NCBI RefSeq assembly: GCF_019968905.1
Contig: NZ_CP079946.1
Coordinates: forward strand, 7,661,356 to 7,725,355
DNA from: Corallococcus sp. EGB
GTDB lineage: Bacteria > Myxococcota > Myxococcia > Myxococcales > Myxococcaceae
DNA: 64,000 nucleotides
Direction of reading: 5' to 3'
In this document: in pieces, positions 1-64,000 of the stretch
How positions within the stretch are numbered: position 1 is the first letter of the stretch
How the letters are laid out: each line of letters begins with the position of its first letter
Notes under the pieces: generated by a model
Databases searched by the model: none
Told to the model about the DNA's origin: nothing
The model's input: the letters and a program-made list of their open reading frames with translations, nothing else
Program-made: the position numbers and the translations under genes

Positions 1-42
1 AGGCCGCGCACTGAAGCGGGCGCGGCCCCTCGGGGTCCTTCT

Positions 43-774
43 TCAGTTGAGGTACTGGTCGCGGTCCGGCGGACGGTTGCGGTCCACCACGCGCAGGTGC
101 TTGGAGCGGCCGCGCAGCTGCCGCTGCAGGCGCCAGTGCTGCAAGTGGAGCATCAGCCGCCTGGGGCTCGCGCCGCGCACGTACGCGAAGACGAGCACCA
201 GGCTGATGATTTCCGGGGCCAGCAGCTGCCAGGCCGGCACGGTGAGCAGCCGCAGCACGGTGAAGCCCGCGCCAATGGCCGCGAACCAGTTGCCCGTGAG
301 CGGGATGCCCCAGAAGTTCGTCTGCCCCCGGCCAATCACCAGGCCGTAGGCCACCCACAGCACCGTCGTCATCACCGTGCCGCCGGCGTAGTGGCTGCCC
401 ATGGGCATCACCAGCGACAGCAGCACCGTGATGAGGCCCGCCAGCACCGTGATGCCCACCGACGCCATCAGCAGGCGCCTGGAGCCCCAGGTGGACTCCA
501 GGAAGCCGCCAATGGACCAGATGATGATGCCGCCGAAGATGATGCCCAGCGGATCCACGGCCACGAACGCGTAGGTGAGCAACTGCCACACGCGCAGGCT
601 CAGCACGTCCCTCGGGTTGAGCAGCAACAGCACGCCCTGCCCCTGCTGCGTCGCCAGGAAGAGGGCGGAGAACGCCACCAGCGCCACCGCCAGCTTGGCG
701 GCCATCGAATCCAGGCCGGGGAAGCCGCCGCCAAAGCCGCCTCCACCCCGGTTGTAGCCCCGCATGGGTCGCAT
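43..774 (-). CDS. Rhomboid-like membrane protein, probably not a protease
   Basis: About 243 aa. A Gly-rich N-terminus (GGGGFGGGF) precedes roughly six hydrophobic segments. The segment order resembles rhomboid/derlin proteins: a WQLLTYAF-like stretch, then an IGGFLESTWGS segment that matches the rhomboid region between TM2 and TM3. Active rhomboids carry a GxSG serine in TM4 and a His in TM6. Here the equivalent place reads HYAGGTVM with no serine, and no matching His is evident, so it is probably a pseudoprotease that binds or chaperones membrane proteins. The C-terminal tail is basic and cytoplasmic-looking. The start is uncertain: ATG 774, ATG 765 and GTG 798 all lack a clear ribosome-binding site. 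Family membership is inferred from pattern only. Confidence 0.7.
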   Translation of the reverse strand: MRPMRGYNRGGGGFGGGFPGLDSMAAKLAVALVAFSALFLATQQGQGVLLLLNPRDVLSLRVWQLLTYAFVAVDPLGIIFGGIIIWSIGGFLESTWGSRRLLMASVGITVLAGLITVLLSLVMPMGSHYAGGTVMTTVLWVAYGLVIGRGQTNFWGIPLTGNWFAAIGAGFTVLRLLTVPAWQLLAPEIISLVLVFAYVRGASPRRLMLHLQHWRLQRQLRGRSKHLRVVDRNRPPDRDQYLN

Positions 775-835
775 AGAGGCCCAAAGGTGGTGGAACACCG
801 CCCGGTCCGCAACCCCAAATCCTGAAACGATGAAG

Positions 836-872
836 GGCGCCCCGCCCGGGTGTCACCCGGGAGAAGCGCCCT
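836..872 (-). terminator. Nested hairpin after the small gene at 910-1107
   Basis: GGGCGC (836-841) pairs with GCGCCC (867-872) around an inner CCCGGGTG/CACCCGGG palindrome (846-862). It lies just downstream of the stop at 910 on the minus strand, with no T-tract. Probably a terminator of the GC-rich type. Confidence 0.5.
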
Positions 873-909
873 CGCATCCCACGCCTTCTTCGGTCCGGCC
901 GACAGGCCG

Positions 910-1107
910 TCAGGCCTTGTGGCGGTAGAAGAGCGTGATGGTCAGACAGTGAAACTCCTTGTCCGAGGACTGCGTGACGATCTTGTCCACGACCTCCACG
1001 GAGGAGTTCTCCTTCAGCCACTTGGTGATGTTCTCACCCATGTTCTCGCGATCGCGCGCGAGCGTGGTGGAGAACACCTTGACTCCCGTGAAGCTGATAA
1101 CGCCCAT
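910..1107 (-). CDS. Small conserved-type protein, unknown function
   Basis: 65 aa, soluble, starting at ATG 1107 with a GAGGG-like site upstream. It reads as a short alpha/beta protein: a beta-strand start (ISFTGVKVFS), an amphipathic helix (ENITKWLKEN), a strand with Val-Glu-Val-Val and a final strand (CLTITLFYRHK). I do not recognise a named family with certainty. It resembles small 60-70 aa proteins with a 'KWL/EWL...VEVVD' pattern found in many bacteria without assigned function. Followed by a strong hairpin. Codon use is slightly less GC-biased than its neighbours. Confidence 0.7.
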   Translation of the reverse strand: MGVISFTGVKVFSTTLARDRENMGENITKWLKENSSVEVVDKIVTQSSDKEFHCLTITLFYRHKA

Positions 1108-1296
1108 TCCAACCCTCGTGTCACCAGAGATTACAAATGTTTACCCCGAGTCGGGGGCGCCATCAAGAAACGGGCCCGACAATCCGGCCCCGGACGCGTG
1201 TCCCACCCCGCCGGGCATCCGCTGACGCAGCACCGGCCCGGCCACCGTCCACCCGCCGACAGTGCGGCGGGGGGCGGGGGCGCTCGGCCCGGTGCT

Positions 1297-1512
1297 TCAG
1301 CGGCCGGCGGCGGCGCGCCGGGCCTGGCAGTTGACCTCGTCCTTGCAGGCGGGACCAATGCCTTCCGGGTGGGCCGTCAGGGGCGTCTTGTCGCTCTCCT
1401 CCACGCCGCACACCACGCAGCGGCGCTTGCGGTTGCGGCGCTCGGCGCGGCGCTGCTCGGCGATGGCCTTGGCCCGCTCGCGGGCCGTCTTCGCGTCCAC
1501 CTCGTTGCTCAT
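1297..1512 (-). CDS. Small Cys-rich zinc-ribbon-like protein
   Basis: 71 aa from ATG 1512. The first half is a charged helix rich in Arg, Lys and Glu. The second half holds CVVCG, then GPAC and VNC, so four cysteines in a C-x2-C ... C-x5-C arrangement that could bind one zinc ion. No family recognised. It lies 50 nt downstream of the thiolase gene on the same strand and may be co-transcribed with it. The short length, start Met and high third-position GC support a real gene. Confidence 0.65.
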   Translation of the reverse strand: MSNEVDAKTARERAKAIAEQRRAERRNRKRRCVVCGVEESDKTPLTAHPEGIGPACKDEVNCQARRAAAGR

Positions 1513-1562
1513 CTCACGTCCCGTCCGGAAGTCGTCTGCCCCGTACCCCGTCGCCCGCGCGC

Positions 1563-2759
1563 CTAGAGCGCCTCGATCAGCACGGCGATGCCCTGGCCGC
1601 CGCCGATGCAGGCGGACCCGATACCATAGCGGGCGCCCCGGCGCTTCAGCTCGTACGCCAGCGTCATGGTGATGCGCGCGCCGGAGGCCCCCAGCGGGTG
1701 GCCCACGGCGATGGCGCCGCCGTTGACGTTGGTGGCGTCGCGTGGCAGGCCCAGGTCCTTCTCCACCGCCAGGTACTGGGGCGCGAAGGCCTCGTTGACC
1801 TCGAAGAGGTCCACGTCGGAGAGCTTCGCGTCCGCGCGCTTGAGCAGGTTGCGGATGGCCGGCGCCGGGCCAATGCCCATGATGCGCGGATCGCACCCGG
1901 CGATGCCCCAGTTGACCAGCCGCGCCACGGGCTTCAGGCCGTGCTTCTCCACGAAGCCGCGCGTGGCCATCACCATGGAGCCCGCGCCGTCGCAGATGCC
2001 GCTGGCCGCGCCCGCGTGCACCACGCCGTCCTTCTTGAACACCTTGGGCAGCTTGCGCAGGCCCTCCACCGTGGTCTCCGGGCGGTTGTGCTCGTCCTTG
2101 GAGACCACCGTGTCGCCCTTCTTGCCCTTGAGCGTCACCGGCGCGATCTCATCCGCCAGCCGGCCCGCCTCCTGCGCCGCGGCGAAGCGCTTCTGGGTGA
2201 GGACCGCGTACTGGTCCACGTCGTCCTGGCTGATGCCGTAGTCCACCGCCAGCTGCTCGGCGGTGAGCGCCATGGCGTTGCCCGTGTAGCTGTCCGTGAG
2301 GGCCGTCCAGAGCATGTCCTCCAGGCCGCCCTTGCCCAGCGGGAGGCCCCAGCGCGCGCCGCGGATGACGTGGGGCGCCTGGCTCATGGACTCCGTGCCG
2401 CCCGCGAGGACGGCCTCCGCGCCGCCCGTCAGCATCATCTCCGCGGCCGTGACGAAGGCCTGGAAGCCGGAGCCGCACAGCCGGTTGACGCCCAGCGCGG
2501 GCACCGGCACCGGCACGCCCGTGCGCAGGCCCACGTGGCGCGGCAGGTAGATGGCGTCCGCGCTCGTCTGGACGACGTTGCCGTACACCACGTGCTCGAT
2601 CTGCTCCGGGGAGACGCCCGACTGGGCGAGGGCCGCCTTGGCGGACTCCACGGCCAGGTCGGTGGCGCTCAGGTCCTTGAGGCTGCCGCCGTAGGTCCCA
2701 AACGGGGTGCGCTTGCCGGACAGGAAGTAGATTTCCTCGTTCTTGGACACGCTCTTCAT
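1563..2759 (-). CDS. Acetyl-CoA C-acyltransferase (thiolase)
   Basis: 398 aa, full length for the thiolase family. Condenses two acetyl-CoA or cleaves 3-ketoacyl-CoA, feeding fatty-acid oxidation or acetoacetyl-CoA synthesis in the cytoplasm. The nucleophile Cys lies in NRLCGSGFQA (about residue 94). The C-terminal signatures NGGAIAVGHPLGASGAR and the second catalytic Cys in ACIGGGQG are intact. Start chosen at ATG 2759 because an AGGGAG site lies about 8 nt upstream; an in-frame extension upstream is not family-like. Whether it is biosynthetic (AtoB type) or degradative (FadA type) cannot be told from sequence alone, since no FadB partner lies nearby. Confidence 0.93.
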   Translation of the reverse strand: MKSVSKNEEIYFLSGKRTPFGTYGGSLKDLSATDLAVESAKAALAQSGVSPEQIEHVVYGNVVQTSADAIYLPRHVGLRTGVPVPVPALGVNRLCGSGFQAFVTAAEMMLTGGAEAVLAGGTESMSQAPHVIRGARWGLPLGKGGLEDMLWTALTDSYTGNAMALTAEQLAVDYGISQDDVDQYAVLTQKRFAAAQEAGRLADEIAPVTLKGKKGDTVVSKDEHNRPETTVEGLRKLPKVFKKDGVVHAGAASGICDGAGSMVMATRGFVEKHGLKPVARLVNWGIAGCDPRIMGIGPAPAIRNLLKRADAKLSDVDLFEVNEAFAPQYLAVEKDLGLPRDATNVNGGAIAVGHPLGASGARITMTLAYELKRRGARYGIGSACIGGGQGIAVLIEAL

Positions 2760-2834
2760 GGTGCTCGTCTCCCTACTCTTCCAGGGCGCGCGGTGCACGC
2801 ATGACGTGACGTGGAAGAAGCATCCGGGGGGCTG

Positions 2835-3485
2835 TCAGCCCGCGCGCCTTCCCAGGAAGGCGCTGGCGACCATGGCAAGCGCGATGGCCGTCCACAACAG
2901 GCCCTGGAGGTTCTGCCGGCGGATTTCCTTGCGGCCCAACCCCTCGTACCAGGCCCTGGCCGTCTGGACCCGCCCCTCCCAGGTGAACCCCTCCGGGCCC
3001 GCCCGGTCCAGCCCTTCCAGGCGTCGCACATGCGCGCGCAACAGGCGCTCCGGTGCGGCGTCCTCCAGCGAGCCGGAGCGGTAGCCGGGCAGCTCCAACG
3101 CGGGGCGCCGGTAGCTGGCGGTGACGACGAAGCCTCCGGAGGCCAGGGGGGTGAGCAGGTAGAGCCGGGGCAGGAGGTCGCTCCCCTCGTAGAGGGTGGC
3201 GAAGACGCGCTCGTCCGCGTGCGCCCAGTCGTAGGAGCGGGTGGCCTTCTGGAGCCGCGGCTTCTCCTCGTGGCTGCCCAGGGGCGTGAAGCCCAGCGCC
3301 TGGAGCTGGCCCGCCAGGGGGCGCAAGGAATCCGGCAGGTCCATCTGGTCCGCGGGGGCCTCCGGCTCCACCCGGACGCTGTGGGGGAAGAGGTAGAGGA
3401 CCGCGCGCCAGAAGTTGAGGAACAGGAGCACGCCGGCCAGCACCAGCCCCGCGACGGCCACCCCCAGCTGCCCGAGCACGTTCAC
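2835..3485 (-). CDS. Membrane-anchored protein of unknown function
   Basis: 216 aa starting at GTG 3485, which overlaps the TGA of the upstream DsbA-like gene (GTGA), a sign of translational coupling. It has one N-terminal membrane segment (LGQLGVAVAGLVLAGVLLFL), a soluble middle of about 150 residues with Trp/Tyr-containing beta-like stretches, and a second hydrophobic segment near the C-terminus (LLWTAIALAMVASAFL). Nothing identifies an enzyme. The pairing with an oxidoreductase-like gene suggests a related job, but that is inference. Confidence 0.7.
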   Translation of the reverse strand: MNVLGQLGVAVAGLVLAGVLLFLNFWRAVLYLFPHSVRVEPEAPADQMDLPDSLRPLAGQLQALGFTPLGSHEEKPRLQKATRSYDWAHADERVFATLYEGSDLLPRLYLLTPLASGGFVVTASYRRPALELPGYRSGSLEDAAPERLLRAHVRRLEGLDRAGPEGFTWEGRVQTARAWYEGLGRKEIRRQNLQGLLWTAIALAMVASAFLGRRAG

Positions 3486-4159
3486 GGGCGCGGCTTTCCG
3501 TCCGGGCGGCGGTTGGCGGTGGCGGGCAGGTCCATCCACCGCGCCAGGTCCGCGGGGGTGAGCGGGTCGCGGCCCTCCAGGTAGAGCTCCAGGTGCCCCA
3601 GCGAGTCCACGCCCCAGAACAGCTCGTCGTCCACCAGCACGGACGGCACGCCGAAGGCGCCGTGGGCCAGCGCGTCCTCCGTGTTCTTGCGCACGCGGTC
3701 CTTCACCTCCGGAAGCTGCGCGCGCTCGAGCAAGGCCCGCGCGTCGAAGCCGGCCTCCGTCAGCACCGCGCCCACCTGCTCCGGCGTCTCGATGCCCCGG
3801 CCCTGGCCCCACGCGGCCGCGTAGAGCGCGGTGGTGAGCCGGGAGCGCTCCGCCACGTCGTCCACCGCGGCCGTCACGCGCAGGGACAAGAGCGGGTTGA
3901 ACGGATGCGAGGGCGGCAGGGTGAAGGGCGCGCCCTGCTCGTGCGCGATGCGGAACGTCTGCTTGAAGACATAGACGCGCTTGGCGGGAATCTCCGCCGG
4001 GCCAATGGAGCCCACCGCGTTGAGCAGCCCCGCGAGCAGCACCGGCACGGGCTCCACCGTCCGGCCGTGCCGCGCCGCGATGGCGGGCATGCGGAGCCAG
4101 GCGAGGTAGGCGTACGGGGACAGGTAGTCCAGGCAGAAGCGCAGGGGGGAGGAGGCCAT
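3482..4159 (-). CDS. DsbA-family / 2-hydroxychromene-2-carboxylate isomerase-like protein
   Basis: 225 aa. The N-terminus RFCLDYLSPYAYLAW fits the DsbA-like thioredoxin fold of kappa-class GST and 2-hydroxychromene-2-carboxylate isomerases, where a Ser replaces the CxxC motif (here D-Y-L-S-P-Y). The central helical domain and the late cis-Pro segment GAFGVPSVLVDDELFWG are typical. Enzymes of this family use glutathione in aromatic-compound breakdown, but the substrate here is unknown. Start at ATG 4159; ATG 4168 is possible. Coupled by a 4-nt overlap to the membrane protein downstream. Confidence 0.85.
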   Translation of the reverse strand: MASSPLRFCLDYLSPYAYLAWLRMPAIAARHGRTVEPVPVLLAGLLNAVGSIGPAEIPAKRVYVFKQTFRIAHEQGAPFTLPPSHPFNPLLSLRVTAAVDDVAERSRLTTALYAAAWGQGRGIETPEQVGAVLTEAGFDARALLERAQLPEVKDRVRKNTEDALAHGAFGVPSVLVDDELFWGVDSLGHLELYLEGRDPLTPADLARWMDLPATANRRPDGKPRP

Positions 4160-4187
4160 GGCCCCCATCCTATGCACGACCCGGCCG

Positions 4188-7100
4188 TCAGGCGCTCTGC
4201 TTCACATCCTCGCTCTGGCGCGACAGCGGGCCGCGCAGCGACTGGGCAAGCGATTGCAGGTGCGTGGCCCGGGCGGCGGCGAAGGCCCGCTCGGCGATCT
4301 CCAGCTCCAGCATCGCCTCCTCCGGCGTGCCGTGCCGCTCCGCGTGCTGCATGTACACGAGGCCCATCTGGAGCACGTTGGCGGTGGACTCCGCCAGCAG
4401 GCGCGCGCGGCGCAGGTGCGCGTCCCCCTCCTCCTGGGACACCAGCGGCGCCAGGGCGCGGCGGGCCAGGATTTCATCCCAGGGGTTGGCGAAGCGGGGG
4501 TCCAGCGCGCGCTCCAGCGCGGCCTCGGCGGCGGCGAGCGCGGCGGGCAGCCGGCCCTGCTCCCTTTCGAAGCGCGACTGGTACACGTGCACCAGCGTCT
4601 CCATGCGCAGCCCGCCCTTCCGCGCGGCCTCCAGGGCGCGGGGCAGCGACTCGCGCGCGGCGGCCGCGTCCTCGAAGAGCACGTCGCGGCACGCCTGGTA
4701 CACCTGGACGTGCGCGCGCAGCCAGCGGTCCTCGGGCAGCACGCGCGACAGCGCCTCGCCGCGCGACACCACCGCGGCGACGAGCTCGTGCTCGCCGCGC
4801 TCCAGGTAGTACGGCGGCGTGAAGAGGGCCAGGTTGCGCTCCATCAGCCGGGGGTTGCCCAGCCGCCGGATGAGCTCCGTCTTCTGCGCGAGCGCGGACG
4901 CGAACGCGGAGCCGTCGCCGGTGAAGGCCGCGCGCACCACCTGCGCGAAGAGGTGGTAGGCGCGCACGTCGGTGAAGCCCTGTCCCTCCGCCAGCTTGAG
5001 CCCGTCCTGCAGCAGCGCTTCGTCCAGCGGCTCGCCGCGCAGGGCCAGGTTCACGTTGAGCAGGTAGCCGCCCATGCCCAGCGCCCACGCCAGCCGCCGC
5101 GGCGGACGCCCCACCGCGTCGCGGAACTCGCGCAGCCGCCGCACCTGCTCGCGCTGATCCTCCACCCCGCCCGACCAGCGGCCGGTGTACGCGCACAAGG
5201 TCGAGCGCGCCACGGACAGCCCCGCCCGGTACGGCGAGTCCTCCGGGTGCTCAACCACCACGCGCGCGATGAGCGCCTCCAGCGCCTCCGTGCGCCCCAG
5301 GATGGCCAGCGCCATGCCCTGGAGGATTTGCAGCTCGGAGCGCTTCCAGAAGACGTCCACCGGCGTCATCCGCGAGTCCGCCGCCACCTCTCGGAAGAGC
5401 GGGATCAGCAGCTCCGCGCGCTCCGCGGGCGTGGCCGCGCGCGCGGACTGAAGCCGGGAGAGGGCCTCGCTGCGTCCGGCCGCCACGTCGACCGTCGCGT
5501 CCCAGTGCGCGAAGAGCCGCTCCGCGTACGCCACCGACGTCGGCGGGTCGCTGGAGTAGCCCACCTCCACCAGCGACACCCACGTGCGCAGGAGCTGCTC
5601 CGAGCGCCCGGGGTAGTCCGGCGCGGACTCCAGGAGCGCCGCCGCCTCCTTCAGGAGCAGCGTGGCCTCCAGCAGCGCCTCCGCCTCGACGGCCGCCTGC
5701 CCCGCCTCCAGCAGCGGCTGGATGGCCTCCGCGGGCGCGTCCGAGCGCGCGAAGTGCCAGCCCACCGCGCGCACCACGCCCGAGCGCCCCGAGGGCAGCG
5801 CCTGGAGCACCCGCGCCACCTGGCCGTGGTACAGGCGGCGCTCCGCCTCCGGCGTGCTGTCGTAGACGGCCTGGTGCACGGTGTCGTGCGTGAAGACGTA
5901 GCGGCCCTCCACGTCCTGGAGGAACTGCCGCTCCACGATGCCGTCCAGCACGGCGAACAGCTCCGCCTCCGGCAGTCCGGACAGCGCGCGCAACAGCGGC
6001 AGGTCCAGCATCCGCCCCGCGGGCGCCAGCTTGCGCAACAGCGCCACCTGCTCCGGCGGCGCGTTGGCCAGGCGCATCAACACCGCCTCCTGGATGCTCA
6101 CCGGAAGCCGCCGCGTGCCCAGCCCCTCCTCCGCCTCCCAGCGCCCGCCCACGCGCTTGAGCGCGCCCGCCTCCACCAGCATGCGCAGGCATTCGGTGGC
6201 GAAGAAGGCGTTGCCGCCGGTGGTCTCGTGCAGCCGCTGCACGAAGCCCTCTGGCACGTCCAGGCCTGGCAGCACCAGCTCCACCAGCGTGGCCACGTGC
6301 TCGGCGGACAGCGGCTCCAGGTCCATGCGCGACGTGAGCTTCTCGTCCACCGTCTGGAACGCGAGGCTCAGCCGCGACAGCTCCTGCGAGCGGAACGTGC
6401 CCACCACCATGCCGCGCGTGCCGTGCAGCGCGCGGATGACGACGTTGAGCGCCTCCAGCGACGCGCTGTCCGCCCACTGGAGGTCCTCGAAGCACAGCAC
6501 GAAGGACTGCCGCCCGCCGAGCGTGTGCGTCCACTCCGACAGCGATTGGAAGAAGGCGGCCTTCTCCTCGGAGCCGTCGCGCGGCAGCTGTTCGTGCTGG
6601 TCGCCCTCCAGCGGCTCCGGCGACAGCAGGCGCGCGAGCGGGGCCTTCACCCGCTCCATCAACTCCGCCGGCGTGTGCGGCACCAGGCAGCGCAGGGCCT
6701 GCGCCACGGGGGCCAGCGGGGCCAGTCCCTCCGCGCGGCACTGGCCCCGGCCGAAGGGCAGCTCCGCCAGCTTCGCCTGGAGCTCGAACTCCTGGAGCAG
6801 CCGCGTCTTGCCCACGCCCGCGGGGCCGCCCACCAGCATCGCGCGCGACTGGCCCCAGTCGGCTTCCGCGAGGCCGTTCATCAGCCCCTCCAGCTCCGCC
6901 TCGCGCCCCACCACCTCCGGCACGTGCAGGTAGCTGGCGCGCGCGGACAGCGACTCCTCCGGCACGGGCTCGCCGCTGGCCTGGCAGAGCGCCTCCAGCA
7001 GCTCCCCCGCGTCCTGGAAGCGCTCGCGCGGGTCCTTGGCCATGAGCAGGAGGATGATCTCCTCCAGCTGCGGATCCACCGGGCACAGCGTGGACGGGCG

Positions 7101-7907
7101 CGGCGGCGGGCGGGTCAGGTGATCCGCGAGCAGCACCGCGGGGCTGTTTCGCTTGAAGGGCAGCTTGCGGGTGGCCAGGTACCAGGCCATCACGCCCAGC
7201 GAGTACAGGTCCGCTCTTCCGTCGATGCTCGCGCCGCGCTGCCACTCCGGCGCCAGGTACTCCAGCGTGCCCTTGAGCTTGCCGGGGCTGGGCGTGCCCA
7301 GCTGGTGCATCACGCCGAAGTCCATCAGCTTCACCGCGCCGGACTCGGTGATGCGCACGTTGCTGGCCTTGATGTCGCAGTGCACGTACAGGCGCGAGTG
7401 GATGAACGCCAGCACCTGCGCCATCTGGATCAGCACGCGATACAGCGTGCGCGTGTCCAGCGGCGCGTCGCGCACCAGCGTGCTCAGGTCCTTGCCGCCC
7501 ACCACCTCCATGGTGATGAAGCGGTTGCCGGCCTCCGTCATGCCCCAGTCGAAGACCTTGAGCGTGGACGGGTGCTGCAGCTTCTTCATGGCGAAGAACT
7601 CGTGCCGGAACAGCAGCACCAGCTCCTCCACCTTCGCCGCGGACAGCTCCGCGGGGACGTGCATCTCCTTGAGCGCCACGCGCCGGCGCTCCTGCAGGTC
7701 GTCCGCCAGCCAGATGCGGCCCATGCCGCCTTCGCCCAGCAGCGAGTCCACGCGGTAGCGCCCGGTGACGACGACGCCCGGCACCAGCGAGCGCCGCGAG
7801 TCCACGCTCGAGCCCGGCAACGTGATGGGCGTACGCATCCGCTCCCCCCACGTGCTCGGGGGGCGGGTGCGCTCATCCAACACCGTTGTCTTTTCGTCGT
7901 CGCTCAC
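4188..7907 (-). CDS. Ser/Thr protein kinase fused to an AAA-type ATPase and helical repeats
   Basis: 1239 aa, GTG start at 7907. The kinase domain (about residues 48-320) has a GEGGMGRIW loop, the catalytic Lys in VALKEM, DFG near 193 and APE (LAPEW). The catalytic loop reads HCDIKASN (about 175-182), so the Arg of HRD is Cys, making it a non-RD kinase with an intact Asp and Lys. An ATPase region follows: VGREAEL linker, Walker A GGPAGVGKT (about 360-368) and a Walker B-like LCFEDLQWAD. The last 500 residues are TPR-like helices. This kinase-AAA-repeat layout is common in myxobacterial signalling proteins (LuxR/MalT-like sensory ATPases with a kinase in front). No membrane segment, so cytoplasmic. 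Ligand unknown. Confidence 0.9.
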   Translation of the reverse strand: MSDDEKTTVLDERTRPPSTWGERMRTPITLPGSSVDSRRSLVPGVVVTGRYRVDSLLGEGGMGRIWLADDLQERRRVALKEMHVPAELSAAKVEELVLLFRHEFFAMKKLQHPSTLKVFDWGMTEAGNRFITMEVVGGKDLSTLVRDAPLDTRTLYRVLIQMAQVLAFIHSRLYVHCDIKASNVRITESGAVKLMDFGVMHQLGTPSPGKLKGTLEYLAPEWQRGASIDGRADLYSLGVMAWYLATRKLPFKRNSPAVLLADHLTRPPPRPSTLCPVDPQLEEIILLLMAKDPRERFQDAGELLEALCQASGEPVPEESLSARASYLHVPEVVGREAELEGLMNGLAEADWGQSRAMLVGGPAGVGKTRLLQEFELQAKLAELPFGRGQCRAEGLAPLAPVAQALRCLVPHTPAELMERVKAPLARLLSPEPLEGDQHEQLPRDGSEEKAAFFQSLSEWTHTLGGRQSFVLCFEDLQWADSASLEALNVVIRALHGTRGMVVGTFRSQELSRLSLAFQTVDEKLTSRMDLEPLSAEHVATLVELVLPGLDVPEGFVQRLHETTGGNAFFATECLRMLVEAGALKRVGGRWEAEEGLGTRRLPVSIQEAVLMRLANAPPEQVALLRKLAPAGRMLDLPLLRALSGLPEAELFAVLDGIVERQFLQDVEGRYVFTHDTVHQAVYDSTPEAERRLYHGQVARVLQALPSGRSGVVRAVGWHFARSDAPAEAIQPLLEAGQAAVEAEALLEATLLLKEAAALLESAPDYPGRSEQLLRTWVSLVEVGYSSDPPTSVAYAERLFAHWDATVDVAAGRSEALSRLQSARAATPAERAELLIPLFREVAADSRMTPVDVFWKRSELQILQGMALAILGRTEALEALIARVVVEHPEDSPYRAGLSVARSTLCAYTGRWSGGVEDQREQVRRLREFRDAVGRPPRRLAWALGMGGYLLNVNLALRGEPLDEALLQDGLKLAEGQGFTDVRAYHLFAQVVRAAFTGDGSAFASALAQKTELIRRLGNPRLMERNLALFTPPYYLERGEHELVAAVVSRGEALSRVLPEDRWLRAHVQVYQACRDVLFEDAAAARESLPRALEAARKGGLRMETLVHVYQSRFEREQGRLPAALAAAEAALERALDPRFANPWDEILARRALAPLVSQEEGDAHLRRARLLAESTANVLQMGLVYMQHAERHGTPEEAMLELEIAERAFAAARATHLQSLAQSLRGPLSRQSEDVKQSA

Positions 7908-8188
7908 ACGCCAAAGGGGCTGGCCATCTCAAGGCCAGGATCCAGATTCCAGAATCCAGACATCGCGAGGAATAGCACGTTTCAGCGACACCGCCTCCGG
8001 GACATCCGAGCAGGTGCACGCTCTAGTCCTATTCTCTGTTTCACCGCCTCGCTGGAACAAACGCCACGGGTCGCCTGGATGCCTGCTGGGGAGCCACTTC
8101 CCCGCCCGCCCCCCCGACACATCCGCGCGCATGCACACCGTTGCCTCGGGCCCCGGGCCCGTCGCCCGGCGAAGGAGGAGGAAGCGGC

Positions 8189-8854
8189 ATGCGTGCATGG
8201 AAGTGGGGCGGTGCCACGGTGGCGCTCACGGCCGTGACCGCCTGGATGGCCTGCGGTCAGTCCGGGAGGGGAGAAGCCGAGGGCCTGGCGAAGGCGGCGG
8301 CAGCGACGGTGACGCTGGGCGAAGGACACTGCGCGGGCGTGGTGGTGGGCCAGGGCCGCCACGTCCTCACGGCGGCCCACTGCGTCGCGCCGGACGCGGG
8401 CGAGGAGCGGACGAACTTCGAGGACGGCCGTCAGCTGCGCGGCCGCTTCGTGTTCGTGGATCGCGGCCGGGACATGGCGGTGCTGGAGCTGGAGGCGAGG
8501 GCGCCGGTGGCCCCGCTGGAGGTGGCCGAGGGGCTGCCCATCCCCGGCGCCATGCTCGTCTTCACCGGACGGCACGACCGGCCCGGCGAACCGCAGCGGG
8601 TGATGGTGGAGCGCTGGGGCCGCTGCCCGTCGCTGCCGGGCGTGCCCAACGCGCTCTTCACCACGATGCACGGCGCCCCGGGGGATTCCGGTGCGCCGCT
8701 GGTGGACGACCGGCTGCGCGTGGTGGGACTGGTCCACGGCGGCGCGCGGTGCAGCATCGCCGCGCCCACCGGGGACATGGCGCCGGAGGTCCAACGCCTG
8801 GCGCAGGAGGATGCGCAGCCGCTGGCCCGCCGGCCGGCTTTCGCGCCGCACTGA
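8189..8854 (+). CDS. Trypsin-like serine protease, putative lipoprotein
   Basis: 221 aa. Start ATG 8189 has an AGGAGGA site 10 nt upstream. The N-terminus (RAWKW, hydrophobic stretch, then AWMAC) looks like a lipoprotein signal with Cys about residue 22, though the lipobox is imperfect. The chymotrypsin fold is recognisable by TAAHC (His), a RDMAVLEL Asp segment and GDSGAPL (Ser), the three catalytic residues in order. Probably an exported, envelope-anchored S1 protease. It is divergent from the kinase-ATPase gene; the 280-nt gap between them should hold both promoters, although no convincing -35/-10 pair was seen. Confidence 0.87.
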   Translation: MRAWKWGGATVALTAVTAWMACGQSGRGEAEGLAKAAAATVTLGEGHCAGVVVGQGRHVLTAAHCVAPDAGEERTNFEDGRQLRGRFVFVDRGRDMAVLELEARAPVAPLEVAEGLPIPGAMLVFTGRHDRPGEPQRVMVERWGRCPSLPGVPNALFTTMHGAPGDSGAPLVDDRLRVVGLVHGGARCSIAAPTGDMAPEVQRLAQEDAQPLARRPAFAPH

Positions 8855-8974
8855 CGCGGCCGGACGGCGCACATCGCCCTGCTCGCCCCCGGACGGCCGG
8901 GCAGGCGGCCCCCGCACGCGCCGTCATTGCCCGGGTGCGCCAGCGCATCCCACCTTCCTGTCGGAGGTGACACC

Positions 8975-9259
8975 ATGGCTTCGGACAAGGACTCCAAGAA
9001 CTTCCAGCCGCGCAACCGGGGACAGCTGGAGGACGCGCAGGACCGCGACGCCGCCCAGCTGGCCCGCGAGCGCTCCCGCGAGGCGGCCCGGGAGGACGAA
9101 AACCCCAGCCCGCTGAAGGAGACGCGCTGGGAGGCGGAGGTGGAGCGCGGCTCGGAGTGGCTGGACCAGGAGGTGCCCGAGCGCGAGGCGCGGGGCGACG
9201 AGGAGCCGGACTCCGAGGTTTCCCGCAGGGGGCTCGTGAACCCACCTCCCGAGGATTAG
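8975..9259 (+). CDS. Small acidic hydrophilic protein, unknown
   Basis: 94 aa from ATG 8975 with a GGAGGTGA site. It is almost entirely charged (many Glu, Arg, Asp and Gln) with no hydrophobic core, so probably disordered. It ends with a Pro-Pro-Glu-Asp tail. No family recognised. The clear ribosome-binding site and coding-like base use argue that it is translated. It lies between a protease and a response regulator with no obvious link to either. Confidence 0.7.
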   Translation: MASDKDSKNFQPRNRGQLEDAQDRDAAQLARERSREAAREDENPSPLKETRWEAEVERGSEWLDQEVPEREARGDEEPDSEVSRRGLVNPPPED

Positions 9260-9336
9260 GGCGCTGGCGACGAACCCGTGAGGGGGTGGCCTTCGTGAAT
9301 TCCCACGGGTGAAGGGCGACCTCTTGCCCGGTGCGC

Positions 9337-9364
9337 ACGGCGGGGGGATGCTGTGCCCCGCCGT
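9337..9364 (+). terminator. 9-bp GC hairpin before the response regulator
   Basis: ACGGCGGGG (9337-9345) pairs perfectly with CCCCGCCGT (9356-9364) around a 10-nt loop. It sits 97 nt after the preceding stop and 44 nt before the GTG start at 9408. No T-tract. It may end the upstream transcript or act in the leader. Confidence 0.4.
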
Positions 9365-9407
9365 TCCCCCAGCCGTCCGTGGTTGTCTCCCCGGGAGTCG
9401 ATTCACC

Positions 9408-9788
9408 GTGAAGCCCAAGGTCCTCATCGTGGAGAACTCCTGGACCATGCGCGAGACGCTGCGGCTGCTCTTGTCGGGTGAGTTCGACTGCACGGTGGCG
9501 GCGGATGGGGAGACGGGGCTCGCGCATGCGATTGCGCAGCCGCCGGACGTGCTCCTGTCGGACGTGAACATGGAGGGCATCGACGGCTACGAGCTGTGCC
9601 GCCGCGTGCGCGCGGAGCCCTCGCTGGCGCACCTGCCCGTGGTGTTCGTCAGCGGCTACCCGCCGCGCTCGGACCTGGAGCCCGGGCAGCCGCAGCCGGA
9701 CGCGTACCTGGTCAAGCCGGTGAAGCCGCCGTACCTCATCGCGCAGCTGCACGCCGTGCTGCAGCGCGCGAGGGGCGCCACCGCCTAG
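9408..9788 (+). CDS. Single-domain response regulator (CheY-like receiver)
   Basis: 126 aa, only a receiver domain. The phospho-acceptor Asp is in LLSDVNM, the acidic pair is replaced by Glu-Asn in VLIVENSW, the Thr/Ser switch is VFVSGY and the conserved Lys is in YLVKPVK. The loss of one acidic residue at the metal site (EN rather than ED/DD) may slow phosphorylation. Start GTG 9408 is preceded by CGGGAG. With no output domain it should act by protein contact. No histidine kinase lies next to it, so it is an orphan. Confidence 0.9.
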   Translation: MKPKVLIVENSWTMRETLRLLLSGEFDCTVAADGETGLAHAIAQPPDVLLSDVNMEGIDGYELCRRVRAEPSLAHLPVVFVSGYPPRSDLEPGQPQPDAYLVKPVKPPYLIAQLHAVLQRARGATA

Positions 9789-9884
9789 GCCCGCGGGCGA
9801 GCGCCGGGCCGGACGCCCGCCGGACAGGCGCCGCTCAAGGCGCGGGGCCTGTTGTCTCGGCGAAGACGCGGCATGCTTCTGTCA

Positions 9885-9913
9885 CTGACCTGGGCCACGG
9901 GGAGGGCTATACC
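9885..9913 (+). promoter_or_regulatory. Possible sigma-70-type promoter for P5C dehydrogenase
   Basis: CTGACC (9885-9890) and TATACC (9908-9913) are spaced by 17 nt, each 4 of 6 to consensus. Placed 40 nt before the GTG at 9953. Confidence 0.35.
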
Positions 9914-9952
9914 TTGCCCGAACTTCTCTTCCTCTCGACCCGAGGTCCTCGC

Positions 9953-11608
9953 GTGCTCAACGCCTTCCCCCGCGTCCCGGCTCCCAAGAACGAGCCCGTC
10001 CTCTCCTACGCCCCCGGCACCCCGGAGCGCGCGGAGCTCCAGTCCACGCTCAAGCGCATGAGCGGGGAGCGCATCGACATCCCCGTCGTCATCGGGGGCA
10101 AGCACGTGAAGTCCGGCAAGACGGACACCGTGCGCATGCCGCACCGGCACCAGCACGTGCTGGCCACCCTGCACGAGGCCGACGCGGGCCACGTGGAGCA
10201 GGCCATCCAGAACGCCATGAGCGTGAAGGAGGACTGGGCGCGGATGCCCTTCCACGCGCGGGCGGCCATCTTCCTGCGCGCCGCGGAGCTGCTCGCCACG
10301 CGCTACCGCCCGCTGCTCAACGGCTCGTCCATGCTGGGCCAGTCCAAGACGGCGCACCAGGCGGAGATCGACGCGGCGTGCGAGCTCATCGACTTCCTGC
10401 GCTACAACGTCCACTTCGCGAGTCAGATCCTGGCCCTCCAGCCGGAGAACTCCGCGCAGACGTGGAACATGACGGACTACCGGCCGCTGGACGGGTTCGT
10501 CTTCGCCATCGCGCCGTTCAACTTCACCTCCATCGCGCTGAACCTCTGCGTGTCGCCCGCGCTGATGGGCAACGTGGTGCTGTGGAAGCCGTCCTCCACG
10601 CAGGCCCTGAGCGCGTGGTACAGCCTGGAGCTGATGCGCGAGGCGGGCCTGCCCGACGGCGTCATCAACATGCTGCCCGGCGACGGCCCCACGGTGGGCA
10701 ACCCGGTGCTGGCGAGCCCCCACCTGGGCGGCATCCACTTCACCGGCTCCACGCCCACGTTCAATCACCTGTGGAAGACGGTGGGAGAGAACATCGGCCG
10801 CTACAAGCAGTACCCGCGGCTGGTGGGTGAGACGGGCGGCAAGGACTTCATCTTCGCGCACCCGTCCGCGGCGGACGACCTGGAGGCGCTCGCCGTCGCC
10901 ATCGTGCGCGGCGGCTACGAGTACCAGGGCCAGAAGTGCAGCGCGGCCAGCCGCGTCTACGTGCCGGAGTCCCTGTGGCCCAAGCTGAAGTCGCGGCTCC
11001 AGGCGCTCATCGGTGAAATCAAGATGGGCGACGTGGCGGACTTCCGGAACTTCATGGGCGCGGTCATCGACGAGCGCTCATTCAAGAAGGTGTCCAGCTA
11101 CATCGAGCTGGCGAAGTCCGGCAACGACGCGAGCATCGTCGCGGGCGGCGGCACGGACAAGAGCGAGGGCTGGTTCGTGCAGCCCACGCTGGTGCAGTGC
11201 AACAGCCCGCGCCACCGCATCATGACAGAGGAGATCTTCGCGCCGCTGGTGGGCGTGTACGTCTACCCGGACGCGAAGCTCGAGGAGGCGCTGAAGGAGT
11301 GCGACCAGTCCGCGAGCTACGCGCTCACCGGCGCCATCTTCGCGCGCGACCGCAAGGCCATCGAGCAGATGATGAGCGGCCTGCGCAACGCGGCGGGCAA
11401 CTTCTACATCAACGACAAGCCCACGGGCGCGGTGGTGGGCCAGCAGCCGTTCGGCGGCAGCCGCGCGTCCGGCACCAACGACAAGTCCGGGTCGATGATC
11501 AACCTGTTCCGCTGGTCCAGCCCGCGCACCATCAAGGAGAACTTCGCGCCGCCGGTGAAGGTCCCCTACCCGTTCATGGACAGCGACCCGAAGGAAGGGG
11601 CCCTCTAG
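9953..11608 (+). CDS. Delta-1-pyrroline-5-carboxylate dehydrogenase
   Basis: 551 aa. Oxidises glutamate semialdehyde/P5C to glutamate with NAD+, the second step of proline breakdown. It is the single-function, ALDH4-type enzyme of eukaryotic style rather than the PutA fusion. ALDH landmarks: APFNFTSIALN (cofactor entry), FTGSTPTF, general base Glu in VGETGGKDF, nucleophile Cys in GYEYQGQKCSAASR, EEIFAPL and the C-terminal QQPFGGSRASGTNDKSG. Start GTG 9953 (VLNAFPRVPAPKNEP) chosen because mature ALDH4 homologs begin similarly and GAGG lies just upstream. No proline dehydrogenase is in the window. The aldose epimerase follows 4 nt later, so the two are probably co-transcribed. Confidence 0.93.
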   Translation: MLNAFPRVPAPKNEPVLSYAPGTPERAELQSTLKRMSGERIDIPVVIGGKHVKSGKTDTVRMPHRHQHVLATLHEADAGHVEQAIQNAMSVKEDWARMPFHARAAIFLRAAELLATRYRPLLNGSSMLGQSKTAHQAEIDAACELIDFLRYNVHFASQILALQPENSAQTWNMTDYRPLDGFVFAIAPFNFTSIALNLCVSPALMGNVVLWKPSSTQALSAWYSLELMREAGLPDGVINMLPGDGPTVGNPVLASPHLGGIHFTGSTPTFNHLWKTVGENIGRYKQYPRLVGETGGKDFIFAHPSAADDLEALAVAIVRGGYEYQGQKCSAASRVYVPESLWPKLKSRLQALIGEIKMGDVADFRNFMGAVIDERSFKKVSSYIELAKSGNDASIVAGGGTDKSEGWFVQPTLVQCNSPRHRIMTEEIFAPLVGVYVYPDAKLEEALKECDQSASYALTGAIFARDRKAIEQMMSGLRNAAGNFYINDKPTGAVVGQQPFGGSRASGTNDKSGSMINLFRWSSPRTIKENFAPPVKVPYPFMDSDPKEGAL

Positions 11609-11612
11609 TCCC

Positions 11613-12461
11613 ATGAGCGGACCGTTCCCGGGCATCGCGGGGCTTCAGACGTATGCGCTGGAGGACGGCGGCTGCCGCGTGGAGGTGATTCCCACGCGCG
11701 GCGCGCTCGTCACGCGCATGGTGGTGGATGGCGAGGACGTGCTCTATCTGGACGAGGGCACCGTCGCAGACCTCACGAAGAACGTGCGCGGGGGCATCCC
11801 CGTGCTCTTCCCCATCGCCGGCCCCCTGCCCGGGGACACGTATCCGGCGGACCGCAAGGCGTACACGCTGCCGCAGCACGGCTTCGCCCGGAAGCTGCCG
11901 TGGACGGTGCGCCAGGCGGAAAGGTCGCTGCTGGTGCTGGGGCTCACGTCGTCGGAGGAGACGCTGCGCCAGTACCCGTGGGAGTTCGACGCGCAGCTGG
12001 CGTTCTCGCTCACGGGCCGGCGGCTGACGCTGGACTTCGACGTGGAGAACCGGGACACGCGGCCGCTGCCGCTGCACCTGGGCTATCACCCGTACTTCCG
12101 CGTGCCGCAGGGCAACAAGGCAAAGGCGCGCGTGGAGACGGACGCCACGCACGCGTGGGACAACCGCGCGAAGCACGAGGTGCCCTTCACCGGGCTGGAC
12201 CTCACGGCGCAGGAGGTGGACATGCACCTGCGCGACCACTCGGCGCCGGGCACGGTGCTGGAGCGCGGGCCGGGCCTGACTCCCGTGAAGCTGTCGTGGA
12301 GCCAGGAGTTCCGCCTGCTCGTCGTGTGGACGCTGCAGGGCAAGGACTTCGTCTGCGTGGAGCCGTGGACGGCCGCCGCCGGGGCGCTGGCCACCGGCGA
12401 GGGCCTGTTGCACGTGGCCCCCGGTGAGCGCGTGTCGCTGGCGTTCGACATCGAGGCGTAG
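11613..12461 (+). CDS. Aldose 1-epimerase (mutarotase-like)
   Basis: 282 aa, a single beta-supersandwich domain. Interconverts alpha and beta anomers of hexoses or hexose phosphates. Visible signatures are a NVRGGIPVLFPIAGPL segment, HGFARKLPW, the catalytic His region LGYHPYFRVP, and the catalytic Glu in VCVEPWT. These fit the D-hexose-6-phosphate mutarotase/YeaD-like branch. It starts 4 nt after the P5C dehydrogenase stop, which suggests one transcript, though the pathways are unrelated. Ends 50 nt before the sigma-54 activator. Confidence 0.87.
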   Translation: MSGPFPGIAGLQTYALEDGGCRVEVIPTRGALVTRMVVDGEDVLYLDEGTVADLTKNVRGGIPVLFPIAGPLPGDTYPADRKAYTLPQHGFARKLPWTVRQAERSLLVLGLTSSEETLRQYPWEFDAQLAFSLTGRRLTLDFDVENRDTRPLPLHLGYHPYFRVPQGNKAKARVETDATHAWDNRAKHEVPFTGLDLTAQEVDMHLRDHSAPGTVLERGPGLTPVKLSWSQEFRLLVVWTLQGKDFVCVEPWTAAAGALATGEGLLHVAPGERVSLAFDIEA

Positions 12462-12511
12462 GGCTTCGAGGCGTAAGCGGGGACGCGGGTGGAAGCGCTA
12501 GGCTTGGGGGA

Positions 12512-14113
12512 ATGGCCCCTCCAGGCACCGGCGACCTCCCTCGCCCCGTCGCGACCGCGGACCTGTCCACGGCCGATGTGTCACGGCCCCAGGGGCCGCG
12601 CCCCGCATCGCGCTCCATTCCGGCGCTGACCCTGGTGTCGCATCCCACGGCCCGCCGCGCCGGGGAGCGGCTGCTGCTCCACGGGCTGCTCGCGGGTCGG
12701 GAGGTCGCCGTGTCGCGCAACGCGCCGGACTTCACCCGCCCCGGAGAGCCGCTGGGGCTCCCCCTGGGTGACCCGTTCCTGAGCCGCAAGCCCGTGCGCT
12801 TCCTCCCCTCGGGCGGGGGCGTCCGCGTCATCGTCGACGGGGCGGGGCTCTGCACCTGCGCGGGCGAGCCACTCCAGGACGGCCGCGAGTTCGGCCCCGA
12901 CGCGCTGGCGCGCGGTGTGCCGCTGGAGTTCGCGGGCCGGGTGGTGGTGCTCCTGCATCAGGTGCCCTCCACCGAAAGCCAGACATCGGCCTCGCTGGGC
13001 ATGGTGGGCGGGAGCGCCTTGCTCCAGGCCGTGCGCCAGGGCATCGAGCGCGTGGCGGACCTGGATGTGCCCGTGCTCATCCGGGGCGAGACGGGCACGG
13101 GCAAGGAGCTGGTGGCCCAGGCGCTCCATGCGCAGGGCCGGCGCAAGGGCCCCTTCGTCAGCGTCAACCTGGGCGCCCTCCCCAAGGAGCTGGCCGCGTC
13201 GGAGCTCTTCGGCAGCGTCCGGGGCGCCTTCACCGGAGCCCAGCGCGACCGCGAGGGGTTCTTCCAGGCGGCCCGGGGCGGCACGCTCTTCCTCGACGAG
13301 GTGGGCGAGGCATCCCCCGAGGTGCAGGTGCTGCTCTTGCGCGTGCTGGAGACGGGGGAGATGTATCCGGTGGGAGCCAGCCGGCCCGTGGCCACACAGG
13401 TCCGCCTGGTCGCCGCCACGGACGCGGACCTGGAGGCGCAGATCGCCGACGGTCGCTTTCGGGCGCCCCTGCTCCACCGGCTGGCGGGCTATGAGCTGCG
13501 ATTGCCGCCGCTGCGCGAGCGCCGGGAGGACATCGGGCCGCTGTTCTTCCACTTCGCCCGGCAGGAATTGGAGGCATTGGGGGAGGCCCGGCACCTGGCG
13601 CCGGAGGATCCGTTTGCTCCGCCGTGGCTGCCCGCGGCGCTGGCGGTGCGTCTGGTGTTGCATCCGTGGCCGGGGAACATCCGCCAGCTGCGCAACGTGG
13701 CCCGGCAGCTTGTCATTGGCGCGCGGGGCCAGCGCTGTCTGGACCCTGACGTCCTGCTGCCCCAGGAGCCTCCGCGTCCCGTGGTGGCCCCGGTCCCTGC
13801 GCCTCCGCTGGAACAGGAAGGTGTCTCACGCCGCAAGTCCACGGACGTGGGTGAGCAGGAGATGCTCGCGGCCCTGCGCGCGAATGCGTGGGACGTCCGG
13901 AGGGCCGCCCAGCACCTGGGCATCGCGCGCTCCTCGCTCTACGACCTCATCGAGCGCAGCCCCAGCCTCCGCCTGGCGGGAGACCTGAGCGAGGAGGAAC
14001 TCACCCGCTGCTTCCACGCGTGCCAGGGGGACCTGGACGAAATGGTCAAGCGATTGGAGGTCTCCGGGAGGGCCCTGCGCCGGCGCCTGCGGGAGCTGGG
14101 ACTGGTGGAGTGA
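12512..14113 (+). CDS. FHA-domain sigma-54-dependent transcription activator
   Basis: 533 aa. The N-terminal FHA-like domain (about 40-135; DPFLSRKPVRF resembles the phosphothreonine-binding loop) suggests it is controlled by a Ser/Thr kinase. The AAA+ domain (about 165-390) has Walker A GETGTGKE, the sigma-54 contact loop GAFTGA, Walker B LFLDEVGE and an arginine-finger region LRERRED. The C-terminus has a Fis-type helix-turn-helix (VRRAAQHLGIARSSLYDLIE), followed by a second similar unit (MVKRLEVSGRALRRRLRELGL), so possibly two tandem DNA-binding motifs. FHA-type activators are numerous in Myxococcus. Sigma-54-like sites occur at 15673-15688 and 29913-29928. Which genes it controls is inference. 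Confidence 0.93.
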   Translation: MAPPGTGDLPRPVATADLSTADVSRPQGPRPASRSIPALTLVSHPTARRAGERLLLHGLLAGREVAVSRNAPDFTRPGEPLGLPLGDPFLSRKPVRFLPSGGGVRVIVDGAGLCTCAGEPLQDGREFGPDALARGVPLEFAGRVVVLLHQVPSTESQTSASLGMVGGSALLQAVRQGIERVADLDVPVLIRGETGTGKELVAQALHAQGRRKGPFVSVNLGALPKELAASELFGSVRGAFTGAQRDREGFFQAARGGTLFLDEVGEASPEVQVLLLRVLETGEMYPVGASRPVATQVRLVAATDADLEAQIADGRFRAPLLHRLAGYELRLPPLRERREDIGPLFFHFARQELEALGEARHLAPEDPFAPPWLPAALAVRLVLHPWPGNIRQLRNVARQLVIGARGQRCLDPDVLLPQEPPRPVVAPVPAPPLEQEGVSRRKSTDVGEQEMLAALRANAWDVRRAAQHLGIARSSLYDLIERSPSLRLAGDLSEEELTRCFHACQGDLDEMVKRLEVSGRALRRRLRELGLVE

Positions 14114-14127
14114 GCCGCTGTATGGGC

Positions 14128-14142
14128 TGGCATTGCTCTTGA
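14128..14142 (+). promoter_or_regulatory. Weak sigma-54-like site before 14193
   Basis: TGGCAT-N5-TTGA on the plus strand, 50 nt before the ATG at 14193. The -24 half is good, but the -12 half has GA instead of the nearly invariant GC. Confidence 0.25.
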
Positions 14143-14192
14143 ATCAAGTGGGCACGCTTCCGGAAGCTTCTCCGGACCGCTTGGAGACCCGC

Positions 14193-14636
14193 ATGCCAGA
14201 CCCCTCGGTGAAAATCATCTCCGTGAACTTGACGAACAACGACTGGAAAGAACCACTCTTCGAAGAGAAACTCTCGGCCACCACGGGCGGGACGGCGCTG
14301 TTCCAGTTCATCGTGACGGTGGCACCGGAACTCTCGGCACCTTCTGTTCACCTCCAGATCTCCGGCATGGACCTGCCTCCTCTCCCGACCCCGCGCCCCT
14401 TACAGCTGCCCGACGGGCAACGCTTGTATCAATTTGAGCGGGGCACTCTTTCCGGAGACAGCAGGACGCCGAAGAAATACACGTACACGTTCCACGTCAC
14501 TCCGGCCCGCAATGGCGGGAGTGGCTTCGAAGCCTCGCAGGCCTCGTCGGGCCCTCTGGGTGATCAGCCCCGGCTCGGCACCGGGACGATCGAGGTCTCC
14601 GGAGGCCTCACGGATGAGGAGCCCCCGGAGCGGTGA
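14193..14636 (+). CDS. Hypothetical protein, unknown
   Basis: 147 aa from ATG 14193 with TTGGAGA upstream. Beta-rich look: VKIISVNLTN, GGTALFQFIVTVAPELS, VHLQISGMDLPPLPTPRPL, then KKYTYTFHVTPARNGG, which resembles an immunoglobulin-like or beta-sandwich domain. No signal peptide seen. It has lower GC and weaker codon bias than its neighbours, so it may be an acquired or fast-evolving gene. Its 3' end overlaps the convergent gene at 14608-14901 by 29 bp. Function not assignable. Confidence 0.7.
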   Translation: MPDPSVKIISVNLTNNDWKEPLFEEKLSATTGGTALFQFIVTVAPELSAPSVHLQISGMDLPPLPTPRPLQLPDGQRLYQFERGTLSGDSRTPKKYTYTFHVTPARNGGSGFEASQASSGPLGDQPRLGTGTIEVSGGLTDEEPPER

Positions 14637-14901
14637 CTGAAGGCGGGATGCCATGCGCTGGCGGCGCTCCCGCCGGCGCATGGGCACCTGCCACCCGCGC
14701 CTCCTGAAGCGCTTGGATGGCGCCTTCGATGCGCAGCATGGAGCCCCTGATTTCCTGCCGCTGTGCATCCAGGGCCCGCAGCATCTGCTCGCCTCGGGAG
14801 AGTTCTGCGTGGAGCCCCTTCAACCGCTCCTCCAGCCATCCCGACAAGGAAGCGTTCGGTGAAGGGTTCGGGGCGGGCGCGGGACGGGGATGTTCAGACA
14901 T
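14608..14901 (-). CDS. Small coiled-coil protein, unknown
   Basis: 97 aa from ATG 14901. A Pro/Ala-rich N-terminus (about 1-18) leads into a predicted coiled coil (about 20-70; WLEERLKGLHAELSRGEQML, then LRIEGAIQALQEA), followed by an Ala/Pro/Gly tail. No catalytic motif. It lies downstream of the tail-fibre-like gene on the same strand (92 nt gap), so the two may be one transcript from the sigma-54-like site at 15673-15688. The coiled coil could help trimerise or attach that protein, but this is speculation. It overlaps the opposite gene's 3' end by 29 bp. Confidence 0.6.
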   Translation of the reverse strand: MSEHPRPAPAPNPSPNASLSGWLEERLKGLHAELSRGEQMLRALDAQRQEIRGSMLRIEGAIQALQEARVAGAHAPAGAPPAHGIPPSVTAPGAPHP

Positions 14902-14993
14902 GGCGGCCTCGGGAGGCAGGGGGCGGAATGAAGCAGGGGACGTGAGGGCCCGGGCACCCGGGACGCATGCCCCGGCCCTCGCTCACGGCCGCC

Positions 14994-15608
14994 TTACAGG
15001 GCGTACAGGATCCCCGTGCTCGCATCCACGAACAGCGTCTGCAGGTTCGCGTTGCCCGGGGCGTTGCGAGCCGAGGGGATGCCCTTGATGGTGAGCGAAC
15101 CGCCTTGGATGGAGACCGCGCCGTTCACGGACAGGCCGGTGGCGCGGACGGTCCCGTTGACGTCCAGCGCCACCTGAGGGAGGTTCGTCCCGATTCCCAC
15201 CAGGCCCCCACTGGTGATGCGCAGGCGCTCCATCAAGGCGTTCGTGTCGAGGCCGGGATTCTTCGTGCTGAAGATCAGGTGCGACGAGTAGGAGCCATCG
15301 TCCTCGGCGGTGATGCCGCCGGTGGGGGAGACCTTCCCATTCTGGGCGGCGTAGGTCTGGAACTGCAGGTTGACCTTGCAGGTCTCCCCTCCGTGCAGGT
15401 TCTGCAGCAGGAGCTGCGTGGGCTGGCCCTGCTCGCCGAGGTCGGGGGATGTGCTGACCACGTGGAGCATGGCATACGGGTTGTCGGTCCCGATGCCGAC
15501 GTTGCCCGACTTGGTCAGCGCGAGCGAGCTCTTGTTCTCGCTTTCATCCATCACGTACTGCGCACTCGTCCCCAGGTGCTGCGCTACCGCCAATTCATTG
15601 GTCGCCAT
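14994..15608 (-). CDS. Tail-fibre-like repeat protein
   Basis: 204 aa from ATG 15608 with GGAAGAG upstream. It contains two fibre-shaft type motifs, GNVGIGTDNPYAMLHV (about 35-50) and GLVGIGTNLPQVALDV (about 135-150). 'VGIGT..P...L.V' units are typical of phage tail fibres, bacterial adhesins and intramolecular-chaperone-tailed proteins. No Sec signal. The C-terminus ends abruptly in STGILYAL. No other tail or contractile-injection genes are in the window, so it is not a prophage remnant that can be delimited. A sigma-54-like promoter lies 65-80 nt upstream, close to an FHA/sigma-54 activator gene. Confidence 0.75.
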   Translation of the reverse strand: MATNELAVAQHLGTSAQYVMDESENKSSLALTKSGNVGIGTDNPYAMLHVVSTSPDLGEQGQPTQLLLQNLHGGETCKVNLQFQTYAAQNGKVSPTGGITAEDDGSYSSHLIFSTKNPGLDTNALMERLRITSGGLVGIGTNLPQVALDVNGTVRATGLSVNGAVSIQGGSLTIKGIPSARNAPGNANLQTLFVDASTGILYAL

Positions 15609-15672
15609 GGTGCTCTTCCAAGGAGGCTGGGTTTGCGTTTCACGCGGCCTCGTTGCGCGTGCTGGAGAGCAA

Positions 15673-15688
15673 TGCAGTCGACATGCCA
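15673..15688 (-). promoter_or_regulatory. Sigma-54-like promoter for the tail-fibre-like gene
   Basis: The minus strand reads TGGCATG-N4-CTGCA, matching TGGCAYR-N4-TTGCW with one mismatch. Both key dinucleotides (GG at -24, GC at -12) are correctly spaced. About 65 nt before the ATG at 15608. Confidence 0.5.
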
Positions 15689-15700
15689 CCTGCTGGACAC

Positions 15701-18700
15701 TCAGGGGCGCCGTGCGGTGGCGAGCGGCCCGCTCCACTCGCGCGTGAGGTTGGGATTGCGCGCGAGCGCCTCTTCCAGCTCCTGGAGGGCCCCGGTCCTT
15801 TCGGCGGCCGCCCCCGCGCTCCATTGAAGCGTGGCCCGCAGCGCGTGAGCCGCGGCCAGGTCGGGGCGGGCCCTCAGGGCCTCTTCCGCGAGCCGCTGCC
15901 CCTGCTGGAGCCACGCGCCCACCGGGTCTCCGGCCCGCCTTCGCGGCTCCAGAGCGCGCAGGTAGAAGAGCCCGGCCTCCAGGCGGTAGTCCGACTCCTC
16001 TGGCGCCAGCGCGAGGGCCTTCTCGAAGCAGCGCACCGCCTCCTCCCATGCGCCCTCCGGACGCGCGCCGCGCCGCGTGCTCCAGCGCACCTGGAGCTCC
16101 CGGAGGTTACCGGACTGAAGCCACAGTTCCGCGTCCTCGGGGTTCTTCTCCAGCGCGGCCTCGATCTCCTGCCGGGCCCGCGCGAGCTCGCCACCGGGGT
16201 CCGTTCCCTGCTCCAATTCGAAGCGCGCCTGGAGGACGTGCGCGGTGCCCAGCACCCCCCGCAGCCAGGTGGCGCCCGGCATCCGCTCCAGGGCCTGGCC
16301 CACGGCCTTCACTGCCTCGCGCACCGCCGGGCGGGGGTCCTCTCCGCGCGCGAGGAGGTACTGGCCCCGGCGGATGAACAGCGCGCCCAGGTTGGACCAG
16401 GCGAAGCCCTGGGCCGGCGCGACCGCGATGGCCTGCTCGAACGAGGCCCGGGCCTCTTCCAGCATGGGGAACGGGTCCTGGCCCTCGTCCCAGCGCTGCT
16501 CGGCCCGCAGGAGAAGCACCACGCCCCGGGCGTTGTGGAGGTTGGGGATGCGGGGGTTGATGGCCAGCCCCTGCCGGTATTGCTCCAGGGCCGCCTCCAG
16601 GTCGGGCCCCATGGGCTCGCCGCGGTTGCGCTTGCGGCGGGCCAGCTGTTCGTGGACCTGCCCCGCGTAGAAGTACGGCACCACGTGCTGGGGGTTGAGC
16701 GTCCGGGCCTGCTCGAGCACGCGCGCGGCCTCCCCCAGGTCCTCCTCCGCCCGGGGATTTCGCGGCAGCGAGGCCCGGGCGAAGAGCGCGCCACCCAGGT
16801 TGATCCAGTCCTCCGGGACGCGCGGGTCGCGCGCGATGGCCGCCTGATAGGCGCGGATGGCCTGGCCCCGGTGCTCCTGGGAGTCCACACCCAGCGAGTC
16901 CTCGTGGTCCGCCCACGTCTTGAACACGAGCCCCAGGTCGCCGTGGTAGGCGCGGTCCCGCTGGGGCTCGGGGATGCGCTCGAAGAGCGCGGCGGCCTGG
17001 CCCAGCAGCTCGCGCGGGTCCTCGCCCCGCTCGACGCGGTAGCGCGCCTGGAGCCAGGTGGTGCGCGCCAGGTTGAGCAGGGCCTCCGCGTCCCCGGGCG
17101 CCACCGCCAGGGCGCGGCGGGCGGCATCGAGCGCCTGGCCCAGGGGCTCCAGGCCCACGTCCCCCTGGGGGAGCTGGTGCTCGGCCAGGCGGTGATTCAC
17201 GCGCGCCAGGCGGGTGAGGCACGCGGCGTCGTCCGGCAGCACGGCGAGGCAGCGCGAGAGGGCCTCCCGCGCGCGCTGGTACGCGGGCACCACGTCGCCC
17301 TTGCCGTACAGCTCCATCACCATCGCGGCGTTCTCCAGCTCCGCCAGGGCGCGGTACACGGCGGGCTCGCTCTGCGCGGTGTCGGCGGCGGCGGCGTAGG
17401 CCTTGCGCCCCGCCTCGAAGTCCTCGCGCGCGCCCTCCAGGTTCCCCCCATTCCAGCGCTGGAAGGCGCGGGCCTCCAGGATGTCCCCGCGCAGCAGAGG
17501 GGCCTCGTAGAGCCAGGGCCGTGCGCGCACGACGCCCTCGAGCAGGCGCAGGGCCTCCTCGAAGCGCCCGTCGTAGAAGGCGACCCGCGCCGCCCCGTAC
17601 TCCGCGGACTCCATCCGGGCGCCGGCGCTGCGCTGGAGCCACGCGAGCGCCGGAGCGCGGTGCTGAAGCTCCGCGTCGCGCGTGGCGGCCTGCCGCTGCT
17701 CCGGGGTGCGCAGCCGTTGCGACTCCACCAGCAGCCGCTGGTAGCGCTGCCCATGGGCCAACGCCAGGGCGTATGCCACCCGGGGCTGCTGGAAGCCCCC
17801 GTCCCACGCGGCCTGGAGCCGCTCGAGCGCCCGCACCTCGTCCCCGAGCGCGAGGTGCCCCCGCCCCAGCGCGTACCGCCCGGGGCCAAGCGCCGCCGGG
17901 CCCGCTCGCTCGACCTCGGCCTCCAGCTCCAGCAGCTGCTCCTGGAGCTCCCGGCGGTCCTGGCGGACGTCGTGCAGGCGCGAGAGCGCGGAGTAGCGGG
18001 CCAGGGATTCGAGGGCCTCCACCTTCTCCGTGAAGCGCTGGACCCATTGCTCACGCCGGGCGGCCTCCCGGCGTCCCCAGGCGCCCCAGCCCAGCGCCAC
18101 CGTCACGGCGAGCAGCCCCGCCCCGCCCACGGAGGCCAGCACCCGGTGCTTGCGCAGCCGCTTGCGCAGCGCATGGCCAAAGGCGGTGCGCGCCCGCACC
18201 GGCTCGCCCGCGAGGAAGCGCTCCAGGTCCTCCGCCAGGGCGCGCGCCGAGTCGTAGCGGGCGTCGCGGTCCTTTTCCAGGCACTTGAGGGTGATGGCCT
18301 CCAGGTCCACTGGCAGCCCGGGCACGATGCGCCGGGGCGAGACGGGCTCCCAGGTGGCGATGTGGCCGAGCACCTCCAGGCCGTTGTCGCCGGGAACGGG
18401 GAACTGGCCGGTGAGGAGGAAGTAGAGCGTGGCGCCCAGGCTGTAGACGTCCGCGCGCCGGTCCAGCCCGCTCACCTCGCCGCGCGCCTGCTCCGGGGCC
18501 ATGAAGTGGGGCGTGCCCAGCACCGTCCCGGAGGCGGTGACGGAGGCCTGGAGTTCGCGCGCCAGCCCGAAGTCCATCACGTAGGGGCGCAGGGCCCCGT
18601 CCTCGGCGCGCTCCACCAGGATGTTGGAGGGCTTCACGTCCCGGTGGATGAGCCCCACGCGGTGCGCTTCGTGAAGCCCCAGCGCGGCCTCACGCAGCAC

Positions 18701-19306
18701 CAGGGCCTTCTGCTCCACGCTGAGCGCGTTCACCAGCGCGCCCAGCGGCTCGCCGTCGATGTACTGCATGGCGATGAAGACCCGGCCCTCGACGTGGCCG
18801 ACCTCGTACACCTGGCACACGCGCTCGTGCTTCACCCGGGCCTGGGCGCGGGCCTCGGAGACGAAGCGGTGGGTGAGCGCGGCGTCCTCGTCGCGCACGA
18901 ACTTGAGGGCCACCTGGCGGTGCAGCCGCGGGTCCCACGCGAGGAACACGCGCCCCATTCCGCCCTGCCCCAAGAAGCGCAGGGGCTGGTAGCGCTCCCA
19001 GCCAGGCAGGGGGAAGGCCTGGATCTCTGGCGACCTCGGGGCCCGCGACGTCCTTCCAGCCGCCGGATCGACGGTGTGGGTCTCCTCGGCGCCGATTCCC
19101 ACCACGGGGGGCGGCGCCCGCACCACGGGGGGCGCGTCCAGCAGCGAGGCCAGGGTCTGCTCGGACAGCGCGCCCCGCTCCCGGAGCAGTTCCAGCGGCC
19201 GCCTTCCCAGCCGCAGCGCCTCCTCCCGCAGGACCCGCGCCTCCTCCCGGCTCACCAGTCCTTCATCGATGGCCAGCCAGAGTTCCGATTCGAAGTCGTG
19301 TTCCAT
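15701..19306 (-). CDS. Membrane Ser/Thr protein kinase with TPR sensor region
   Basis: 1201 aa from ATG 19306. N-terminal helical region (1-60), linker, then a PknB-type kinase domain (about 97-365): GQGGMGRV loop, Lys in VALKFV, HRDVKPSN (about 218-225), DFG, and FMAPEQ. All catalytic residues are present. One membrane segment follows (about 390-412; LASVGGAGLLAVTVALGWGAW). The remaining 780 residues are TPR-like helical repeats (A..A...DP-type units), a probable scaffold or sensor outside the membrane. Classic myxobacterial receptor-like kinase. A GACGGTCG/CGACCGTC inverted repeat lies 84 nt upstream. There is no clear Shine-Dalgarno before the ATG, so the exact start is moderately sure. 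Confidence 0.9.
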   Translation of the reverse strand: MEHDFESELWLAIDEGLVSREEARVLREEALRLGRRPLELLRERGALSEQTLASLLDAPPVVRAPPPVVGIGAEETHTVDPAAGRTSRAPRSPEIQAFPLPGWERYQPLRFLGQGGMGRVFLAWDPRLHRQVALKFVRDEDAALTHRFVSEARAQARVKHERVCQVYEVGHVEGRVFIAMQYIDGEPLGALVNALSVEQKALVLREAALGLHEAHRVGLIHRDVKPSNILVERAEDGALRPYVMDFGLARELQASVTASGTVLGTPHFMAPEQARGEVSGLDRRADVYSLGATLYFLLTGQFPVPGDNGLEVLGHIATWEPVSPRRIVPGLPVDLEAITLKCLEKDRDARYDSARALAEDLERFLAGEPVRARTAFGHALRKRLRKHRVLASVGGAGLLAVTVALGWGAWGRREAARREQWVQRFTEKVEALESLARYSALSRLHDVRQDRRELQEQLLELEAEVERAGPAALGPGRYALGRGHLALGDEVRALERLQAAWDGGFQQPRVAYALALAHGQRYQRLLVESQRLRTPEQRQAATRDAELQHRAPALAWLQRSAGARMESAEYGAARVAFYDGRFEEALRLLEGVVRARPWLYEAPLLRGDILEARAFQRWNGGNLEGAREDFEAGRKAYAAAADTAQSEPAVYRALAELENAAMVMELYGKGDVVPAYQRAREALSRCLAVLPDDAACLTRLARVNHRLAEHQLPQGDVGLEPLGQALDAARRALAVAPGDAEALLNLARTTWLQARYRVERGEDPRELLGQAAALFERIPEPQRDRAYHGDLGLVFKTWADHEDSLGVDSQEHRGQAIRAYQAAIARDPRVPEDWINLGGALFARASLPRNPRAEEDLGEAARVLEQARTLNPQHVVPYFYAGQVHEQLARRKRNRGEPMGPDLEAALEQYRQGLAINPRIPNLHNARGVVLLLRAEQRWDEGQDPFPMLEEARASFEQAIAVAPAQGFAWSNLGALFIRRGQYLLARGEDPRPAVREAVKAVGQALERMPGATWLRGVLGTAHVLQARFELEQGTDPGGELARARQEIEAALEKNPEDAELWLQSGNLRELQVRWSTRRGARPEGAWEEAVRCFEKALALAPEESDYRLEAGLFYLRALEPRRRAGDPVGAWLQQGQRLAEEALRARPDLAAAHALRATLQWSAGAAAERTGALQELEEALARNPNLTREWSGPLATARRP

Positions 19307-19389
19307 GGGGGGCGGCGGGCGTTGGGGACCCGGCTGGCGGCGGAGTATGGCGCCCGCACCGAAGGGACGAGAAGAGCCCCCGGCCGCCG

Positions 19390-19416
19390 GACGGTCGGCG
19401 GCTGTCGGCGACCGTC
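19390..19416. repeat. 8-bp inverted repeat upstream of the TPR kinase
   Basis: GACGGTCG (19390-19397) and CGACCGTC (19409-19416), loop 11 nt. It could be an operator for the kinase or part of the P450 terminator region. Confidence 0.35.
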
Positions 19417-19445
19417 GGCGGCCCCGAGGCTGCCGGAGCGTGCGC

Positions 19446-19488
19446 CCATGGCCTGAAGCCATGGACTGGCACCCTGCTTGCTCAGGGT
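19446..19488 (-). terminator. Two hairpins after the cytochrome P450 gene
   Basis: Reading the minus strand after the P450 stop: ACCCTG-loop-CAGGGT (19471-19488), then CCATGGC/GCCATGG (19446-19464). No T-tract. Likely transcription end. Confidence 0.45.
19467..19482 (+). promoter_or_regulatory. Exact sigma-54 consensus facing antisense into the P450 gene
   Basis: TGGCAC-N5-TTGCT on the plus strand. It points toward the 3' end of the P450 gene, with no sense gene downstream for 1.3 kb. It overlaps the terminator hairpin, so it may be chance. Confidence 0.25.
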
Positions 19489-19503
19489 CTGGCCCCGCGC
19501 GCC

Positions 19504-20691
19504 TCAGGCGTGCGGGATGAGGGGCATCGTCAGCGGGCCGCGCACGGTGAGGGAGGTGTTCCACTTCACCGGGCCCGTGGGCGTGAAGCGCGTGAAGCGG
19601 GACAGCAGGACCTCCAGGCCCACGCGCGCCTCCAGCCGGGCCAGCGGCGCGCCCAGGCAGAAGTGGATGCCGTGGCCGAAGGGCATGTTGTTCACGCCCT
19701 CGCGGTCCATGTCGAAGGTGTCCGGGTCCTTGAAGCGCTCGCCGTCGCGGCACGCGGAGCCGACCATCAGCGCCACGCGCGCGCCCTCGGGAATCACCAC
19801 GCCCGCGACCTGCGTCTCCTTCGTGGTGACGCGCACGAGTCCATGCACGGAGGGCTCGTAGCGAAGCACCTCCTCCACGAAGCGGCCCACATGGGACGGG
19901 TTCTCACGCAGGCGGGTCACCAGGTGCGGCTGCTCCATCAACAGGCGCACGCTGTGGCTGACGAGCTGCACGGTGGTCTCCAGCCCCGCCACCACCAGGA
20001 GGAAGAGGAAGCTCATCACCTCCGCGTCGGAGAGCGCCTCGCCGTCCACGCGCGACTTCACCAGGTCGGACACCATGTCGTCCTGCGGGTGGCGGCGGCG
20101 CTCGGCGACGACGTCGGACAGGTAGTCCTCCATCTCTCGCACCGTGGCGCGGATGGAGTCGTGCCGGTGGGTGTCCTTCTCCGTCGTGCCGGACACGCTG
20201 GACAGGTCCACCGACCAGCGCTTGTAGCGGGCCGTCATGGTGGGGTCCAAGGCGAACAGCTCGCCAATCACGCTCGCGGGCAGCGGCATGGCGAAGGCGT
20301 CCACGAAGTCCACCTCGCGCTCCGGCGTCAGCCGCTCCGCCAATGATTGCGCGAAGCCGCGGATGCGCGGCTCCAGGCGGTTCACCGCCGCGGGCGTCCA
20401 CGCGCGGCTCACCAGCGTGCGCAGCCGCATGTGGTGCGGCGGGTCCATGACGATCATCGACTCGGAGAAGGGGTTGTGGCCCAGCCACGGCGGCGCGGTG
20501 GTGGTGCGCACTCCGGCGGAGGAGAAGACCTGCGGGTTCTTGAAGGCCGCCGCCACGTCCTCGAAGCGCGTGATGGCCCACAGGCCTCCGGGCTCCACCT
20601 GACACACGGGCGCGTTGCGCCGCAGCTCCGCGTAGACGGGGTAGGGATTGGCCCGGACTTCCGGCGCCATCAGGTTCACGCGTTCAGTCAT
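19504..20691 (-). CDS. Cytochrome P450
   Basis: 395 aa, typical length of soluble bacterial class I P450s. Heme-binding loop FGHGIHFCLGAPLAR (axial Cys), I-helix VVAGLETT for oxygen activation, K-helix ExxR in EEVLRYEP, and a DPPHHMRLR C-helix segment. It hydroxylates or otherwise oxidises an unknown small molecule and needs a ferredoxin and reductase, which are not nearby. Start ATG 20691 has AGGAAAGG upstream and a -35/-10-like pair (20742-20747, 20719-20724). Divergent from the lipoprotein esterase, with overlapping promoters, so the two might be co-regulated. Confidence 0.94.
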   Translation of the reverse strand: MTERVNLMAPEVRANPYPVYAELRRNAPVCQVEPGGLWAITRFEDVAAAFKNPQVFSSAGVRTTTAPPWLGHNPFSESMIVMDPPHHMRLRTLVSRAWTPAAVNRLEPRIRGFAQSLAERLTPEREVDFVDAFAMPLPASVIGELFALDPTMTARYKRWSVDLSSVSGTTEKDTHRHDSIRATVREMEDYLSDVVAERRRHPQDDMVSDLVKSRVDGEALSDAEVMSFLFLLVVAGLETTVQLVSHSVRLLMEQPHLVTRLRENPSHVGRFVEEVLRYEPSVHGLVRVTTKETQVAGVVIPEGARVALMVGSACRDGERFKDPDTFDMDREGVNNMPFGHGIHFCLGAPLARLEARVGLEVLLSRFTRFTPTGPVKWNTSLTVRGPLTMPLIPHA

Positions 20692-20718
20692 GGAAGAATT
20701 TCCTTTCCTGATTGGAAA

Positions 20719-20747
20719 TCTATACCCGCTATACTCGCTGCTGAACA
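20719..20747 (-). promoter_or_regulatory. Putative sigma-70-type promoter of the P450 gene
   Basis: Minus strand TGTTCA (20742-20747), 17-nt spacer, TATAGA (20719-20724), in an AT-rich island. AGGAAAGG follows before the ATG at 20691. Confidence 0.5.
20730..20735 (+). promoter_or_regulatory. Putative -10 box for the lipoprotein esterase
   Basis: TATACT on the plus strand, 42 nt before the ATG at 20778, with a poor -35. It lies inside the P450 promoter spacer, so the two divergent promoters would compete. Confidence 0.35.
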
Positions 20748-20777
20748 GAGGCGCCGCCTCCCCTCCTTCGAGTCACC

Positions 20778-21806
20778 ATGTCCCGCTTCGTCCTCGCCGC
20801 CGTCCTCGCCCTGGGCTTGTCCGCGTGTTCCGACGACCCCGATGAAGTCACGCCTGACTCCGGCACCCACCCCACCACCGACGCGGGCCACGACGCGGGC
20901 TCGGACGTGGACGCCGGCACGGACGCTGGGACTGAGGTGGATGCGGGCACGGACGCGGGCACGGATGCCGGGATGGACGCGGGGACGGACGCCGGGACGG
21001 ATGCCGGGACGGACGCAGGCACGGGCAGCTCGCACGGCTCCGGGAAGCTCGCGTGCCGCAAGACCGGCACGGTGAACACGGACGCGGGCACGCTGACGTA
21101 CTGCGTGTCCCAGGTGGGCGCGACGGAGGTGAAGTACATCGAGCCGAAGCAGGGCATCACGCCCGGGCCCATGCGGCTGGCCATCTACCTGCACGGTGAC
21201 GGCGCGCTCACATACACCGGCTCCAATGGCGGAAGCCCTCGCTCGCTGTTCACGCACGGCGGCTGGACCTACGGGCACAACACGCTCTACGTGACGGCGC
21301 TCGCGCCCAACAAGTGCGCGTGGTGGACGGTGCCGGAGCGCACGGACTGCACCACGGACGCGCCGGTGGAGGCGCGCGACCTGGAGGGGCGGAACGCGGC
21401 GGAGCTGGTGTCGCTCATCGAGGCGCTGCGCAAGGGCTGGGACATCCAGGACGGCCCCATCCTCTTCGGCGGTTCGTCGGGCGGCTCCATCGAGCTGACG
21501 GCCAGCTTCCTGCCCCGCTACGGCGACCGCTACCCGGGCATCTACGCGCTGAGCTGCGGCGGTGAGAAGCCGTGGACGGGCAACATGGACTGGGACGCGT
21601 CGAACGCGACGCTGCGCGGCGGCACGAGGTTCTACTTCACCTACGGCGACCAGGACTTCCTCTACAACGACATCCAGGACGCGAAGGCGTACTTCGGCGG
21701 GCTCCAGTTCCCGGTGAGCGACAAGGTCATCCCCGGCGCGGCGCACTGCGCGTTCGACCAGGTGGGCCGCGTCACGGAAGTGTGGAACGAGGCCACCGCG
21801 CAGTAA
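20778..21806 (+). CDS. Lipoprotein alpha/beta-hydrolase (poly-esterase-like)
   Basis: 342 aa. Signal peptide with lipobox ALGLSAC (Cys about 17). A linker of about 55 residues (34-88) is built from Asp-Ala-Gly-Thr repeats encoded by 12-bp units. The hydrolase domain follows, with an oxyanion-like YLHGDG, nucleophile Ser in FGGSSGGS, an Asp in TYGDQDFLY and a late His in GAAHCAFD. This looks like the PHB-depolymerase/feruloyl-esterase branch. Probably anchored in the outer membrane with the catalytic domain on a flexible tether. Substrate unknown. Divergent from the P450; a strong hairpin follows the stop. Confidence 0.85.
   Translation: MSRFVLAAVLALGLSACSDDPDEVTPDSGTHPTTDAGHDAGSDVDAGTDAGTEVDAGTDAGTDAGMDAGTDAGTDAGTDAGTGSSHGSGKLACRKTGTVNTDAGTLTYCVSQVGATEVKYIEPKQGITPGPMRLAIYLHGDGALTYTGSNGGSPRSLFTHGGWTYGHNTLYVTALAPNKCAWWTVPERTDCTTDAPVEARDLEGRNAAELVSLIEALRKGWDIQDGPILFGGSSGGSIELTASFLPRYGDRYPGIYALSCGGEKPWTGNMDWDASNATLRGGTRFYFTYGDQDFLYNDIQDAKAYFGGLQFPVSDKVIPGAAHCAFDQVGRVTEVWNEATAQ
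20910..21026 (+). repeat. 12-bp tandem repeats coding Asp-Ala-Gly-Thr linker
   Basis: Degenerate copies of GACGCGGGCACG inside the lipoprotein esterase gene. In-frame, so copy changes would alter only linker length. Confidence 0.8.
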
Positions 21807-21821
21807 CGGCGGCCTCCCCCG

Positions 21822-21859
21822 CTCCGCTTCTCGCGGTGATTCCATCGCAAGAAGCGGAG
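21822..21859 (+). terminator. Hairpin after the esterase gene
   Basis: CTCCGCTTCT (21822-21831) pairs with AGAAGCGGAG (21850-21859), with three further inner pairs after one mismatch. It lies 16 nt after the stop. Confidence 0.55.
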
Positions 21860-21915
21860 TGCGCGGGACCCATTAAGCCCCTAGCGTGAGGTGCATCCTC
21901 TTTTCCGGAGTCCGG

Positions 21916-22542
21916 ATGCGCCTCTACGACTATCTGCCTTCCGCGAACGGCTACAAGATCCGCACGCTGCTCGCTCAGCTTGGAATCGCATACGAGCTGG
22001 TGCCGGTGGACATCTTCGCGGGAGAGAGCCACACGGCGGACTTCCACGCGAACAAGAACCCGGACGGCCGCATCCCGGTGCTGGAGCCGGAGCCGGGACG
22101 GTTCCTCGCGGAGTCCAACGCCATCCTGTTGTTCCTGGCGGAGGGCACGCGCTTGCTGCCCGAGGACCGCTTCGCTCGCGCGCAGGTGCACCAGTGGATG
22201 TTCTTCGAGCAGAACACCGTGGAGCCGAACCTCGGCACCGCGCGCTTCTGGCTCCTCACCGGCCGGCAATCGCCACAGTCGGAGGTGCTCCGCAATCGCG
22301 TGCAGAACGGTGAGCGCGCGCTGGGTGCGCTGGAGCGTCACCTGGGCAAGCACACGTTCCTGGTGGACGAGCGCTACACCGTCGCGGACCTCTGCCTCTT
22401 CGCGTACACGCACCTGGCGCCGGAGGCGGGTGTGGACCTGGCGCCCTACCCGTCCGTGCGTGCATGGCTGGAGCGCGTGAAGGCCCAGCCCGGCTTCCTG
22501 GGCCCCGTGCCGCCCTACTCCGCGAATGCGCACGTGCGCTGA
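21916..22542 (+). CDS. Glutathione S-transferase family protein
   Basis: 208 aa. N-terminal thioredoxin-like domain (about 1-80) with YDYLPSANGYKIR (glutathione site), the cis-Pro region GRIPVLEPEPG and the ESNAILLFLAE glutathione-binding Glu-Ser pair. The C-terminal helical domain has DERYTVADLCLFAY, the conserved N-capping segment. Cytoplasmic; conjugates glutathione to electrophiles or has a thiol-redox role. Start ATG 21916 follows CCGGAG. Convergent with the hydrolase gene, only 6 nt between stops. A second GST lies at 43617-44270. Confidence 0.9.
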   Translation: MRLYDYLPSANGYKIRTLLAQLGIAYELVPVDIFAGESHTADFHANKNPDGRIPVLEPEPGRFLAESNAILLFLAEGTRLLPEDRFARAQVHQWMFFEQNTVEPNLGTARFWLLTGRQSPQSEVLRNRVQNGERALGALERHLGKHTFLVDERYTVADLCLFAYTHLAPEAGVDLAPYPSVRAWLERVKAQPGFLGPVPPYSANAHVR

Positions 22543-22548
22543 CGCGGT

Positions 22549-23475
22549 CTACTCATGTTCCGCGGCGACGGCCGCGCGGACCTCCGCGTCCGTGAGCCGC
22601 ACCGCGGGCGCCTCCGCCTTCGCCTCCATCAGCCGCTTCGCCAGCACCTCCGTCACCGGCGCGAGCACGCTGAAATGCGTGGCGCCCGGCACCGCGAGGA
22701 ACGACAGCGGCGCGCCCTTCGCCGCCACGCGCAGCGGTTCGAACGCGTCCATGTTTCCGTGGTCCGAGCCCTCGATGACCTGCGTGGGCACGCGCAGGTG
22801 CTCCACGTAGCTCACCGGGTTGCGCAGCCACAGCTCCGTGCCCCGAGCCCGCCCCAGCAGCGGCACATAGGGCGCGTACTCCGACACGTCATGCACCGGG
22901 CCGAACACGTAGGCACCCTTCAGGCGCGGTGACAGCACCGCCGCCATCAGCGCCATCGTCCCGCCCGTGCTGTGCCCCGCCACGTAGACGCGCGCCGGGT
23001 CCACGTCCGGGCGCTGCGCCACGAAGTCGATGGCGGCGACCACGTCGTCCACCTCGCCCAGGAAGTATTCGCACGCGCCCGGGTTGTCGTTGGACCCGCG
23101 CAGCGACGGCAGCATCAACACGAGCCCCGCCTCGCGGAAGGCCCGCGCGCTCTGATCATTGCTCCGGGGCGACGGAGCCCACGCGAGGCCGTCGATCCCG
23201 AAGTCCATGCCACCGTGGAGCCACACCACCGCCGGCCGCTTCGCGCCCTCGCGCACCGGCGTGACGTAGGCCGCGTTGCTGCCCAGCGGCGCGGGATAGC
23301 GCACCAACTCGAAGAGCTCCTTCGGCGGCGTGGGCGCGGGAGCACGCCGCGCGGGCTCTACCTTCAACTGGGTTTGGAAGCCTTTTCGCAGGTTCACGGA
23401 CGTGGGCGGCGCGGGCTTGGAGCACGCGGCGAGAAAGAGACTGGCCAGCAGGGCATGGCGGGAGGAGGACTTCAT
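22549..23475 (-). CDS. Lipoprotein alpha/beta-hydrolase (dipeptidyl-peptidase/S9-like)
   Basis: 308 aa. Lipoprotein signal LLASLFLAACSKP (Cys about 19), so envelope-anchored. The domain is an S9-type alpha/beta-hydrolase: VVWLHGG (oxyanion), nucleophile in AGHSTGGTMAL, an Asp near VIEGSDHGNMD and a His in GATHFSV. The VDPARVYVAGHS stretch is typical of acylaminoacyl-peptidase-like enzymes. Start ATG 23475 was chosen because it leads straight into the signal peptide; upstream in-frame Mets do not. Divergent from metY across 408 nt. Substrate unknown. Confidence 0.87.
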   Translation of the reverse strand: MKSSSRHALLASLFLAACSKPAPPTSVNLRKGFQTQLKVEPARRAPAPTPPKELFELVRYPAPLGSNAAYVTPVREGAKRPAVVWLHGGMDFGIDGLAWAPSPRSNDQSARAFREAGLVLMLPSLRGSNDNPGACEYFLGEVDDVVAAIDFVAQRPDVDPARVYVAGHSTGGTMALMAAVLSPRLKGAYVFGPVHDVSEYAPYVPLLGRARGTELWLRNPVSYVEHLRVPTQVIEGSDHGNMDAFEPLRVAAKGAPLSFLAVPGATHFSVLAPVTEVLAKRLMEAKAEAPAVRLTDAEVRAAVAAEHE

Positions 23476-23542
23476 TCTGGGGATACGCAGGGAATCCGTG
23501 TCACGGGCCCGCGACATGCGCACGCTGCTTCCGGAGGGTGGC

Positions 23543-23571
23543 TTGACAGCTCGTGGCATCGCGTCTACTTC
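23543..23571 (+). promoter_or_regulatory. Putative promoter of the met operon
   Basis: A perfect -35 TTGACA (23543-23548) with TACTTC 17 nt later (23566-23571). Transcription from here would give a roughly 305-nt leader before metY. Confidence 0.4.
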
Positions 23572-23686
23572 TTCTCGCAGAATGTTCGTCACCTCCGCCA
23601 TGTGCATGTGTTCGATGCCTGTTCCGGGTGGGCCCTTGCCCGCCGCGGTAGGCTGACGCACAGCCTGCCCCTGGCGAGCCAACCGG

Positions 23687-23716
23687 AGCCCACCCACCCG
23701 CGAGGGTCGGTGGGCT
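23687..23716 (+). promoter_or_regulatory. Leader hairpin with GNRA loop upstream of metY
   Basis: AGCCCACC/GGTGGGCT stem, one C-C mismatch, then ACCC/GGGT closed by a GCGA tetraloop. It matches no riboswitch class I can name. Confidence 0.45.
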
Positions 23717-23775
23717 TCGTCGTTCCGGGCCTCCGCTCTCGCATCCCTGCCGAGGAGCGTCGCAGCGCCCACTGA

Positions 23776-25173
<1,398 letters not shown>

Positions 25174-25177
25174 CGCC

Positions 25178-26515
25178 ATGCGACCCGTGAGGCCTGGCCA
25201 GGAAGTGCCCCCGCGCGCGGAGACCCCGCGCGTCTTCGACCTGTCGCTGCCGGACCTGCCGCTGGAGGCCGGCGCCCGCGTGGCGCCCCACCTCGTGCGC
25301 GGCTGGTGGTGGGGGCCCCCGGAGGACCTCGCGTGGTTGCAGTCCCGCGCGCGCGTGCATTCCGACGAGGCGACGCGCGAAGGCCGGCTGCGCGTGGTCC
25401 GGAGGTCCGCCTCCGAGCTGCGCGACGCCGCCACCGACGCGCGCCGCACCGGCCCCCGACGCGCACCGGACGCGGTGCCCACCGTGCTGCTGGTGCACGC
25501 ACTCACCGGGGACATGAACGCCGGAGGTGAAGGCGGCTGGTGGGCGCCCGTCATCGGGCGTGGAAGGCCGTTGGATCCGACGCGCGTGCGGCTGCTGTGC
25601 TTCAACAACCTGGGCTCCTGCTACGGCACCTCCGGCCCCGCGGACGAGGGCTTCCCGCTGCGCACCGACGACACGCGCTTCGGCCCGGCGCCGGTGCTGC
25701 CCAAGGGCGACCTGCGCCTGGATGAGCGCAGCCTGCCCGCGACCATTACGCCTTGGGACCAGGCGCGCTCCATCCTCACGGCGCTGGACGCGCTGGGCGT
25801 GGACGAGGTGGCGCTCGTCATCGGCGGTTCGCTGGGCGGCATGGTGGTGCTGTGCCTGTCGGCGCTCGCGCCGGAGCGCTTCCAGCGCATGGTGCCCATC
25901 GCGACGGCGGAGGCCGCGTCCGCGTGGGTGGTGGGTTGGAACCACGTGGCCCGGCAGGCCATCCTGCTCGACCCCGAGTATCCCGAGTCCCCGAGGCGCG
26001 GCCTGGAGCTGGCGCGCCAGTTGGCGACGCTCACCTATCGCGCGGAGGCCGGACTGGAGGCGCTCCAGCCGAGGCCCCAGGCCTGGTCATCGCGCGCGCT
26101 GTATCCGGTGGAGAGCTACCTGGAACACCAGGGCCGGAAGCTGGAGGCGCGCTTCGACGCGCGGTCCTACCTGGCGCTGCTGGGCGCCATGGATCACCAC
26201 GACCTCTCGCGCGTGCCCACGCCCAAGGGAGGTCCCGGCGTGGACCGCATTCGCGCGAGCACGCTCGCCATCGGCATCGACCGGGACGTGCTCTTCCCGC
26301 CCGAGCACATGAAGAACCTCTCCCGGCGCCTGCGCGCGCAGGGACTGCATGCCGAGTACGCGGCCCTGTGCAGCGCGCACGGCCACGACGGCTTCCTCAT
26401 CGAATGGGACGCGCTCGCGCCCCTGTTGGTCCGCGCGCTGGCCCTGCCTCCGGGCGTGGGCCGCGATGCCCGCCTTTCCTCCCTTGCCGGCGTCCGCGCC
26501 CGGAAGACTTCATGA
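25178..26515 (+). CDS. metX: Homoserine O-acetyltransferase
   Basis: 445 aa, alpha/beta-hydrolase fold. Transfers acetyl from acetyl-CoA to homoserine, supplying MetY. The nucleophile Ser is in GGSLGGM (Ser 218). LVHALTGDMNAGG and NNLGSCYGTSGP are MetX family hallmarks, and the acid and base residues lie in DRDVLFPPEHM and HGHDGFLIEW. An N-terminal extension of about 60 residues and a helical insertion of about 20 residues make it longer than the usual 370-380 aa. It starts 4 nt after metY and ends overlapping the next gene by ATGA, so the three are translationally linked. Confidence 0.93.
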   Translation: MRPVRPGQEVPPRAETPRVFDLSLPDLPLEAGARVAPHLVRGWWWGPPEDLAWLQSRARVHSDEATREGRLRVVRRSASELRDAATDARRTGPRRAPDAVPTVLLVHALTGDMNAGGEGGWWAPVIGRGRPLDPTRVRLLCFNNLGSCYGTSGPADEGFPLRTDDTRFGPAPVLPKGDLRLDERSLPATITPWDQARSILTALDALGVDEVALVIGGSLGGMVVLCLSALAPERFQRMVPIATAEAASAWVVGWNHVARQAILLDPEYPESPRRGLELARQLATLTYRAEAGLEALQPRPQAWSSRALYPVESYLEHQGRKLEARFDARSYLALLGAMDHHDLSRVPTPKGGPGVDRIRASTLAIGIDRDVLFPPEHMKNLSRRLRAQGLHAEYAALCSAHGHDGFLIEWDALAPLLVRALALPPGVGRDARLSSLAGVRARKTS

Positions 26516-29025
26516 CCGCCCCAGTGAGCATCACCCGCTACGCACCGTTCCTCCTCGACACCGCCCAGGGACTCGCGTCCGTGGCCACGCACCTGTCTCG
26601 CCGCGACGCGGGCACCACGCGCGCCGCCATCGTGTCGTCACCGCCCTGGCTCGTCACGGGGCTGGAGTCCGCGCTGTCCATCGCGTTGAAGGGCAACTCC
26701 TCCCTGGCCCGGCAGGAGCTGGATGGCCTGCTCGCGCGGGGCCTGCTGATGCTGGAGGAGGCGGAGCGCCGGCTGGGCGCGCCCCCGGGCTCCACGTCGG
26801 TGGAGGCGGACGGCACTCGCACGCTGGCATCGCTGCTGGAGCCCGCGCGCCGAGCACTGGATGGCGCCAGCCTGGTGCGTGAACGGCGGCCCGCGCTGGA
26901 GGACGTGGTGCGCGGCACCGGCGAGCGGCTGACGGCGGCGCTGCTGGCGAAGCTCTTGGGTGCGCGCGGCGTACCGTCGCTGGAGGTGGACGCGGCGGAC
27001 TGGACGGTGACGGACGGAGAGCCCGGGCACGCGCGCGTGAACCGCGAGCACACCCGCTCCCGGGTGGCGACGCTGCGGCCAGCGTGGGAGGGACGGCTCA
27101 CGTTGCACGCGGGTGGCCGGGGCACGTCGCGGGATGGGCGCTCCACGACGCTGGGCGTGGAGGGCGCGGACGAGACCGCGGCGGTGCTGGCCGTGCTGCT
27201 GGGTACGCCGCTGACGCTGTGGACGGACGTGCCCGGGGTGATGACGGCGGATCCGCTGCACGTGGCGGACGCCCGGCCGGTGCCGCACCTGAGCTACACG
27301 GAGGCGCTGGAGCTGGTGTACCTGGGCCTGCCCACGCTGCACCCGCGCGCGCTGTCCACGCTGCGCGACGCCGACATCCCGCTGCGCGTGCGCCACCTGC
27401 AACAGCCGGATGAACCCGGCACGCTCATCGACGTGCGCGGCGCGGGCAACGGCAGCGTGCCCACGTGCGTGGTGTCCCTGGAGGACCTGGCGCTGCTGGG
27501 GCTGGAGGGCGGCACGGAGGAGGCGGCGCGGCCGGTAGGGCCTCGCGCGTTGCAGGCCCTGGAGGCCGCGGGCATCGACGCGTGGATGGCGGCGCAGTCG
27601 TCTCCGGGGCGCTCGGTGGCGGTGGTGCTGCGCAGGGCGCACGCGGCCCGGGCGGAGGAGGTGCTGCGGCGCGAGCTGGCCCCGGAGCTGGAGCGCGGCG
27701 CCTTGCAGCCGCCCCAGGTGCGCGCGCCGGTGACCCAGGTGGCGCTGGTGGCGGAGGCCATGGGCCAGGGCGCGAACGTAGCGGGACGGCTGTTCCAGCC
27801 GCTGGGCGCGCTGGGCATCAACGTGCGCGCCATCGCGCAGACGGCGAGCGCTCGCTCCATCTCGTTCATCGTGGACGGGGCGGAGACGGCGCTGACGGTG
27901 CGTACGGTGCACGCGGCCTTCCACTTCGCGCACGAAGAGGTGAGCCTGCTGGTGCTGGGCCATGGCGTGGTGGGCAGCCAGCTGCTGGAACAACTGCGCA
28001 CGCTCCAGGAGACGCTGGCGCAAGGGCACGGCATCCAGCTCAACCTGGTGGGCCTGGCGGACAGCCGGCGGGTGCTCTTCTCACCGGAGGGCATCCCGCT
28101 GAAGCAGTGGCGCGAGCGCATCCAGTCCGTGCCCGAGGGCGCGTCGCCGCCCGTGGTGCGCGCGCTGCTGGAGCCGCTGCGCCGGCTGCCGGTGCCGGTG
28201 CTGGTGGACTGCACGGCGGCGGAGGGCATGGAGGCGCTGTACCTGGAGGCGCTCCGCAGCGGCATCCACGTGGTGGCGGCGAACAAGAAGCCGCTGACGC
28301 AGCCGCTCGACGTGTGGGAACGGCTGCGGAGCACGGCGCACCTGAACCACCGCGCGTACCACTACGAGACGACGGTGGGCGCGGGGCTCCCGGTCATCCA
28401 GACGCTGAAGGACCTGGTGCGCACCGGGGACCGGGTGCACGGCGTGGAGGGTTCGTTCTCCGGGACGCTCGGGTACCTGAGTCAGCAGCTGATGGACGGG
28501 GTGCCGCTGTCGAAGGCGGTGCGCACCGCGCGCGAGAAGGGCTTCACGGAGCCACATCCTCGCGAGGACCTGGCCGGCACGGACGCGGCGCGCAAGGCGC
28601 TCATCCTCGCGCGGGAGCTGGGACTGGAGCTGTCCCTGGAGGACGTGGAGGTGGAGCCCTTCGTCCCGCACGAGTCCCTGGAGGAGGCGGACGTGGAGCG
28701 CTTCCTCACGGGGCTGGAGAAGCTGGACCGGACGTTCACCTCGCGCATCGAGGGGCTGCGCGCGGAGGGCAAGGTGCTGCGCTACCTGGCGCGCATCGAC
28801 CCGGCGGCGAAGGACGGGCGCGTGCTGCGCGTGGGCCCGGTGGCCGTGGCGAAGGAGCATCCGGCGACGCGGCTGCGCGGCTCGGAGGCGTTCGTGGCCT
28901 TCTCCACGGAGCGCTACGCGGACTACCCGCTGCTGGTGCAGGGCGCGGGCGCGGGCGGGCCTGTCACGGCGGCCGGCGTGCTCGCGGACATCCTGAAGAT
29001 TGCCCAGAACCTGCGGGGGCGGTGA
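26512..29025 (+). CDS. Aspartate kinase-homoserine dehydrogenase fusion with a degenerate kinase half
   Basis: 837 aa from ATG 26512 (ATGA overlap with metX). The architecture is that of ThrA/MetL: kinase-like domain (1-305), ACT region (about 310-465; VALVAEAMGQGANVAGRLF) and homoserine dehydrogenase (about 478-837). The dehydrogenase half looks active: VLGHGVVGS nucleotide loop, VAANKKPL, YETTVGAGLP, FSGTLGYL and the catalytic Lys/Asp region EDLAGTDAARKALILARE. In the kinase half the N-terminal KFGGTS motif is missing (RYAPFLLDT instead) and the substrate loop is altered (GVEGADETAAV for GRGGSDxTAAV), although WTDVPGVMTADP and LHPRAL remain. So it probably makes homoserine but may not phosphorylate aspartate. 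Confidence 0.9.
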   Translation: MTAPVSITRYAPFLLDTAQGLASVATHLSRRDAGTTRAAIVSSPPWLVTGLESALSIALKGNSSLARQELDGLLARGLLMLEEAERRLGAPPGSTSVEADGTRTLASLLEPARRALDGASLVRERRPALEDVVRGTGERLTAALLAKLLGARGVPSLEVDAADWTVTDGEPGHARVNREHTRSRVATLRPAWEGRLTLHAGGRGTSRDGRSTTLGVEGADETAAVLAVLLGTPLTLWTDVPGVMTADPLHVADARPVPHLSYTEALELVYLGLPTLHPRALSTLRDADIPLRVRHLQQPDEPGTLIDVRGAGNGSVPTCVVSLEDLALLGLEGGTEEAARPVGPRALQALEAAGIDAWMAAQSSPGRSVAVVLRRAHAARAEEVLRRELAPELERGALQPPQVRAPVTQVALVAEAMGQGANVAGRLFQPLGALGINVRAIAQTASARSISFIVDGAETALTVRTVHAAFHFAHEEVSLLVLGHGVVGSQLLEQLRTLQETLAQGHGIQLNLVGLADSRRVLFSPEGIPLKQWRERIQSVPEGASPPVVRALLEPLRRLPVPVLVDCTAAEGMEALYLEALRSGIHVVAANKKPLTQPLDVWERLRSTAHLNHRAYHYETTVGAGLPVIQTLKDLVRTGDRVHGVEGSFSGTLGYLSQQLMDGVPLSKAVRTAREKGFTEPHPREDLAGTDAARKALILARELGLELSLEDVEVEPFVPHESLEEADVERFLTGLEKLDRTFTSRIEGLRAEGKVLRYLARIDPAAKDGRVLRVGPVAVAKEHPATRLRGSEAFVAFSTERYADYPLLVQGAGAGGPVTAAGVLADILKIAQNLRGR

Positions 29026-29047
29026 GCCCCCGCGCCTGGCCAGCGGC

Positions 29048-29866
29048 TCAGTAGCCGACGTAGCCGCTGCCGCCGTTCATCGCCTGGATGCCCGGCGTGT
29101 TGGACACGGAGCCGTAGCGGTCCACCGCGTAGCGCACGGCCGCGACGATGTTGTCCACCGGGTTGCGGATGTTGTCGTGGCCCGGGACCTTGAACGCATC
29201 GAAGGTCGACTGGATGGTCTGCATCAGGCCGATGGAGGGGTGGCCATCCTTGGCGTTCTGGTCCGTGAGGTTGATGGCGTTGGGGTTGCCGCTGGACTCG
29301 TGCTCGATGATCTTCGCGATGTCCTGCGGGTTCATCTTGTCCGTCGGGACGCCGTTGGCCTTGAGGATCTCCATGGCCTGCTTGATCCAGTCACCCACCT
29401 GGCCCTGCGGGACCTCGCCCCCCACCGAGTCGGCCGACTGAGCGCCGCCGGCCTGGGACGCGTCACCCGCGTCGAACGAGTCACCCGCGTCGAACGAGCC
29501 ACCCGCGCTCGACGAACCCTCCACGCCCGCCGCATCGCCCGCGCTGGACACGCCCGACACCGCATCGGCGCCAGCCGCGCCGCCCGCGGAGGCGGCGCCA
29601 GCCATCTGGCCCTGGAGCAGCTGGACGAGCTGCTGCATCTGCTTCACCACGTCCTCCAGCCCCTCCGCGAACTGCTTCCACTGCGCGCCCTTCGAGGGGC
29701 CCGCGCTGAAGCCGTCCTGCTGGAACGGGGACACCCGGCCCGAGCCCGGCTTCGGGCAGTGGCCGCCCTGCACGCGGGCGCCGGACACGGCATCCGGGCG
29801 GGAAGCGAAGTCCTGGGAGGGGACGCGGAAGGAAGCGGAGCGGGCGGACGTGGGCGAGATGGCCAT
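29048..29866 (-). CDS. Lytic transglycosylase (SLT domain) without Sec signal
   Basis: 272 aa from ATG 29866, with GAGGAAA upstream. The N-terminal 60 residues have no hydrophobic signal. A helical segment (about 70-85; QFAEGLEDVVKQMQQL) is followed by a low-complexity Ala/Gly/Ser/Asp region (about 90-150) with a SFDAGD repeat. The C-terminal SLT domain (about 155-265) has the catalytic Glu in KIIEHESSGNPNAIN and SIGLMQTIQSTF. It cleaves peptidoglycan glycan strands. The layout resembles transglycosylases exported by special secretion systems. A sigma-54-like promoter lies at 29913-29928. Convergent with the met operon. Confidence 0.85.
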   Translation of the reverse strand: MAISPTSARSASFRVPSQDFASRPDAVSGARVQGGHCPKPGSGRVSPFQQDGFSAGPSKGAQWKQFAEGLEDVVKQMQQLVQLLQGQMAGAASAGGAAGADAVSGVSSAGDAAGVEGSSSAGGSFDAGDSFDAGDASQAGGAQSADSVGGEVPQGQVGDWIKQAMEILKANGVPTDKMNPQDIAKIIEHESSGNPNAINLTDQNAKDGHPSIGLMQTIQSTFDAFKVPGHDNIRNPVDNIVAAVRYAVDRYGSVSNTPGIQAMNGGSGYVGY

Positions 29867-29912
29867 GGGGATTTCCTCGAGAGCGGGAGTGCGTCTGACG
29901 AGGACCCCCTAC

Positions 29913-29928
29913 AGCAGGGGCCATGCCA
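29913..29928 (-). promoter_or_regulatory. Sigma-54-like promoter for the lytic transglycosylase
   Basis: The minus strand reads TGGCATG-N4-CTGCT: -24 GG and -12 GC correctly spaced, one mismatch to TGGCAYR-N4-TTGCW. About 47 nt before the ATG at 29866. Same half-sites as the promoter at 15673-15688. Confidence 0.5.
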
Positions 29929-30065
29929 GCCCACGGACTGCCCCCGCTTGAACCCAAGTGCTTGATGTCCTTGGAGAAGCGCCAGGCGCGGAGGGACGGA
30001 CCGGGCCCCGTCCCTGGTGACTGGAGTCACCGCTCGCGAACAGCGGTCACCAGCCGCGCTGCGCC

Positions 30066-30755
30066 CTACTTCGAGCGGCGGGACGTCGTCTTTCGGCGTC
30101 CGGCCCGCGAGGGCGTCGCGGCCTTCTTCGCGGCCCGGGCCTTCTTGGCAACGGCCTTCTTCACCGGCGCGGCCTTCTTCTCGGCCCGGGGCTGCTTCGC
30201 GGCCACGGCCTTCTTCATGCGCTTCGAGGGCCCCTGCTTCTTCAGCGAGGCCGCGGTCTGCTCCGCGAGGCCCTTCTCCAACGCGGGAGGCTTCCGCGCG
30301 CCCTTCTTGCCCGCGGGCTCGCGCGTCGGAGCTCCTTCGCGATTCACCTCCACGGTCCTCCCGGAGAACGCATTCCAGCTCTCCAGCGCCCGCGTCCAGC
30401 GCGACAGCAGCTCCTCACGCACGCCCGCATCAGGCAGCCCCTCCGCGTGCAGCGCCACGGTGACGCCATGCACCGACGGCAACACCCGCAGCTGCACGGT
30501 GCGCGCGCGGGGCCACTCGTCACGCTCCAGGCGCAGGCGGAGCTGCTTGGGCGGAACCTGACGCACCACCTGGACGCGCGTCCCGTCCGCGAGCTCGGCC
30601 TGCGCACCTTCCGTCAGCGCCTGGGAGCACGCCCCCAACCACCGCACCAGCCCCGTGGCTTCGCCCCAGGCGGCCCACGCCATCTCCGAGCCCACCGCGA
30701 ACGAGCGCCGCGCCCCAGCCTGATATCCACCCTCCGCTGTCCGACCCGTCGACAT
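30066..30755 (-). CDS. SRPBCC/AHSA1-like domain with histone H1-like Lys/Ala tail
   Basis: 229 aa from ATG 30755. Residues about 20-135 look like an SRPBCC (Bet v1/AHSA1) domain: MAWAAWGEATGLVRWL, beta strands RVQVVRQVPPKQLRLRL, a C-terminal helix LLSRWTRALESWNAF. Residues about 145-229 are a tail rich in Lys, Ala, Arg and Pro with AAKK/KKAV-type repeats, like eukaryotic histone H1 or bacterial Hc1/AlgP tails, which bind DNA non-specifically. The combination suggests a ligand-responsive nucleoid or stress protein. The tail assignment is direct reading; the domain call is moderately sure. Single gene between two intergenic gaps. Confidence 0.75.
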   Translation of the reverse strand: MSTGRTAEGGYQAGARRSFAVGSEMAWAAWGEATGLVRWLGACSQALTEGAQAELADGTRVQVVRQVPPKQLRLRLERDEWPRARTVQLRVLPSVHGVTVALHAEGLPDAGVREELLSRWTRALESWNAFSGRTVEVNREGAPTREPAGKKGARKPPALEKGLAEQTAASLKKQGPSKRMKKAVAAKQPRAEKKAAPVKKAVAKKARAAKKAATPSRAGRRKTTSRRSK

Positions 30756-30925
30756 AGACGCCCCTGTCTGCCTGCGCTGGTTCTACAAACCCGAGAGGAA
30801 ACGATGCGCCCTCGTCTGACGGGCCAGCCGTGCTCGGAAACCCTGCTGGTGGCGGCGTGTGGTGGCGAAGCAGGAGCCCCCCGCGTGCGGCGAGTCGCCG
30901 CAGGCCGCGCGCCGGCGCGGGCCGC

Positions 30926-32017
30926 TCACCCCGTGGGGCGGTAGCCCGGCATGAGGAAGTTGTCGTGGTCCGCGTACGCCGGCGCGTCCGCCTCGCCGGT
31001 GAAGGCGCGCAGAGCGCAGTACTCCGGATAGGACGCCTGGACCGTGAGCTGGTCCCCCACCTGGAGCACCACGTCTCCGTTCGGGTGCAGCGTCTCCTCG
31101 TCCCCGCGGATGAGCGACAGGGCCAGCCCGCCGAAGCGGTCTCGGACCTGGGAGATGTTCATCCCTGGCAGCCCTTCCCGCACCTCGAACAGCGACACCA
31201 CCATCAGGTGCTTGCCAATCCGGAAGGAGTGGATGAGCCGCGGGTCCAGCGCCGCCATCGCCATGGCGGGTGCGGCCAGCGAGGAGCTGGACAGGGCCTC
31301 CGCCTTGAACGTGTCACGCACCTTCGCGCCCAGGTCGTCGTCGAACAGGCGGATGACCACGCGGATGCCGGGGTTCTGCCGCCGAGCGTCCAGCGCGATG
31401 TTCAGGTTCGCCAGGTCGTCGTCCGTGGCGCACACGATGGCGGAGGCCTTCTTCACGTTCGTGCGCGGCAGGCACAGCGGGCTGCGCGTGTCGTCGATGA
31501 GCAGCGGCACGTTCTCGTCGCGCAGCGCGGAGACGAACGTCGCGTCCTCGCGCTTCTCCACGACGATGACGTCCTTGCCCATCTCCAGGAGCTGCGTCAC
31601 CACGCGGTAGCCCACGCGTCCCGCGCCGCACACCACGACGTGGCCCTTCATCGTTTCAGACACCACGGAGACCCACTCCTTGTCGTTCTTGTGCCGCGCG
31701 AAGAAGAGGTACGCGAAGCGCACCACGCCATCCACCACCAGCGCGATGCTGATGGGCGGGATGAGGATGTTCAGGCTCTCCACCAGCCAGTCGCTCACGT
31801 AGGGCAGCGAGGGCTGGCCGAAGAGCAGGAAGTAGACGTGGTGCAGCGCCTCGCCATAGGAGACGTGCTCGCCGCTCGCCCCCACGTAGCGCCAGTGGTA
31901 CGCGGCCGGCCCCAGGCCGAAGATGGCCACCGCCAGCAGCAACGTGCTGCGGAACCTGCGCGACAGCGCGCGCAGGTAGCGCAGGTCCATCAGAAAGCGC
32001 GCGGCAGGGCTCTTCAT
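30926..32017 (-). CDS. Ion-channel-like protein with RCK (TrkA) domains
   Basis: 363 aa. Two hydrophobic segments (about 25-45 and 80-105) flank a pore-like region, followed by a RCK-N domain (about 120-250; HVVVCGAGRVGYRVVTQLLE, VIVVEKRED) and a RCK-C domain (about 280-350). RCK-gated potassium channels need a TVGYG filter. Here the pore reads HHVYFLLFGQPSLPYV with no GYG, so ion choice may differ or it may be a regulatory homolog. It lies 12 nt downstream of tatC on the same strand. Probably the last gene of a tatB-tatC-channel operon. Confidence 0.85.
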   Translation of the reverse strand: MKSPAARFLMDLRYLRALSRRFRSTLLLAVAIFGLGPAAYHWRYVGASGEHVSYGEALHHVYFLLFGQPSLPYVSDWLVESLNILIPPISIALVVDGVVRFAYLFFARHKNDKEWVSVVSETMKGHVVVCGAGRVGYRVVTQLLEMGKDVIVVEKREDATFVSALRDENVPLLIDDTRSPLCLPRTNVKKASAIVCATDDDLANLNIALDARRQNPGIRVVIRLFDDDLGAKVRDTFKAEALSSSSLAAPAMAMAALDPRLIHSFRIGKHLMVVSLFEVREGLPGMNISQVRDRFGGLALSLIRGDEETLHPNGDVVLQVGDQLTVQASYPEYCALRAFTGEADAPAYADHDNFLMPGYRPTG

Positions 32018-32029
32018 GCGCGCCGGAGT

Positions 32030-33241
32030 CTACGCCGCCGGGGTGATGTCCGTGGAGGCCTCCGCCTTCCCACGGCGCTTCTCGATGAGCCACACCGCCA
32101 GCACGCCCAGCTCGTAGCAGAGCAGCATGGGGCCGGCCATGAGCGACAGGTTCACCACGTCACCCGTGGGCGTCAGCACCGCCGCCGCGATGAGGCACAC
32201 CACGAACGCGTGGCGCTGGTAGCGGAAGAGCCACCGCGACTGCACCACCCCGACGATGCCCAGCAGCGCCATCACCAGCGGCAACTCGAAGATGACGCCG
32301 AAGGCGAGGATGAGCAGCAGCACCAGCGACAGCTGCTCGTCCATGGTCAGCATGGGCCGCGTCCAGCGCGCGGCCTCGGACTCCGCGTGGCCCCGGGCCA
32401 GCTCCTTCTGGAGCCGCCACATGTTGGCCATCTCCTCCGCGCGCGTGGGCGCCACCCCCGCGAGCAGGCTCGCCGCCTGGTCCATGGCGGTCTCCGACGC
32501 GACGTAGTCCTGCTTGCCGAAGGCCGTCACCGCCTCCACGCGCTTCTCCACCGCCTGGCGCAGCACGCCGCGCGCGGGCACGCCCAGCCCGTCCGACGCC
32601 GCGTCCAGGAGGTCGCCCAGGCCCTTGAGCCGGGCCGTCAGCTCCACGCTCTTCGCGGAGGCCACCTGCGGGTCCAGCACCTGACCGTCACCCGCGGCGG
32701 TGAGCGCGGCGCTGGTCTCCTTGGCCAGGTGGCCGGCGCGCTCCACTTCGCCAATGCGCAGGAAGCGCAGCGCGTCCTCGGCGCCCAGGCGCGCCGCCTC
32801 CACGCGCTGCTCCAGGGCGATGGTCTCCTCCTCGTTGAGGAGGAACTTGAACATGTTGGGCAGCACCAGGAAGTAGCAGAACAGCGCGCCCACGATGAAC
32901 GCGACGGAGCCCAGCACCACGAAGGGCGAGGCGTACTTGCGCTCCTCCGGGTAGAGCCCCGGCGACACGAAGCCCCAGATCTGCCAGAGGATGACGGGCG
33001 TGGTGAGGAAGATGCCGCAGTACACGCCCACCTTCATCAGCACGTTGATTTCTTCGATGCCGGATGTGTAGACGAGCGACCGCCCGTCCGGGGGCAGCGC
33101 GTCCAGCACCGGCCGCATCAACACGCCGAAGATGGGCTTGGCGAACACCAGCGACACGGCGCCCAGCACGAGCACCGCGAGCGAACACTTGATGAGCCGC
33201 GAGCGGAGCTCCGTGAGGTGCTCCGACAGGCTCATGCGCAA
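32030..33241 (-). CDS. tatC: Twin-arginine translocase subunit TatC with large periplasmic insertion
   Basis: 403 aa against the usual 240-260. Core motifs are intact: SLSEHLTELRSRL N-terminus, IWGFVSPGLYPEERK (FxxPGLxxxE cytoplasmic loop), VLPNMFKFLL after TM3, FGVIFELPLVMALLG (TM4), and the late TM5/TM6 segment ending LTPTGDVVN. An insertion of about 150 residues (about 135-285) between TM3 and TM4, in the P2 periplasmic loop, is charged and helical (LKGLGDLLDAA, MDQAASLLAGV). It receives folded Tat substrates with TatB. Follows tatB by 33 nt and precedes the channel gene by 12 nt. Confidence 0.94.
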   Translation of the reverse strand: MRMSLSEHLTELRSRLIKCSLAVLVLGAVSLVFAKPIFGVLMRPVLDALPPDGRSLVYTSGIEEINVLMKVGVYCGIFLTTPVILWQIWGFVSPGLYPEERKYASPFVVLGSVAFIVGALFCYFLVLPNMFKFLLNEEETIALEQRVEAARLGAEDALRFLRIGEVERAGHLAKETSAALTAAGDGQVLDPQVASAKSVELTARLKGLGDLLDAASDGLGVPARGVLRQAVEKRVEAVTAFGKQDYVASETAMDQAASLLAGVAPTRAEEMANMWRLQKELARGHAESEAARWTRPMLTMDEQLSLVLLLILAFGVIFELPLVMALLGIVGVVQSRWLFRYQRHAFVVCLIAAAVLTPTGDVVNLSLMAGPMLLCYELGVLAVWLIEKRRGKAEASTDITPAA

Positions 33242-33274
33242 ATCCGACAGGTCAACCCCTTGGCGGTTCAGGGC

Positions 33275-33760
33275 TCAGCTCCGTTTCGGCGCGTTGCGCG
33301 CCACCGTGCCCGGGATGGGGGCGAGTTGCGGAATCCCGTTCTCGTCCTGCGCCGGCGCGGCCCCCGTCTCCGCCGAAGCCTGCGGCGGACCGGCGACAGG
33401 GGCCTCCGCGGCGGCCTCGGAGGGCGCGGGAACGTTCGCCGGGTCCACCGTCGCGATGAGCGCGGGCGCGGGCTCGGCGAGCACGTTGGCCGGGGCAGCG
33501 TCCGGGAGGGTGGACGGGGCCAGCTCCGGCGGCGGGGACGGCACGCGCGTGCCCGGACGCGGCGGGGGTTCGCGCTCGAACTCCTGGTCCATGGCGTAGA
33601 ACTCGCGCTCCACCACGTTGCGGACGTCGTCCGTCTGCCGGCGGAACTCGCGCATGAACTTGCCAATGGCCCGCGCCAGCTCAGGCAGCCGCTGGGGGCC
33701 GAGCACGATCAGCGCGGCCACCAGGATGAACACCATTTCGCCTGCGCCGATGTTGAACAT
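33275..33760 (-). CDS. tatB: Sec-independent translocase protein TatB
   Basis: 161 aa from ATG 33760. MFNIGAGEMVFILVAALIVL is the single membrane helix, then GPQRLPELARAIG (the GPQRLP turn is TatB-like rather than TatA-like), an amphipathic helix and a long Pro/Ala-rich tail that is probably disordered. Works with TatC as the receptor for twin-arginine signal peptides. The start is fixed by the universal N-terminus. Same strand and direction as tatC; no tatA next to them, so it lies elsewhere or this protein serves both roles. Confidence 0.9.
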   Translation of the reverse strand: MFNIGAGEMVFILVAALIVLGPQRLPELARAIGKFMREFRRQTDDVRNVVEREFYAMDQEFEREPPPRPGTRVPSPPPELAPSTLPDAAPANVLAEPAPALIATVDPANVPAPSEAAAEAPVAGPPQASAETGAAPAQDENGIPQLAPIPGTVARNAPKRS

Positions 33761-33901
33761 GGGTGGTCTTCTTCCCCTTGGAGGGAATGCCCCGGCGTTA
33801 TCGCGCCCACCGGCGGCCCGCGCAACCGTCAGCGACCATCCAGCGTCCGTCCGGCCATGCGTCCGGGAGGCGGGCGGCCGTGCCTGGGGCACATTGCCCC
33901 A

Positions 33902-35209
33902 TCAGCCGTGGGGCTGGGCCTCCGCAGACAGCGGCGCCGCCAGCCCCTGGGCCGGGGGGACCGCCAGGGCCCGGGCCTGCTCACGCGAGCGCACCCGCCC
34001 CTCCACCACCCGCAACATGACGGGCACCCCCGCCGCCAGCCCGATGGACACCCAGGCGATGGTGTCCATACCGCCCAGCGTCCCGTCCGGCAGGTCCACC
34101 AGCAGGCGCGACGACAGGAAGGCCCCCAGCGCGGAGGCCATGTGCTGGGTGGCGGACTGCAGCGACATGAAGCGCGCGCGCACCGGGTTGTCCGGCACGC
34201 GCGAGGTGAGCGTGTTGTACGCCACGTTGCGCACGCCCATGGCCAGCATGAAGACCATGAACAGCGCGGGGATGGGCAGCCACGCGGGGTACGCCACGAA
34301 GCCCACGTAGGTGGTGACGGCCGCCAGCACCACGCCCACCGTGCCCACGCGGAAGGAGCCGAAGCGGTCCACCAGCGGCCCCGTCAGCCGCAGGGTGACG
34401 AAGCTCACGAGGCCGCCCGCGAAGTAGATGATCCACAGCCGGTCGCGCGGGTAGCCCAGGTTCTGCTGGAGGTAGGCGGAGATGTTGGGGATGACGATGA
34501 AGCTGCTCATCATCACCAGCGCCGTCATCAGGTAGGACAGCCGCACGTCGGGGTGGGAGAGCAGCGCCCCCATGCCCGGGGCCTTCGCCGCGCCGCCCCC
34601 GGGCTTCAGGTGCCCGCGCACCGGCGGCAGGAACCCCAGCGCGGCCCCCACCACCATCAGGCCCAGCGCCGCCACCACGAAGAAGGGCAGCCGCCAGCCG
34701 CCGGCCTCCGCCACCTTCAGCGCCAGGGGCACGCCCACCACGGAGGCCACGGAGAAGGCCGCCATCACCGCGCCCAGCGCCCGGCCCCGGCGCGCCACCG
34801 GGATGAGGTCCGCGATGATGGACAGGGACAGCGCCGTCGCCGGCCCGCCGAAGATGCCCGCGCACACCCGCGCGAGCAGCAGCGTGGACAGCCCCAGCGC
34901 CAGGCCCCCCGCCGCGGTGGCCGCGACGAGCCCCAGCATGCACACGGCCAGCGCCTTGCGCCGGTCGAAGCGGTCCAGGAAGTAGCCGCCCAGGAGCCCC
35001 GCCACGCTCGCGGCGGCGGTGTAGCTGCCGCCAATGGTCCCGATGTGCGAGGACTCGATGCCCAGCCCCTTCGCGAAGTCCGGGCCCAGCGGCATCACCA
35101 TCACGAAGTCGAGGATGTTGACGAACTGCACCGCGCCGATGAGCAGCACCACGGCGCGCTCGGAGACGGGACGGGAGGAGGCGGCGGCGGATTCGGGCGA
35201 CTCGGGCAT
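33902..35209 (-). CDS. Major facilitator superfamily transporter
   Basis: 435 aa with about 12 hydrophobic segments in two halves. The first half shows AVQFVNILDFVMVMPLGPDF and the MFS loop 2-3 motif GGYFLDRFDRRKAL. The N-terminal Ser/Pro/Ala-rich stretch and Ala-rich C-terminus are cytoplasmic. It resembles drug/sugar-efflux antiporters (DHA1-type), but the substrate cannot be told. It lies 27 nt downstream of the chemoreceptor gene on the same strand, so co-transcription is possible. Start ATG 35209 has GAAGG upstream. Confidence 0.9.
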   Translation of the reverse strand: MPESPESAAASSRPVSERAVVLLIGAVQFVNILDFVMVMPLGPDFAKGLGIESSHIGTIGGSYTAAASVAGLLGGYFLDRFDRRKALAVCMLGLVAATAAGGLALGLSTLLLARVCAGIFGGPATALSLSIIADLIPVARRGRALGAVMAAFSVASVVGVPLALKVAEAGGWRLPFFVVAALGLMVVGAALGFLPPVRGHLKPGGGAAKAPGMGALLSHPDVRLSYLMTALVMMSSFIVIPNISAYLQQNLGYPRDRLWIIYFAGGLVSFVTLRLTGPLVDRFGSFRVGTVGVVLAAVTTYVGFVAYPAWLPIPALFMVFMLAMGVRNVAYNTLTSRVPDNPVRARFMSLQSATQHMASALGAFLSSRLLVDLPDGTLGGMDTIAWVSIGLAAGVPVMLRVVEGRVRSREQARALAVPPAQGLAAPLSAEAQPHG

Positions 35210-35236
35210 GGAGGCCTTCGGGGGACGGCTTGGGCG

Positions 35237-37300
35237 TCAGACGCGGAAGCGGCGGACCTCCGCCCGGAGGATCTCCGCCTGGCGCGTGAGGTTGTCGATG
35301 GCCTCTTCCAACTGGCGCACCGAGCGCGTCTGGTGCTCGGACACGCCCTTGATGGTCTCCACCGCCTTGAGCACCTGCTCGCTGCCCTTGGTCTGTTCCT
35401 TCTGGGCGCGGTTCAGGTGGGTGACCATCTCGTTGATGCTTTCGATGGAGCGGGTGATCTGCTTGCTGCCGTGCGCCTGCTCCTGGCTGGAGCGCTGCAC
35501 GTGCTGGGTGAGCGTCTTCATCCGCTCCGCGCTCTTCATGATCTGCTCGCCGCCCCGGGCCTGTTCATTGGAGGCCTGGGAGATCATCGACACGGTGGCG
35601 GAGATGCGGTGGATGGCGGCCGTCACCTGCTTGCTGCCGCGCGCCTGCTCCACGGTGGCGCGGGCAATGGCCTTCACCATCTGCGTGGACTTCTGGGTGC
35701 TGTCGTTGATCTTCCGCAGGGCGCCTTCCGCCTCGCGGCCCAGCTGCACGCCCTCCTCCACGCTCTTGACGCCCTGGTTCATCACCACCACGGCGTTGCG
35801 GCTCTCCTCCTGCACGCCGCGGATGAGCTCGGCGATCTCCTTGGTGGACGCGCCGGTGCGCTCGGCCAGGTCCTTGATCTCCTCCGCCACCACCGCGAAG
35901 CCCTTGCCGTGCTCGCCCGCCTGCGCCGCGATGATGGCGGCGTTGAGGGCCAGGAGGTTCGTCTGCTCCGCCACGTCGTCGATGACGTTGAGGATGTTGC
36001 CAATCTCGCTGATGCGCCGGCCCAGGCTGTCGATGACGCCCGCGGCGGTGCGGCTGGTCTCCTTGATGCGGTCGATGCCGGAGAGCGTCTTGCGCAGGGC
36101 CTCCACGCCGGTCTGCGCGTCCTCGAAGACCTGCTCGGACAGGCGGGCCGTCTCGTTGGCGTTGGCGTCGACCTGGCCGATGGCGGCGTCCATCTGGCTG
36201 ATGGCCGAGGACGTGTCCTCCGTGGACGCGGAGAGGTCCTCGATGTTCTTGGCCACCTCCTTGATGGAGTACGTCATCTCCTCGATGGCGCTGGTGGTCT
36301 CCTCCACGCTGGCGGCCATGGCCTGGACGTTCTCCGCCACCTCGTCGTTGGTGGCGGCCATCTCCATGATGGAGGAGCTGCTCTCCTCCGCGCTCTGGTA
36401 GAGGACCTCCACGTTCTCCGCGATGCCGCGCAGGCTGGCCATCATCTGCACCATGGAGGAGGACGTCTCCTCCACGCGGGCCTGCACGGTGCCCGCGCCG
36501 GAGGACACGGTGGTGCCGGTGCGGTGGATCTGCTCGATGACGCCGGCCACCACGTCGGACACGCCGCGCACGCGGCCCAGCGTGTCGCGCCAGGACTGCC
36601 CCATGCGGTTCAGGGCCTCCGCCAGCTGCCCCAGCTCGTCCTTGTTGTTGCGCACCTCCACGCGGCCGGTGAGGTCGGCCTCCGCCAGCTTGCGCGCCAT
36701 GGACATCATCGCGTCCAGCGGATGGAGGATGAACGCGCGCGAGATGAGGAACGCCACCAGGAGGAAGAGCACCAGGCCCACGAGGAACGCCAGCAGCACC
36801 GTCTGGCGCAGCGCCTGGAGCACGCCCTCCAGCCTGGCTCCGTCCACCACCACCACGACCTCGCCGGGCACACCGCCCGCGAGCGAAACCGGTTCGGAGA
36901 CCGCCCAGCCGCGATCCTCGAAAACCATTTCTTCCAGCTGCGGGAGGGGCCGCTGCTGGAGGCGCTCCTCCAGGCCCTTGCGGAACCAGGCGGGCGGGGG
37001 GGCGGGGAAGGTGGCGCGGGGCACCCCCTGGGCGTCCAGCACCGCCACGACGCTGAAGTCGTCATCCTGCAGGTAGAGCCCGTCCAGGTTGGGGACCGGC
37101 TGGGTGTTCGCCTGCTTTTCGACCAGGGCCTTCACCTCCTGGGCCTTGCCGTGGGCGTGCAGGGCCATGCGCTCCCTCAGGTGGTTGCCCACCTGGCGGG
37201 GGACGACGAAGTAGAGCGTCCCCAGGATGACGGCCAGCGCGAGTCCGAACGAACCCAGGAGGATGCCCCGGAGACCGGGTTTCTTGAGGCGATATGGCAA
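35237..37300 (-). CDS. Methyl-accepting chemotaxis protein
   Basis: About 687 aa. N-terminal membrane segment (about 10-32), extracytoplasmic sensor region (about 33-165), second membrane segment (about 168-190; [19 protein letters not shown]), HAMP domain (about 190-250), then a long coiled-coil signalling domain. The hairpin tip [39 protein letters not shown] is the CheA/CheW-binding motif, complete. It signals to a Frz/Che-type pathway (known in myxobacteria); no che genes are nearby. The most 5' in-frame start I can place is TTG at 37300, which gives only a short positively charged lead (LPYRLKKPG). No ATG or GTG fits better, so the start is uncertain. Confidence 0.9.
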
Positions 37301-37409
37301 GGCCCGCGCACTGTAGGGAGGGTGGCCCGTCCAGGGCAAGGAACGGACCTCTCCGCCCGCCAGGGACGGACGCTGGGTTCCCGCGGGCTGGATGCGTAAG
37401 GTCCAGGGG

Positions 37410-38438
37410 ATGACCGCGACGCTGCTGCTCACCGACCCGCTCTTCCTCCAGCATGACGCCGGTGAGGGCCACCCGGAGTCGCCCGCCCGGCTGCGGCGCA
37501 TCCTCCAGGTGCTGGCGCGAAACCCCGTCGCGGGCACGGTGATGACCCACCCGCGCTCGGCCACGGACGCGGAGCTCCTGGCGGTGCACACCCGGGAGCA
37601 CCTGGACGCGATGGAGCAACTGGGCGGCCGCTTCGAGCGCATCGACGAAGACACGGCGGTGTCGCCGGACAGCATCGACGCGGCACGGCTGGCGGCGGGG
37701 GCGGCGGTCCAGGCCGTGGAGGCGGTGATGGCGGGGCAGGCGAAGAACGCGTTCGCGCTGGTGCGTCCGCCGGGCCATCACGCGGAGCCGGGCCGGGCCA
37801 TGGGCTTCTGCCTCTACAACAACGTCGCCATCGCGGCGGAGGCCGGCCGGCGGCTGGGGGCCGAGCGCGTGCTGGTGCTCGACTGGGACGTGCATCACGG
37901 CAACGGCACGCAGGCGGCGTTCTGGGGGCGCAGGGACGTGCTCTACCAGTCCGTGCACCAGTTCCCCTACTACCCGGGCAGCGGCGCGGCGCCGGAGGTG
38001 GGGCGCGGAGAGGGCCAGGGCTACACGGTGAACTGCGGCCTGCCCGGCGGCAACACGGACGCGGACTACGGGATGATCTTCGAGGAGCTGCTGCTCCCGG
38101 TGGCGCAGGCGTACCGGCCGGACCTGGTGCTGGTGTCCGCGGGGTTCGACCCGCACCGCGCGGATCCGATTGGCGGCATGGACGTCACCGAGCGCGGCTT
38201 CGCGGCGATGTGCACGGCGGTGCGCAAGCTGGCGGAGGAGGTCTCCGGCGGGAAGCTGGCGCTGGTGCTGGAGGGTGGCTACTCGCTGGAGGGGCTGTCG
38301 AACTCCGTGCACGCGTGCATCGAGGTGCTCGCGGGACGCGACGACAGCTTCGCGCCCGGTACCGTGAACGCGGACGCGAGGGCGGCGCTGGCCACGAGCC
38401 GCGAGGCGCTCAAGCCGTACTGGGCCAGCGTGCGCTGA
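37410..38438 (+). CDS. Histone deacetylase-like / acetylpolyamine amidohydrolase
   Basis: 342 aa from ATG 37410 (a start at 37392 is possible). Arginase/deacetylase fold with all zinc-site residues: RPPGHHAEP (His pair), [11 protein letters not shown] (Asp and His ligands), [11 protein letters not shown] (Asp ligand) and [10 protein letters not shown] (Gly-rich loop and Tyr). It removes acetyl groups from acetylated Lys or polyamines; bacterial members have both roles. Divergent from the chemoreceptor gene. The H1-like tail protein 7 kb away is Lys-rich, but a link is only a thought. Confidence 0.93.
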
Positions 38439-38445
38439 TGGCGGC

Positions 38446-39990
38446 TCAGGGGAGCCGAGACAGCAGGCTCTCCAGCTCGGCATTGAGGGCGCTCTCCGCG
38501 TTCACGACAGGTTCACTCCACCGCGCCGCCACCATGCCGTCCGGGCGCACGAGACAGGCGCCCACGTCCCCGACTCCATACGCGTGCTGCCAGCCGTGGA
38601 CCTCGTGGACCCGCAGCGGCATGCGCCCCGTGAGTCTCCGGCCCGCAGCGCTCCACGCGTCACTTCCCGCGAGCAGGACGAAACCGTTGCCGAAGAGGTC
38701 CAGCGTCGACGTGCGATTCTCCAACCACACATGGGGCGCGCGCGTGCCGGGTTCGCCCGTGGGCACGAAGGTCTTCGGCAACGGCGGCCCGTCCCCGTAG
38801 CGATATCCGAGGGTGATGGCGTCGTCCTCGACGAACTCCGCGTCCGGTGGAAGTTCCTTCCCCTCCATCTTCAAAGCGAGCAACGCGGCCTGGTTCGCGG
38901 TGGCGGCGGCCACGGGCCTCCTCTCCGCATCGTATGTCTCGAGCAGGCCGGGGCCCGCGTGGCCGTTCAACACCGCGGCCAGCTTCCAGGCCAGGTTCGC
39001 CGCGTCGTGGATGCCGGTGTTGGCGCCAAAACCTCCCGTGGGCGGCATCTGGTGCGCGGCGTCTCCCACGAGGAAGACACGCCCTGCACCGAAACGCTCC
39101 GCGACGCGCTCCGCCGCCTCCCAGACGAACGTTCCATGGAGCGTAGGCCTCAGGTCGGGGATGCCCGTGACGGTGCGCAGCCGCTGCGTCCAGCGCGCCT
39201 CCGTGAAGTCCGCGGCCGTCTCCCGGGATACATCGAGCCGCGTCGCGTGGATCCACCGGTCCTTCACGTCCGACGCCACGATGACGCCGCCCACCTCCGG
39301 ATGCGTGATCACCGCGAAGCCCAGCGGCACCTCCCGCTGCACCGGTGAGAGGTCGGCCTCGAAGAGCGTGGAGATGTTGTGGCCGAAGGAGCCCCGTCCG
39401 CGCCGGGCGATGCCCAGCGCCTCGCGCACCGGGCTGCGCACGCCGTCCGCGCCAATGAGATACGCCGCCTGCACGGTGGACACCGCCCCCGTCTCGCGGT
39501 CGAGCACCGTGGCCCGCACGCCCTCCGCGTCCTGGGTGAAGTCCTGGAGCTCATGCCGGAAGCGCACCTCCACGCCCTGGCGCCTCACGGCCTCCAGGAG
39601 GATGGGCTCCAGCCGGTCCTGCCCCAGGAAGACGAACGGGCACGGGCTGAGGTCCGTCCGCTGCGAGGACACCGCCTGCGTCCTCCACGAGTGCACCGGC
39701 CCCGCGAGCGTGACGGCCACCAGGTGCCCGATGACCGTGCCCTCGGGAACGGCCCCGGCCCGCTCCACCTCCTCCCTCGCGCAGGTGGACCGCAACAGCT
39801 CCACGGTGCGCACATGAAAGCCCCGGGCGCGGGGATGGAGTGACGTGCCCGGATGCTTCTCGATGACCAGCGCCCGCACGCCCTGGTGGGCGAGGAACAG
39901 CGCGGTCGACAACCCGACGAGGCCGCCGCCGATGATGAGCACGGGAACCTGGAGCGCCTGCGAGGAAGGGGCTTGCATGCCCTGGAACAT
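38446..39990 (-). CDS. FAD-dependent aromatic monooxygenase
   Basis: About 514 aa, class A flavin hydroxylase (phenol hydroxylase/polyketide hydroxylase type). Rossmann motif VLIIGGGLVGLSTALFLA, the ribose-binding EKH and HPRARG loop, the DG motif GADGVRSPVREAL, and GD motif FLVGDAAHQMPPTGGFGAN. The C-terminal thioredoxin-like part (about 380-514) is shared with PgaE/RdmE-type enzymes. Hydroxylates a phenolic ring using NAD(P)H and O2. The start is uncertain among ATGs at 39990 and 39978. Convergent with the deacetylase, only 7 nt between stops. Divergent from an AraC regulator that probably controls it. Confidence 0.9.
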   Translation of the reverse strand: MFQGMQAPSSQALQVPVLIIGGGLVGLSTALFLAHQGVRALVIEKHPGTSLHPRARGFHVRTVELLRSTCAREEVERAGAVPEGTVIGHLVAVTLAGPVHSWRTQAVSSQRTDLSPCPFVFLGQDRLEPILLEAVRRQGVEVRFRHELQDFTQDAEGVRATVLDRETGAVSTVQAAYLIGADGVRSPVREALGIARRGRGSFGHNISTLFEADLSPVQREVPLGFAVITHPEVGGVIVASDVKDRWIHATRLDVSRETAADFTEARWTQRLRTVTGIPDLRPTLHGTFVWEAAERVAERFGAGRVFLVGDAAHQMPPTGGFGANTGIHDAANLAWKLAAVLNGHAGPGLLETYDAERRPVAAATANQAALLALKMEGKELPPDAEFVEDDAITLGYRYGDGPPLPKTFVPTGEPGTRAPHVWLENRTSTLDLFGNGFVLLAGSDAWSAAGRRLTGRMPLRVHEVHGWQHAYGVGDVGACLVRPDGMVAARWSEPVVNAESALNAELESLLSRLP

Positions 39991-40024
39991 AGAGCCAGGC
40001 CGCGGCACGGTCTCGGCGTAACAG

Positions 40025-40615
40025 GTGGCCCGAGCGGCGGTCCTCCATCAACTCTGGTTGCCCGGGATGTGGTTGGAGGAAGCAGCCGGAGCACTCGGGC
40101 CCCGAGCGAGCGTACCCGCGCGCTCCGCCGTCCATCCCACGGCTTCACGCATCACCGCGCACCTCCGGCTGGTGATGGAGGAGCTTGAAAGCGGAGTGCC
40201 CGCCAGCGACCCGGGCATGGGCGCGCTGGTGGACTCACTGCTCTACGGGCTCGTGCGCGGGAACTCGCCGGAGGTTGTGCACCGGCAGAGGGATGCACGG
40301 ATCCAGCGGGCCCTGGAGCGCATCGCGGTGGACTACGCGGACGCCTTGCGCGTCGAGGACCTGGCGAAGGCCGCGGGCATGTGCCGCTACTCCTTCCTGC
40401 GCGCCTTCCGCGCCAGCATGGGCGAGAGCCCCTATCAGTATCTCCAGGGCTACCGGCTGGAGCGCGCGGCGGAGCAGTTGCGCGGAGGCAAGGCCGCGTC
40501 CGTGCTGGAGACCGCGCTCGAGTGCGGCTTCACGGACCCGGGCCGCTTCGCCCGGGCCTTCCGCGCACGCTTCGGCTGCGTCCCCCGCGAGTACCGCGCG
40601 CGCCACTCCGGGTGA
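40025..40615 (+). CDS. Short AraC-family transcriptional regulator
   Basis: About 196 aa with the start placed at GTG 40025 (uncertain). The C-terminal AraC DNA-binding domain (about 95-192) is complete: RVEDLAKAAGMCRYSFLRAF, SPYQYLQGYRLERAAEQLR, ALECGFTDPGRFARAFRARFG and VPREYR. The N-terminal ligand-binding cupin seen in typical 280-300 aa members is missing or very short (about 90 residues of low-complexity start). Its start lies within about 35 nt of the divergent monooxygenase start, so the intergenic region is minimal and it likely regulates both genes. Ligand binding is not evident. Confidence 0.87.
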   Translation: MARAAVLHQLWLPGMWLEEAAGALGPRASVPARSAVHPTASRITAHLRLVMEELESGVPASDPGMGALVDSLLYGLVRGNSPEVVHRQRDARIQRALERIAVDYADALRVEDLAKAAGMCRYSFLRAFRASMGESPYQYLQGYRLERAAEQLRGGKAASVLETALECGFTDPGRFARAFRARFGCVPREYRARHSG

Positions 40616-40626
40616 CGTGCGCGACC

Positions 40627-41250
40627 CTACCCGCCGGACTGGCGGCCCTCGATGGCGCACAGGAGCACCGCGGCGGCGATGCCCAGACGCCGGTCCAGCC
40701 GGCGCTGCGTGTCCACGGAGAAGTCCAGGTCGATCTTCTGGATGAACGGGTTGAAGTGCTGCCGGAAGCTGAAGACCTGCTCGCTGCCCAGCGTGCCGGT
40801 GAAGGTCTGCGGGAGGAGGTTGGTGAGGAAGCGCCGCACGAGCGCCAGCAGCATGCTGTCCTCCTCCACCTTCCCCACCTCCTGCCCGTCCACGTCCAGG
40901 ATGAGCCAGGTGTCGCGCAGGATGGAGCTCAGGGCCTTGCGGCGCAGCGCGCCCACCCGCTCCCCCGTGGCCGCGTCGGTGACGTCGTAGGTGGCGCCGA
41001 AGTCCAGGATGTTGCGCGCCTGGATGGTGATCAGCTCCTCCTGCATGTCCTCGCCGCTGTAGATGCGCAGGTCCTCCTTCAACTTGAAGGCCTTCATCTT
41101 CGAGTAGAAGGCGACGTTGCCTGCCTCGTCGTAGATGTGGAACGCGCCGCCGAACAGCTTGAAGAACTTGCGGCGGATCATGTAGCGGGTCTGGCCAAAG
41201 CGACCGGAGGCCAGCTCACTCCGGGGACGGGTCTGGAGGGCGGTGGACAT
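40627..41250 (-). CDS. LURP-one-related / scramblase-like family protein
   Basis: 207 aa from ATG 41250. It reads as the beta-barrel-plus-helix fold of LURP-one-related (Tubby C-terminal-like) proteins: RYMIRRKFFKLFGGAFHIYD, YSKMKAFKLKEDLRIY, GATYDVTDAATGERVGALRRKALS, and a hydrophobic C-terminal helix (LGIAAAVLLCAIEG), the same order as in phospholipid-scramblase-like proteins. Function of bacterial members is unclear; a membrane-surface role is possible. Convergent with the AraC gene, 11 nt between stops. Confidence 0.75.
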   Translation of the reverse strand: MSTALQTRPRSELASGRFGQTRYMIRRKFFKLFGGAFHIYDEAGNVAFYSKMKAFKLKEDLRIYSGEDMQEELITIQARNILDFGATYDVTDAATGERVGALRRKALSSILRDTWLILDVDGQEVGKVEEDSMLLALVRRFLTNLLPQTFTGTLGSEQVFSFRQHFNPFIQKIDLDFSVDTQRRLDRRLGIAAAVLLCAIEGRQSGG

Positions 41251-41292
41251 AGCCACCCTCCCTAGCGCGAAGCAGCGCGCGGGGCCAGGGGC

Positions 41293-41490
41293 CTACTTGA
41301 TGCCCTGCTTCGCCTTCATCTCAGCCGCGGCCTTCTATGCGGTGGCATGGATGTTGTCGAACTGCGCGCGGTAGACGTCCGAGTGGCTCTTGCGCGTCTT
41401 CGGGTCCTTGCCCTCCAGCCACTTGCCGAACCGGTCCATCTCCTTGGACCCGCCCTTGTTCTGGATGCCGTTGTACTCAGCGCGCTCCAT
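41293..41490 (-). pseudogene. Small gene with an in-frame stop near its end
   Basis: From ATG 41490 the frame reads 51 codons (MERAEYNGIQNKGGSK, then MDRFGKWLEGKDPKTRK, then DNIHATA) to TAG at 41335-41337. The same frame then continues for 13 codons (KAAAEMKAKQGIK) to a second TAG at 41293-41295. The continuation looks like a natural Lys-rich end, so the first TAG is probably a nonsense mutation (or read-through). AGGAGGG is adjacent to the ATG with almost no spacing and lies in a 12-bp hairpin, so a start further upstream or downstream is possible. No family recognised. Confidence 0.55.
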
Positions 41491-41517
41491 CCCTCCTGGG
41501 AGGGACTCCCAGGAGGG
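41491..41517. repeat. 12-bp perfect hairpin enclosing a ribosome-binding site
   Basis: CCCTCCTGGGAG (41491-41502), GGA loop, CTCCCAGGAGGG (41506-41517). On the minus strand one arm is AGGAGGG directly before the ATG at 41490. Confidence 0.6.
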
Positions 41518-41533
41518 CGCGGCAGCAGCCCCA

Positions 41534-41566
41534 CCGGACACGCCGCGCCATCCACGGCGTGTCCGG
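41534..41566 (-). terminator. Terminator-like hairpin after the subtilase gene
   Basis: CCGGACACGCCG (41534-41545) pairs with CGGCGTGTCCGG (41555-41566), 12 bp perfect, 9-nt loop, 15 nt after the subtilase stop on the minus strand. No T-tract. Confidence 0.6.
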
Positions 41567-41580
41567 GTTTCACCCCTCCA

Positions 41581-43503
41581 TCAGTAGCAGAGGTAGTTGT
41601 CGTTCCAGGCGTGGGGATCCGCGGCCTCGTGGATGAGCGTGCAGAGCTTTCCGGCGATGGGGCCGGACTGCGACCACGACAGCTGCAGCGGGCTGTTGGT
41701 GGGCACGCAGAGGTAGTTGTCATTCCACGTGTGCTCGGCGGGCTCGGCGTCTTCGTAGATCCGCGTGCAGTTCATGCCCGCGATGGGGCCCGCGCTGCTC
41801 CACTGGAAGCCGTAGTTCACCGTGGAGCACAGGAAGTTGTCGTTCCAGGTGTCGGGGTCCGCCGCCTCGTGCACCTGGGTGCAGTACCGGCCGGCCATGG
41901 GGCCGGACGAGGACCAGGCGATGTCCGGCATCATCTGGATGGCCTGGCGCAGGTTGGGCAACCGGCCGATGTTGCGCGCATCCGCCGCCTGCGCGGTGCC
42001 CGTGGACGCCAGCAGGCCGCGCACGTAGCGGGGGTCGAGCGCGCCCGAGCCGCGAGCACGCGCCACGCCCTGGAGGCTCAGCGCCGAGCCGGTGACGATG
42101 GGCGACGCGCTAGAGGTGCCGCTGAAGGTGCCCGTGTAGTACTGGTCCTCGCCGTACGCGAAGCCGAAGAGGTCGCCGTAGCCCATGGACGCCACGCTCT
42201 CACCCCAGCCGTGCACGTCCACGCGCGAGCCGAAGTTCGTCCAGCACATGGGCACGCGCGTGGTGGCGGTGCTGGCGCCCACCACGATGGCGCCCGAGTC
42301 GCGCACGTTGCGGTTGAAGGCGCCGCCGTACGCGGCCTCGTCCAGGTTGGCGCTGCCGTTGCCCGCCGCCTCCACCACGGTGACGCCGTTGGCGGTGGCC
42401 GTGGCGATGGCGTCGTAGTTGGCCTGCCAGTACTCCATCGCGATGTAGTTGCACTGGCTCTGGTTGCAGGTACAGGGCGTGCTGTCCGCGGGGCCCTGGG
42501 CGTGCAGCTCGATGAGGATGACGCCGCCCCGCCCCACGGCCGCCGCCGCGTTGGCGATGGCCGCGGCGGTGCCCTGCGAGGCCGCGGACACGCCCACCGT
42601 CGCGCCGTGCGCGATGCCCGTCACGCCGTAGCCGTTGGCCGTGCCCACGATTTCGCCCAGCACCGCGGTGCCGTGGTTGCGCCAGCTCAAGTCGTTGTAC
42701 TGCGCGCCCAGCTGCGTGAAGAGGTCCGGCATGTCCTCGTGGGTGGTGCGCCAGCCACCCTCGATGTCGACGAAGCGGATGCCCGCGCCGTTGCCGCCGG
42801 CCACGCCCCACGCATAGCGCGCGTCCACGCCGCTGGGAGCCGCGTTGAGGTAGCCCTGGTTGCCTTCGTACAGCGGCGTCGTGGGCGCGATGTCCGCGGC
42901 GGCGAGCAGGCTCCGCAGCGCGGCATCCATGCCGAAGTTCACCATCGCCGGTTCGGCGGGAGGCTCCGCGTAGGCGATCTCCACGCTGTCCAGCGCGTTG
43001 AGCGAGGCGATGACCTCCGCCACGCGCTCCGCGGTGGTCCCGGGCACGAGCGGGACTTCGTAGTAGAGGTCGAGGTCCGCCAACTGGCGGCCACTCCCGG
43101 ATTCGCCCAGGGTCTTGCGGAGCGCCAGCGCGGACTCGTCCTCCGTGAAGAGACGGCGGAGCGCGGCGGCGCGGGGCGCGCGCTCCAGCAGGGCCTGCGC
43201 GGCCTTCACGTCACTGGCGAGGCGGGCCTCGGAGAGGCCCTGTCCGGCGAGCCGCGAGCGCTCGGACTCGGAGCGCTCCGCCGCGAGCGGGCGCAGCGTG
43301 TCGCCGCGCAGGCGCACGCGGCTGCCTTCCTGGAACTTCACCACCAGGCGCTCCACGGGCGTGCCCGACGGCAGCGCCCTCTGGAGCCGCTTGTCGGCGG
43401 CGACCCGGGGCAGCGGCGCCTGAGACGCGGCGAAGGCGGTGGTGCACAAGGTCAGCCCGGCGAGCGCGCCCGTCAGGCGGGAGGCGAAGTGCGAAGAGGT
43501 CAT
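41581..43503 (-). CDS. Secreted subtilisin-like serine protease with triple C-terminal repeat
   Basis: 640 aa. Signal peptide (about 1-26, ending AFAAS), propeptide-like region (about 30-190), peptidase S8 domain (about 215-515) with Asp in FVDIEGGW (about 244), His in WRNHGTAV (about 275) and Ser in GTSSASPIV (about 462). The C-terminus (about 515-640) holds three related units of about 40 residues: W.S.GP-(I/M)-AG..CT...E.A(D/E)P...WNDN(F/Y)LC, each with two Cys and the WNDN motif. These may bind carbohydrate or cell wall. Exported, probably to digest prey protein. Divergent from a short AT-rich region before a GST gene. Confidence 0.92.
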   Translation of the reverse strand: MTSSHFASRLTGALAGLTLCTTAFAASQAPLPRVAADKRLQRALPSGTPVERLVVKFQEGSRVRLRGDTLRPLAAERSESERSRLAGQGLSEARLASDVKAAQALLERAPRAAALRRLFTEDESALALRKTLGESGSGRQLADLDLYYEVPLVPGTTAERVAEVIASLNALDSVEIAYAEPPAEPAMVNFGMDAALRSLLAAADIAPTTPLYEGNQGYLNAAPSGVDARYAWGVAGGNGAGIRFVDIEGGWRTTHEDMPDLFTQLGAQYNDLSWRNHGTAVLGEIVGTANGYGVTGIAHGATVGVSAASQGTAAAIANAAAAVGRGGVILIELHAQGPADSTPCTCNQSQCNYIAMEYWQANYDAIATATANGVTVVEAAGNGSANLDEAAYGGAFNRNVRDSGAIVVGASTATTRVPMCWTNFGSRVDVHGWGESVASMGYGDLFGFAYGEDQYYTGTFSGTSSASPIVTGSALSLQGVARARGSGALDPRYVRGLLASTGTAQAADARNIGRLPNLRQAIQMMPDIAWSSSGPMAGRYCTQVHEAADPDTWNDNFLCSTVNYGFQWSSAGPIAGMNCTRIYEDAEPAEHTWNDNYLCVPTNSPLQLSWSQSGPIAGKLCTLIHEAADPHAWNDNYLCY

Positions 43504-43616
43504 CCGGTTCTCTCGGTGTGGAAGGAAACCTGCGCGACGGAGGCGCCAGGCCTCCGCTGCACACTCACCCTAGAATGCCGGTCTGACATGGAATACAGCT
43601 AAAGCAATGTTGAGTT

Positions 43617-44270
43617 TCAGGCCTCGCGCCGCTCGTGCTGCTGGAACGCAGCCATCTGCGCGGCCAGTGCGCGCTGGAACGCGGGCCGCGCCTCACAGCG
43701 TTCCTTGTAGGCCTTGAGCGCGGGGTGCGCGTCGAGCACATCCGTGTGCCGCAGGAGGCGCAGCACCGTGGTCATCATCAGGTCGCCCACGGTGAAGCGG
43801 TCCTCCAGGAACTCGCGGTTGCCCAGCCAGGTGGCCAGCTCCCCCAGGCGGTGGTGGATGCGCGCCACCACGTCCGGCCGGTGGAGCTTCGCCCACTCGG
43901 CCTCCGGGACGAACAGGTCGATTTCCGCGAGCTGCTGGAGGTAGATTTCAATGGAGTTCAGCGCCGCGAACGTCCACGTGAGCGCACGCGCACGGCCCGC
44001 ATCGTCCGGGGGCAGCAGCGCTTCGCTCTTCGATGCGATGTGGAACACGATGGCGCCCGACTCGAAGAGCGTCAGGCCCTCCTCCTGGTACACCGGCACC
44101 TGCCCGAAGGGCTGCTGCGCGCGGTACTCCGCGGACTTCTGAACCTGCGGGCCGATGAGCCGCACCTCGTAGGGCAGGCCTGCCTCCTCCAGCGCCCACC
44201 GCACCCGGAGGTCTCGGACCACGCCCTGCGCGAACGGCGGTACCCACTTGAAAGCACTGATGGTGATCAT
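43617..44270 (-). CDS. Glutathione S-transferase family protein
   Basis: 217 aa from ATG 44270. N-terminal thioredoxin-like domain (about 1-80) with RVRWALEEAGLPYEV, QPFGQVPVYQEEG (cis-Pro) and LFESGAIVFHIA (glutathione gamma-glutamyl contact). C-terminal helical domain with EDRFTVGDLMMTTVLRL, the conserved Asp-containing helix. Different subgroup from the GST at 21916-22542. Substrate unknown. The 260-nt gap to the toxin-like gene upstream carries no gene I can see. Confidence 0.9.
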   Translation of the reverse strand: MITISAFKWVPPFAQGVVRDLRVRWALEEAGLPYEVRLIGPQVQKSAEYRAQQPFGQVPVYQEEGLTLFESGAIVFHIASKSEALLPPDDAGRARALTWTFAALNSIEIYLQQLAEIDLFVPEAEWAKLHRPDVVARIHHRLGELATWLGNREFLEDRFTVGDLMMTTVLRLLRHTDVLDAHPALKAYKERCEARPAFQRALAAQMAAFQQHERREA

Positions 44271-44532
44271 GCGCGGCAGCCTCCCGCGCCGGCAGCACGC
44301 ATGACCAGCGTCATCCATGACGCATGTCGACCTCGGAGCGCCGGGCTTCGCCTGGAGGGATGGAGCGGGCAGACGTTCGTGTTCGTCCCCGACTGATGCC
44401 CCGGACGCACGGATGCGTGAACTGCCGCGGCACCTGCCACATCCAGTGACCGGGGACGACCCGCGGGGGCCCGTGAATTGAGTGCCACGGCGGATATGGT
44501 CCGAGGGTTTCCTTCCTCGAAAGACCGTGGCC

Positions 44533-45438
44533 ATGCAGCGTCGAGTCGCCCTCGCGCTTCTGCTCCTTCTCTCCGCTTGTGCCGGTTCGACGCAGGTGCC
44601 GAGTTCGTCGGGCAGGGCCCAACGCATCGCCAACCTCCAGCGGGCCGCGAAGCTGCCCTGGACGGATGAAGGGCGGTGTGTCGTCCGGGAGGCTTCCGAA
44701 CCCTGGGCCGTGGTGGTGGAGCGCTGCTTTCCGGCGCTGGATACCGACCGGGTCCGGTTTCACGACACCTCGGGACGGTGCACGGTGGCCTCCGCGGACG
44801 CGGCGGCCCTGGGGCTGGGCGTCTGCATCCTGGCGGCGCCCGAAATCGCCGTGGGCGCGGTGATCGTCGTCGGCGTGGTGGTGGTCGGCTTTGCCATCAA
44901 GGAGGCGCTGGACGCATATGAGTTCCGCCAGCTGTATCCAGGGGAGGTGACGTCGACGGTTGGGACGCGGACAGCGCCTCGGGAGACGATGGCGAAACGA
45001 AAGCCCCAGCCGGAACCGTCAGGCCTGGACTTGTTTCCCCCCGTGCCTGGCGAGCCCGCCGAGAGTGGGCGGAGGCCGGAGTGCAAGGCCCGCCGGGTCC
45101 CACATCTTGGTGGTAACACCCTGCATAACCAATGTGCCGACCGGATTCCTCGGAACACCTTTTCCGGGTGGGATGCACTCGTCGATGGCAAGAACTTCGA
45201 TGGGCTTCAAGGCGCGACGCGCACGCTGTGGGAGGTCAAGACCAACGACATCGAGAGCTACAGCCCGTTCGTTCGCCGAGCCGAGCTTCAGAAGCAGGTC
45301 GAAGAGGCGAAACGTGAGCGCGCTCTCGCGGAAGCTTGCGGCTACCAGTTTGCGATAGGTGTCCGCACCGAGGCCCACAAGAAGCTCCTCGAGATACTGC
45401 TGCCTGACTTCAACATCGTTCTCATGACGTGGTGCTGA
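44533..45438 (+). CDS. Lipoprotein with restriction-endonuclease-like C-terminus (putative toxin)
   Basis: 301 aa. Start ATG 44533 leads into a lipoprotein signal LLLLLSAC (Cys 16, next residue Ala, so outer-membrane sorting is allowed). A hydrophobic stretch (about 91-125; VGAVIVVGVVVVGFAI) lies in the middle, then a Pro-rich linker. Residues about 190-301 look like a PD-(D/E)xK fold toxin: HNQCADRIP, FSGWDALVDGKNFDGL, LWEVKTND (Asp223, Glu234, Lys236 as metal/catalytic candidates). From memory this resembles the DUF6310/Tox-REase-5 group. GC and codon bias are lower than in flanking genes. The next gene starts 1 nt after its stop. Confidence 0.75.
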   Translation: MQRRVALALLLLLSACAGSTQVPSSSGRAQRIANLQRAAKLPWTDEGRCVVREASEPWAVVVERCFPALDTDRVRFHDTSGRCTVASADAAALGLGVCILAAPEIAVGAVIVVGVVVVGFAIKEALDAYEFRQLYPGEVTSTVGTRTAPRETMAKRKPQPEPSGLDLFPPVPGEPAESGRRPECKARRVPHLGGNTLHNQCADRIPRNTFSGWDALVDGKNFDGLQGATRTLWEVKTNDIESYSPFVRRAELQKQVEEAKRERALAEACGYQFAIGVRTEAHKKLLEILLPDFNIVLMTWC

Positions 45439-45439
45439 A

Positions 45440-46192
45440 ATGGCCTTCATGCACACCCCACTGACCGTGCGCATCCATGCGCCTGCCATGACAGGTGCCG
45501 ACAGCCGCCCCCTGAAGATGGTTCTTGGCGTGGAACGTGCGCTTTCCGGCACACGCCTGGAGTGGACGGTTTCCGATGCCCAGCAGCTCGTTCGGATTGC
45601 CCAACGAGACACATGGCTCGGCATGGCCCGGAGCGGGGGTGGCTTTCAGCTTGTCTGCAACAACGATGAGAGCCGCCCCGTGACGCTCTTCGGAGTAGCC
45701 GCACCTGGAAGCCTGGGGCCCGGGGGGCATGCGTTGCTCGAAGTCCACGCTGAACTTCCGCTGGTGGCATCCGGTGTGGCTCTGGACCTGATGGAGAACA
45801 TCGCGGAAGCGGCCAACGGATACTGGGGGCATGCGACGCCATTCGACGCGGCCGTCGAAATCTCCCGGCAGGTCCGGGACCCGGTACGCAAGCCGGGTTC
45901 CCCCCCGCGTGGACTGCCAGCACTCAAGCTCACGGAGCACCTCCTTTCTCCAGAGATTCCCCAGCACCTCGGGTGGCTGAACTACTGGTCGGACGCCGCC
46001 GCACGGGTCATCGGGTTCCCGGATCCGGCTCGCGACGCGGCGCTGCTGTCGCGCTCGCGGCGCACCCCGTCTGGCGGATGGGTGGTCCCGCTCACGGAGG
46101 CCCCGCTCGACTACGACAACCCCGAGCACATCGAAGCGCTCCGGCGGGCCTACGAGCGCTTCCCCGTGATTGGGGGACGCGCTTCCCCATGA
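45440..46192 (+). CDS. Putative immunity protein of the adjacent nuclease-like lipoprotein
   Basis: 250 aa, soluble, no signal peptide. It begins MAFMHTPLTVRIHAPAM and ends with conserved-looking PRGLPALKL, PQHLGWLNYWSDAAARVIGFP, LTEAPLDYDNPEH and YERFPVIGG. I recall this pattern as DUF5953 (related to Imm52), commonly found next to DUF6310 proteins in myxobacteria, but I could not check. It begins one nucleotide after the lipoprotein stop, so the two are almost certainly co-translated. An antitoxin or immunity role is inferred from pairing, not from catalysis. Acts in the cytoplasm if so. Confidence 0.65.
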   Translation: MAFMHTPLTVRIHAPAMTGADSRPLKMVLGVERALSGTRLEWTVSDAQQLVRIAQRDTWLGMARSGGGFQLVCNNDESRPVTLFGVAAPGSLGPGGHALLEVHAELPLVASGVALDLMENIAEAANGYWGHATPFDAAVEISRQVRDPVRKPGSPPRGLPALKLTEHLLSPEIPQHLGWLNYWSDAAARVIGFPDPARDAALLSRSRRTPSGGWVVPLTEAPLDYDNPEHIEALRRAYERFPVIGGRASP

Positions 46193-46232
46193 GTGCCCGT
46201 CCCTCCCCGCCTCCGGGACGATGCCCGTACCT

Positions 46233-46261
46233 CCTCCTGGACGCACCTCGTGTCCAGGAGG
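46233..46261 (+). promoter_or_regulatory. 10-bp hairpin hiding the arylsulfatase ribosome-binding site
   Basis: CCTCCTGGAC (46233-46242) pairs perfectly with GTCCAGGAGG (46252-46261). AGGAGG at 46256-46261 is the Shine-Dalgarno for ATG 46268 (spacing 6). It may control translation or end the upstream transcript. Confidence 0.5.
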
Positions 46262-46267
46262 TTGCGA

Positions 46268-47926
46268 ATGGCAAGCAAGGCGAAGCCCTCGGGCAACGGT
46301 CACGGCAAGCAGGCGAAGCAGCAGCCCAACATCCTGGTCATCTGGGGAGATGACATCGGCTTCTGGAACATCAGCGCCTACAACCAGGGGATGATGGGCT
46401 ACCGCACGCCCAACATCGACCGCATCGCGAAGGAAGGCGCGATGATGACGGACTGCTACGGCCAGCAGAGCTGCACCGCGGGCCGCGCGGCGTTCATCAC
46501 CGGCATGAACCCGCTTCGCACGGGGCTCACCACCATCGGAATGCCCGGGGCGAAGTACGGCCTGCAGGACTCCGACCCCACCATCGCGGAGATGCTCAAG
46601 CCGCTGGGCTACACCTGTGGCCAGTTCGGCAAGAACCACCTGGGCGACTCGAATCCCTATCTGCCCACCGTGCACGGCTTCGACGAGTTCTTCGGCAACC
46701 TCTATCACCTGAACGCGGAGAACGAGCCGGAGTGCCCGGACTACCCCAAGGACCCGGCCTTCAAGGAACGCTTCGGTCCGCGCGGCGTGCTGCACAGCTG
46801 GGCCACCGCGCGCAACGACCCCACCGAGGACGAGCGCTGGGGCGTGGTGGGCAAGCAGCGCATCGAGGACACCGGCCCCCTCACCACGAAGCGCATGGAG
46901 ACGGTGGACGGCGAGTTCCTCCAGGGCTCACTGGACTTCATGGAGCGCGCGGTGAACGAGGGCAAGCCGTTCTTCCTCTGGCACAACACCACGCGCACGC
47001 ACGTCTGGACGTTCCTCCAGAAGAAGTACCAGAACGCCACGGGCTACGGCCTCTATGCGGACGCGATGCGGGAGCTGGACGACATCGTCGGCGTGCTGCT
47101 CGCGAAGCTGGATGAACTGGGCATCGCGGAGAACACGGTGGTGGTGTTCTCCACCGACAACGGCGTGGAGAAGATGGGGTGGCCGGACGGCGGCAACAGC
47201 CCGTTCCGCGGGGAGAAGGGCTCCACGTGGGAGGGCGGCGTGCGGGTGCCGTGCGTGGTGCGCTGGCCAGGCGTGGTGGAGCCTGGACGCGTCATCAACG
47301 ACATCTTCGCGCACGAGGACTGGATGCCCACGCTGGTGGCGGCGGCGGGCGGCCCCACGGACCTGGTGGACAAGTGCAAGCGCGGCTACAAGGTCGGGAG
47401 CAAGACCTTCCGGGTCTACCTGGACGGGTATGACCAACGGGGGCTGCTGTCGGGCAGGGAGGAGGGCCGCCGGCACGAGTTCGTCTACGTGCTCGACAGC
47501 GGCGACCTCGCGGCGGTCCGCTACAACAACTGGAAGATCATCTTCAGCTACCAGGACGGCGAGGGCCCGGACATGTGGTTCAGCGGCAAGCGCTTCAACC
47601 CGGCGTGGCCGTACCTCATCAACCTGCGCTCGGACCCGTTCGAGTATGGGCCCCACTCCGGCCTGTACACGTCCTGGTACGGCGAGCGCATGTTCACGTT
47701 CGTCCCGGCGCAGATGCTGGTGAAGCAGTTCGCGGAGAGCCTCATCGACTACCCGCCCAGCCAGGCCCCGGGCAGCCTGAGCATCGGGCCGCTGAAGGAG
47801 CGCGTGAAACAGAAGATGGCGGAGGCGCGAAAGCAGAAGCAGGAGCCCAGCGTCGGCGACCAGGTCATGTCCCTGGCCAACGAGGTGGAGCAGTTCATCC
47901 ACCGCTTCCAGCAGTCCCATCAGTAG
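46268..47926 (+). CDS. Arylsulfatase (sulfatase family)
   Basis: 552 aa. Hydrolyses sulfate esters. N-terminal ILVIWGDDIGFW holds the metal-binding Asp pair. CTAGR (Cys 69) fits the Cys-type C-x-(P/A)-x-R motif whose Cys becomes formylglycine. GQFGKNHLGD, HNTTRTHVW and FSTDNGVEKMGWPDGG hold the other metal and sulfate ligands. No signal peptide despite similarity to exported enzymes, so cytoplasmic unless exported otherwise. Start ATG 46268 has AGGAGG at ideal spacing, though buried in a hairpin. The formylglycine-generating enzyme lies 121 nt downstream, so the pair forms a self-sufficient unit. Confidence 0.93.
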   Translation: MASKAKPSGNGHGKQAKQQPNILVIWGDDIGFWNISAYNQGMMGYRTPNIDRIAKEGAMMTDCYGQQSCTAGRAAFITGMNPLRTGLTTIGMPGAKYGLQDSDPTIAEMLKPLGYTCGQFGKNHLGDSNPYLPTVHGFDEFFGNLYHLNAENEPECPDYPKDPAFKERFGPRGVLHSWATARNDPTEDERWGVVGKQRIEDTGPLTTKRMETVDGEFLQGSLDFMERAVNEGKPFFLWHNTTRTHVWTFLQKKYQNATGYGLYADAMRELDDIVGVLLAKLDELGIAENTVVVFSTDNGVEKMGWPDGGNSPFRGEKGSTWEGGVRVPCVVRWPGVVEPGRVINDIFAHEDWMPTLVAAAGGPTDLVDKCKRGYKVGSKTFRVYLDGYDQRGLLSGREEGRRHEFVYVLDSGDLAAVRYNNWKIIFSYQDGEGPDMWFSGKRFNPAWPYLINLRSDPFEYGPHSGLYTSWYGERMFTFVPAQMLVKQFAESLIDYPPSQAPGSLSIGPLKERVKQKMAEARKQKQEPSVGDQVMSLANEVEQFIHRFQQSHQ

Positions 47927-47930
47927 CTGC

Positions 47931-47954
47931 CGGCTCCGCCGGGCGGTGGAGCCG
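47931..47954 (+). terminator. Hairpin after the arylsulfatase gene
   Basis: CGGCTCC (47931-47937) pairs with GGAGCCG (47948-47954), 4 nt after the stop. Confidence 0.4.
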
Positions 47955-48047
47955 CCATCTCTCCACTGCCCGACACCCACCCCGGTCCCAGGTGCGAGTG
48001 TCATTCCCCGCGCCGGGCCGGATGTTCTCCACCGGAGGCATCACGCC

Positions 48048-49049
48048 ATGCACCGGAACGACAGCCACGACGCCACTCCTGACGCGGGGCCCACCGAAAC
48101 CGCCGCGCGTCCCGGACGCGCTCCCTTTCCAGACATGGTGTGGATCCCCGGTGGCACGTACTGGATGGGCTCCGACCATCACTATCCCGAAGAGGCGCCC
48201 GCGCATCAGGTCACCGTCTCCGGCTTCTGGATGGACCGCTTCACCGTGACGAACGAACAGTTCGCCCGCTTCGTCGAGGCCACCGGCTACGTCACCGTCG
48301 CCCAGCGTCCCCTCAATCCCTCGGACTACCCCGGCGCCACGCCGGAGTCGCTCGTTCCCGGCTCGCTCGTCTTCCAGAAGCCCCAGGGGCCCGTGGACCT
48401 GGGCAACGTGGCCCACTGGTGGGGCTATGTCCCCGACGCCTGCTGGAAGCACCCGGAGGGCCGCCGCTCCTCCGTGAAGCACCGGCTGGACCACCCCGTC
48501 GTCCACGTCGCCTTCGAGGACGCGGAGGCCTACGCCACCTGGTCCGGGAAGACGCTCCCCACCGAGGCTGAATGGGAGCGCGCCGCGCGCGGAGGCCTGG
48601 ACCGCAACGAGTTCTGCTGGGGCAATGACTTCACGCCGAACGGCGAACACCAGGCCAATACCTGGCAGGGCTACTTTCCCTGGCAGAACCTGCGCGAGGA
48701 CGGCCACGAGGGCACCTGCCCTGTCGGCACCTTCCCTCCCAATGGCTACGGCCTCCACGAGATGGCCGGCAACGTCTGGGAATGGACCACCGACTGGTAT
48801 CAGGACCGCCACCCGGGCCATCACGGCAAGACCTGCTGCATCCCCGTCAACCCGCGCGGCCCCGCCACCGCGCAGGGCAGCCAGGACCCCGCCACTCCCG
48901 CCGTCTCCATCCCGCGCCGCGTCCTCAAGGGCGGCAGCCACCTGTGCGCGCCCAACTACTGCCGCCGCTACCGGCCCGCGGCGCGCTCACCCCAGGCCGT
49001 GGACAGCGGCGCCAGCCACATCGGCTTCCGCTGCATCGTGCGCCCGTAG
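48048..49049 (+). CDS. Formylglycine-generating enzyme (sulfatase-modifying factor)
   Basis: 333 aa from ATG 48048, with GGAGG upstream. It oxidises the Cys of the sulfatase motif to formylglycine. FGE-sulfatase domain throughout: MVWIPGGTYWMGSD, FWMDRFTVTNEQFARFVEATG, LPTEAEWERAARGG, GNVWEWTTDWY, and the active-site pair in GGSHLCAPNYCRRYRPAAR (Cys 300 and Cys 305, matching the copper-binding Cys pair of aerobic FGE). Having both Cys separates it from non-catalytic EgtB-like relatives. No signal peptide, so the reaction would be cytoplasmic, consistent with the sulfatase beside it. Confidence 0.93.
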   Translation: MHRNDSHDATPDAGPTETAARPGRAPFPDMVWIPGGTYWMGSDHHYPEEAPAHQVTVSGFWMDRFTVTNEQFARFVEATGYVTVAQRPLNPSDYPGATPESLVPGSLVFQKPQGPVDLGNVAHWWGYVPDACWKHPEGRRSSVKHRLDHPVVHVAFEDAEAYATWSGKTLPTEAEWERAARGGLDRNEFCWGNDFTPNGEHQANTWQGYFPWQNLREDGHEGTCPVGTFPPNGYGLHEMAGNVWEWTTDWYQDRHPGHHGKTCCIPVNPRGPATAQGSQDPATPAVSIPRRVLKGGSHLCAPNYCRRYRPAARSPQAVDSGASHIGFRCIVRP

Positions 49050-49106
49050 CGCCGTTGGAGAGCAGCCGCACGCGCGAGGGAACGGAGGCGGGAGGGGGTG
49101 ACGCGG

Positions 49107-50435
49107 ATGAGAGCTCGGGATCGCCCCTCGCTCCGTTGGTGGCTGCGGCACCGGCTGTGGATTCCGCCCGTCATGGGGGCCGTCCTGGGAGCAGCCCTCG
49201 GCCTCCTCTTCGTGATGCCCTCCCCGCTCGAGGTCCGGGTGCTGAGAGGGGTGGGCTGGAACGCCACGGCCGCCGAGGCCCGGACGATGCTGTCGGCGGT
49301 GCTGGGCGTCGCGCTGACGTCGCTGAGCATCGTGCTGTCGCTGTCCATGCTCGTGGTGCAGAGCGCGGCGGGGCAGTATTCGCCGCGCCTGCTGCGTCTG
49401 TATCTCCACAGCGCGGGCATCCGCATCGTCCTCCCGGTGTTCGTCGCCACCAGCGTCTTCTGCCTGGTGGCGACCCAGGCCTTCGGCTTCGTCCCGGATG
49501 TCGAGCGCGCACCGCGCCCGGCGCTGGGGCTGGCCATGCTGCTGCTCGTCCTCTGTGAAGGCGCGCTCATCTTCCAGGTGCTCCAGACCCTCCAGTTGAT
49601 GCGGGTGGAGAACCTGATCCGGAAGGTGCGTCAGGACACGCTGGACACCGCGCGGACGCTCGAGCGACTCCGGTCGGAAGACAGCAGGGGCCCTCCTCCC
49701 TCCCATGCTCGCGACGCGGGACAGGCCCGCCCGCTGCGTGCCCCAGGGAGCGGCTTCATCGTCTGCGTCGACGCGAAGGCCCTGCTGGAGGTGGCGACAG
49801 CGAACCGGTTCGTCGTCCACCTGGAGCGGGCCGTGGGTGAACCGGTCGTTCAAGGAGAGGACGTGGGCTGGGTGGAGGCGGAGACGCGCGAAGCGCATGA
49901 CGGGCCCGTGTGGCAGACCATCCACCTGGACCACTGGCGGGACGCGGACCGGGACATCGCCCTGGGGGTGCGCCAGCTGGTGGACGTGGCCATCAAGGCG
50001 CTCTCTCCGGGAATCAATGACCCGTACACCGCGGTGGAGGCGGTGGACCAGCTGACCTTCCTGCTGTGCGAGCTGAGCCGGATGCAGCTGGGCCCTCGCG
50101 TGCTCGCGGATGACGCCGGGACCCCGCGCGTGTTCCTGCGCGGTCCCGCGCCGCGGGACCTCCTGACGTTGGCCACGGACCAGATCCTCCGCTATGGCGC
50201 CGCCGAACCCGCCGTGGTGCTCCGCCTCCTGCGCCTGGCCGCCGCCGTGGCGCTGCGCGCGAGGGAGGCGGAGGACCGGCACGCGGCGCGCGGGTGGCTC
50301 CGCCGCATCCTGGCCGTGGCGGAGCCAGCGCGGCCGGAGGCTGCCGGGGACTCCCTGCTTCGCCGCCACGCGGAGGCACTGGAGCAGGCGCTCGACGGCG
50401 GGCCCTGGCCGCCGCTCCCGGCGATTGGCTTCTGA
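49107..50435 (+). CDS. DUF2254 membrane protein
   Basis: 442 aa from ATG 49107, with GGGAGGGG upstream. About four membrane segments in the first 180 residues (WIPPVMGAVLGAALGLLFV, MLSAVLGVALTSLSIVLSLS, IVLPVFVATSVFCLVAT, LAMLLLVLCEGALIF), then a soluble C-terminal domain. The DUF2254 hallmark ALSPGINDPYTA is present (about 300). Function unknown; family members are predicted transporters or channels. It follows the FGE gene by 57 nt and precedes the MgtC-like gene, so an operon is possible. Confidence 0.85.
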   Translation: MRARDRPSLRWWLRHRLWIPPVMGAVLGAALGLLFVMPSPLEVRVLRGVGWNATAAEARTMLSAVLGVALTSLSIVLSLSMLVVQSAAGQYSPRLLRLYLHSAGIRIVLPVFVATSVFCLVATQAFGFVPDVERAPRPALGLAMLLLVLCEGALIFQVLQTLQLMRVENLIRKVRQDTLDTARTLERLRSEDSRGPPPSHARDAGQARPLRAPGSGFIVCVDAKALLEVATANRFVVHLERAVGEPVVQGEDVGWVEAETREAHDGPVWQTIHLDHWRDADRDIALGVRQLVDVAIKALSPGINDPYTAVEAVDQLTFLLCELSRMQLGPRVLADDAGTPRVFLRGPAPRDLLTLATDQILRYGAAEPAVVLRLLRLAAAVALRAREAEDRHAARGWLRRILAVAEPARPEAAGDSLLRRHAEALEQALDGGPWPPLPAIGF

Positions 50436-50443
50436 CCTTCTCG

Positions 50444-50493
50444 CGTCCCTGCCTGAAGGTGCATTGCGGCCGCAGGGACGGAGGAACACCTTC
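50444..50493 (+). promoter_or_regulatory. Pseudoknot-capable leader before the MgtC-like gene
   Basis: Stem 1: CGTCCCTGC (50444-50452) with GCAGGGACG (50472-50480). Stem 2: GAAGGTG (50455-50461) with CACCTTC (50487-50493). The left arm of stem 2 lies inside the loop of stem 1 and its right arm lies outside. Confidence 0.45.
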
Positions 50494-50522
50494 GAGGCGT
50501 GGGTACGGGCGAGGAGCCTGAG

Positions 50523-50993
50523 ATGGCAGCGGCGCTCGGAGAGGGGGACGTGCTCGTTCGGCTGCTGGTGGCAGGGGTCTCCGGCATGGTCCTGGGCCTC
50601 CCCTATCGCAAGCGGCCAGGTGGCGTGCGGACGCACTACCTGGTGACGCTGGGCGCCGCGCTCTTCTGCACCTCCGCCGCGAACCTGCTGGCCGCCCCCG
50701 CGGAGATGCTGCGCATCATCCAGGGGGTCGCGTCCGGCATCGGCTTCGTCGGGGCCGCGAGCGTCCTCAAGAAGGGGAGCGCCATCTTCGGCATCACCAC
50801 GGCCGCATCCATCTGGACCGCCGCGGCGGTGGGATGCGAGGCCGCGCTGGGCGCCCCCCTGCGCGCCGCCTGGGTCGCGCCGACCATCGCCCTCACCAGC
50901 CATCTGGTGGGGCTGCTCGAGCGCCGGGTCTTCCGCCGCAGACGGGTCATGGTCCTGGAGGAGCCGGGCCGCGCCCCGAAGAGACGAGGCTGA
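50523..50993 (+). CDS. MgtC/SapB-family membrane protein
   Basis: 156 aa from ATG 50523, with GAGGAG 6 nt upstream. About four hydrophobic segments. MgtC landmarks: LVRLLVAGVSGMVLGLPYRKR (conserved R-K-G type loop), RTHYLVTLGAALF, IQGVASGIGFVGAASVLKKG (G-x-G-F-L/V-GAG motif) and TTAASIWTAAAVGCEAALG. These proteins help survival at low magnesium and inhibit the F1Fo ATPase in pathogens; here the role is open. The leader has two overlapping stems, reminiscent of mgtC leader control but not homologous as far as I can tell. Convergent with the ThrE-like gene, 3 nt between stops. Confidence 0.88.
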   Translation: MAAALGEGDVLVRLLVAGVSGMVLGLPYRKRPGGVRTHYLVTLGAALFCTSAANLLAAPAEMLRIIQGVASGIGFVGAASVLKKGSAIFGITTAASIWTAAAVGCEAALGAPLRAAWVAPTIALTSHLVGLLERRVFRRRRVMVLEEPGRAPKRRG

Positions 50994-50996
50994 CGC

Positions 50997-52253
50997 TCAT
51001 CCGGGAGGAGCGGACGCACCGCGCTCCACGGGGACGCGCGGCGGCACCACCACCGTGGCGAACACCACCCCCAGCATCAGCTGGAGCGCCACCAGCAGCA
51101 CGTTGAACAGCCGGGCGTTGTTCGCGCCCCCCACGCCCAGCAGCGCGACGATGGCCTCCGTGCCGATGAAGCCCGGCGCCAGCTGCAACATCCCGGGCAT
51201 GATGACCGTCATCGGCATCCGGCCCTTCCCGCGCCCGTAGAGCAGCCCCGCCACTCCCAGCACGAACGCCGCCACCATCGGGCTGCCCCGCTCCCCCAGG
51301 AGCGCCTTGGTCACCGCCTGCGTCTCGTAGGCGAGCAGCACCCCGCCGACGATCCACCCCACGTCGCGCGTCCGCCCCGCCATGCACACCGACAGCGCCA
51401 CGCCCCCCACCGCCACCAGGAGGAACGTCACGAGCGGCGGCAACGCATGCGGCGCCGCATGCGGCGGCAGCGGCCAGAAGAGGCTCCACAGCGTCCCCGC
51501 CGCCGCGATGCCCACGCCCAGCATCACGAAGCGCAAGAGGCCGTACATCAGCCGGGGCACGCCCGCCTCCACCGACTCCAGGGCCAGCTCCAGCGAGCCC
51601 AGCGTCACCACCATCGCGGGCACCAACAACGTCGCCCCCCCGAAAAGCGCCCGCACCGCGTTGAACGGCGGAAGGAAGAGCGTGAACCCGAACGCCACCA
51701 GCGACCCGAGGAACGCGGCGAGGAAGCTCTTCTGCAGGTCCACCCGCTGCGAGTGCATCGTGCCGAAGTGGATGGCGCCCGCGACGACGCCCACGAAGAA
51801 CGCCACGAGCATCTCCAGCCACGCCCCGCCCACCCGCGCCGTCACCGCCGCGCCGTACACCCCATAGGCCGCATACACGAGCCACTCCGGGTAGGGCGCG
51901 CGCGAGGCCTCGATGCGGTCCAACTCCGCGCGGGCTTCGGGCAGGCGCAGGCGGCCCTCCGGGATGGCGTCCGCCAGCCGCAGCAGCGCCGAGGCCCGGC
52001 CCAGGTTCCAGTGGGGATTGAACGGCAGCCGCGCGAAGACCACGTGGGAGCGCTTCGGGAGCACCACCTCCGTCATCGCCAGGCTCTGGAGCGTGAAGAC
52101 CTCCACGTCCAGGCCCCACGCCTTCGCCGCACGCCGCACGCGCTCCTCCACCAGGAGCGACGGCTGGTAGGCCAGGTGCAGCGCCTTCGCCAGCTCCAGC
52201 AGGAAGGCGGAGGCCTCCCCCTCGTCCATCGCGGTGTCTTCAGCGCGCGTCAT
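50997..52253 (-). CDS. Threonine/serine exporter (ThrE)-like membrane protein
   Basis: 418 aa with about ten hydrophobic segments. The N-terminal soluble part (1-120; LLELAKALHLAYQPSLLVEERVRRAA, LPKRSHVVFAR) and the following ThrE segments (GGAWLEMLVAFFVGVVAGAIHFGTM) fit the ThrE/DUF1212 family. The end (GRMPMTVIMPGMLQLAPGFIGT) matches the YjjB-like C-terminal half, so this is a full-length fusion of the two halves. Exports Thr/Ser in Corynebacterium; substrate unknown here. Its ATG overlaps the porin stop by 4 nt (ATGA), so it is the last gene of a coupled operon. Confidence 0.85.
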   Translation of the reverse strand: MTRAEDTAMDEGEASAFLLELAKALHLAYQPSLLVEERVRRAAKAWGLDVEVFTLQSLAMTEVVLPKRSHVVFARLPFNPHWNLGRASALLRLADAIPEGRLRLPEARAELDRIEASRAPYPEWLVYAAYGVYGAAVTARVGGAWLEMLVAFFVGVVAGAIHFGTMHSQRVDLQKSFLAAFLGSLVAFGFTLFLPPFNAVRALFGGATLLVPAMVVTLGSLELALESVEAGVPRLMYGLLRFVMLGVGIAAAGTLWSLFWPLPPHAAPHALPPLVTFLLVAVGGVALSVCMAGRTRDVGWIVGGVLLAYETQAVTKALLGERGSPMVAAFVLGVAGLLYGRGKGRMPMTVIMPGMLQLAPGFIGTEAIVALLGVGGANNARLFNVLLVALQLMLGVVFATVVVPPRVPVERGASAPPG

Positions 52254-53686
52254 GGAGACTCCGTGGTGGCAGCGGGTTCCTCGCAGGAGCCGCTGGAGGT
52301 CCGCGTGTCCGCGAAGGAGAAGCTGGCGCCCAGGAGCAGGGTGGCCTGCAGGTAGTGGACGTCATAGGTGCGCGCGGGCGCGGACAGGCCCAGCTGCTGG
52401 AGCGAGTCCGACAGCTGCTCGGTCTGCTTGCTCCCCCACGCCACGTTGCCGCCCAGCGTGAAGCGCGAGCGGCCCACGAGGAAGTGGATGCCCGAGGCCA
52501 CGTGGAACAGGTCCCAGCCCCCGAGCAGCGCGTTCGTCTCCGGCGTCCCCGCCAACGCGCTGAAGTCCGTGTGCCCGCTCAGATACACCCGCACCCGGTC
52601 CCCCAGCTTCTGCTCGACGCCCAGCGCTCCGTTCAACACCGCCTTGAGCGCGAAGGCGTAGTCCCCGTTGATGGACTCCGTGGAGCCGCGCGGCACGATG
52701 GGCGCCGTGGCCACCAGGGTGAGGGATGCGACGCGCGCGTAGCCCTCCGCGGACGCGTACACCGTGGTCGACGGACCGAAGCTCCGGCTGGCCCCGAGCG
52801 CCGCGGACCAGGAGTTGCGGAAGTGCACCGGCAGGCCCTCCTGGAAGTTGAACACGGGCGCGGGCGCGTTCGTGTCCAGGCCCTGGGACTGCACGGCGCG
52901 CTCGAACCCCACCGAGCCCCGGCCCCAGACCGCCAGACTCGGCGTCGTCACGGTGCCCCCCAGGGCCCAGGGGCCGTGCTGGTAGCTGGCGCCCACCTTC
53001 AACAACAGGCGGACGTGGTTGAGCTCCAGGTCGCGGCCCAGCGTCGCCAGCAGCCGCTGACCGGCCACACCGGAGCCCTCGGCGAGCGTCTGGAAGTTCA
53101 GCTGGTGGTGCCGGATCGCGACGAACGGGCTCACGCCCAGGCCCAGGTGCTCGGTGACGGGCAGGGCCCACGAGAGCCCCGTCCAGACCTCGGTCACGGA
53201 CTGATTCAGGCGCACGTCCGTGGACAGCAGGTCCAGGCCCTGCACGCCGGCCAGGTCCGTGCCCGTCCGCGTGCCGCGCGCCTGAAGGTTGTAGGAGAAG
53301 CCCTGGCGCGTGAGCAGCGAATAGGCCAGCCGGGACCTCCCCAGGAACCCGAAGCGCAGCGAGCCCGCGAGCAACGACGGCAGCACGTCGAAGTTCGAGT
53401 CGGCCAGGCCCCTCCCCTCGCCCAGCCCGTTCTTCACGTTCAGGCGCACGTACTCGAACACGGTGCCGGTGAGCTCCAGCTCCGGCGCGCCCAGGAGCGC
53501 GAGCGCGCCGGGGTTGTAATAGACGGCGCTGATGTCCTTCGGGTTGCCCACGAAGGAGCCCCCCAGCAGCCAGGCCCGGTTGCCGAACTGGCGCGTGGTG
53601 TAGTGCGCGTCCTGCGCCAGCGCCGTCGCGGACACGAGCAGGCCCAGCACCACGCCCCACGGGACCCGGGATGCGATGGGCGGCAT
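52250..53686 (-). CDS. Outer-membrane FadL/TodX-like transport protein
   Basis: 478 aa. Signal peptide (about 1-24, ending ALAQDA). The N-terminus RQFGNRAWLLGGSFVG resembles the hatch of FadL-like barrels, and NPGALALL matches the FadL-family YNPAALA-type motif. The rest is alternating beta strands with short turns, typical of a 14-strand barrel, ending in ASFSFADT. It carries hydrophobic molecules across the outer membrane. It lies between SulP (4 nt upstream) and ThrE-like (4-nt overlap), so it should be co-expressed with inner-membrane transporters. Fine specificity not readable. Confidence 0.82.
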   Translation of the reverse strand: MPPIASRVPWGVVLGLLVSATALAQDAHYTTRQFGNRAWLLGGSFVGNPKDISAVYYNPGALALLGAPELELTGTVFEYVRLNVKNGLGEGRGLADSNFDVLPSLLAGSLRFGFLGRSRLAYSLLTRQGFSYNLQARGTRTGTDLAGVQGLDLLSTDVRLNQSVTEVWTGLSWALPVTEHLGLGVSPFVAIRHHQLNFQTLAEGSGVAGQRLLATLGRDLELNHVRLLLKVGASYQHGPWALGGTVTTPSLAVWGRGSVGFERAVQSQGLDTNAPAPVFNFQEGLPVHFRNSWSAALGASRSFGPSTTVYASAEGYARVASLTLVATAPIVPRGSTESINGDYAFALKAVLNGALGVEQKLGDRVRVYLSGHTDFSALAGTPETNALLGGWDLFHVASGIHFLVGRSRFTLGGNVAWGSKQTEQLSDSLQQLGLSAPARTYDVHYLQATLLLGASFSFADTRTSSGSCEEPAATTESP

Positions 53687-53690
53687 GGCG

Positions 53691-55448
53691 TCAGTGCACC
53701 TGGGGCGAGTGGACGGGCTCGCCTCCCCGGGAGGCCCACGCGCCCTCCCGCGTGTCGAGGTAGGCGCGCACGGCCGCGCCCACCGTGGGGAAGAGATGCC
53801 GCGCGCCGATCAGGGCCTGCAACCCCGAGCGCCGCAGCATCCGGCGCATCGGCGCGCGGGCCTGGGCCACGGCGAAGACGATGCCCTCCTCCGCGAGCTC
53901 GTGCCACACCTTCACCAGGCTCTCCGCTGCGGTGATGTCCAGGTCGAACACGGAGGACGCATCCAGCACGAACCAGCGCACCGGGTGGCGCGGCTCCGCC
54001 ACCAGCCGGCGCACCTGTTCGCGCAGGAAGCGGGCGTTGGCGAAGAAGAGGGGCGCGTCGAAGCGGTAGACGATGAGGCCGGGCACCGTCTCCGCGTCCG
54101 CGTGGCCCTCCACGTCATGCCAGCCGGGCACGCCCTCGCGCTCGCCCAGGACGGCGTCGTGCGGGTGCGCCGCGCGGCGGATGAGGTCCACCAGCGCCAG
54201 CACCACCGCGATGAGGATGCCCTGGAGGATGCCCAGGAAGAGCACGCCCAGCGTCGTGACCACCGCCAGCACCGCCTCCACCGGGCGCACGCGCCACAGA
54301 TAGACGACGGGCCGCACCTCCAGCAGGTACACCGCCGCGACGATGACGATGGCCCCCAGCGTCACCAGGGGCAGCTTCGACAAGAGCGGCGTGAGGAACA
54401 GCGCGAACAGCAGCACCCCCACCGCCGCGCCCACGCCGACCAGCTGCGTGCGGCCCCGCATGGAGGCGTTGACCGCCGTGCGCGAGTCACTGCCCGTCAC
54501 CGGGAAGCCCTGCGTGAGGCCGGTGAGCAGGTTGGCCGCGGCCTGGCCGAAGAACTCCTGATGGGCGTCCAGCCGGTAGCCGAAGCGGTCCGCGTAGACG
54601 CGGCCCGTGAGCACGGAGCTGGCGTAGTTCACCAGCGCGAGGCTGAAGGCCGCTGGCAAGAGCGTGCGCACGTCCTCGAAGTCCACCGAGGGCAGGCCGA
54701 AGGTGGGCGCCGAGGCGGAGATGGGCCCCACCACCTTCACGCCGCCATGCTCCAGTTGGAACGCCCACGTCACCAGCGTGGTGAGCGCCACCATCACCAG
54801 CGGCGCGGGCCAGCGCGGCAGGAAGCGGCGCATGGCCACCAGGGCCACGACGATGCCCAGCCCCAGCAGCAGCGTGGGCACATGCGTGCGGCCCAGGTTC
54901 GCGGCCACCTCGTGCAGCTGGCCCGTGAATCTGTTCGACCTGCGCTCCAGCCCGAACATCCGCGCCAGCTGGCTGCCAATGATGATGAGCGCCGCGCCGT
55001 TGACGTAGCCGACGAGGATGGGCCGCGACAGGAAGTCCGCCAGCGCCCCCGCCTTGCACAGCCCTCCCACCAGGCTCACGACCCCCACCATCCCCGCCAG
55101 CAGGGCCGCGAGCGAGGCCAGCCGCGCGGGCCCTCCGTCCCCCACCATCGGGACCAGCGCCGTCGCGGTGAGGATGGCCGATCCCGCCTCCGGCCCCAGC
55201 AGCAGGTGACGCGACGGACCGACCAGCGCGTACGCCAGCATCGCGAAGGTGCCCGCGTACAGCCCCGCCACGGGGCGCACGCCGACGATCTGGGCGTAGG
55301 CCAGTCCCTGGGGGATGAGCATCGCGCCCACGGTGAGCGCGGCCAGGATGTCCGAACCCAGCCATCGCCGCTCATAGGTCCGCGCCTGCTCGATGCCGGG
55401 AAGGAAGCGGCCCAGGACCTGGGCGGCCGTGGCCTCGGTGCGCTTCAT
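53691..55448 (-). CDS. SulP family anion transporter with STAS domain
   Basis: 585 aa from ATG 55448, with GAGGGGAGGG upstream. About 10-12 membrane segments in residues 25-440, including the SulP signatures LIPQGLAYAQIVGVRPVAGLY and GSDSRTAVNASMRGRTQLVG. A cytoplasmic STAS domain (about 470-570; VYRFDAPLFFANARFLREQV, VLDASSVFDLDITAAESL) resembles anti-sigma antagonists. It moves sulfate, bicarbonate or related anions. First gene of the SulP-porin-ThrE operon. The upstream 120 nt holds its promoter but no clear boxes. Confidence 0.93.
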   Translation of the reverse strand: MKRTEATAAQVLGRFLPGIEQARTYERRWLGSDILAALTVGAMLIPQGLAYAQIVGVRPVAGLYAGTFAMLAYALVGPSRHLLLGPEAGSAILTATALVPMVGDGGPARLASLAALLAGMVGVVSLVGGLCKAGALADFLSRPILVGYVNGAALIIIGSQLARMFGLERRSNRFTGQLHEVAANLGRTHVPTLLLGLGIVVALVAMRRFLPRWPAPLVMVALTTLVTWAFQLEHGGVKVVGPISASAPTFGLPSVDFEDVRTLLPAAFSLALVNYASSVLTGRVYADRFGYRLDAHQEFFGQAAANLLTGLTQGFPVTGSDSRTAVNASMRGRTQLVGVGAAVGVLLFALFLTPLLSKLPLVTLGAIVIVAAVYLLEVRPVVYLWRVRPVEAVLAVVTTLGVLFLGILQGILIAVVLALVDLIRRAAHPHDAVLGEREGVPGWHDVEGHADAETVPGLIVYRFDAPLFFANARFLREQVRRLVAEPRHPVRWFVLDASSVFDLDITAAESLVKVWHELAEEGIVFAVAQARAPMRRMLRRSGLQALIGARHLFPTVGAAVRAYLDTREGAWASRGGEPVHSPQVH

Positions 55449-55568
55449 GGCCCTCCCCTCGTGTGCACGGCCTCCGCGGACGCGAGGAGGAAGGGTGGAG
55501 GCGCCCGGGCGCCATGGCATCACCCACCCGGGTGCGTTGCGCGCATCGGCTTCACGACAGGACGGGGC

Positions 55569-56471
55569 TCACGTGCCCGCCGAGGCCCGCCTGCCTGACG
55601 GCTGTGAAGGCCCGCCGCCGCGCTCGGACGCCTGGTGCCGCTGGTTCCAGACCAGGTACGGCACCAGCGCCAGGGTGCGCAGCAGCAGGTACAAGCCCAT
55701 GACGCCCACCAGGGTCCTCATGCGATAGGTGCTGCTGCCCAGGCAGAAGGCGAACGCGGGGTTGCCGAAGACGGCGGAGATGGCCAGCGCCGTGCGGTCC
55801 CCGGGCCGAGGCCGGCCCGCCACGTGCCCCAGGGCCGCGGACCCCAGCGTCACCACCCCCATCGCGACGAACGCCCAGACGTGGAGGTCCTTCAGCAGCG
55901 GGAAGGCCGCGATGATCATCGCCGCCGCGGCCACGGCCAGGGCGATGTTGAAGTAGACCTTCACCGGCCCGTGCAGCCGGTGCGCCCAGCCGGGCGCCAC
56001 CTTCTGGAGCCCGAGCCCCAGGGCGAAGGGCACGAGGAACGGGAGGATGACCCTCTTCAGGAGAACGCCGTACGGTGGCGAGTGGATGGCCATGGGGAAC
56101 AGCCGCTCCAGCAGCTTCAGCGACAGCGGCATCAGCACGATGGCGACGAGTGACAGGGTGATGGACAGCGCCAGGGTCAGCGGCAGGTTGCCCTTCTGCT
56201 GGGACACGACGTTGAGCGCCATGGGCAGTCCCGGGCAGAACGCCATCAGCGCGATGACGCCCGCCGCGACGGGACCGACCGGCAGCACCTTCACCACGAT
56301 GAGGGCCAAAAGCGGCACGCCGACGAGGCACACGCCCAGCCCCCGCGCGAACGCCAACTGCCGCACGCCCTGGCCCAGGTTCCCCAGGTGCCACGACAGG
56401 CCCTGAGACAGGCCCAGCGCGACGATGAAGGTGGAGACCATGAGGGTGATGAGGGATTGAAGGACATGCAT
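55569..56471 (-). CDS. Bile acid:sodium symporter-like membrane protein
   Basis: 300 aa with about nine or ten hydrophobic segments and two short conserved loops, FCPGLPMALNVVSQQKGN (about 79-96) and SAVFGNPAFAFCLGS (about 235-249), placed like the crossover motifs of the bile-acid:sodium symporter/arsenite transporter (BART) superfamily. Substrate unknown. Start ATG 56471 overlaps the stop of the HAD gene (TGATG), so the two are coupled. Ser/Gly/Arg-rich C-terminal tail in the cytoplasm. Confidence 0.75.
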   Translation of the reverse strand: MHVLQSLITLMVSTFIVALGLSQGLSWHLGNLGQGVRQLAFARGLGVCLVGVPLLALIVVKVLPVGPVAAGVIALMAFCPGLPMALNVVSQQKGNLPLTLALSITLSLVAIVLMPLSLKLLERLFPMAIHSPPYGVLLKRVILPFLVPFALGLGLQKVAPGWAHRLHGPVKVYFNIALAVAAAAMIIAAFPLLKDLHVWAFVAMGVVTLGSAALGHVAGRPRPGDRTALAISAVFGNPAFAFCLGSSTYRMRTLVGVMGLYLLLRTLALVPYLVWNQRHQASERGGGPSQPSGRRASAGT

Positions 56472-57463
56472 CACGGGCCCTCCGGGAAGACGCGCTTCCA
56501 GTCATTCCGCATGCTGACCACCGTCCAGCCGCCCTCGCGCGCGGCCTTCAGCGACGCGTCGTCCTTCTCTTCGTAGGCGAACTCGCGCGCGGCGTCGTCG
56601 TGGTGGATGAGCAGCGCGAAGCCCGGGCGCGGCTGTTCGTGCGTGTATCGCAGCATCTGGATGTCGCCGCCCGAGCGGACGTTGCCCGCGGCGAACACCG
56701 GCCGCCGCCCGATGTGCTGCTCGATGCCCACCGGCTTGCCGGCCTTGTCGTTGACGTGGTCCACGCACGCCTCGCGCCGCAGCACCGGGTGGCCGTGGTC
56801 CTCGTCGAACGTCTCCTTCAGGCTGCTGCCGATGACCTGCTGGGGCGGGATGCCGTAGGTGTCCTCGGAGATGACCCGCATGAAGTCCACGCCGCCGCCC
56901 GAGGAGATCCACGTCTGGAAGCCATGGGCGCGCAGGTACTGGAGCAGCTCCAGCATGGGCTGGTAGGCGAGCTGCGTGTACGGCACGCCCAGCGTGGGGT
57001 GGCGTGCGGTCCGGAAGAAGGCGCGGGACTCGCGGGCGAGCTCCTCCTGCGTCCTGCCCGCGTAGGTGGACATGAGCCACTCCATCAACTGCCGCTCGTC
57101 CATGGAGGACAGGAGGGCCAGGTCGCCCTCCAGCACGGCCTTGAAGGGCTGCCGCTTCGCGAGCGACGGGTCCTCCTTCACGCGGGCCTTGATCTGCTCC
57201 AGCAAGAAGGCGCCCTGCACGACGGGCTTCTCCTGCCAGAGCGTGCCGTCGTTGTCGAAGGTGGCGATGCGCTCTTCCGGAGGGATGTAGCCGCTGTTGC
57301 CCTCGGTGGTGGCGCGGGTGACGAAGTCGAGGATGGATTGCTTCACCGGGCCGTCGTTCCAGGACGGCAGGGGGTCCGCCGCCAGCGCCTGGAGGGGAAC
57401 GGCGAGCAGCAGCGCGAGCGCCCAGACTCCCCAGGCTGGTTGCTGCGTCGTGCGTCGCGCCAC
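56471..57463 (-). CDS. Exported HAD-superfamily phosphatase
   Basis: 330 aa. GTG 57463 is chosen as start because AGGAGG lies 6 nt upstream and the protein then begins directly with a signal peptide (ARRTTQQP, then LALLLAVPLQALAADP). HAD motifs: IATFDNDGTLW (nucleophile Asp), TWISSGGGVDF (motif II-like) and FAAGNVRSGGDIQ (motif IV region, with Gly-Asn in place of Gly-Asp). These match the exported acid-phosphatase-like HADs that act on phosphorylcholine or phosphoserine. Coupled to the symporter-like gene by TGATG. Confidence 0.87.
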   Translation of the reverse strand: MARRTTQQPAWGVWALALLLAVPLQALAADPLPSWNDGPVKQSILDFVTRATTEGNSGYIPPEERIATFDNDGTLWQEKPVVQGAFLLEQIKARVKEDPSLAKRQPFKAVLEGDLALLSSMDERQLMEWLMSTYAGRTQEELARESRAFFRTARHPTLGVPYTQLAYQPMLELLQYLRAHGFQTWISSGGGVDFMRVISEDTYGIPPQQVIGSSLKETFDEDHGHPVLRREACVDHVNDKAGKPVGIEQHIGRRPVFAAGNVRSGGDIQMLRYTHEQPRPGFALLIHHDDAAREFAYEEKDDASLKAAREGGWTVVSMRNDWKRVFPEGP

Positions 57464-57938
57464 GGCCGCCTCCTGTCCCGGTGCAATCCCAGACATGAGG
57501 TTGGGAACGCGGAGGCCCCGCCACAACGCGAAGAGGAAGGCGCGGGAGGAGGGCCGGCTGTGCCCGGCCGCCGGTCGATGACGGCGTGAGGGCAAGCGGC
57601 GCAGCACAGGCCCCCTATGAGTCCGGACAGGCAGCAACGTGTCCGGGCTCCCGCCATCGCGACCTCCCTGCCTGCGCTGCGCCCGGGATGAAGCTGGTGA
57701 GGAAGTGGAGGGGGTCGCCACGGAACGTGGGTCGCACGGGGATGTCCGCTGACGCGGCCAGGGGCCTGCCCCCAGACGCCCCCGTCAGCTTCACCATCGA
57801 CCAGGTCATCGAGAAGATGGAGAACGGCGCCGCACCCGTCCATTGAGGGTGTCTCGAATCCATCTCCGCGGGCACAGGCGGCTTGTGCCCGGGGAGAATC
57901 CAGGGCATCCGGGAGCCCTTCGACTGGAACCTCGCGAC
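57464..57938. other. 475-nt region, one possible small reading frame
   Basis: It lies between divergent genes (HAD, minus; AsmA-like, plus). It must contain both promoters. Apart from the possible small frame at 57688-57846 nothing was recognised. Confidence 0.5.
57688..57846 (+). CDS. Possible small protein, low certainty
   Basis: 52 aa from ATG 57688 (MKLVRKWRGSPRNVG), ending PVSFTIDQVIEKMENGAAPVH. Third-position GC is high, as in real genes, but no ribosome-binding site is clear and no family is recognised. It could also be the 3' remnant of a lost gene. Same strand as the AsmA-like gene 92 nt downstream. Confidence 0.3.
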   Translation: MKLVRKWRGSPRNVGRTGMSADAARGLPPDAPVSFTIDQVIEKMENGAAPVH

Positions 57939-59753
57939 ATGACCGACACTCCGTCCCCCGCCGCCCCGGATGCAGCGCCTCGCAGGAAGCGGTGGCGCCG
58001 CGTCGCCATCGGGGCCGTGGTGGCGGTGGCGGTGCTGGAGGTCGCCATCAACGTCGCGCTCAACACGGGCGTCACCCAGGCCCTCATCGGCCGCTCGACG
58101 GACCGCACGCAGCTGACCTGGCAGCGCGCGTGGTGGCTGTGGCCCGTGGGCAGGCTCCACCTGAAGGGCTTCACCCTCACCCAGCAGGACTCGAACGTCT
58201 GGTGGAAGGTGGAGGTGGACGCGCTGGAGGCGGGCATGTCGCTCACGGGCCTCTTGCGAAAGCGCGTGGACGTGGACGGCATCGACGGGCACGGCGCCAG
58301 CTTCCACCTGGAGCCGTCCGGCGCGCCCGAACTGCCTTTCAACCCGGACAGCAAGCCCTGGGTCATCCACCTGAAGGACGTCACGCTGCATGACGTGCGC
58401 GAGCTGGACTTCAGCCGCGTGCGCTTCGCGGGAGCGCTGGACGTCACCGGCACGCTGAACCTCCAGTCCCGGGAGCGGCTCCAGGTGGACCTGCCATCGG
58501 TGCACGTGGCGGAGGGCTTCATCGAGGTGGACGACAAGCGCGTCGCGAAGCTCGAGTCCCTCGACTCGGACGCCCGGCTCGACGCGCCCTTCCAGACAGG
58601 CCAGGGCTACGACCTCTCCCAGGCCATCAGCGGCCAGGTGAAGGCGCGCATCGGCGTGCTGCCGTTGGACTGGATCAACGACCAGTTGGGCGCGAGCGCC
58701 CCCGTGTCCCTGCGTGGCGGCGCCGGCCAGGTGGAGCTGGACGTGCGCCTGGAGCGCAACACCCCGCAACCCGGCAGCCAGTTGAAGGCCACCGGTGACA
58801 CACTCGATTTGAGAGCGGGCCCCATGCGCGCCCGCGCCCCGTGGAGCCTCCAGGTCGCCATGGACGATGAGCCCCGGGAACGCCCCTCGGGTTCGCTGCG
58901 GCTGGCCTTCGCGCCCGTGCGAGTGACGGCCTCCGAGGGACACGCGCTGGAGATTCCCGAGGTCGTCCTCAAGGTGCTGGGGCGGCGGCGTGAAGGTCGG
59001 CCGGGCCTGGACCTGGAGCCCGAGCTGAGCGTGGCGAGGAGCAAGCCTCTGGACCTGCGCGTGCTCAACCCGTGGCTGGGCCAGACGCTGGAAATCGACT
59101 CCGGTCACGTGACGGTGCGCAGCGAGGAGCCGGCCCGGGGCGCGATGTCGGGCAACACCCTGGAGCTGCGCTTGGACACGGACCTCGTGTCCGGACGCAT
59201 GGGGCCGAACAAGGTCCTGCTGCGCGCGGAGGTGGAGGTGGATGCGCGGCACCTGTCGTGGGGCATGACGGAGCTGGGCCTGAGCGGAACGACGCTGCGG
59301 CTGAGCCAGGTGTCCTCCAACGGCAACGTGCCCATCCGCGCCTGGAGCGGGAACTTCAGCCTGCCGCGCGCCAGCCTCGCCCTGTCCCCCACCGTGCTGA
59401 AGGCGCGCTTCACGAGCCAGCTCACCGACACGCAGCCCCTGGTCGCACTCATCACGTCATCCAAGAAGCTGCCCGGCTTCCTCACGTCGCTGCTCAACAT
59501 CCCCAAGGTGGAGGTGACGGGAGAGGTGCAGATCGACGAGCGCGGGCTCCAGCTGCGCGAGCTGAGGGCGAAGGGCGATGGCTTCTCACTGCAAGGCCAC
59601 CTGGACCTCGTGCAGGGCAACATCACGGGGGCCCTGCTGGCGTCGCTGGGCGCGGTGACGGGCGGCATCGAGCTGCGGCCCGGCAAGCACGACCTGCACC
59701 TGCTGAACGCGACGGACTGGTTCAAGGGCCAGCCGGCGCCGCCGTTCCGGTAG
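57939..59753 (+). CDS. AsmA/DUF748-like envelope protein
   Basis: 604 aa from ATG 57939. A short cytoplasmic basic lead (RRKRWRR), one membrane helix (about 21-42; VAIGAVVAVAVLEVAINVAL), then a long beta-rich periplasmic part of repeated short strands such as VGRLHLKGFTLTQQDSNVWW and RARAPWSLQVAMDD. AsmA/DUF748 proteins are now thought to move lipids between membranes as beta-groove bridges. No catalytic residues. The hydrophilic C-terminus ends in Pro-Pro-Phe-Arg. Possibly two hairpins (59811-59880) end its transcript. Confidence 0.75.
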   Translation: MTDTPSPAAPDAAPRRKRWRRVAIGAVVAVAVLEVAINVALNTGVTQALIGRSTDRTQLTWQRAWWLWPVGRLHLKGFTLTQQDSNVWWKVEVDALEAGMSLTGLLRKRVDVDGIDGHGASFHLEPSGAPELPFNPDSKPWVIHLKDVTLHDVRELDFSRVRFAGALDVTGTLNLQSRERLQVDLPSVHVAEGFIEVDDKRVAKLESLDSDARLDAPFQTGQGYDLSQAISGQVKARIGVLPLDWINDQLGASAPVSLRGGAGQVELDVRLERNTPQPGSQLKATGDTLDLRAGPMRARAPWSLQVAMDDEPRERPSGSLRLAFAPVRVTASEGHALEIPEVVLKVLGRRREGRPGLDLEPELSVARSKPLDLRVLNPWLGQTLEIDSGHVTVRSEEPARGAMSGNTLELRLDTDLVSGRMGPNKVLLRAEVEVDARHLSWGMTELGLSGTTLRLSQVSSNGNVPIRAWSGNFSLPRASLALSPTVLKARFTSQLTDTQPLVALITSSKKLPGFLTSLLNIPKVEVTGEVQIDERGLQLRELRAKGDGFSLQGHLDLVQGNITGALLASLGAVTGGIELRPGKHDLHLLNATDWFKGQPAPPFR

Positions 59754-59810
59754 GCCCCGCGTACGCCGCCACCGCGCACGCGCCGGCCCCTCCTTCTTCC
59801 TTCCAGGTGT

Positions 59811-59826
59811 CAACGCGTCCGCGTTG
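59811..59826. promoter_or_regulatory. Palindrome upstream of the SDR gene
   Basis: CAACGCG-TC-CGCGTTG, perfect 7-bp arms. A possible operator for a TetR/MarR-type regulator, 99 nt before the SDR start. Confidence 0.35.
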
Positions 59827-59858
59827 GCGCCTCGTCCTGACGTCGGGGGGAAGGGGTT

Positions 59859-59880
59859 TTGCGTGCCCTCGGGCGCGCAA
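59859..59880 (+). terminator. Hairpin between the AsmA-like and SDR genes
   Basis: TTGCGTGCCC (59859-59868) pairs with GGGCGCGCAA (59871-59880), with one G-U pair and a 2-nt loop. Terminator or leader element. Confidence 0.4.
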
Positions 59881-59924
59881 CCGTGCGACAAGGCGGGCCA
59901 CTGCGACATCTTTCGGAGGACGGC

Positions 59925-60686
59925 ATGGCGGAGATGACCTACCGGACGGCGCTGGTGACTGGCGCCTCGAGCGGCCTGGGACGTGGACTGGCCCTGTGGC
60001 TGGCGAAGCACGGCATGCGCGTCTTCGCGACGGGACGGCGGCTGTCACAGCTACAGGCCCTCTCCGCGGAGGCCCAGGCCGCGAACGCCAACGTGGAGCC
60101 CGTCGTGATGGACGTGAACCACGCGGACGCCTCCCAGGAGCGCATCCGCGCCATCGACGCGGAGTGCGGCGGGCTGGACCTGGTGGTGGCCAACGCCGGC
60201 ATCGGCGGGCCCACGCACGGCAAGCGCATGAACTGGGAGCTCACGCGCGCCATCATCGACACCAACGTCACCGGCGCCGCCGCCACGCTGTGCGCGGTGC
60301 TGCCCCAGATGGTGGAGCGCCGCCGGGGCCACCTCGTCGGCGTGTCCAGCCTCGCGGGGATGCGGGGGCTCGCAGGCCACGCGGCCTACTCCGCGTCCAA
60401 GGCCTTCCTCGCCACCTTCCTGGAGAGCCTGCGCGTGGACCTGAAGGGCACTGGCGTCCAGGTGACGTGCGTCTACCCGGGCTTCGTGAAGAGCGAGCTC
60501 ACCGCGAAGAACCACTTCCCCATGCCCTTCCTCATGGAGACCGAGGACGCGGTGGAGCGCATGGGCCGCGGCATCTTCGCCGGCGCCAACGAGGTGAGCT
60601 TCCCCTGGCAACTGTCCGCGCCCATGCGCCTCTTGAAGGTCATGCCCAACCCGCTCTTCGACGCCACCGCGCGCCGGTTGAAGTGA
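59925..60686 (+). CDS. Short-chain dehydrogenase/reductase
   Basis: 253 aa from ATG 59925, with CGGAGGA upstream. Classical SDR: TGASSGLGRGLA (nucleotide loop), VANAGIGG, catalytic Ser in GVSSLAGMRG and YSASKAF (Tyr-x3-Lys). The Arg-rich region after the Rossmann start (ATGRRLSQL) favours NADP(H). Substrate unknown; the hydrophobic C-terminal stretch (SFPWQLSAPMRLLKVMP) may touch membranes. pyrF follows 13 nt later, so both are probably one transcript. Confidence 0.92.
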   Translation: MAEMTYRTALVTGASSGLGRGLALWLAKHGMRVFATGRRLSQLQALSAEAQAANANVEPVVMDVNHADASQERIRAIDAECGGLDLVVANAGIGGPTHGKRMNWELTRAIIDTNVTGAAATLCAVLPQMVERRRGHLVGVSSLAGMRGLAGHAAYSASKAFLATFLESLRVDLKGTGVQVTCVYPGFVKSELTAKNHFPMPFLMETEDAVERMGRGIFAGANEVSFPWQLSAPMRLLKVMPNPLFDATARRLK

Positions 60687-60699
60687 GAGGACGCCGCCC

Positions 60700-61551
60700 A
60701 TGACGACCCCGTCCTTCGCACAGCGCTTCCAGAAGCTCGCCGACGAGCGCTCCCCCTTCTGCCTGGGCCTGGACCCCTCGCGCGACGTGCTGGCCCGCTG
60801 GAACCTGCCGGACACCCCGCAGGGTCTGTCCGACTTCTGCGAGCGGCTGGCCGACGCGGCCTCGGAGACGCTCGCGGTGGTGAAGCCCCAGAGCGCCTTC
60901 TTCGAGCGCCACGGCCCCGAAGGGCTCGTCGTCCTCCAGCGCGTGCTGAAGCGCTTCCGCGCCGCGGGCACCCTCACGCTGCTGGACGTGAAGCGCGGCG
61001 ACATCGGCTCCACCATGGACGCCTACGCCGAGTCGCTCTTCGGCAGGGACAGCGCATACGACGTGGACGCCGCCACCTTCACCGCGTACCTGGGCCTGGA
61101 CGCGCTCGCGAAGACGGTGGAGCGCGCGCGCTCGCACGGCGCCTGCGCCTTCGTCGTGGTGCGCTCGTCCAACCCGGAGGGCGTGCCCGTGCAGAACGCG
61201 GTGGGCGGCGACGGCCGCACCGTGGCGCAGGCGGTGGCGGACGGCCTGCGCAAGCTCAACGAGAAGGCCGGCCCCGGCGTGCTGCCCGCGGGTGCGGTGA
61301 TGGGCGCCACGCTGCCCCCGGCGGACCGCGACGTGGTGGAGCGGCTGGGCGGCGCGCTCCTGCTCACGCCGGGCATCGGCTCGCAGGGCGCGGGCTTCAG
61401 CGACCTGCCCAAGCTCTTCTCCGGCCGCGAGCGGCAGGTGATTCCCACCGCCGCGCGCTCCGTGCTGGAGGCGGGCCCGGACGTGGCCGCGCTGAAGAAG
61501 GCCCTGGAAGCACATCAGGCGCCCTCGCGTCGTTTCCGCGAAGGCGCCTGA
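60700..61551 (+). CDS. pyrF: Orotidine 5'-phosphate decarboxylase (type 2)
   Basis: 283 aa, the longer type found in actinobacteria and myxobacteria. It makes UMP from OMP, the last step of pyrimidine synthesis. Start ATG 60700 with GAGAGGA upstream. Signatures: FCLGLDPS (substrate site), VKPQSAFFERHG, the catalytic LDVKRGDIGST (Asp-x-Lys-x-x-Asp; Lys 98), and TPGIGSQGAG (phosphate loop). Convergent with the penicillin-binding protein gene. Confidence 0.94.
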   Translation: MTTPSFAQRFQKLADERSPFCLGLDPSRDVLARWNLPDTPQGLSDFCERLADAASETLAVVKPQSAFFERHGPEGLVVLQRVLKRFRAAGTLTLLDVKRGDIGSTMDAYAESLFGRDSAYDVDAATFTAYLGLDALAKTVERARSHGACAFVVVRSSNPEGVPVQNAVGGDGRTVAQAVADGLRKLNEKAGPGVLPAGAVMGATLPPADRDVVERLGGALLLTPGIGSQGAGFSDLPKLFSGRERQVIPTAARSVLEAGPDVAALKKALEAHQAPSRRFREGA

Positions 61552-61580
61552 AGGGCGCTGCTTGAGATGCGGCGCGCGGG

Positions 61581-64000
61581 CTACTGCGCGCCCATCATGA
61601 ACTGATCCACGCCGACCTGGTTCTTGTCGGGCACGGCCTCCTTCGGCTCGGTGCCCTTCTTGAAGAACATCAGCTCCGCGCCCTTGGCTCCGGGGCTGGA
61701 CACCTTGCCCGTCTTCTTGTCGATGTAGAGCCGCGCCAGCTGCATGGACTGCCAGGGGTAGAACTCCGGCTGCGGCCGGCCCTCCAGCGCGCGCTTCATG
61801 TAGTTGAGCCAGATGGGCAGCGCCGCGCGGCCGCCCGTCTCGTAGCGGCCCAGCGGGTGCGGGTTCAGGTCGTAGCCCACCCACGCCACCGTCACCAGGT
61901 CCTTGGTGTAGCCGGCGAACCACGCGTCGAAGGAGTCGTTCGTCGTGCCCGTCTTGCCCGCCGCCGGCTTGCCCAGCTTCTGCGCGGGGCCGCCGGTGCC
62001 CTGGAGCACCACGCCGCGCAACAGGTGCGTGAGGATGAAGCCCGTCTCCGGGCTCATCACCTGCTCGCCCGGCTCGAAGAGGCGCGCGTAGCCCGCGGCC
62101 ACGCGGTCCTGGAGCGGCGCCCACGCGTCGTCGAATGCCGTATGGTCCTCCAGCGTGCGGCCGAAGCGGTCCTCCACCTTGCGGATGAAGTACGTGGGCT
62201 TCTTGCGGCCGTAGCGGTTGAAGGTCGCGTACACGCTGGCCAGGTCGTACGGGTACACGCAGGACGACCCCAGCGCCGCGGAGAAGTCCATGTTCATGGG
62301 CGTGGTCATGCCCAGCTTCTTCGCCCACTCGGCCATGTTGTGGACGCCCACCGCGCCGAACGTCTTCACCGCGGGGATGTTCATGGAGTTCACCAGCGCC
62401 GTGCGCAGGAGCACGTCACCCACGAACTCCTCGCTGTAGTTGGCCGGCTTCCACGACACCTTGTTGTCCGGGTCGTGCTCCACGATGGGCGAGTCCACGA
62501 TGACGGTGGCCTCCGTCCAGTCCAGCTGCTCCAGCGCCGCCGAGTACACGAACGGCTTGAAGGACGAGCCCGGCTGACGGCACGCCTGGAACGCGCGGTT
62601 GAACTCGTTGTCGTCGAAGTCGTAACCGCCCACCATCGCGGTGAGGTACTGACGATGCGGGTCGATGGAGACCAGCGCGCTCTGCGCCTCCGGCGTCTGC
62701 TCCAGCCGGAAGAGCTTCACGCCCTCGTCTGGAATCTCCTCCGCGAGCTTCTTGTCCCACTGCTCCTTGTCGTCCGTCAGCTCCTTCTTCACCACGTTGC
62801 GCAGGACGACGACGTCACCCACCGCCAGGGCCTTCTTGACGGAGGTGATCATGCTCGCCGGGTAGTAGCTCTCCGGGTTCACCTTGCGCGCCCAGCGCAT
62901 GCCCAGGAGAGGCAGCCGGCCCTGGTGCGGCCCCACCTGCACGTCCGCGCCCTTGCCGTCGTCGTCGATGCGCGTGACGACGCCCACGTAGAGGCGGTTC
63001 TCGACGAGCTCCTCCTTGCCCATGGCCTTCTTCGCCTTGGCGATGAAGGCGCTGCGCTCCGCTTCCGTGGCCAGCTGCATCACCGGACCGCGCCAGCCCT
63101 GGCGCTTGTCCACGGACATCAGGCCGTCCAGCACGGAGTCCTGCGCCGCGCGCTGCCGCTCGCTGTCCATGGTGGTGAAGACCTTGAGGCCTTCCTTCAG
63201 GAGCACCGGGTTGCCGTAGCGGTCCACCACGTCCTTGCGGACCTGCTCCACGAAGTACGGGGCGAACTCGTGGAAGACGTCCTCCACCGGGTACACCTTC
63301 ACCGGCTCCGCGTTGGCCTGGTCGTGCTCGGCCTTGGAGATCATGCCCTCCGTCAGCATGCGGCCCAGCACGTAGGAGCGGCGCTTCTTCGCGGCGTCCG
63401 GACGCAGGAAGGGCGAGTAGCGGCTGGGCGCCTGGGGCAGGCCCGCGATGAGCGTCATCTCCCCCAGCGTCAGGTCGCGCACGTCCTTGCGGTAGTAGTT
63501 CTCCGCCGCGCTCTGCACGCCGTAGCTGTGGTGCCCGAGGAAGACGTTGTTCAGGTAGAGATAGAGGATCTCCTCCTTCGTCAGCGCCTGCTCCAGGCGG
63601 AAGGCGAGGATGGCCTCGCGAATCTTGCGCTTGGGCGTCTTCGCGGTGGCCTCCTTGTAGCCCTCCGCGGAGATGAGCACCGCCTTCGCGGTCTGCTGCG
63701 TGAGCGTGGAGCCGCCCTGCACGCCGCCGGAGCGCAGGCCCAGCTTCGACAGCACCGTCTTGGACACGGCGCGCGCGGTGCCCAGCACGTCCACGCCGAA
63801 GTGGTCGAAGAAGCTGGAGTCCTCGCTGGCGATGAACGCCTGCACCAGCCGCTTGGGGATGCGCTCGTAGGGCACCACCTTGCGCCGCTCGTTGTAGAAC
63901 TCGCCCGCGAGCACCGCGTCGTCGGTGTAGACCTCCGTGACGATGGGCGGCCAGTACTCGTCCACCTTCGGGATGGCGGGCAGCCCCTCGGAGAAGACGT
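61581..64000 (-). CDS. Penicillin-binding protein 1A, 5' end cut by the window
   Basis: At least 806 aa visible; the frame is open to base 64000, so the N-terminus with its membrane anchor is missing. Builds and cross-links peptidoglycan. Glycosyltransferase (GT51) domain with EDSSFFDHFGVD (catalytic Glu) and QGGSTLTQQTAKAVL. The transpeptidase domain has SSFKPF (nucleophile Ser-x-x-Lys), SMN and GKTGTTNDSFDAWFAGYT (KTG motif). A region of about 150 residues in between (about VENRLYVGVVTRIDDDGKGADVQ) is the OB-fold-like insert of PBP1A. Class A bifunctional enzyme. Last visible gene on the minus strand. Confidence 0.95.
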   Translation of the reverse strand, partial: VFSEGLPAIPKVDEYWPPIVTEVYTDDAVLAGEFYNERRKVVPYERIPKRLVQAFIASEDSSFFDHFGVDVLGTARAVSKTVLSKLGLRSGGVQGGSTLTQQTAKAVLISAEGYKEATAKTPKRKIREAILAFRLEQALTKEEILYLYLNNVFLGHHSYGVQSAAENYYRKDVRDLTLGEMTLIAGLPQAPSRYSPFLRPDAAKKRRSYVLGRMLTEGMISKAEHDQANAEPVKVYPVEDVFHEFAPYFVEQVRKDVVDRYGNPVLLKEGLKVFTTMDSERQRAAQDSVLDGLMSVDKRQGWRGPVMQLATEAERSAFIAKAKKAMGKEELVENRLYVGVVTRIDDDGKGADVQVGPHQGRLPLLGMRWARKVNPESYYPASMITSVKKALAVGDVVVLRNVVKKELTDDKEQWDKKLAEEIPDEGVKLFRLEQTPEAQSALVSIDPHRQYLTAMVGGYDFDDNEFNRAFQACRQPGSSFKPFVYSAALEQLDWTEATVIVDSPIVEHDPDNKVSWKPANYSEEFVGDVLLRTALVNSMNIPAVKTFGAVGVHNMAEWAKKLGMTTPMNMDFSAALGSSCVYPYDLASVYATFNRYGRKKPTYFIRKVEDRFGRTLEDHTAFDDAWAPLQDRVAAGYARLFEPGEQVMSPETGFILTHLLRGVVLQGTGGPAQKLGKPAAGKTGTTNDSFDAWFAGYTKDLVTVAWVGYDLNPHPLGRYETGGRAALPIWLNYMKRALEGRPQPEFYPWQSMQLARLYIDKKTGKVSSPGAKGAELMFFKKGTEPKEAVPDKNQVGVDQFMMGAQ

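Follow-up and report, generated by a model that had tools for sequence, protein, structure and literature searches.

A degenerate aspartokinase domain joined to a homoserine dehydrogenase beside methionine genes of Corallococcus

The fusion of aspartate kinase with homoserine dehydrogenase (AK-HSD) is a textbook example of a bifunctional enzyme under feedback control. A fusion gene of Corallococcus sp. EGB, located in the 64,000-nucleotide stretch of DNA analysed here (the window), raises the question of what the kinase half of such a protein may do when its conserved catalytic motifs are missing. The explanation that we favour, at a probability of about two in three, is a mono-functional HSD in which a pseudo-aspartokinase serves as scaffold for the ACT regulatory domains; we infer both the inactivity of the kinase and its regulatory role.

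Gene layout and predicted fold

The fusion gene follows metZ and metX in that order, and its ATG at 26512 overlaps the metX stop codon (ATGA). The stop is at 29025 and the product has 837 residues. The gene agrees with the coordinates given in a preliminary description of this DNA and has the ThrA-type domain order stated there, here resolved as AA_kinase - ACT - NAD_binding_3 - Homoserine_dh. The frame is open upstream as far as a TTG at 25753; this start was rejected because the additional stretch runs into metX and varies in length among species, full copies having open frames of 852 to 1283 aa. The kinase-ACT-HSD order is shared with E. coli ThrA and MetL, and the methionine neighbour genes recall metL beside metB. 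The protein differs from ThrA in scoring 665.7 bits with the ThrA model NF006959, under the equivalog cut-off of 726, and it is likewise below the cut-off of NF007003 (428.2 vs 582). In the HSD half, PF03447 and PF00742 both exceed their cut-offs, and the E, D and K residues, which we take to be catalytic, are retained. A search for an RNA element upstream of the operon gave no Rfam match at the gathering threshold in the whole 64-kb window, and a plasmid megablast gave no match.

Table 1. Features of the metZ-metX-fusion locus (positions in the window)
Feature	Position	Strand	Remarks
metZ-type O-acetylhomoserine sulfhydrylase	23884..25173	+	TIGR01326 651 bits vs cut-off 495; gene 1 of presumed operon
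metX-type homoserine O-acyltransferase	25178..26515	+	TIGR01392 249 bits, below cut-off 500; alpha/beta hydrolase PF00561
Putative pseudo-aspartokinase / ACT / homoserine dehydrogenase (HSD) fusion, 837 aa	26512..29025	+	
Degenerate aspartokinase catalytic domain, residues 1-310	26512..27441	+	PF00696 matched at 124-294; predicted fold aligned from residue 5
RYAPFLLDT (residues 9-17), stands for KFGGTS	26536..26562	+	alignment
E138, retained equivalent of AKIII E119	26923..26925	+	alignment
GVEGADETA (residues 215-223), stands for GRxGSDYTA	27154..27180	+	alignment
Retained WTDVPGVMTADP, residues 237-248	27220..27255	+	alignment
GLPTLHP (residues 272-278) vs AKIII GAKVLHP; K257 equivalent is P	27325..27345	+	alignment
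ACT regulatory domains, residues 311-474	27442..27933	+	ACT_9; lowest dN/dS of the gene, 0.074
HSD domain, residues 475-837	27934..29025	+	PF03447, PF00742; motifs intact (E680, D691, K695)

The AlphaFold model has a pLDDT of 89 and a pTM of 0.86, and most of the N-lobe of the kinase half is modelled with high confidence. It matches 3c1n_A, the Thr-bound aspartokinase of M. jannaschii (Z 39.2, rmsd 3.4 over 449 residues), and equally 2hmf and 3c1m; the control model of an intact M. xanthus protein gave Z 45.5 and rmsd 2.5 over 451 residues. The predicted fold agrees with solved aspartokinases over kinase and ACT domains.

Pocket residues and their spread among relatives

We aligned the kinase half with E. 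coli LysC, ThrA, MetL and relatives, with the ligand-binding positions of AKIII taken from PMC8092979. The preliminary description had KFGGTS replaced by RYAPFLLDT and GRGGSDxTA by GVEGADETA; the alignment bears this out, the two segments falling on KFGGTS and GRxGSDYTA, and the description was also right that WTDVPGVMTADP, LHPRAL and the motifs of HSD are there. The AKIII positions changed are K8R, T45V, F184G, R198V, G199E, S201A, Y227M, R232L, K257P and V258T, with KFGG becoming RYAP, and those retained are S39, E119, D202, T221 and D222. We do not count K257, R232 and Y227 as diagnostic losses, since other rows or E. coli MetL differ there too: M is the commonest residue at 227, MetL has P at 257, and only 1 of 93 other family rows has R at 232. 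At the level of sequence the key residues are missing, not shifted, as both the alignment and a six-frame motif search indicate, and the outcome that would have refuted the preliminary description was not obtained: no K[FYLIV]G[GS] motif occurs in any frame of 24001-29100, so that shifted kinase motifs were rejected, and the region's single GRxGSD match lies on the other strand. Of the columns in which 97% or more of the 93 family rows agree, 17/58 are changed in the kinase half, compared with 0/91 in the HSD half (Fisher p 2e-8) and 1/19 in the ACT domains (p 0.03); the changes in the kinase half therefore exceed chance. By the definition in the abstract of PMC10211241, where a pseudoenzyme is recognised from the lack of conserved catalytic motifs in its sequence, the kinase half is, as judged by alignment, a putative pseudoenzyme.

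The fusion belongs to an AK-HSD family of Myxococcota and Verrucomicrobiota that often lies beside metX or metZ-like genes; the HSD halves of two members compared are 58.9% and 59.2% identical to that of the window. We fetched 79 loci of this family across sequenced genomes; 64 hold both kinase motifs, and the Corallococcus and Citreicoccus loci (11) are without them. None of the genomes searched, 16 from Corallococcus and two from the sister genus, retains K8, F184, R198 or S201, and this agreement led us to reject an assembly error. At the level of rows, the equivalents of K8, G11, G12, F184, R198 and S201 (G11 and G12 in fusion-protein numbering, the others in that of AKIII) are lost in 27/27 from Corallococcus and the sister genus (18 distinct proteins and genomes) and retained, gaps aside, in the other 93 rows of the family, of which 85 are distinct. 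T45 is lost only in the 24 Corallococcus rows and is invariant, gaps aside, in the other 93. The 93-row count excludes L055, L158 and L174 as well as the proteins of E. coli and the ThrA rows of Corallococcus; L109 ends at a contig edge, and in L140 KFGGSS is followed by an internal stop, the row being used from this stop onward. The comparison with relatives that had been proposed thus finds the kinase half degenerate in every Corallococcus and sister-genus genome searched, and most other relatives have it intact. K8, T45, R198 and S201 are also present in E. coli ThrA and MetL, whereas the kinase pocket of the Corallococcus fusion is lost.

Within Corallococcus, pocket positions 48, 138, 216 and 217 are variable (4/15), and the ThrA of the genus has 0/15 (9 genomes), a contrast in favour of the best explanation; that variability in the pocket is not significantly higher than elsewhere in the kinase half (p 0.28) counts against it. 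So do the replacement of K8 by R, not a neutral residue, and the retention of D202, E119, S39 and D222. Together with a kept T221 equivalent, these residues are also what could speak for an aspartate kinase that is still active, perhaps slow, with a rearranged active site, a reading that we consider improbable. In C. pekinense aspartokinase all four Arg169 mutants tested were active, with Vmax 2.1-4.7-fold higher (PMC4691045), and with Arg169 taken as the R198 equivalent this favours a still active kinase and again counts against the preferred explanation. Against residual activity stand the joint alteration of the Lys, the Gly-Gly loop, T45, F184, R198 and S201, all invariant in the 93 other rows, gaps aside; the differences among Corallococcus species at positions 48, 216 and 217; and the place of Lys8 and Asp162 as key catalytic residues of NAGK, the paradigm of the fold, in PMC2851564. 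The genome contains three further aspartate kinases with intact pockets, in line with the expectation that a separate one would be found elsewhere.

Selection, divergence and excision of the kinase half

No internal stop was found in any listed copy. Across 14 species, dN/dS is 0.131 (95% CI 0.089-0.182) for the kinase half, 0.140 for HSD and 0.074 for ACT, the ACT and HSD intervals overlapping slightly; the controls, point estimates without CI, are 0.179 for the ThrA kinase and 0.201 for the kinase of Myxococcus-type AK-HSD. The kinase half is under purifying selection and not simply decaying, because it has no internal stops, a dN/dS of 0.13 and a confidently predicted aspartokinase fold. 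A comparison of Corallococcus with the sister genus gives 66.5% identity for the kinase half and 83.6% for HSD, as against 76.8 and 77.8 in an intact pair. On deeper branches the kinase half has thus evolved faster than HSD, and its partial relaxation there is real and counts against the best explanation.

In the Myxococcaceae, MetX-HSD fusions (L042, L044, L045) share with the pseudo-kinase gene the place after metZ. A short linker connects MetX to HSD, and neither kinase nor ACT domains are present in L042 and L044; the two co-occur or are jointly missing in 10/10 relatives scanned. In the sister lineage with the same operon, kinase and ACT were excised together and MetX joined to HSD, and such fusions show that HSD at this locus can manage without the kinase half. 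The L042 and L044 HSD domains are sister to the pseudo-kinase clade in a 79-row tree (support 98/92); in a 48-row tree the clade adjoins the MetX-HSD rows without being joined to them, so that the placement depends on sampling. Over the family, loss of the kinase half is inferred 6-7 times, a count of changes that does not give their direction (gain or loss). Three of the changes are each seen in one row (L055, L158, L174), and two of these rows come from metagenome contigs. We dropped the claim that the MetX-HSD fusions of the Anaeromyxobacter-like and the Myxococcaceae type arose separately: the best tree sets them apart, but an AU test does not reject a single clade (p 0.234), which is why we claim 6-7 changes and no exact count.

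These recurrent losses, the excision and the larger drop in kinase than in HSD identity on deep branches would suit a functionless remnant heading for deletion, its frame held open by the downstream HSD. We consider this unlikely, as within the genus dN/dS of the kinase half equals the HSD level and lies under the point estimates of two intact-kinase sets, with ACT lowest, and as the N-lobe is mostly modelled with high confidence and the domain is missing from none of the Corallococcus and sister-genus genomes searched. The idea that the pseudo-kinase is kept as an allosteric or structural domain, raised in the preliminary description, is indirectly supported by purifying selection, the predicted fold and the linkage to ACT. 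In Corallococcus the kinase half is probably a scaffold or sensor for the HSD half.

Possible role and known systems

According to the favoured scaffold explanation, the gene product would be an HSD tied to the adjoining methionine genes metX and metZ, with an aspartate-kinase half that is catalytically dead and still folded. The kinase fold would position the ACT domains, oligomer contacts being probable, and an end product on ACT, perhaps threonine, perhaps a different amino acid of the aspartate family, may still control the HSD half; aspartyl phosphate would be supplied by the three other kinases of the genome. The analysis shows the residue losses, the selection, the other kinases, the gene neighbourhood and the intact HSD motifs, and predicts the fold; we infer the loss of kinase activity, the part played in oligomers, the effector and how it acts on HSD.

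The kinase domains of N-acetylglutamate synthases (ArgA/NAGS) are kin to acetylglutamate kinase, not aspartokinase, and these proteins are not known to have ACT domains. E. coli ArgA, inspected by eye, reads IMLGGEAI, with no Lys before GG. Its family offers a precedent in the same fold, an amino-acid-kinase domain that itself carries the effector: arginine binds there at an allosteric site, and catalysis takes place in another domain (PMC7878489). By this analogy the old active site of the fusion might have become a new ligand-binding or sensing pocket, and fold, constraint and acidic pocket residues are indeed retained; the variation of positions 48, 216 and 217 between Corallococcus species speaks against their binding a specific ligand, and we rate this reading very improbable. 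We regard as doubtful that the dead site now acts as a new pocket for sensing, or as a surface for docking, by which the flux of HSD into methionine is set. If the sensing-pocket reading is true, recurrent inactivation of the kinase half in the metX-linked family would be a way for evolution to detach a branch enzyme from the first step of the pathway with the allosteric machinery kept, and the excised MetX-HSD fusion would be an alternative end point.

Naming by overall homology would score the fusion gene as an aspartate kinase. A putatively kinase-dead AK-HSD and sister genes with a clean excision amount to a natural experiment on what kinase and ACT do for HSD; no prior description was among the literature matches listed (in one search, 15 of 150), which come from a library that covers few subscription journals. 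Observations that go beyond the preliminary description are the changed K257 equivalent, the retained E119, D202 and D222, and the excision in sister lineages.

Active-site residues of the kinase half

By Pfam, the 837-residue window protein, a fusion of the aspartate kinase-homoserine dehydrogenase (AK-HSD) type, contains AA_kinase (residues 124-294), ACT_9, NAD_binding_3 and Homoserine_dh domains; its top NCBIfam model is ThrA (NF006959), at 666 bits against a cut-off of 726. We compared its kinase half with the ligand-binding residues of E. coli AKIII (whose numbering is used here), as given in a partial text whose source tables may hold more: 8, 39, 45, 119, 184, 198, 199, 201, 202 and 222 for aspartate, and 202, 221, 227, 232, 257 and 258 for ADP, S39 and S201 being common to both ligands (PMC8092979). 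At these positions the window's protein has R, S, V, E, G, V, E, A, D and D for aspartate and D, T, M, L, P and T for ADP. Positions 8, 39, 45, 119, 184, 198, 201 and 202 are invariant, gaps aside, across the 93 other family rows (85 distinct proteins). In all 27 rows from Corallococcus and its sister genus (18 distinct proteins), K8 is replaced by R, F184 by G, S201 by A and the Gly-Gly following K8 by Ala-Pro, while R198 has become V, T, P or S; 3/3 rows from the sister genus retain T45, and 2/24 Corallococcus rows have D in place of E119. Near-invariant columns (97% or higher conservation across the 93 rows) are altered at 17/58 in the kinase, 1/19 in ACT and 0/91 in HSD (Fisher test: kinase versus HSD p = 2e-8, kinase versus ACT p = 0.03), a comparison that is descriptive because the 93 rows were defined by omitting degenerate ones. 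Pocket positions 48, 138, 216 and 217 vary within Corallococcus (4/15), compared with 0/15 in Corallococcus ThrA and 1/15 in the Myxococcus-type AK-HSD. Inside the pseudo-kinase, pocket positions showed no significant excess of variation over other positions (p = 0.28).

In NAGK, the paradigm of this fold, Lys8 and Asp162 are key catalytic residues (PMC2851564, partial text). All four tested mutants of C. pekinense AK Arg169, taken here as the R198 equivalent, were active with a higher Vmax (PMC4691045, partial text), so the case for inactivity rests on the combined loss, chiefly of Lys8 and the Gly-Gly loop. Judged from these substitutions, the window's protein has probably lost kinase activity. 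The Corallococcus sp. EGB genome, a single contig of 9.43 Mb, encodes three further aspartate kinases (see table), all with equivalents of K8, S39, T45, E119, R198, S201, D202 and D222, the pockets of the mono-functional pair being read in this genome only. Matches to both mono-functional kinases are listed in 16/16 Corallococcus genomes and a ThrA match in 15/16, with none listed for genome G100.

Features of the window, its genome and related loci
Feature	Location	Strand	Remark
O-acetylhomoserine sulfhydrylase gene	23884-25173		upstream of metX-type gene
metX-type gene	25178-26515		directly upstream of fusion gene
AK-HSD-type fusion gene	26512-29025	+	837 aa; ATG overlaps metX stop (ATGA)
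Intact ThrA-type AK-HSD	C1:6640-9273		Corallococcus sp. EGB
Two mono-functional aspartate kinases	L001, L002		Corallococcus sp. EGB
MetX-HSD fusion	L042:2189-4777	-	Myxococcaceae, metZ-metX place
MetX-HSD fusion	L044:2279-4831	-	Myxococcaceae, metZ-metX place
MetX-HSD fusion	L045:2052-4595	-	Myxococcaceae, metZ-metX place
Degenerate AK-HSD	L055:3999-6551	+	genome G007
AK-HSD relative without kinase N-lobe	L174:5824-7803	+
Intact paralogous AK-HSD	L056:4901-7378		sister genus
Intact paralogous AK-HSD	L057:3024-5501		sister genus

Constraint, predicted fold and a possible role

The kinase half is under selection and is not simply decaying. The fusion gene occurs in 16/16 Corallococcus genomes, with no internal stop in any listed match; in G100 and G122 it is cut or split at contig ends, G100 covering residues 1-341 only. 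Across 14 species, dN/dS (Nei-Gojobori) was 0.131 (CI 0.089-0.182) for residues 1-310, 0.074 (0.039-0.110) for ACT and 0.140 (0.100-0.189) for HSD. Control point estimates, which carry no intervals, were 0.179 (kinase) and 0.087 (HSD) for intact Corallococcus ThrA (9 genomes) and 0.201 and 0.224 for the Myxococcus-type AK-HSD (15 genomes, group g6). Identity to the sister-genus protein L024 is 66.5% in the kinase and 83.6% in HSD, compared with 76.8/77.8 and 76.2/76.1 in intact pairs, and identity to the M. xanthus kinase (L141) is 34.0% for the window's protein and 53.4% for the intact L030. This deep divergence, together with the present low dN/dS, indicates that the kinase domain evolved fast once residues were lost and is now constrained.

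AlphaFold predicted residues 1-474 with pLDDT 89.1 and pTM 0.86 (93.8 and 0.90 for an intact M. xanthus control), although the model may lean to the fold of intact relatives because the alignment used includes them. The top structure for both models was the Thr-bound M. jannaschii aspartokinase 3c1n_A (window: Z 39.2, rmsd 3.4, 449 residues, with 2hmf and 3c1m tied; control: Z 45.5, rmsd 2.5, 451 residues); the window model gave Z 36.9 against E. coli AKIII (2j0w).

Kinase and ACT are retained or lost together: Pfam found neither AA_kinase nor ACT in five fusion or stand-alone HSD proteins scanned, and found ACT_9 in 5/5 proteins whose kinase is degenerate or reduced to a remnant (the window's, L024, L055, L158 and L174). 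The presumably dead kinase may serve as a scaffold holding the ACT domains in register, a role that fits this joint retention and the lowest dN/dS lying in ACT. End-product binding at ACT would then still be transmitted to HSD; we infer both the effector and this coupling. Similarly, in N-acetylglutamate synthase the amino-acid-kinase domain bears the allosteric site and another domain catalyses (PMC7878489, partial text). Pseudoenzymes as such form an established class (PMC10211241, partial text); a description of one within an AK-HSD fusion did not turn up in the open-access literature searched, partly as the best 15 of 150 hits.

Relatives and the history of kinase loss

Both K[FY]GG and GR[NG]GSD are present in 64 of the 79 loci retrieved from sequenced genomes. 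The other 15 comprise 11 from Corallococcus/Citreicoccus (one, L103, titled Myxococcaceae only), two further degenerate loci and two technical cases. Of the degenerate pair, L158 has lost its N-terminus to a contig end; L174 retains the kinase end, ACT and HSD, its AA_kinase score lies below the Pfam cut-off, and it is possibly another stage of kinase loss. The technical cases are L109, truncated by its contig, and L140, a Bradymonadales metagenome AK-HSD in which KFGGSS is followed, still within the kinase half, by an apparent stop codon (upstream of 6217).

Stand-alone HSDs occupy the metZ-metX place in other Myxococcaceae (L043, L046). In the L042 fusion a short linker joins the MetX C-terminus to the first HSD strand, and L046 retains AVRLTHPAF, matched by eye to the window's last ACT helix (VRTVHAAF); together these sequence features point to an origin of the fused and stand-alone HSDs by excision of the kinase-ACT block. 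In a 79-row HSD tree the six-row pseudo-kinase clade (support 100/100) has two Myxococcaceae fusions as its sister group (98/92), and the kinase changed between intact and lost at least 7 times; since a topology test does not reject one common origin for the MetX-HSD rows as a whole (p = 0.234), six is the safer minimum. A 48-row tree does not join the pseudo-kinase clade and these fusions.

The MetX-HSD fusions (L042, L044, L045, L047-L054) join two successive enzymes, homoserine acyltransferase and homoserine dehydrogenase, in the reverse of their reaction order, and a literature search found no published description of them. The MetX of those in f2 genomes, which we take to be Anaeromyxobacter-like, is 37-39% identical to the window's MetX. 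L055 has RIGGPS, GRNGAD, E119S and an EHTEA repeat insert in its kinase half; its genome, 2.7 Mb in size and 99% complete, is placed in one family with myxobacteria of 9 Mb. The two sister-genus genomes searched, G006 and G002, carry, besides the pseudo-kinase HSD, an intact paralogous AK-HSD adjoining metB-like genes, for which no match of about 50% whole-protein identity is listed in Corallococcus genomes. At L127, too, a metB-like gene adjoins an AK-HSD, here a Myxococcus-like one. The record bears the title Comamonas sp. KCTC 72670; the ends of this AK-HSD are identical to those in the same-family genome G026, and the title is probably a mislabel.
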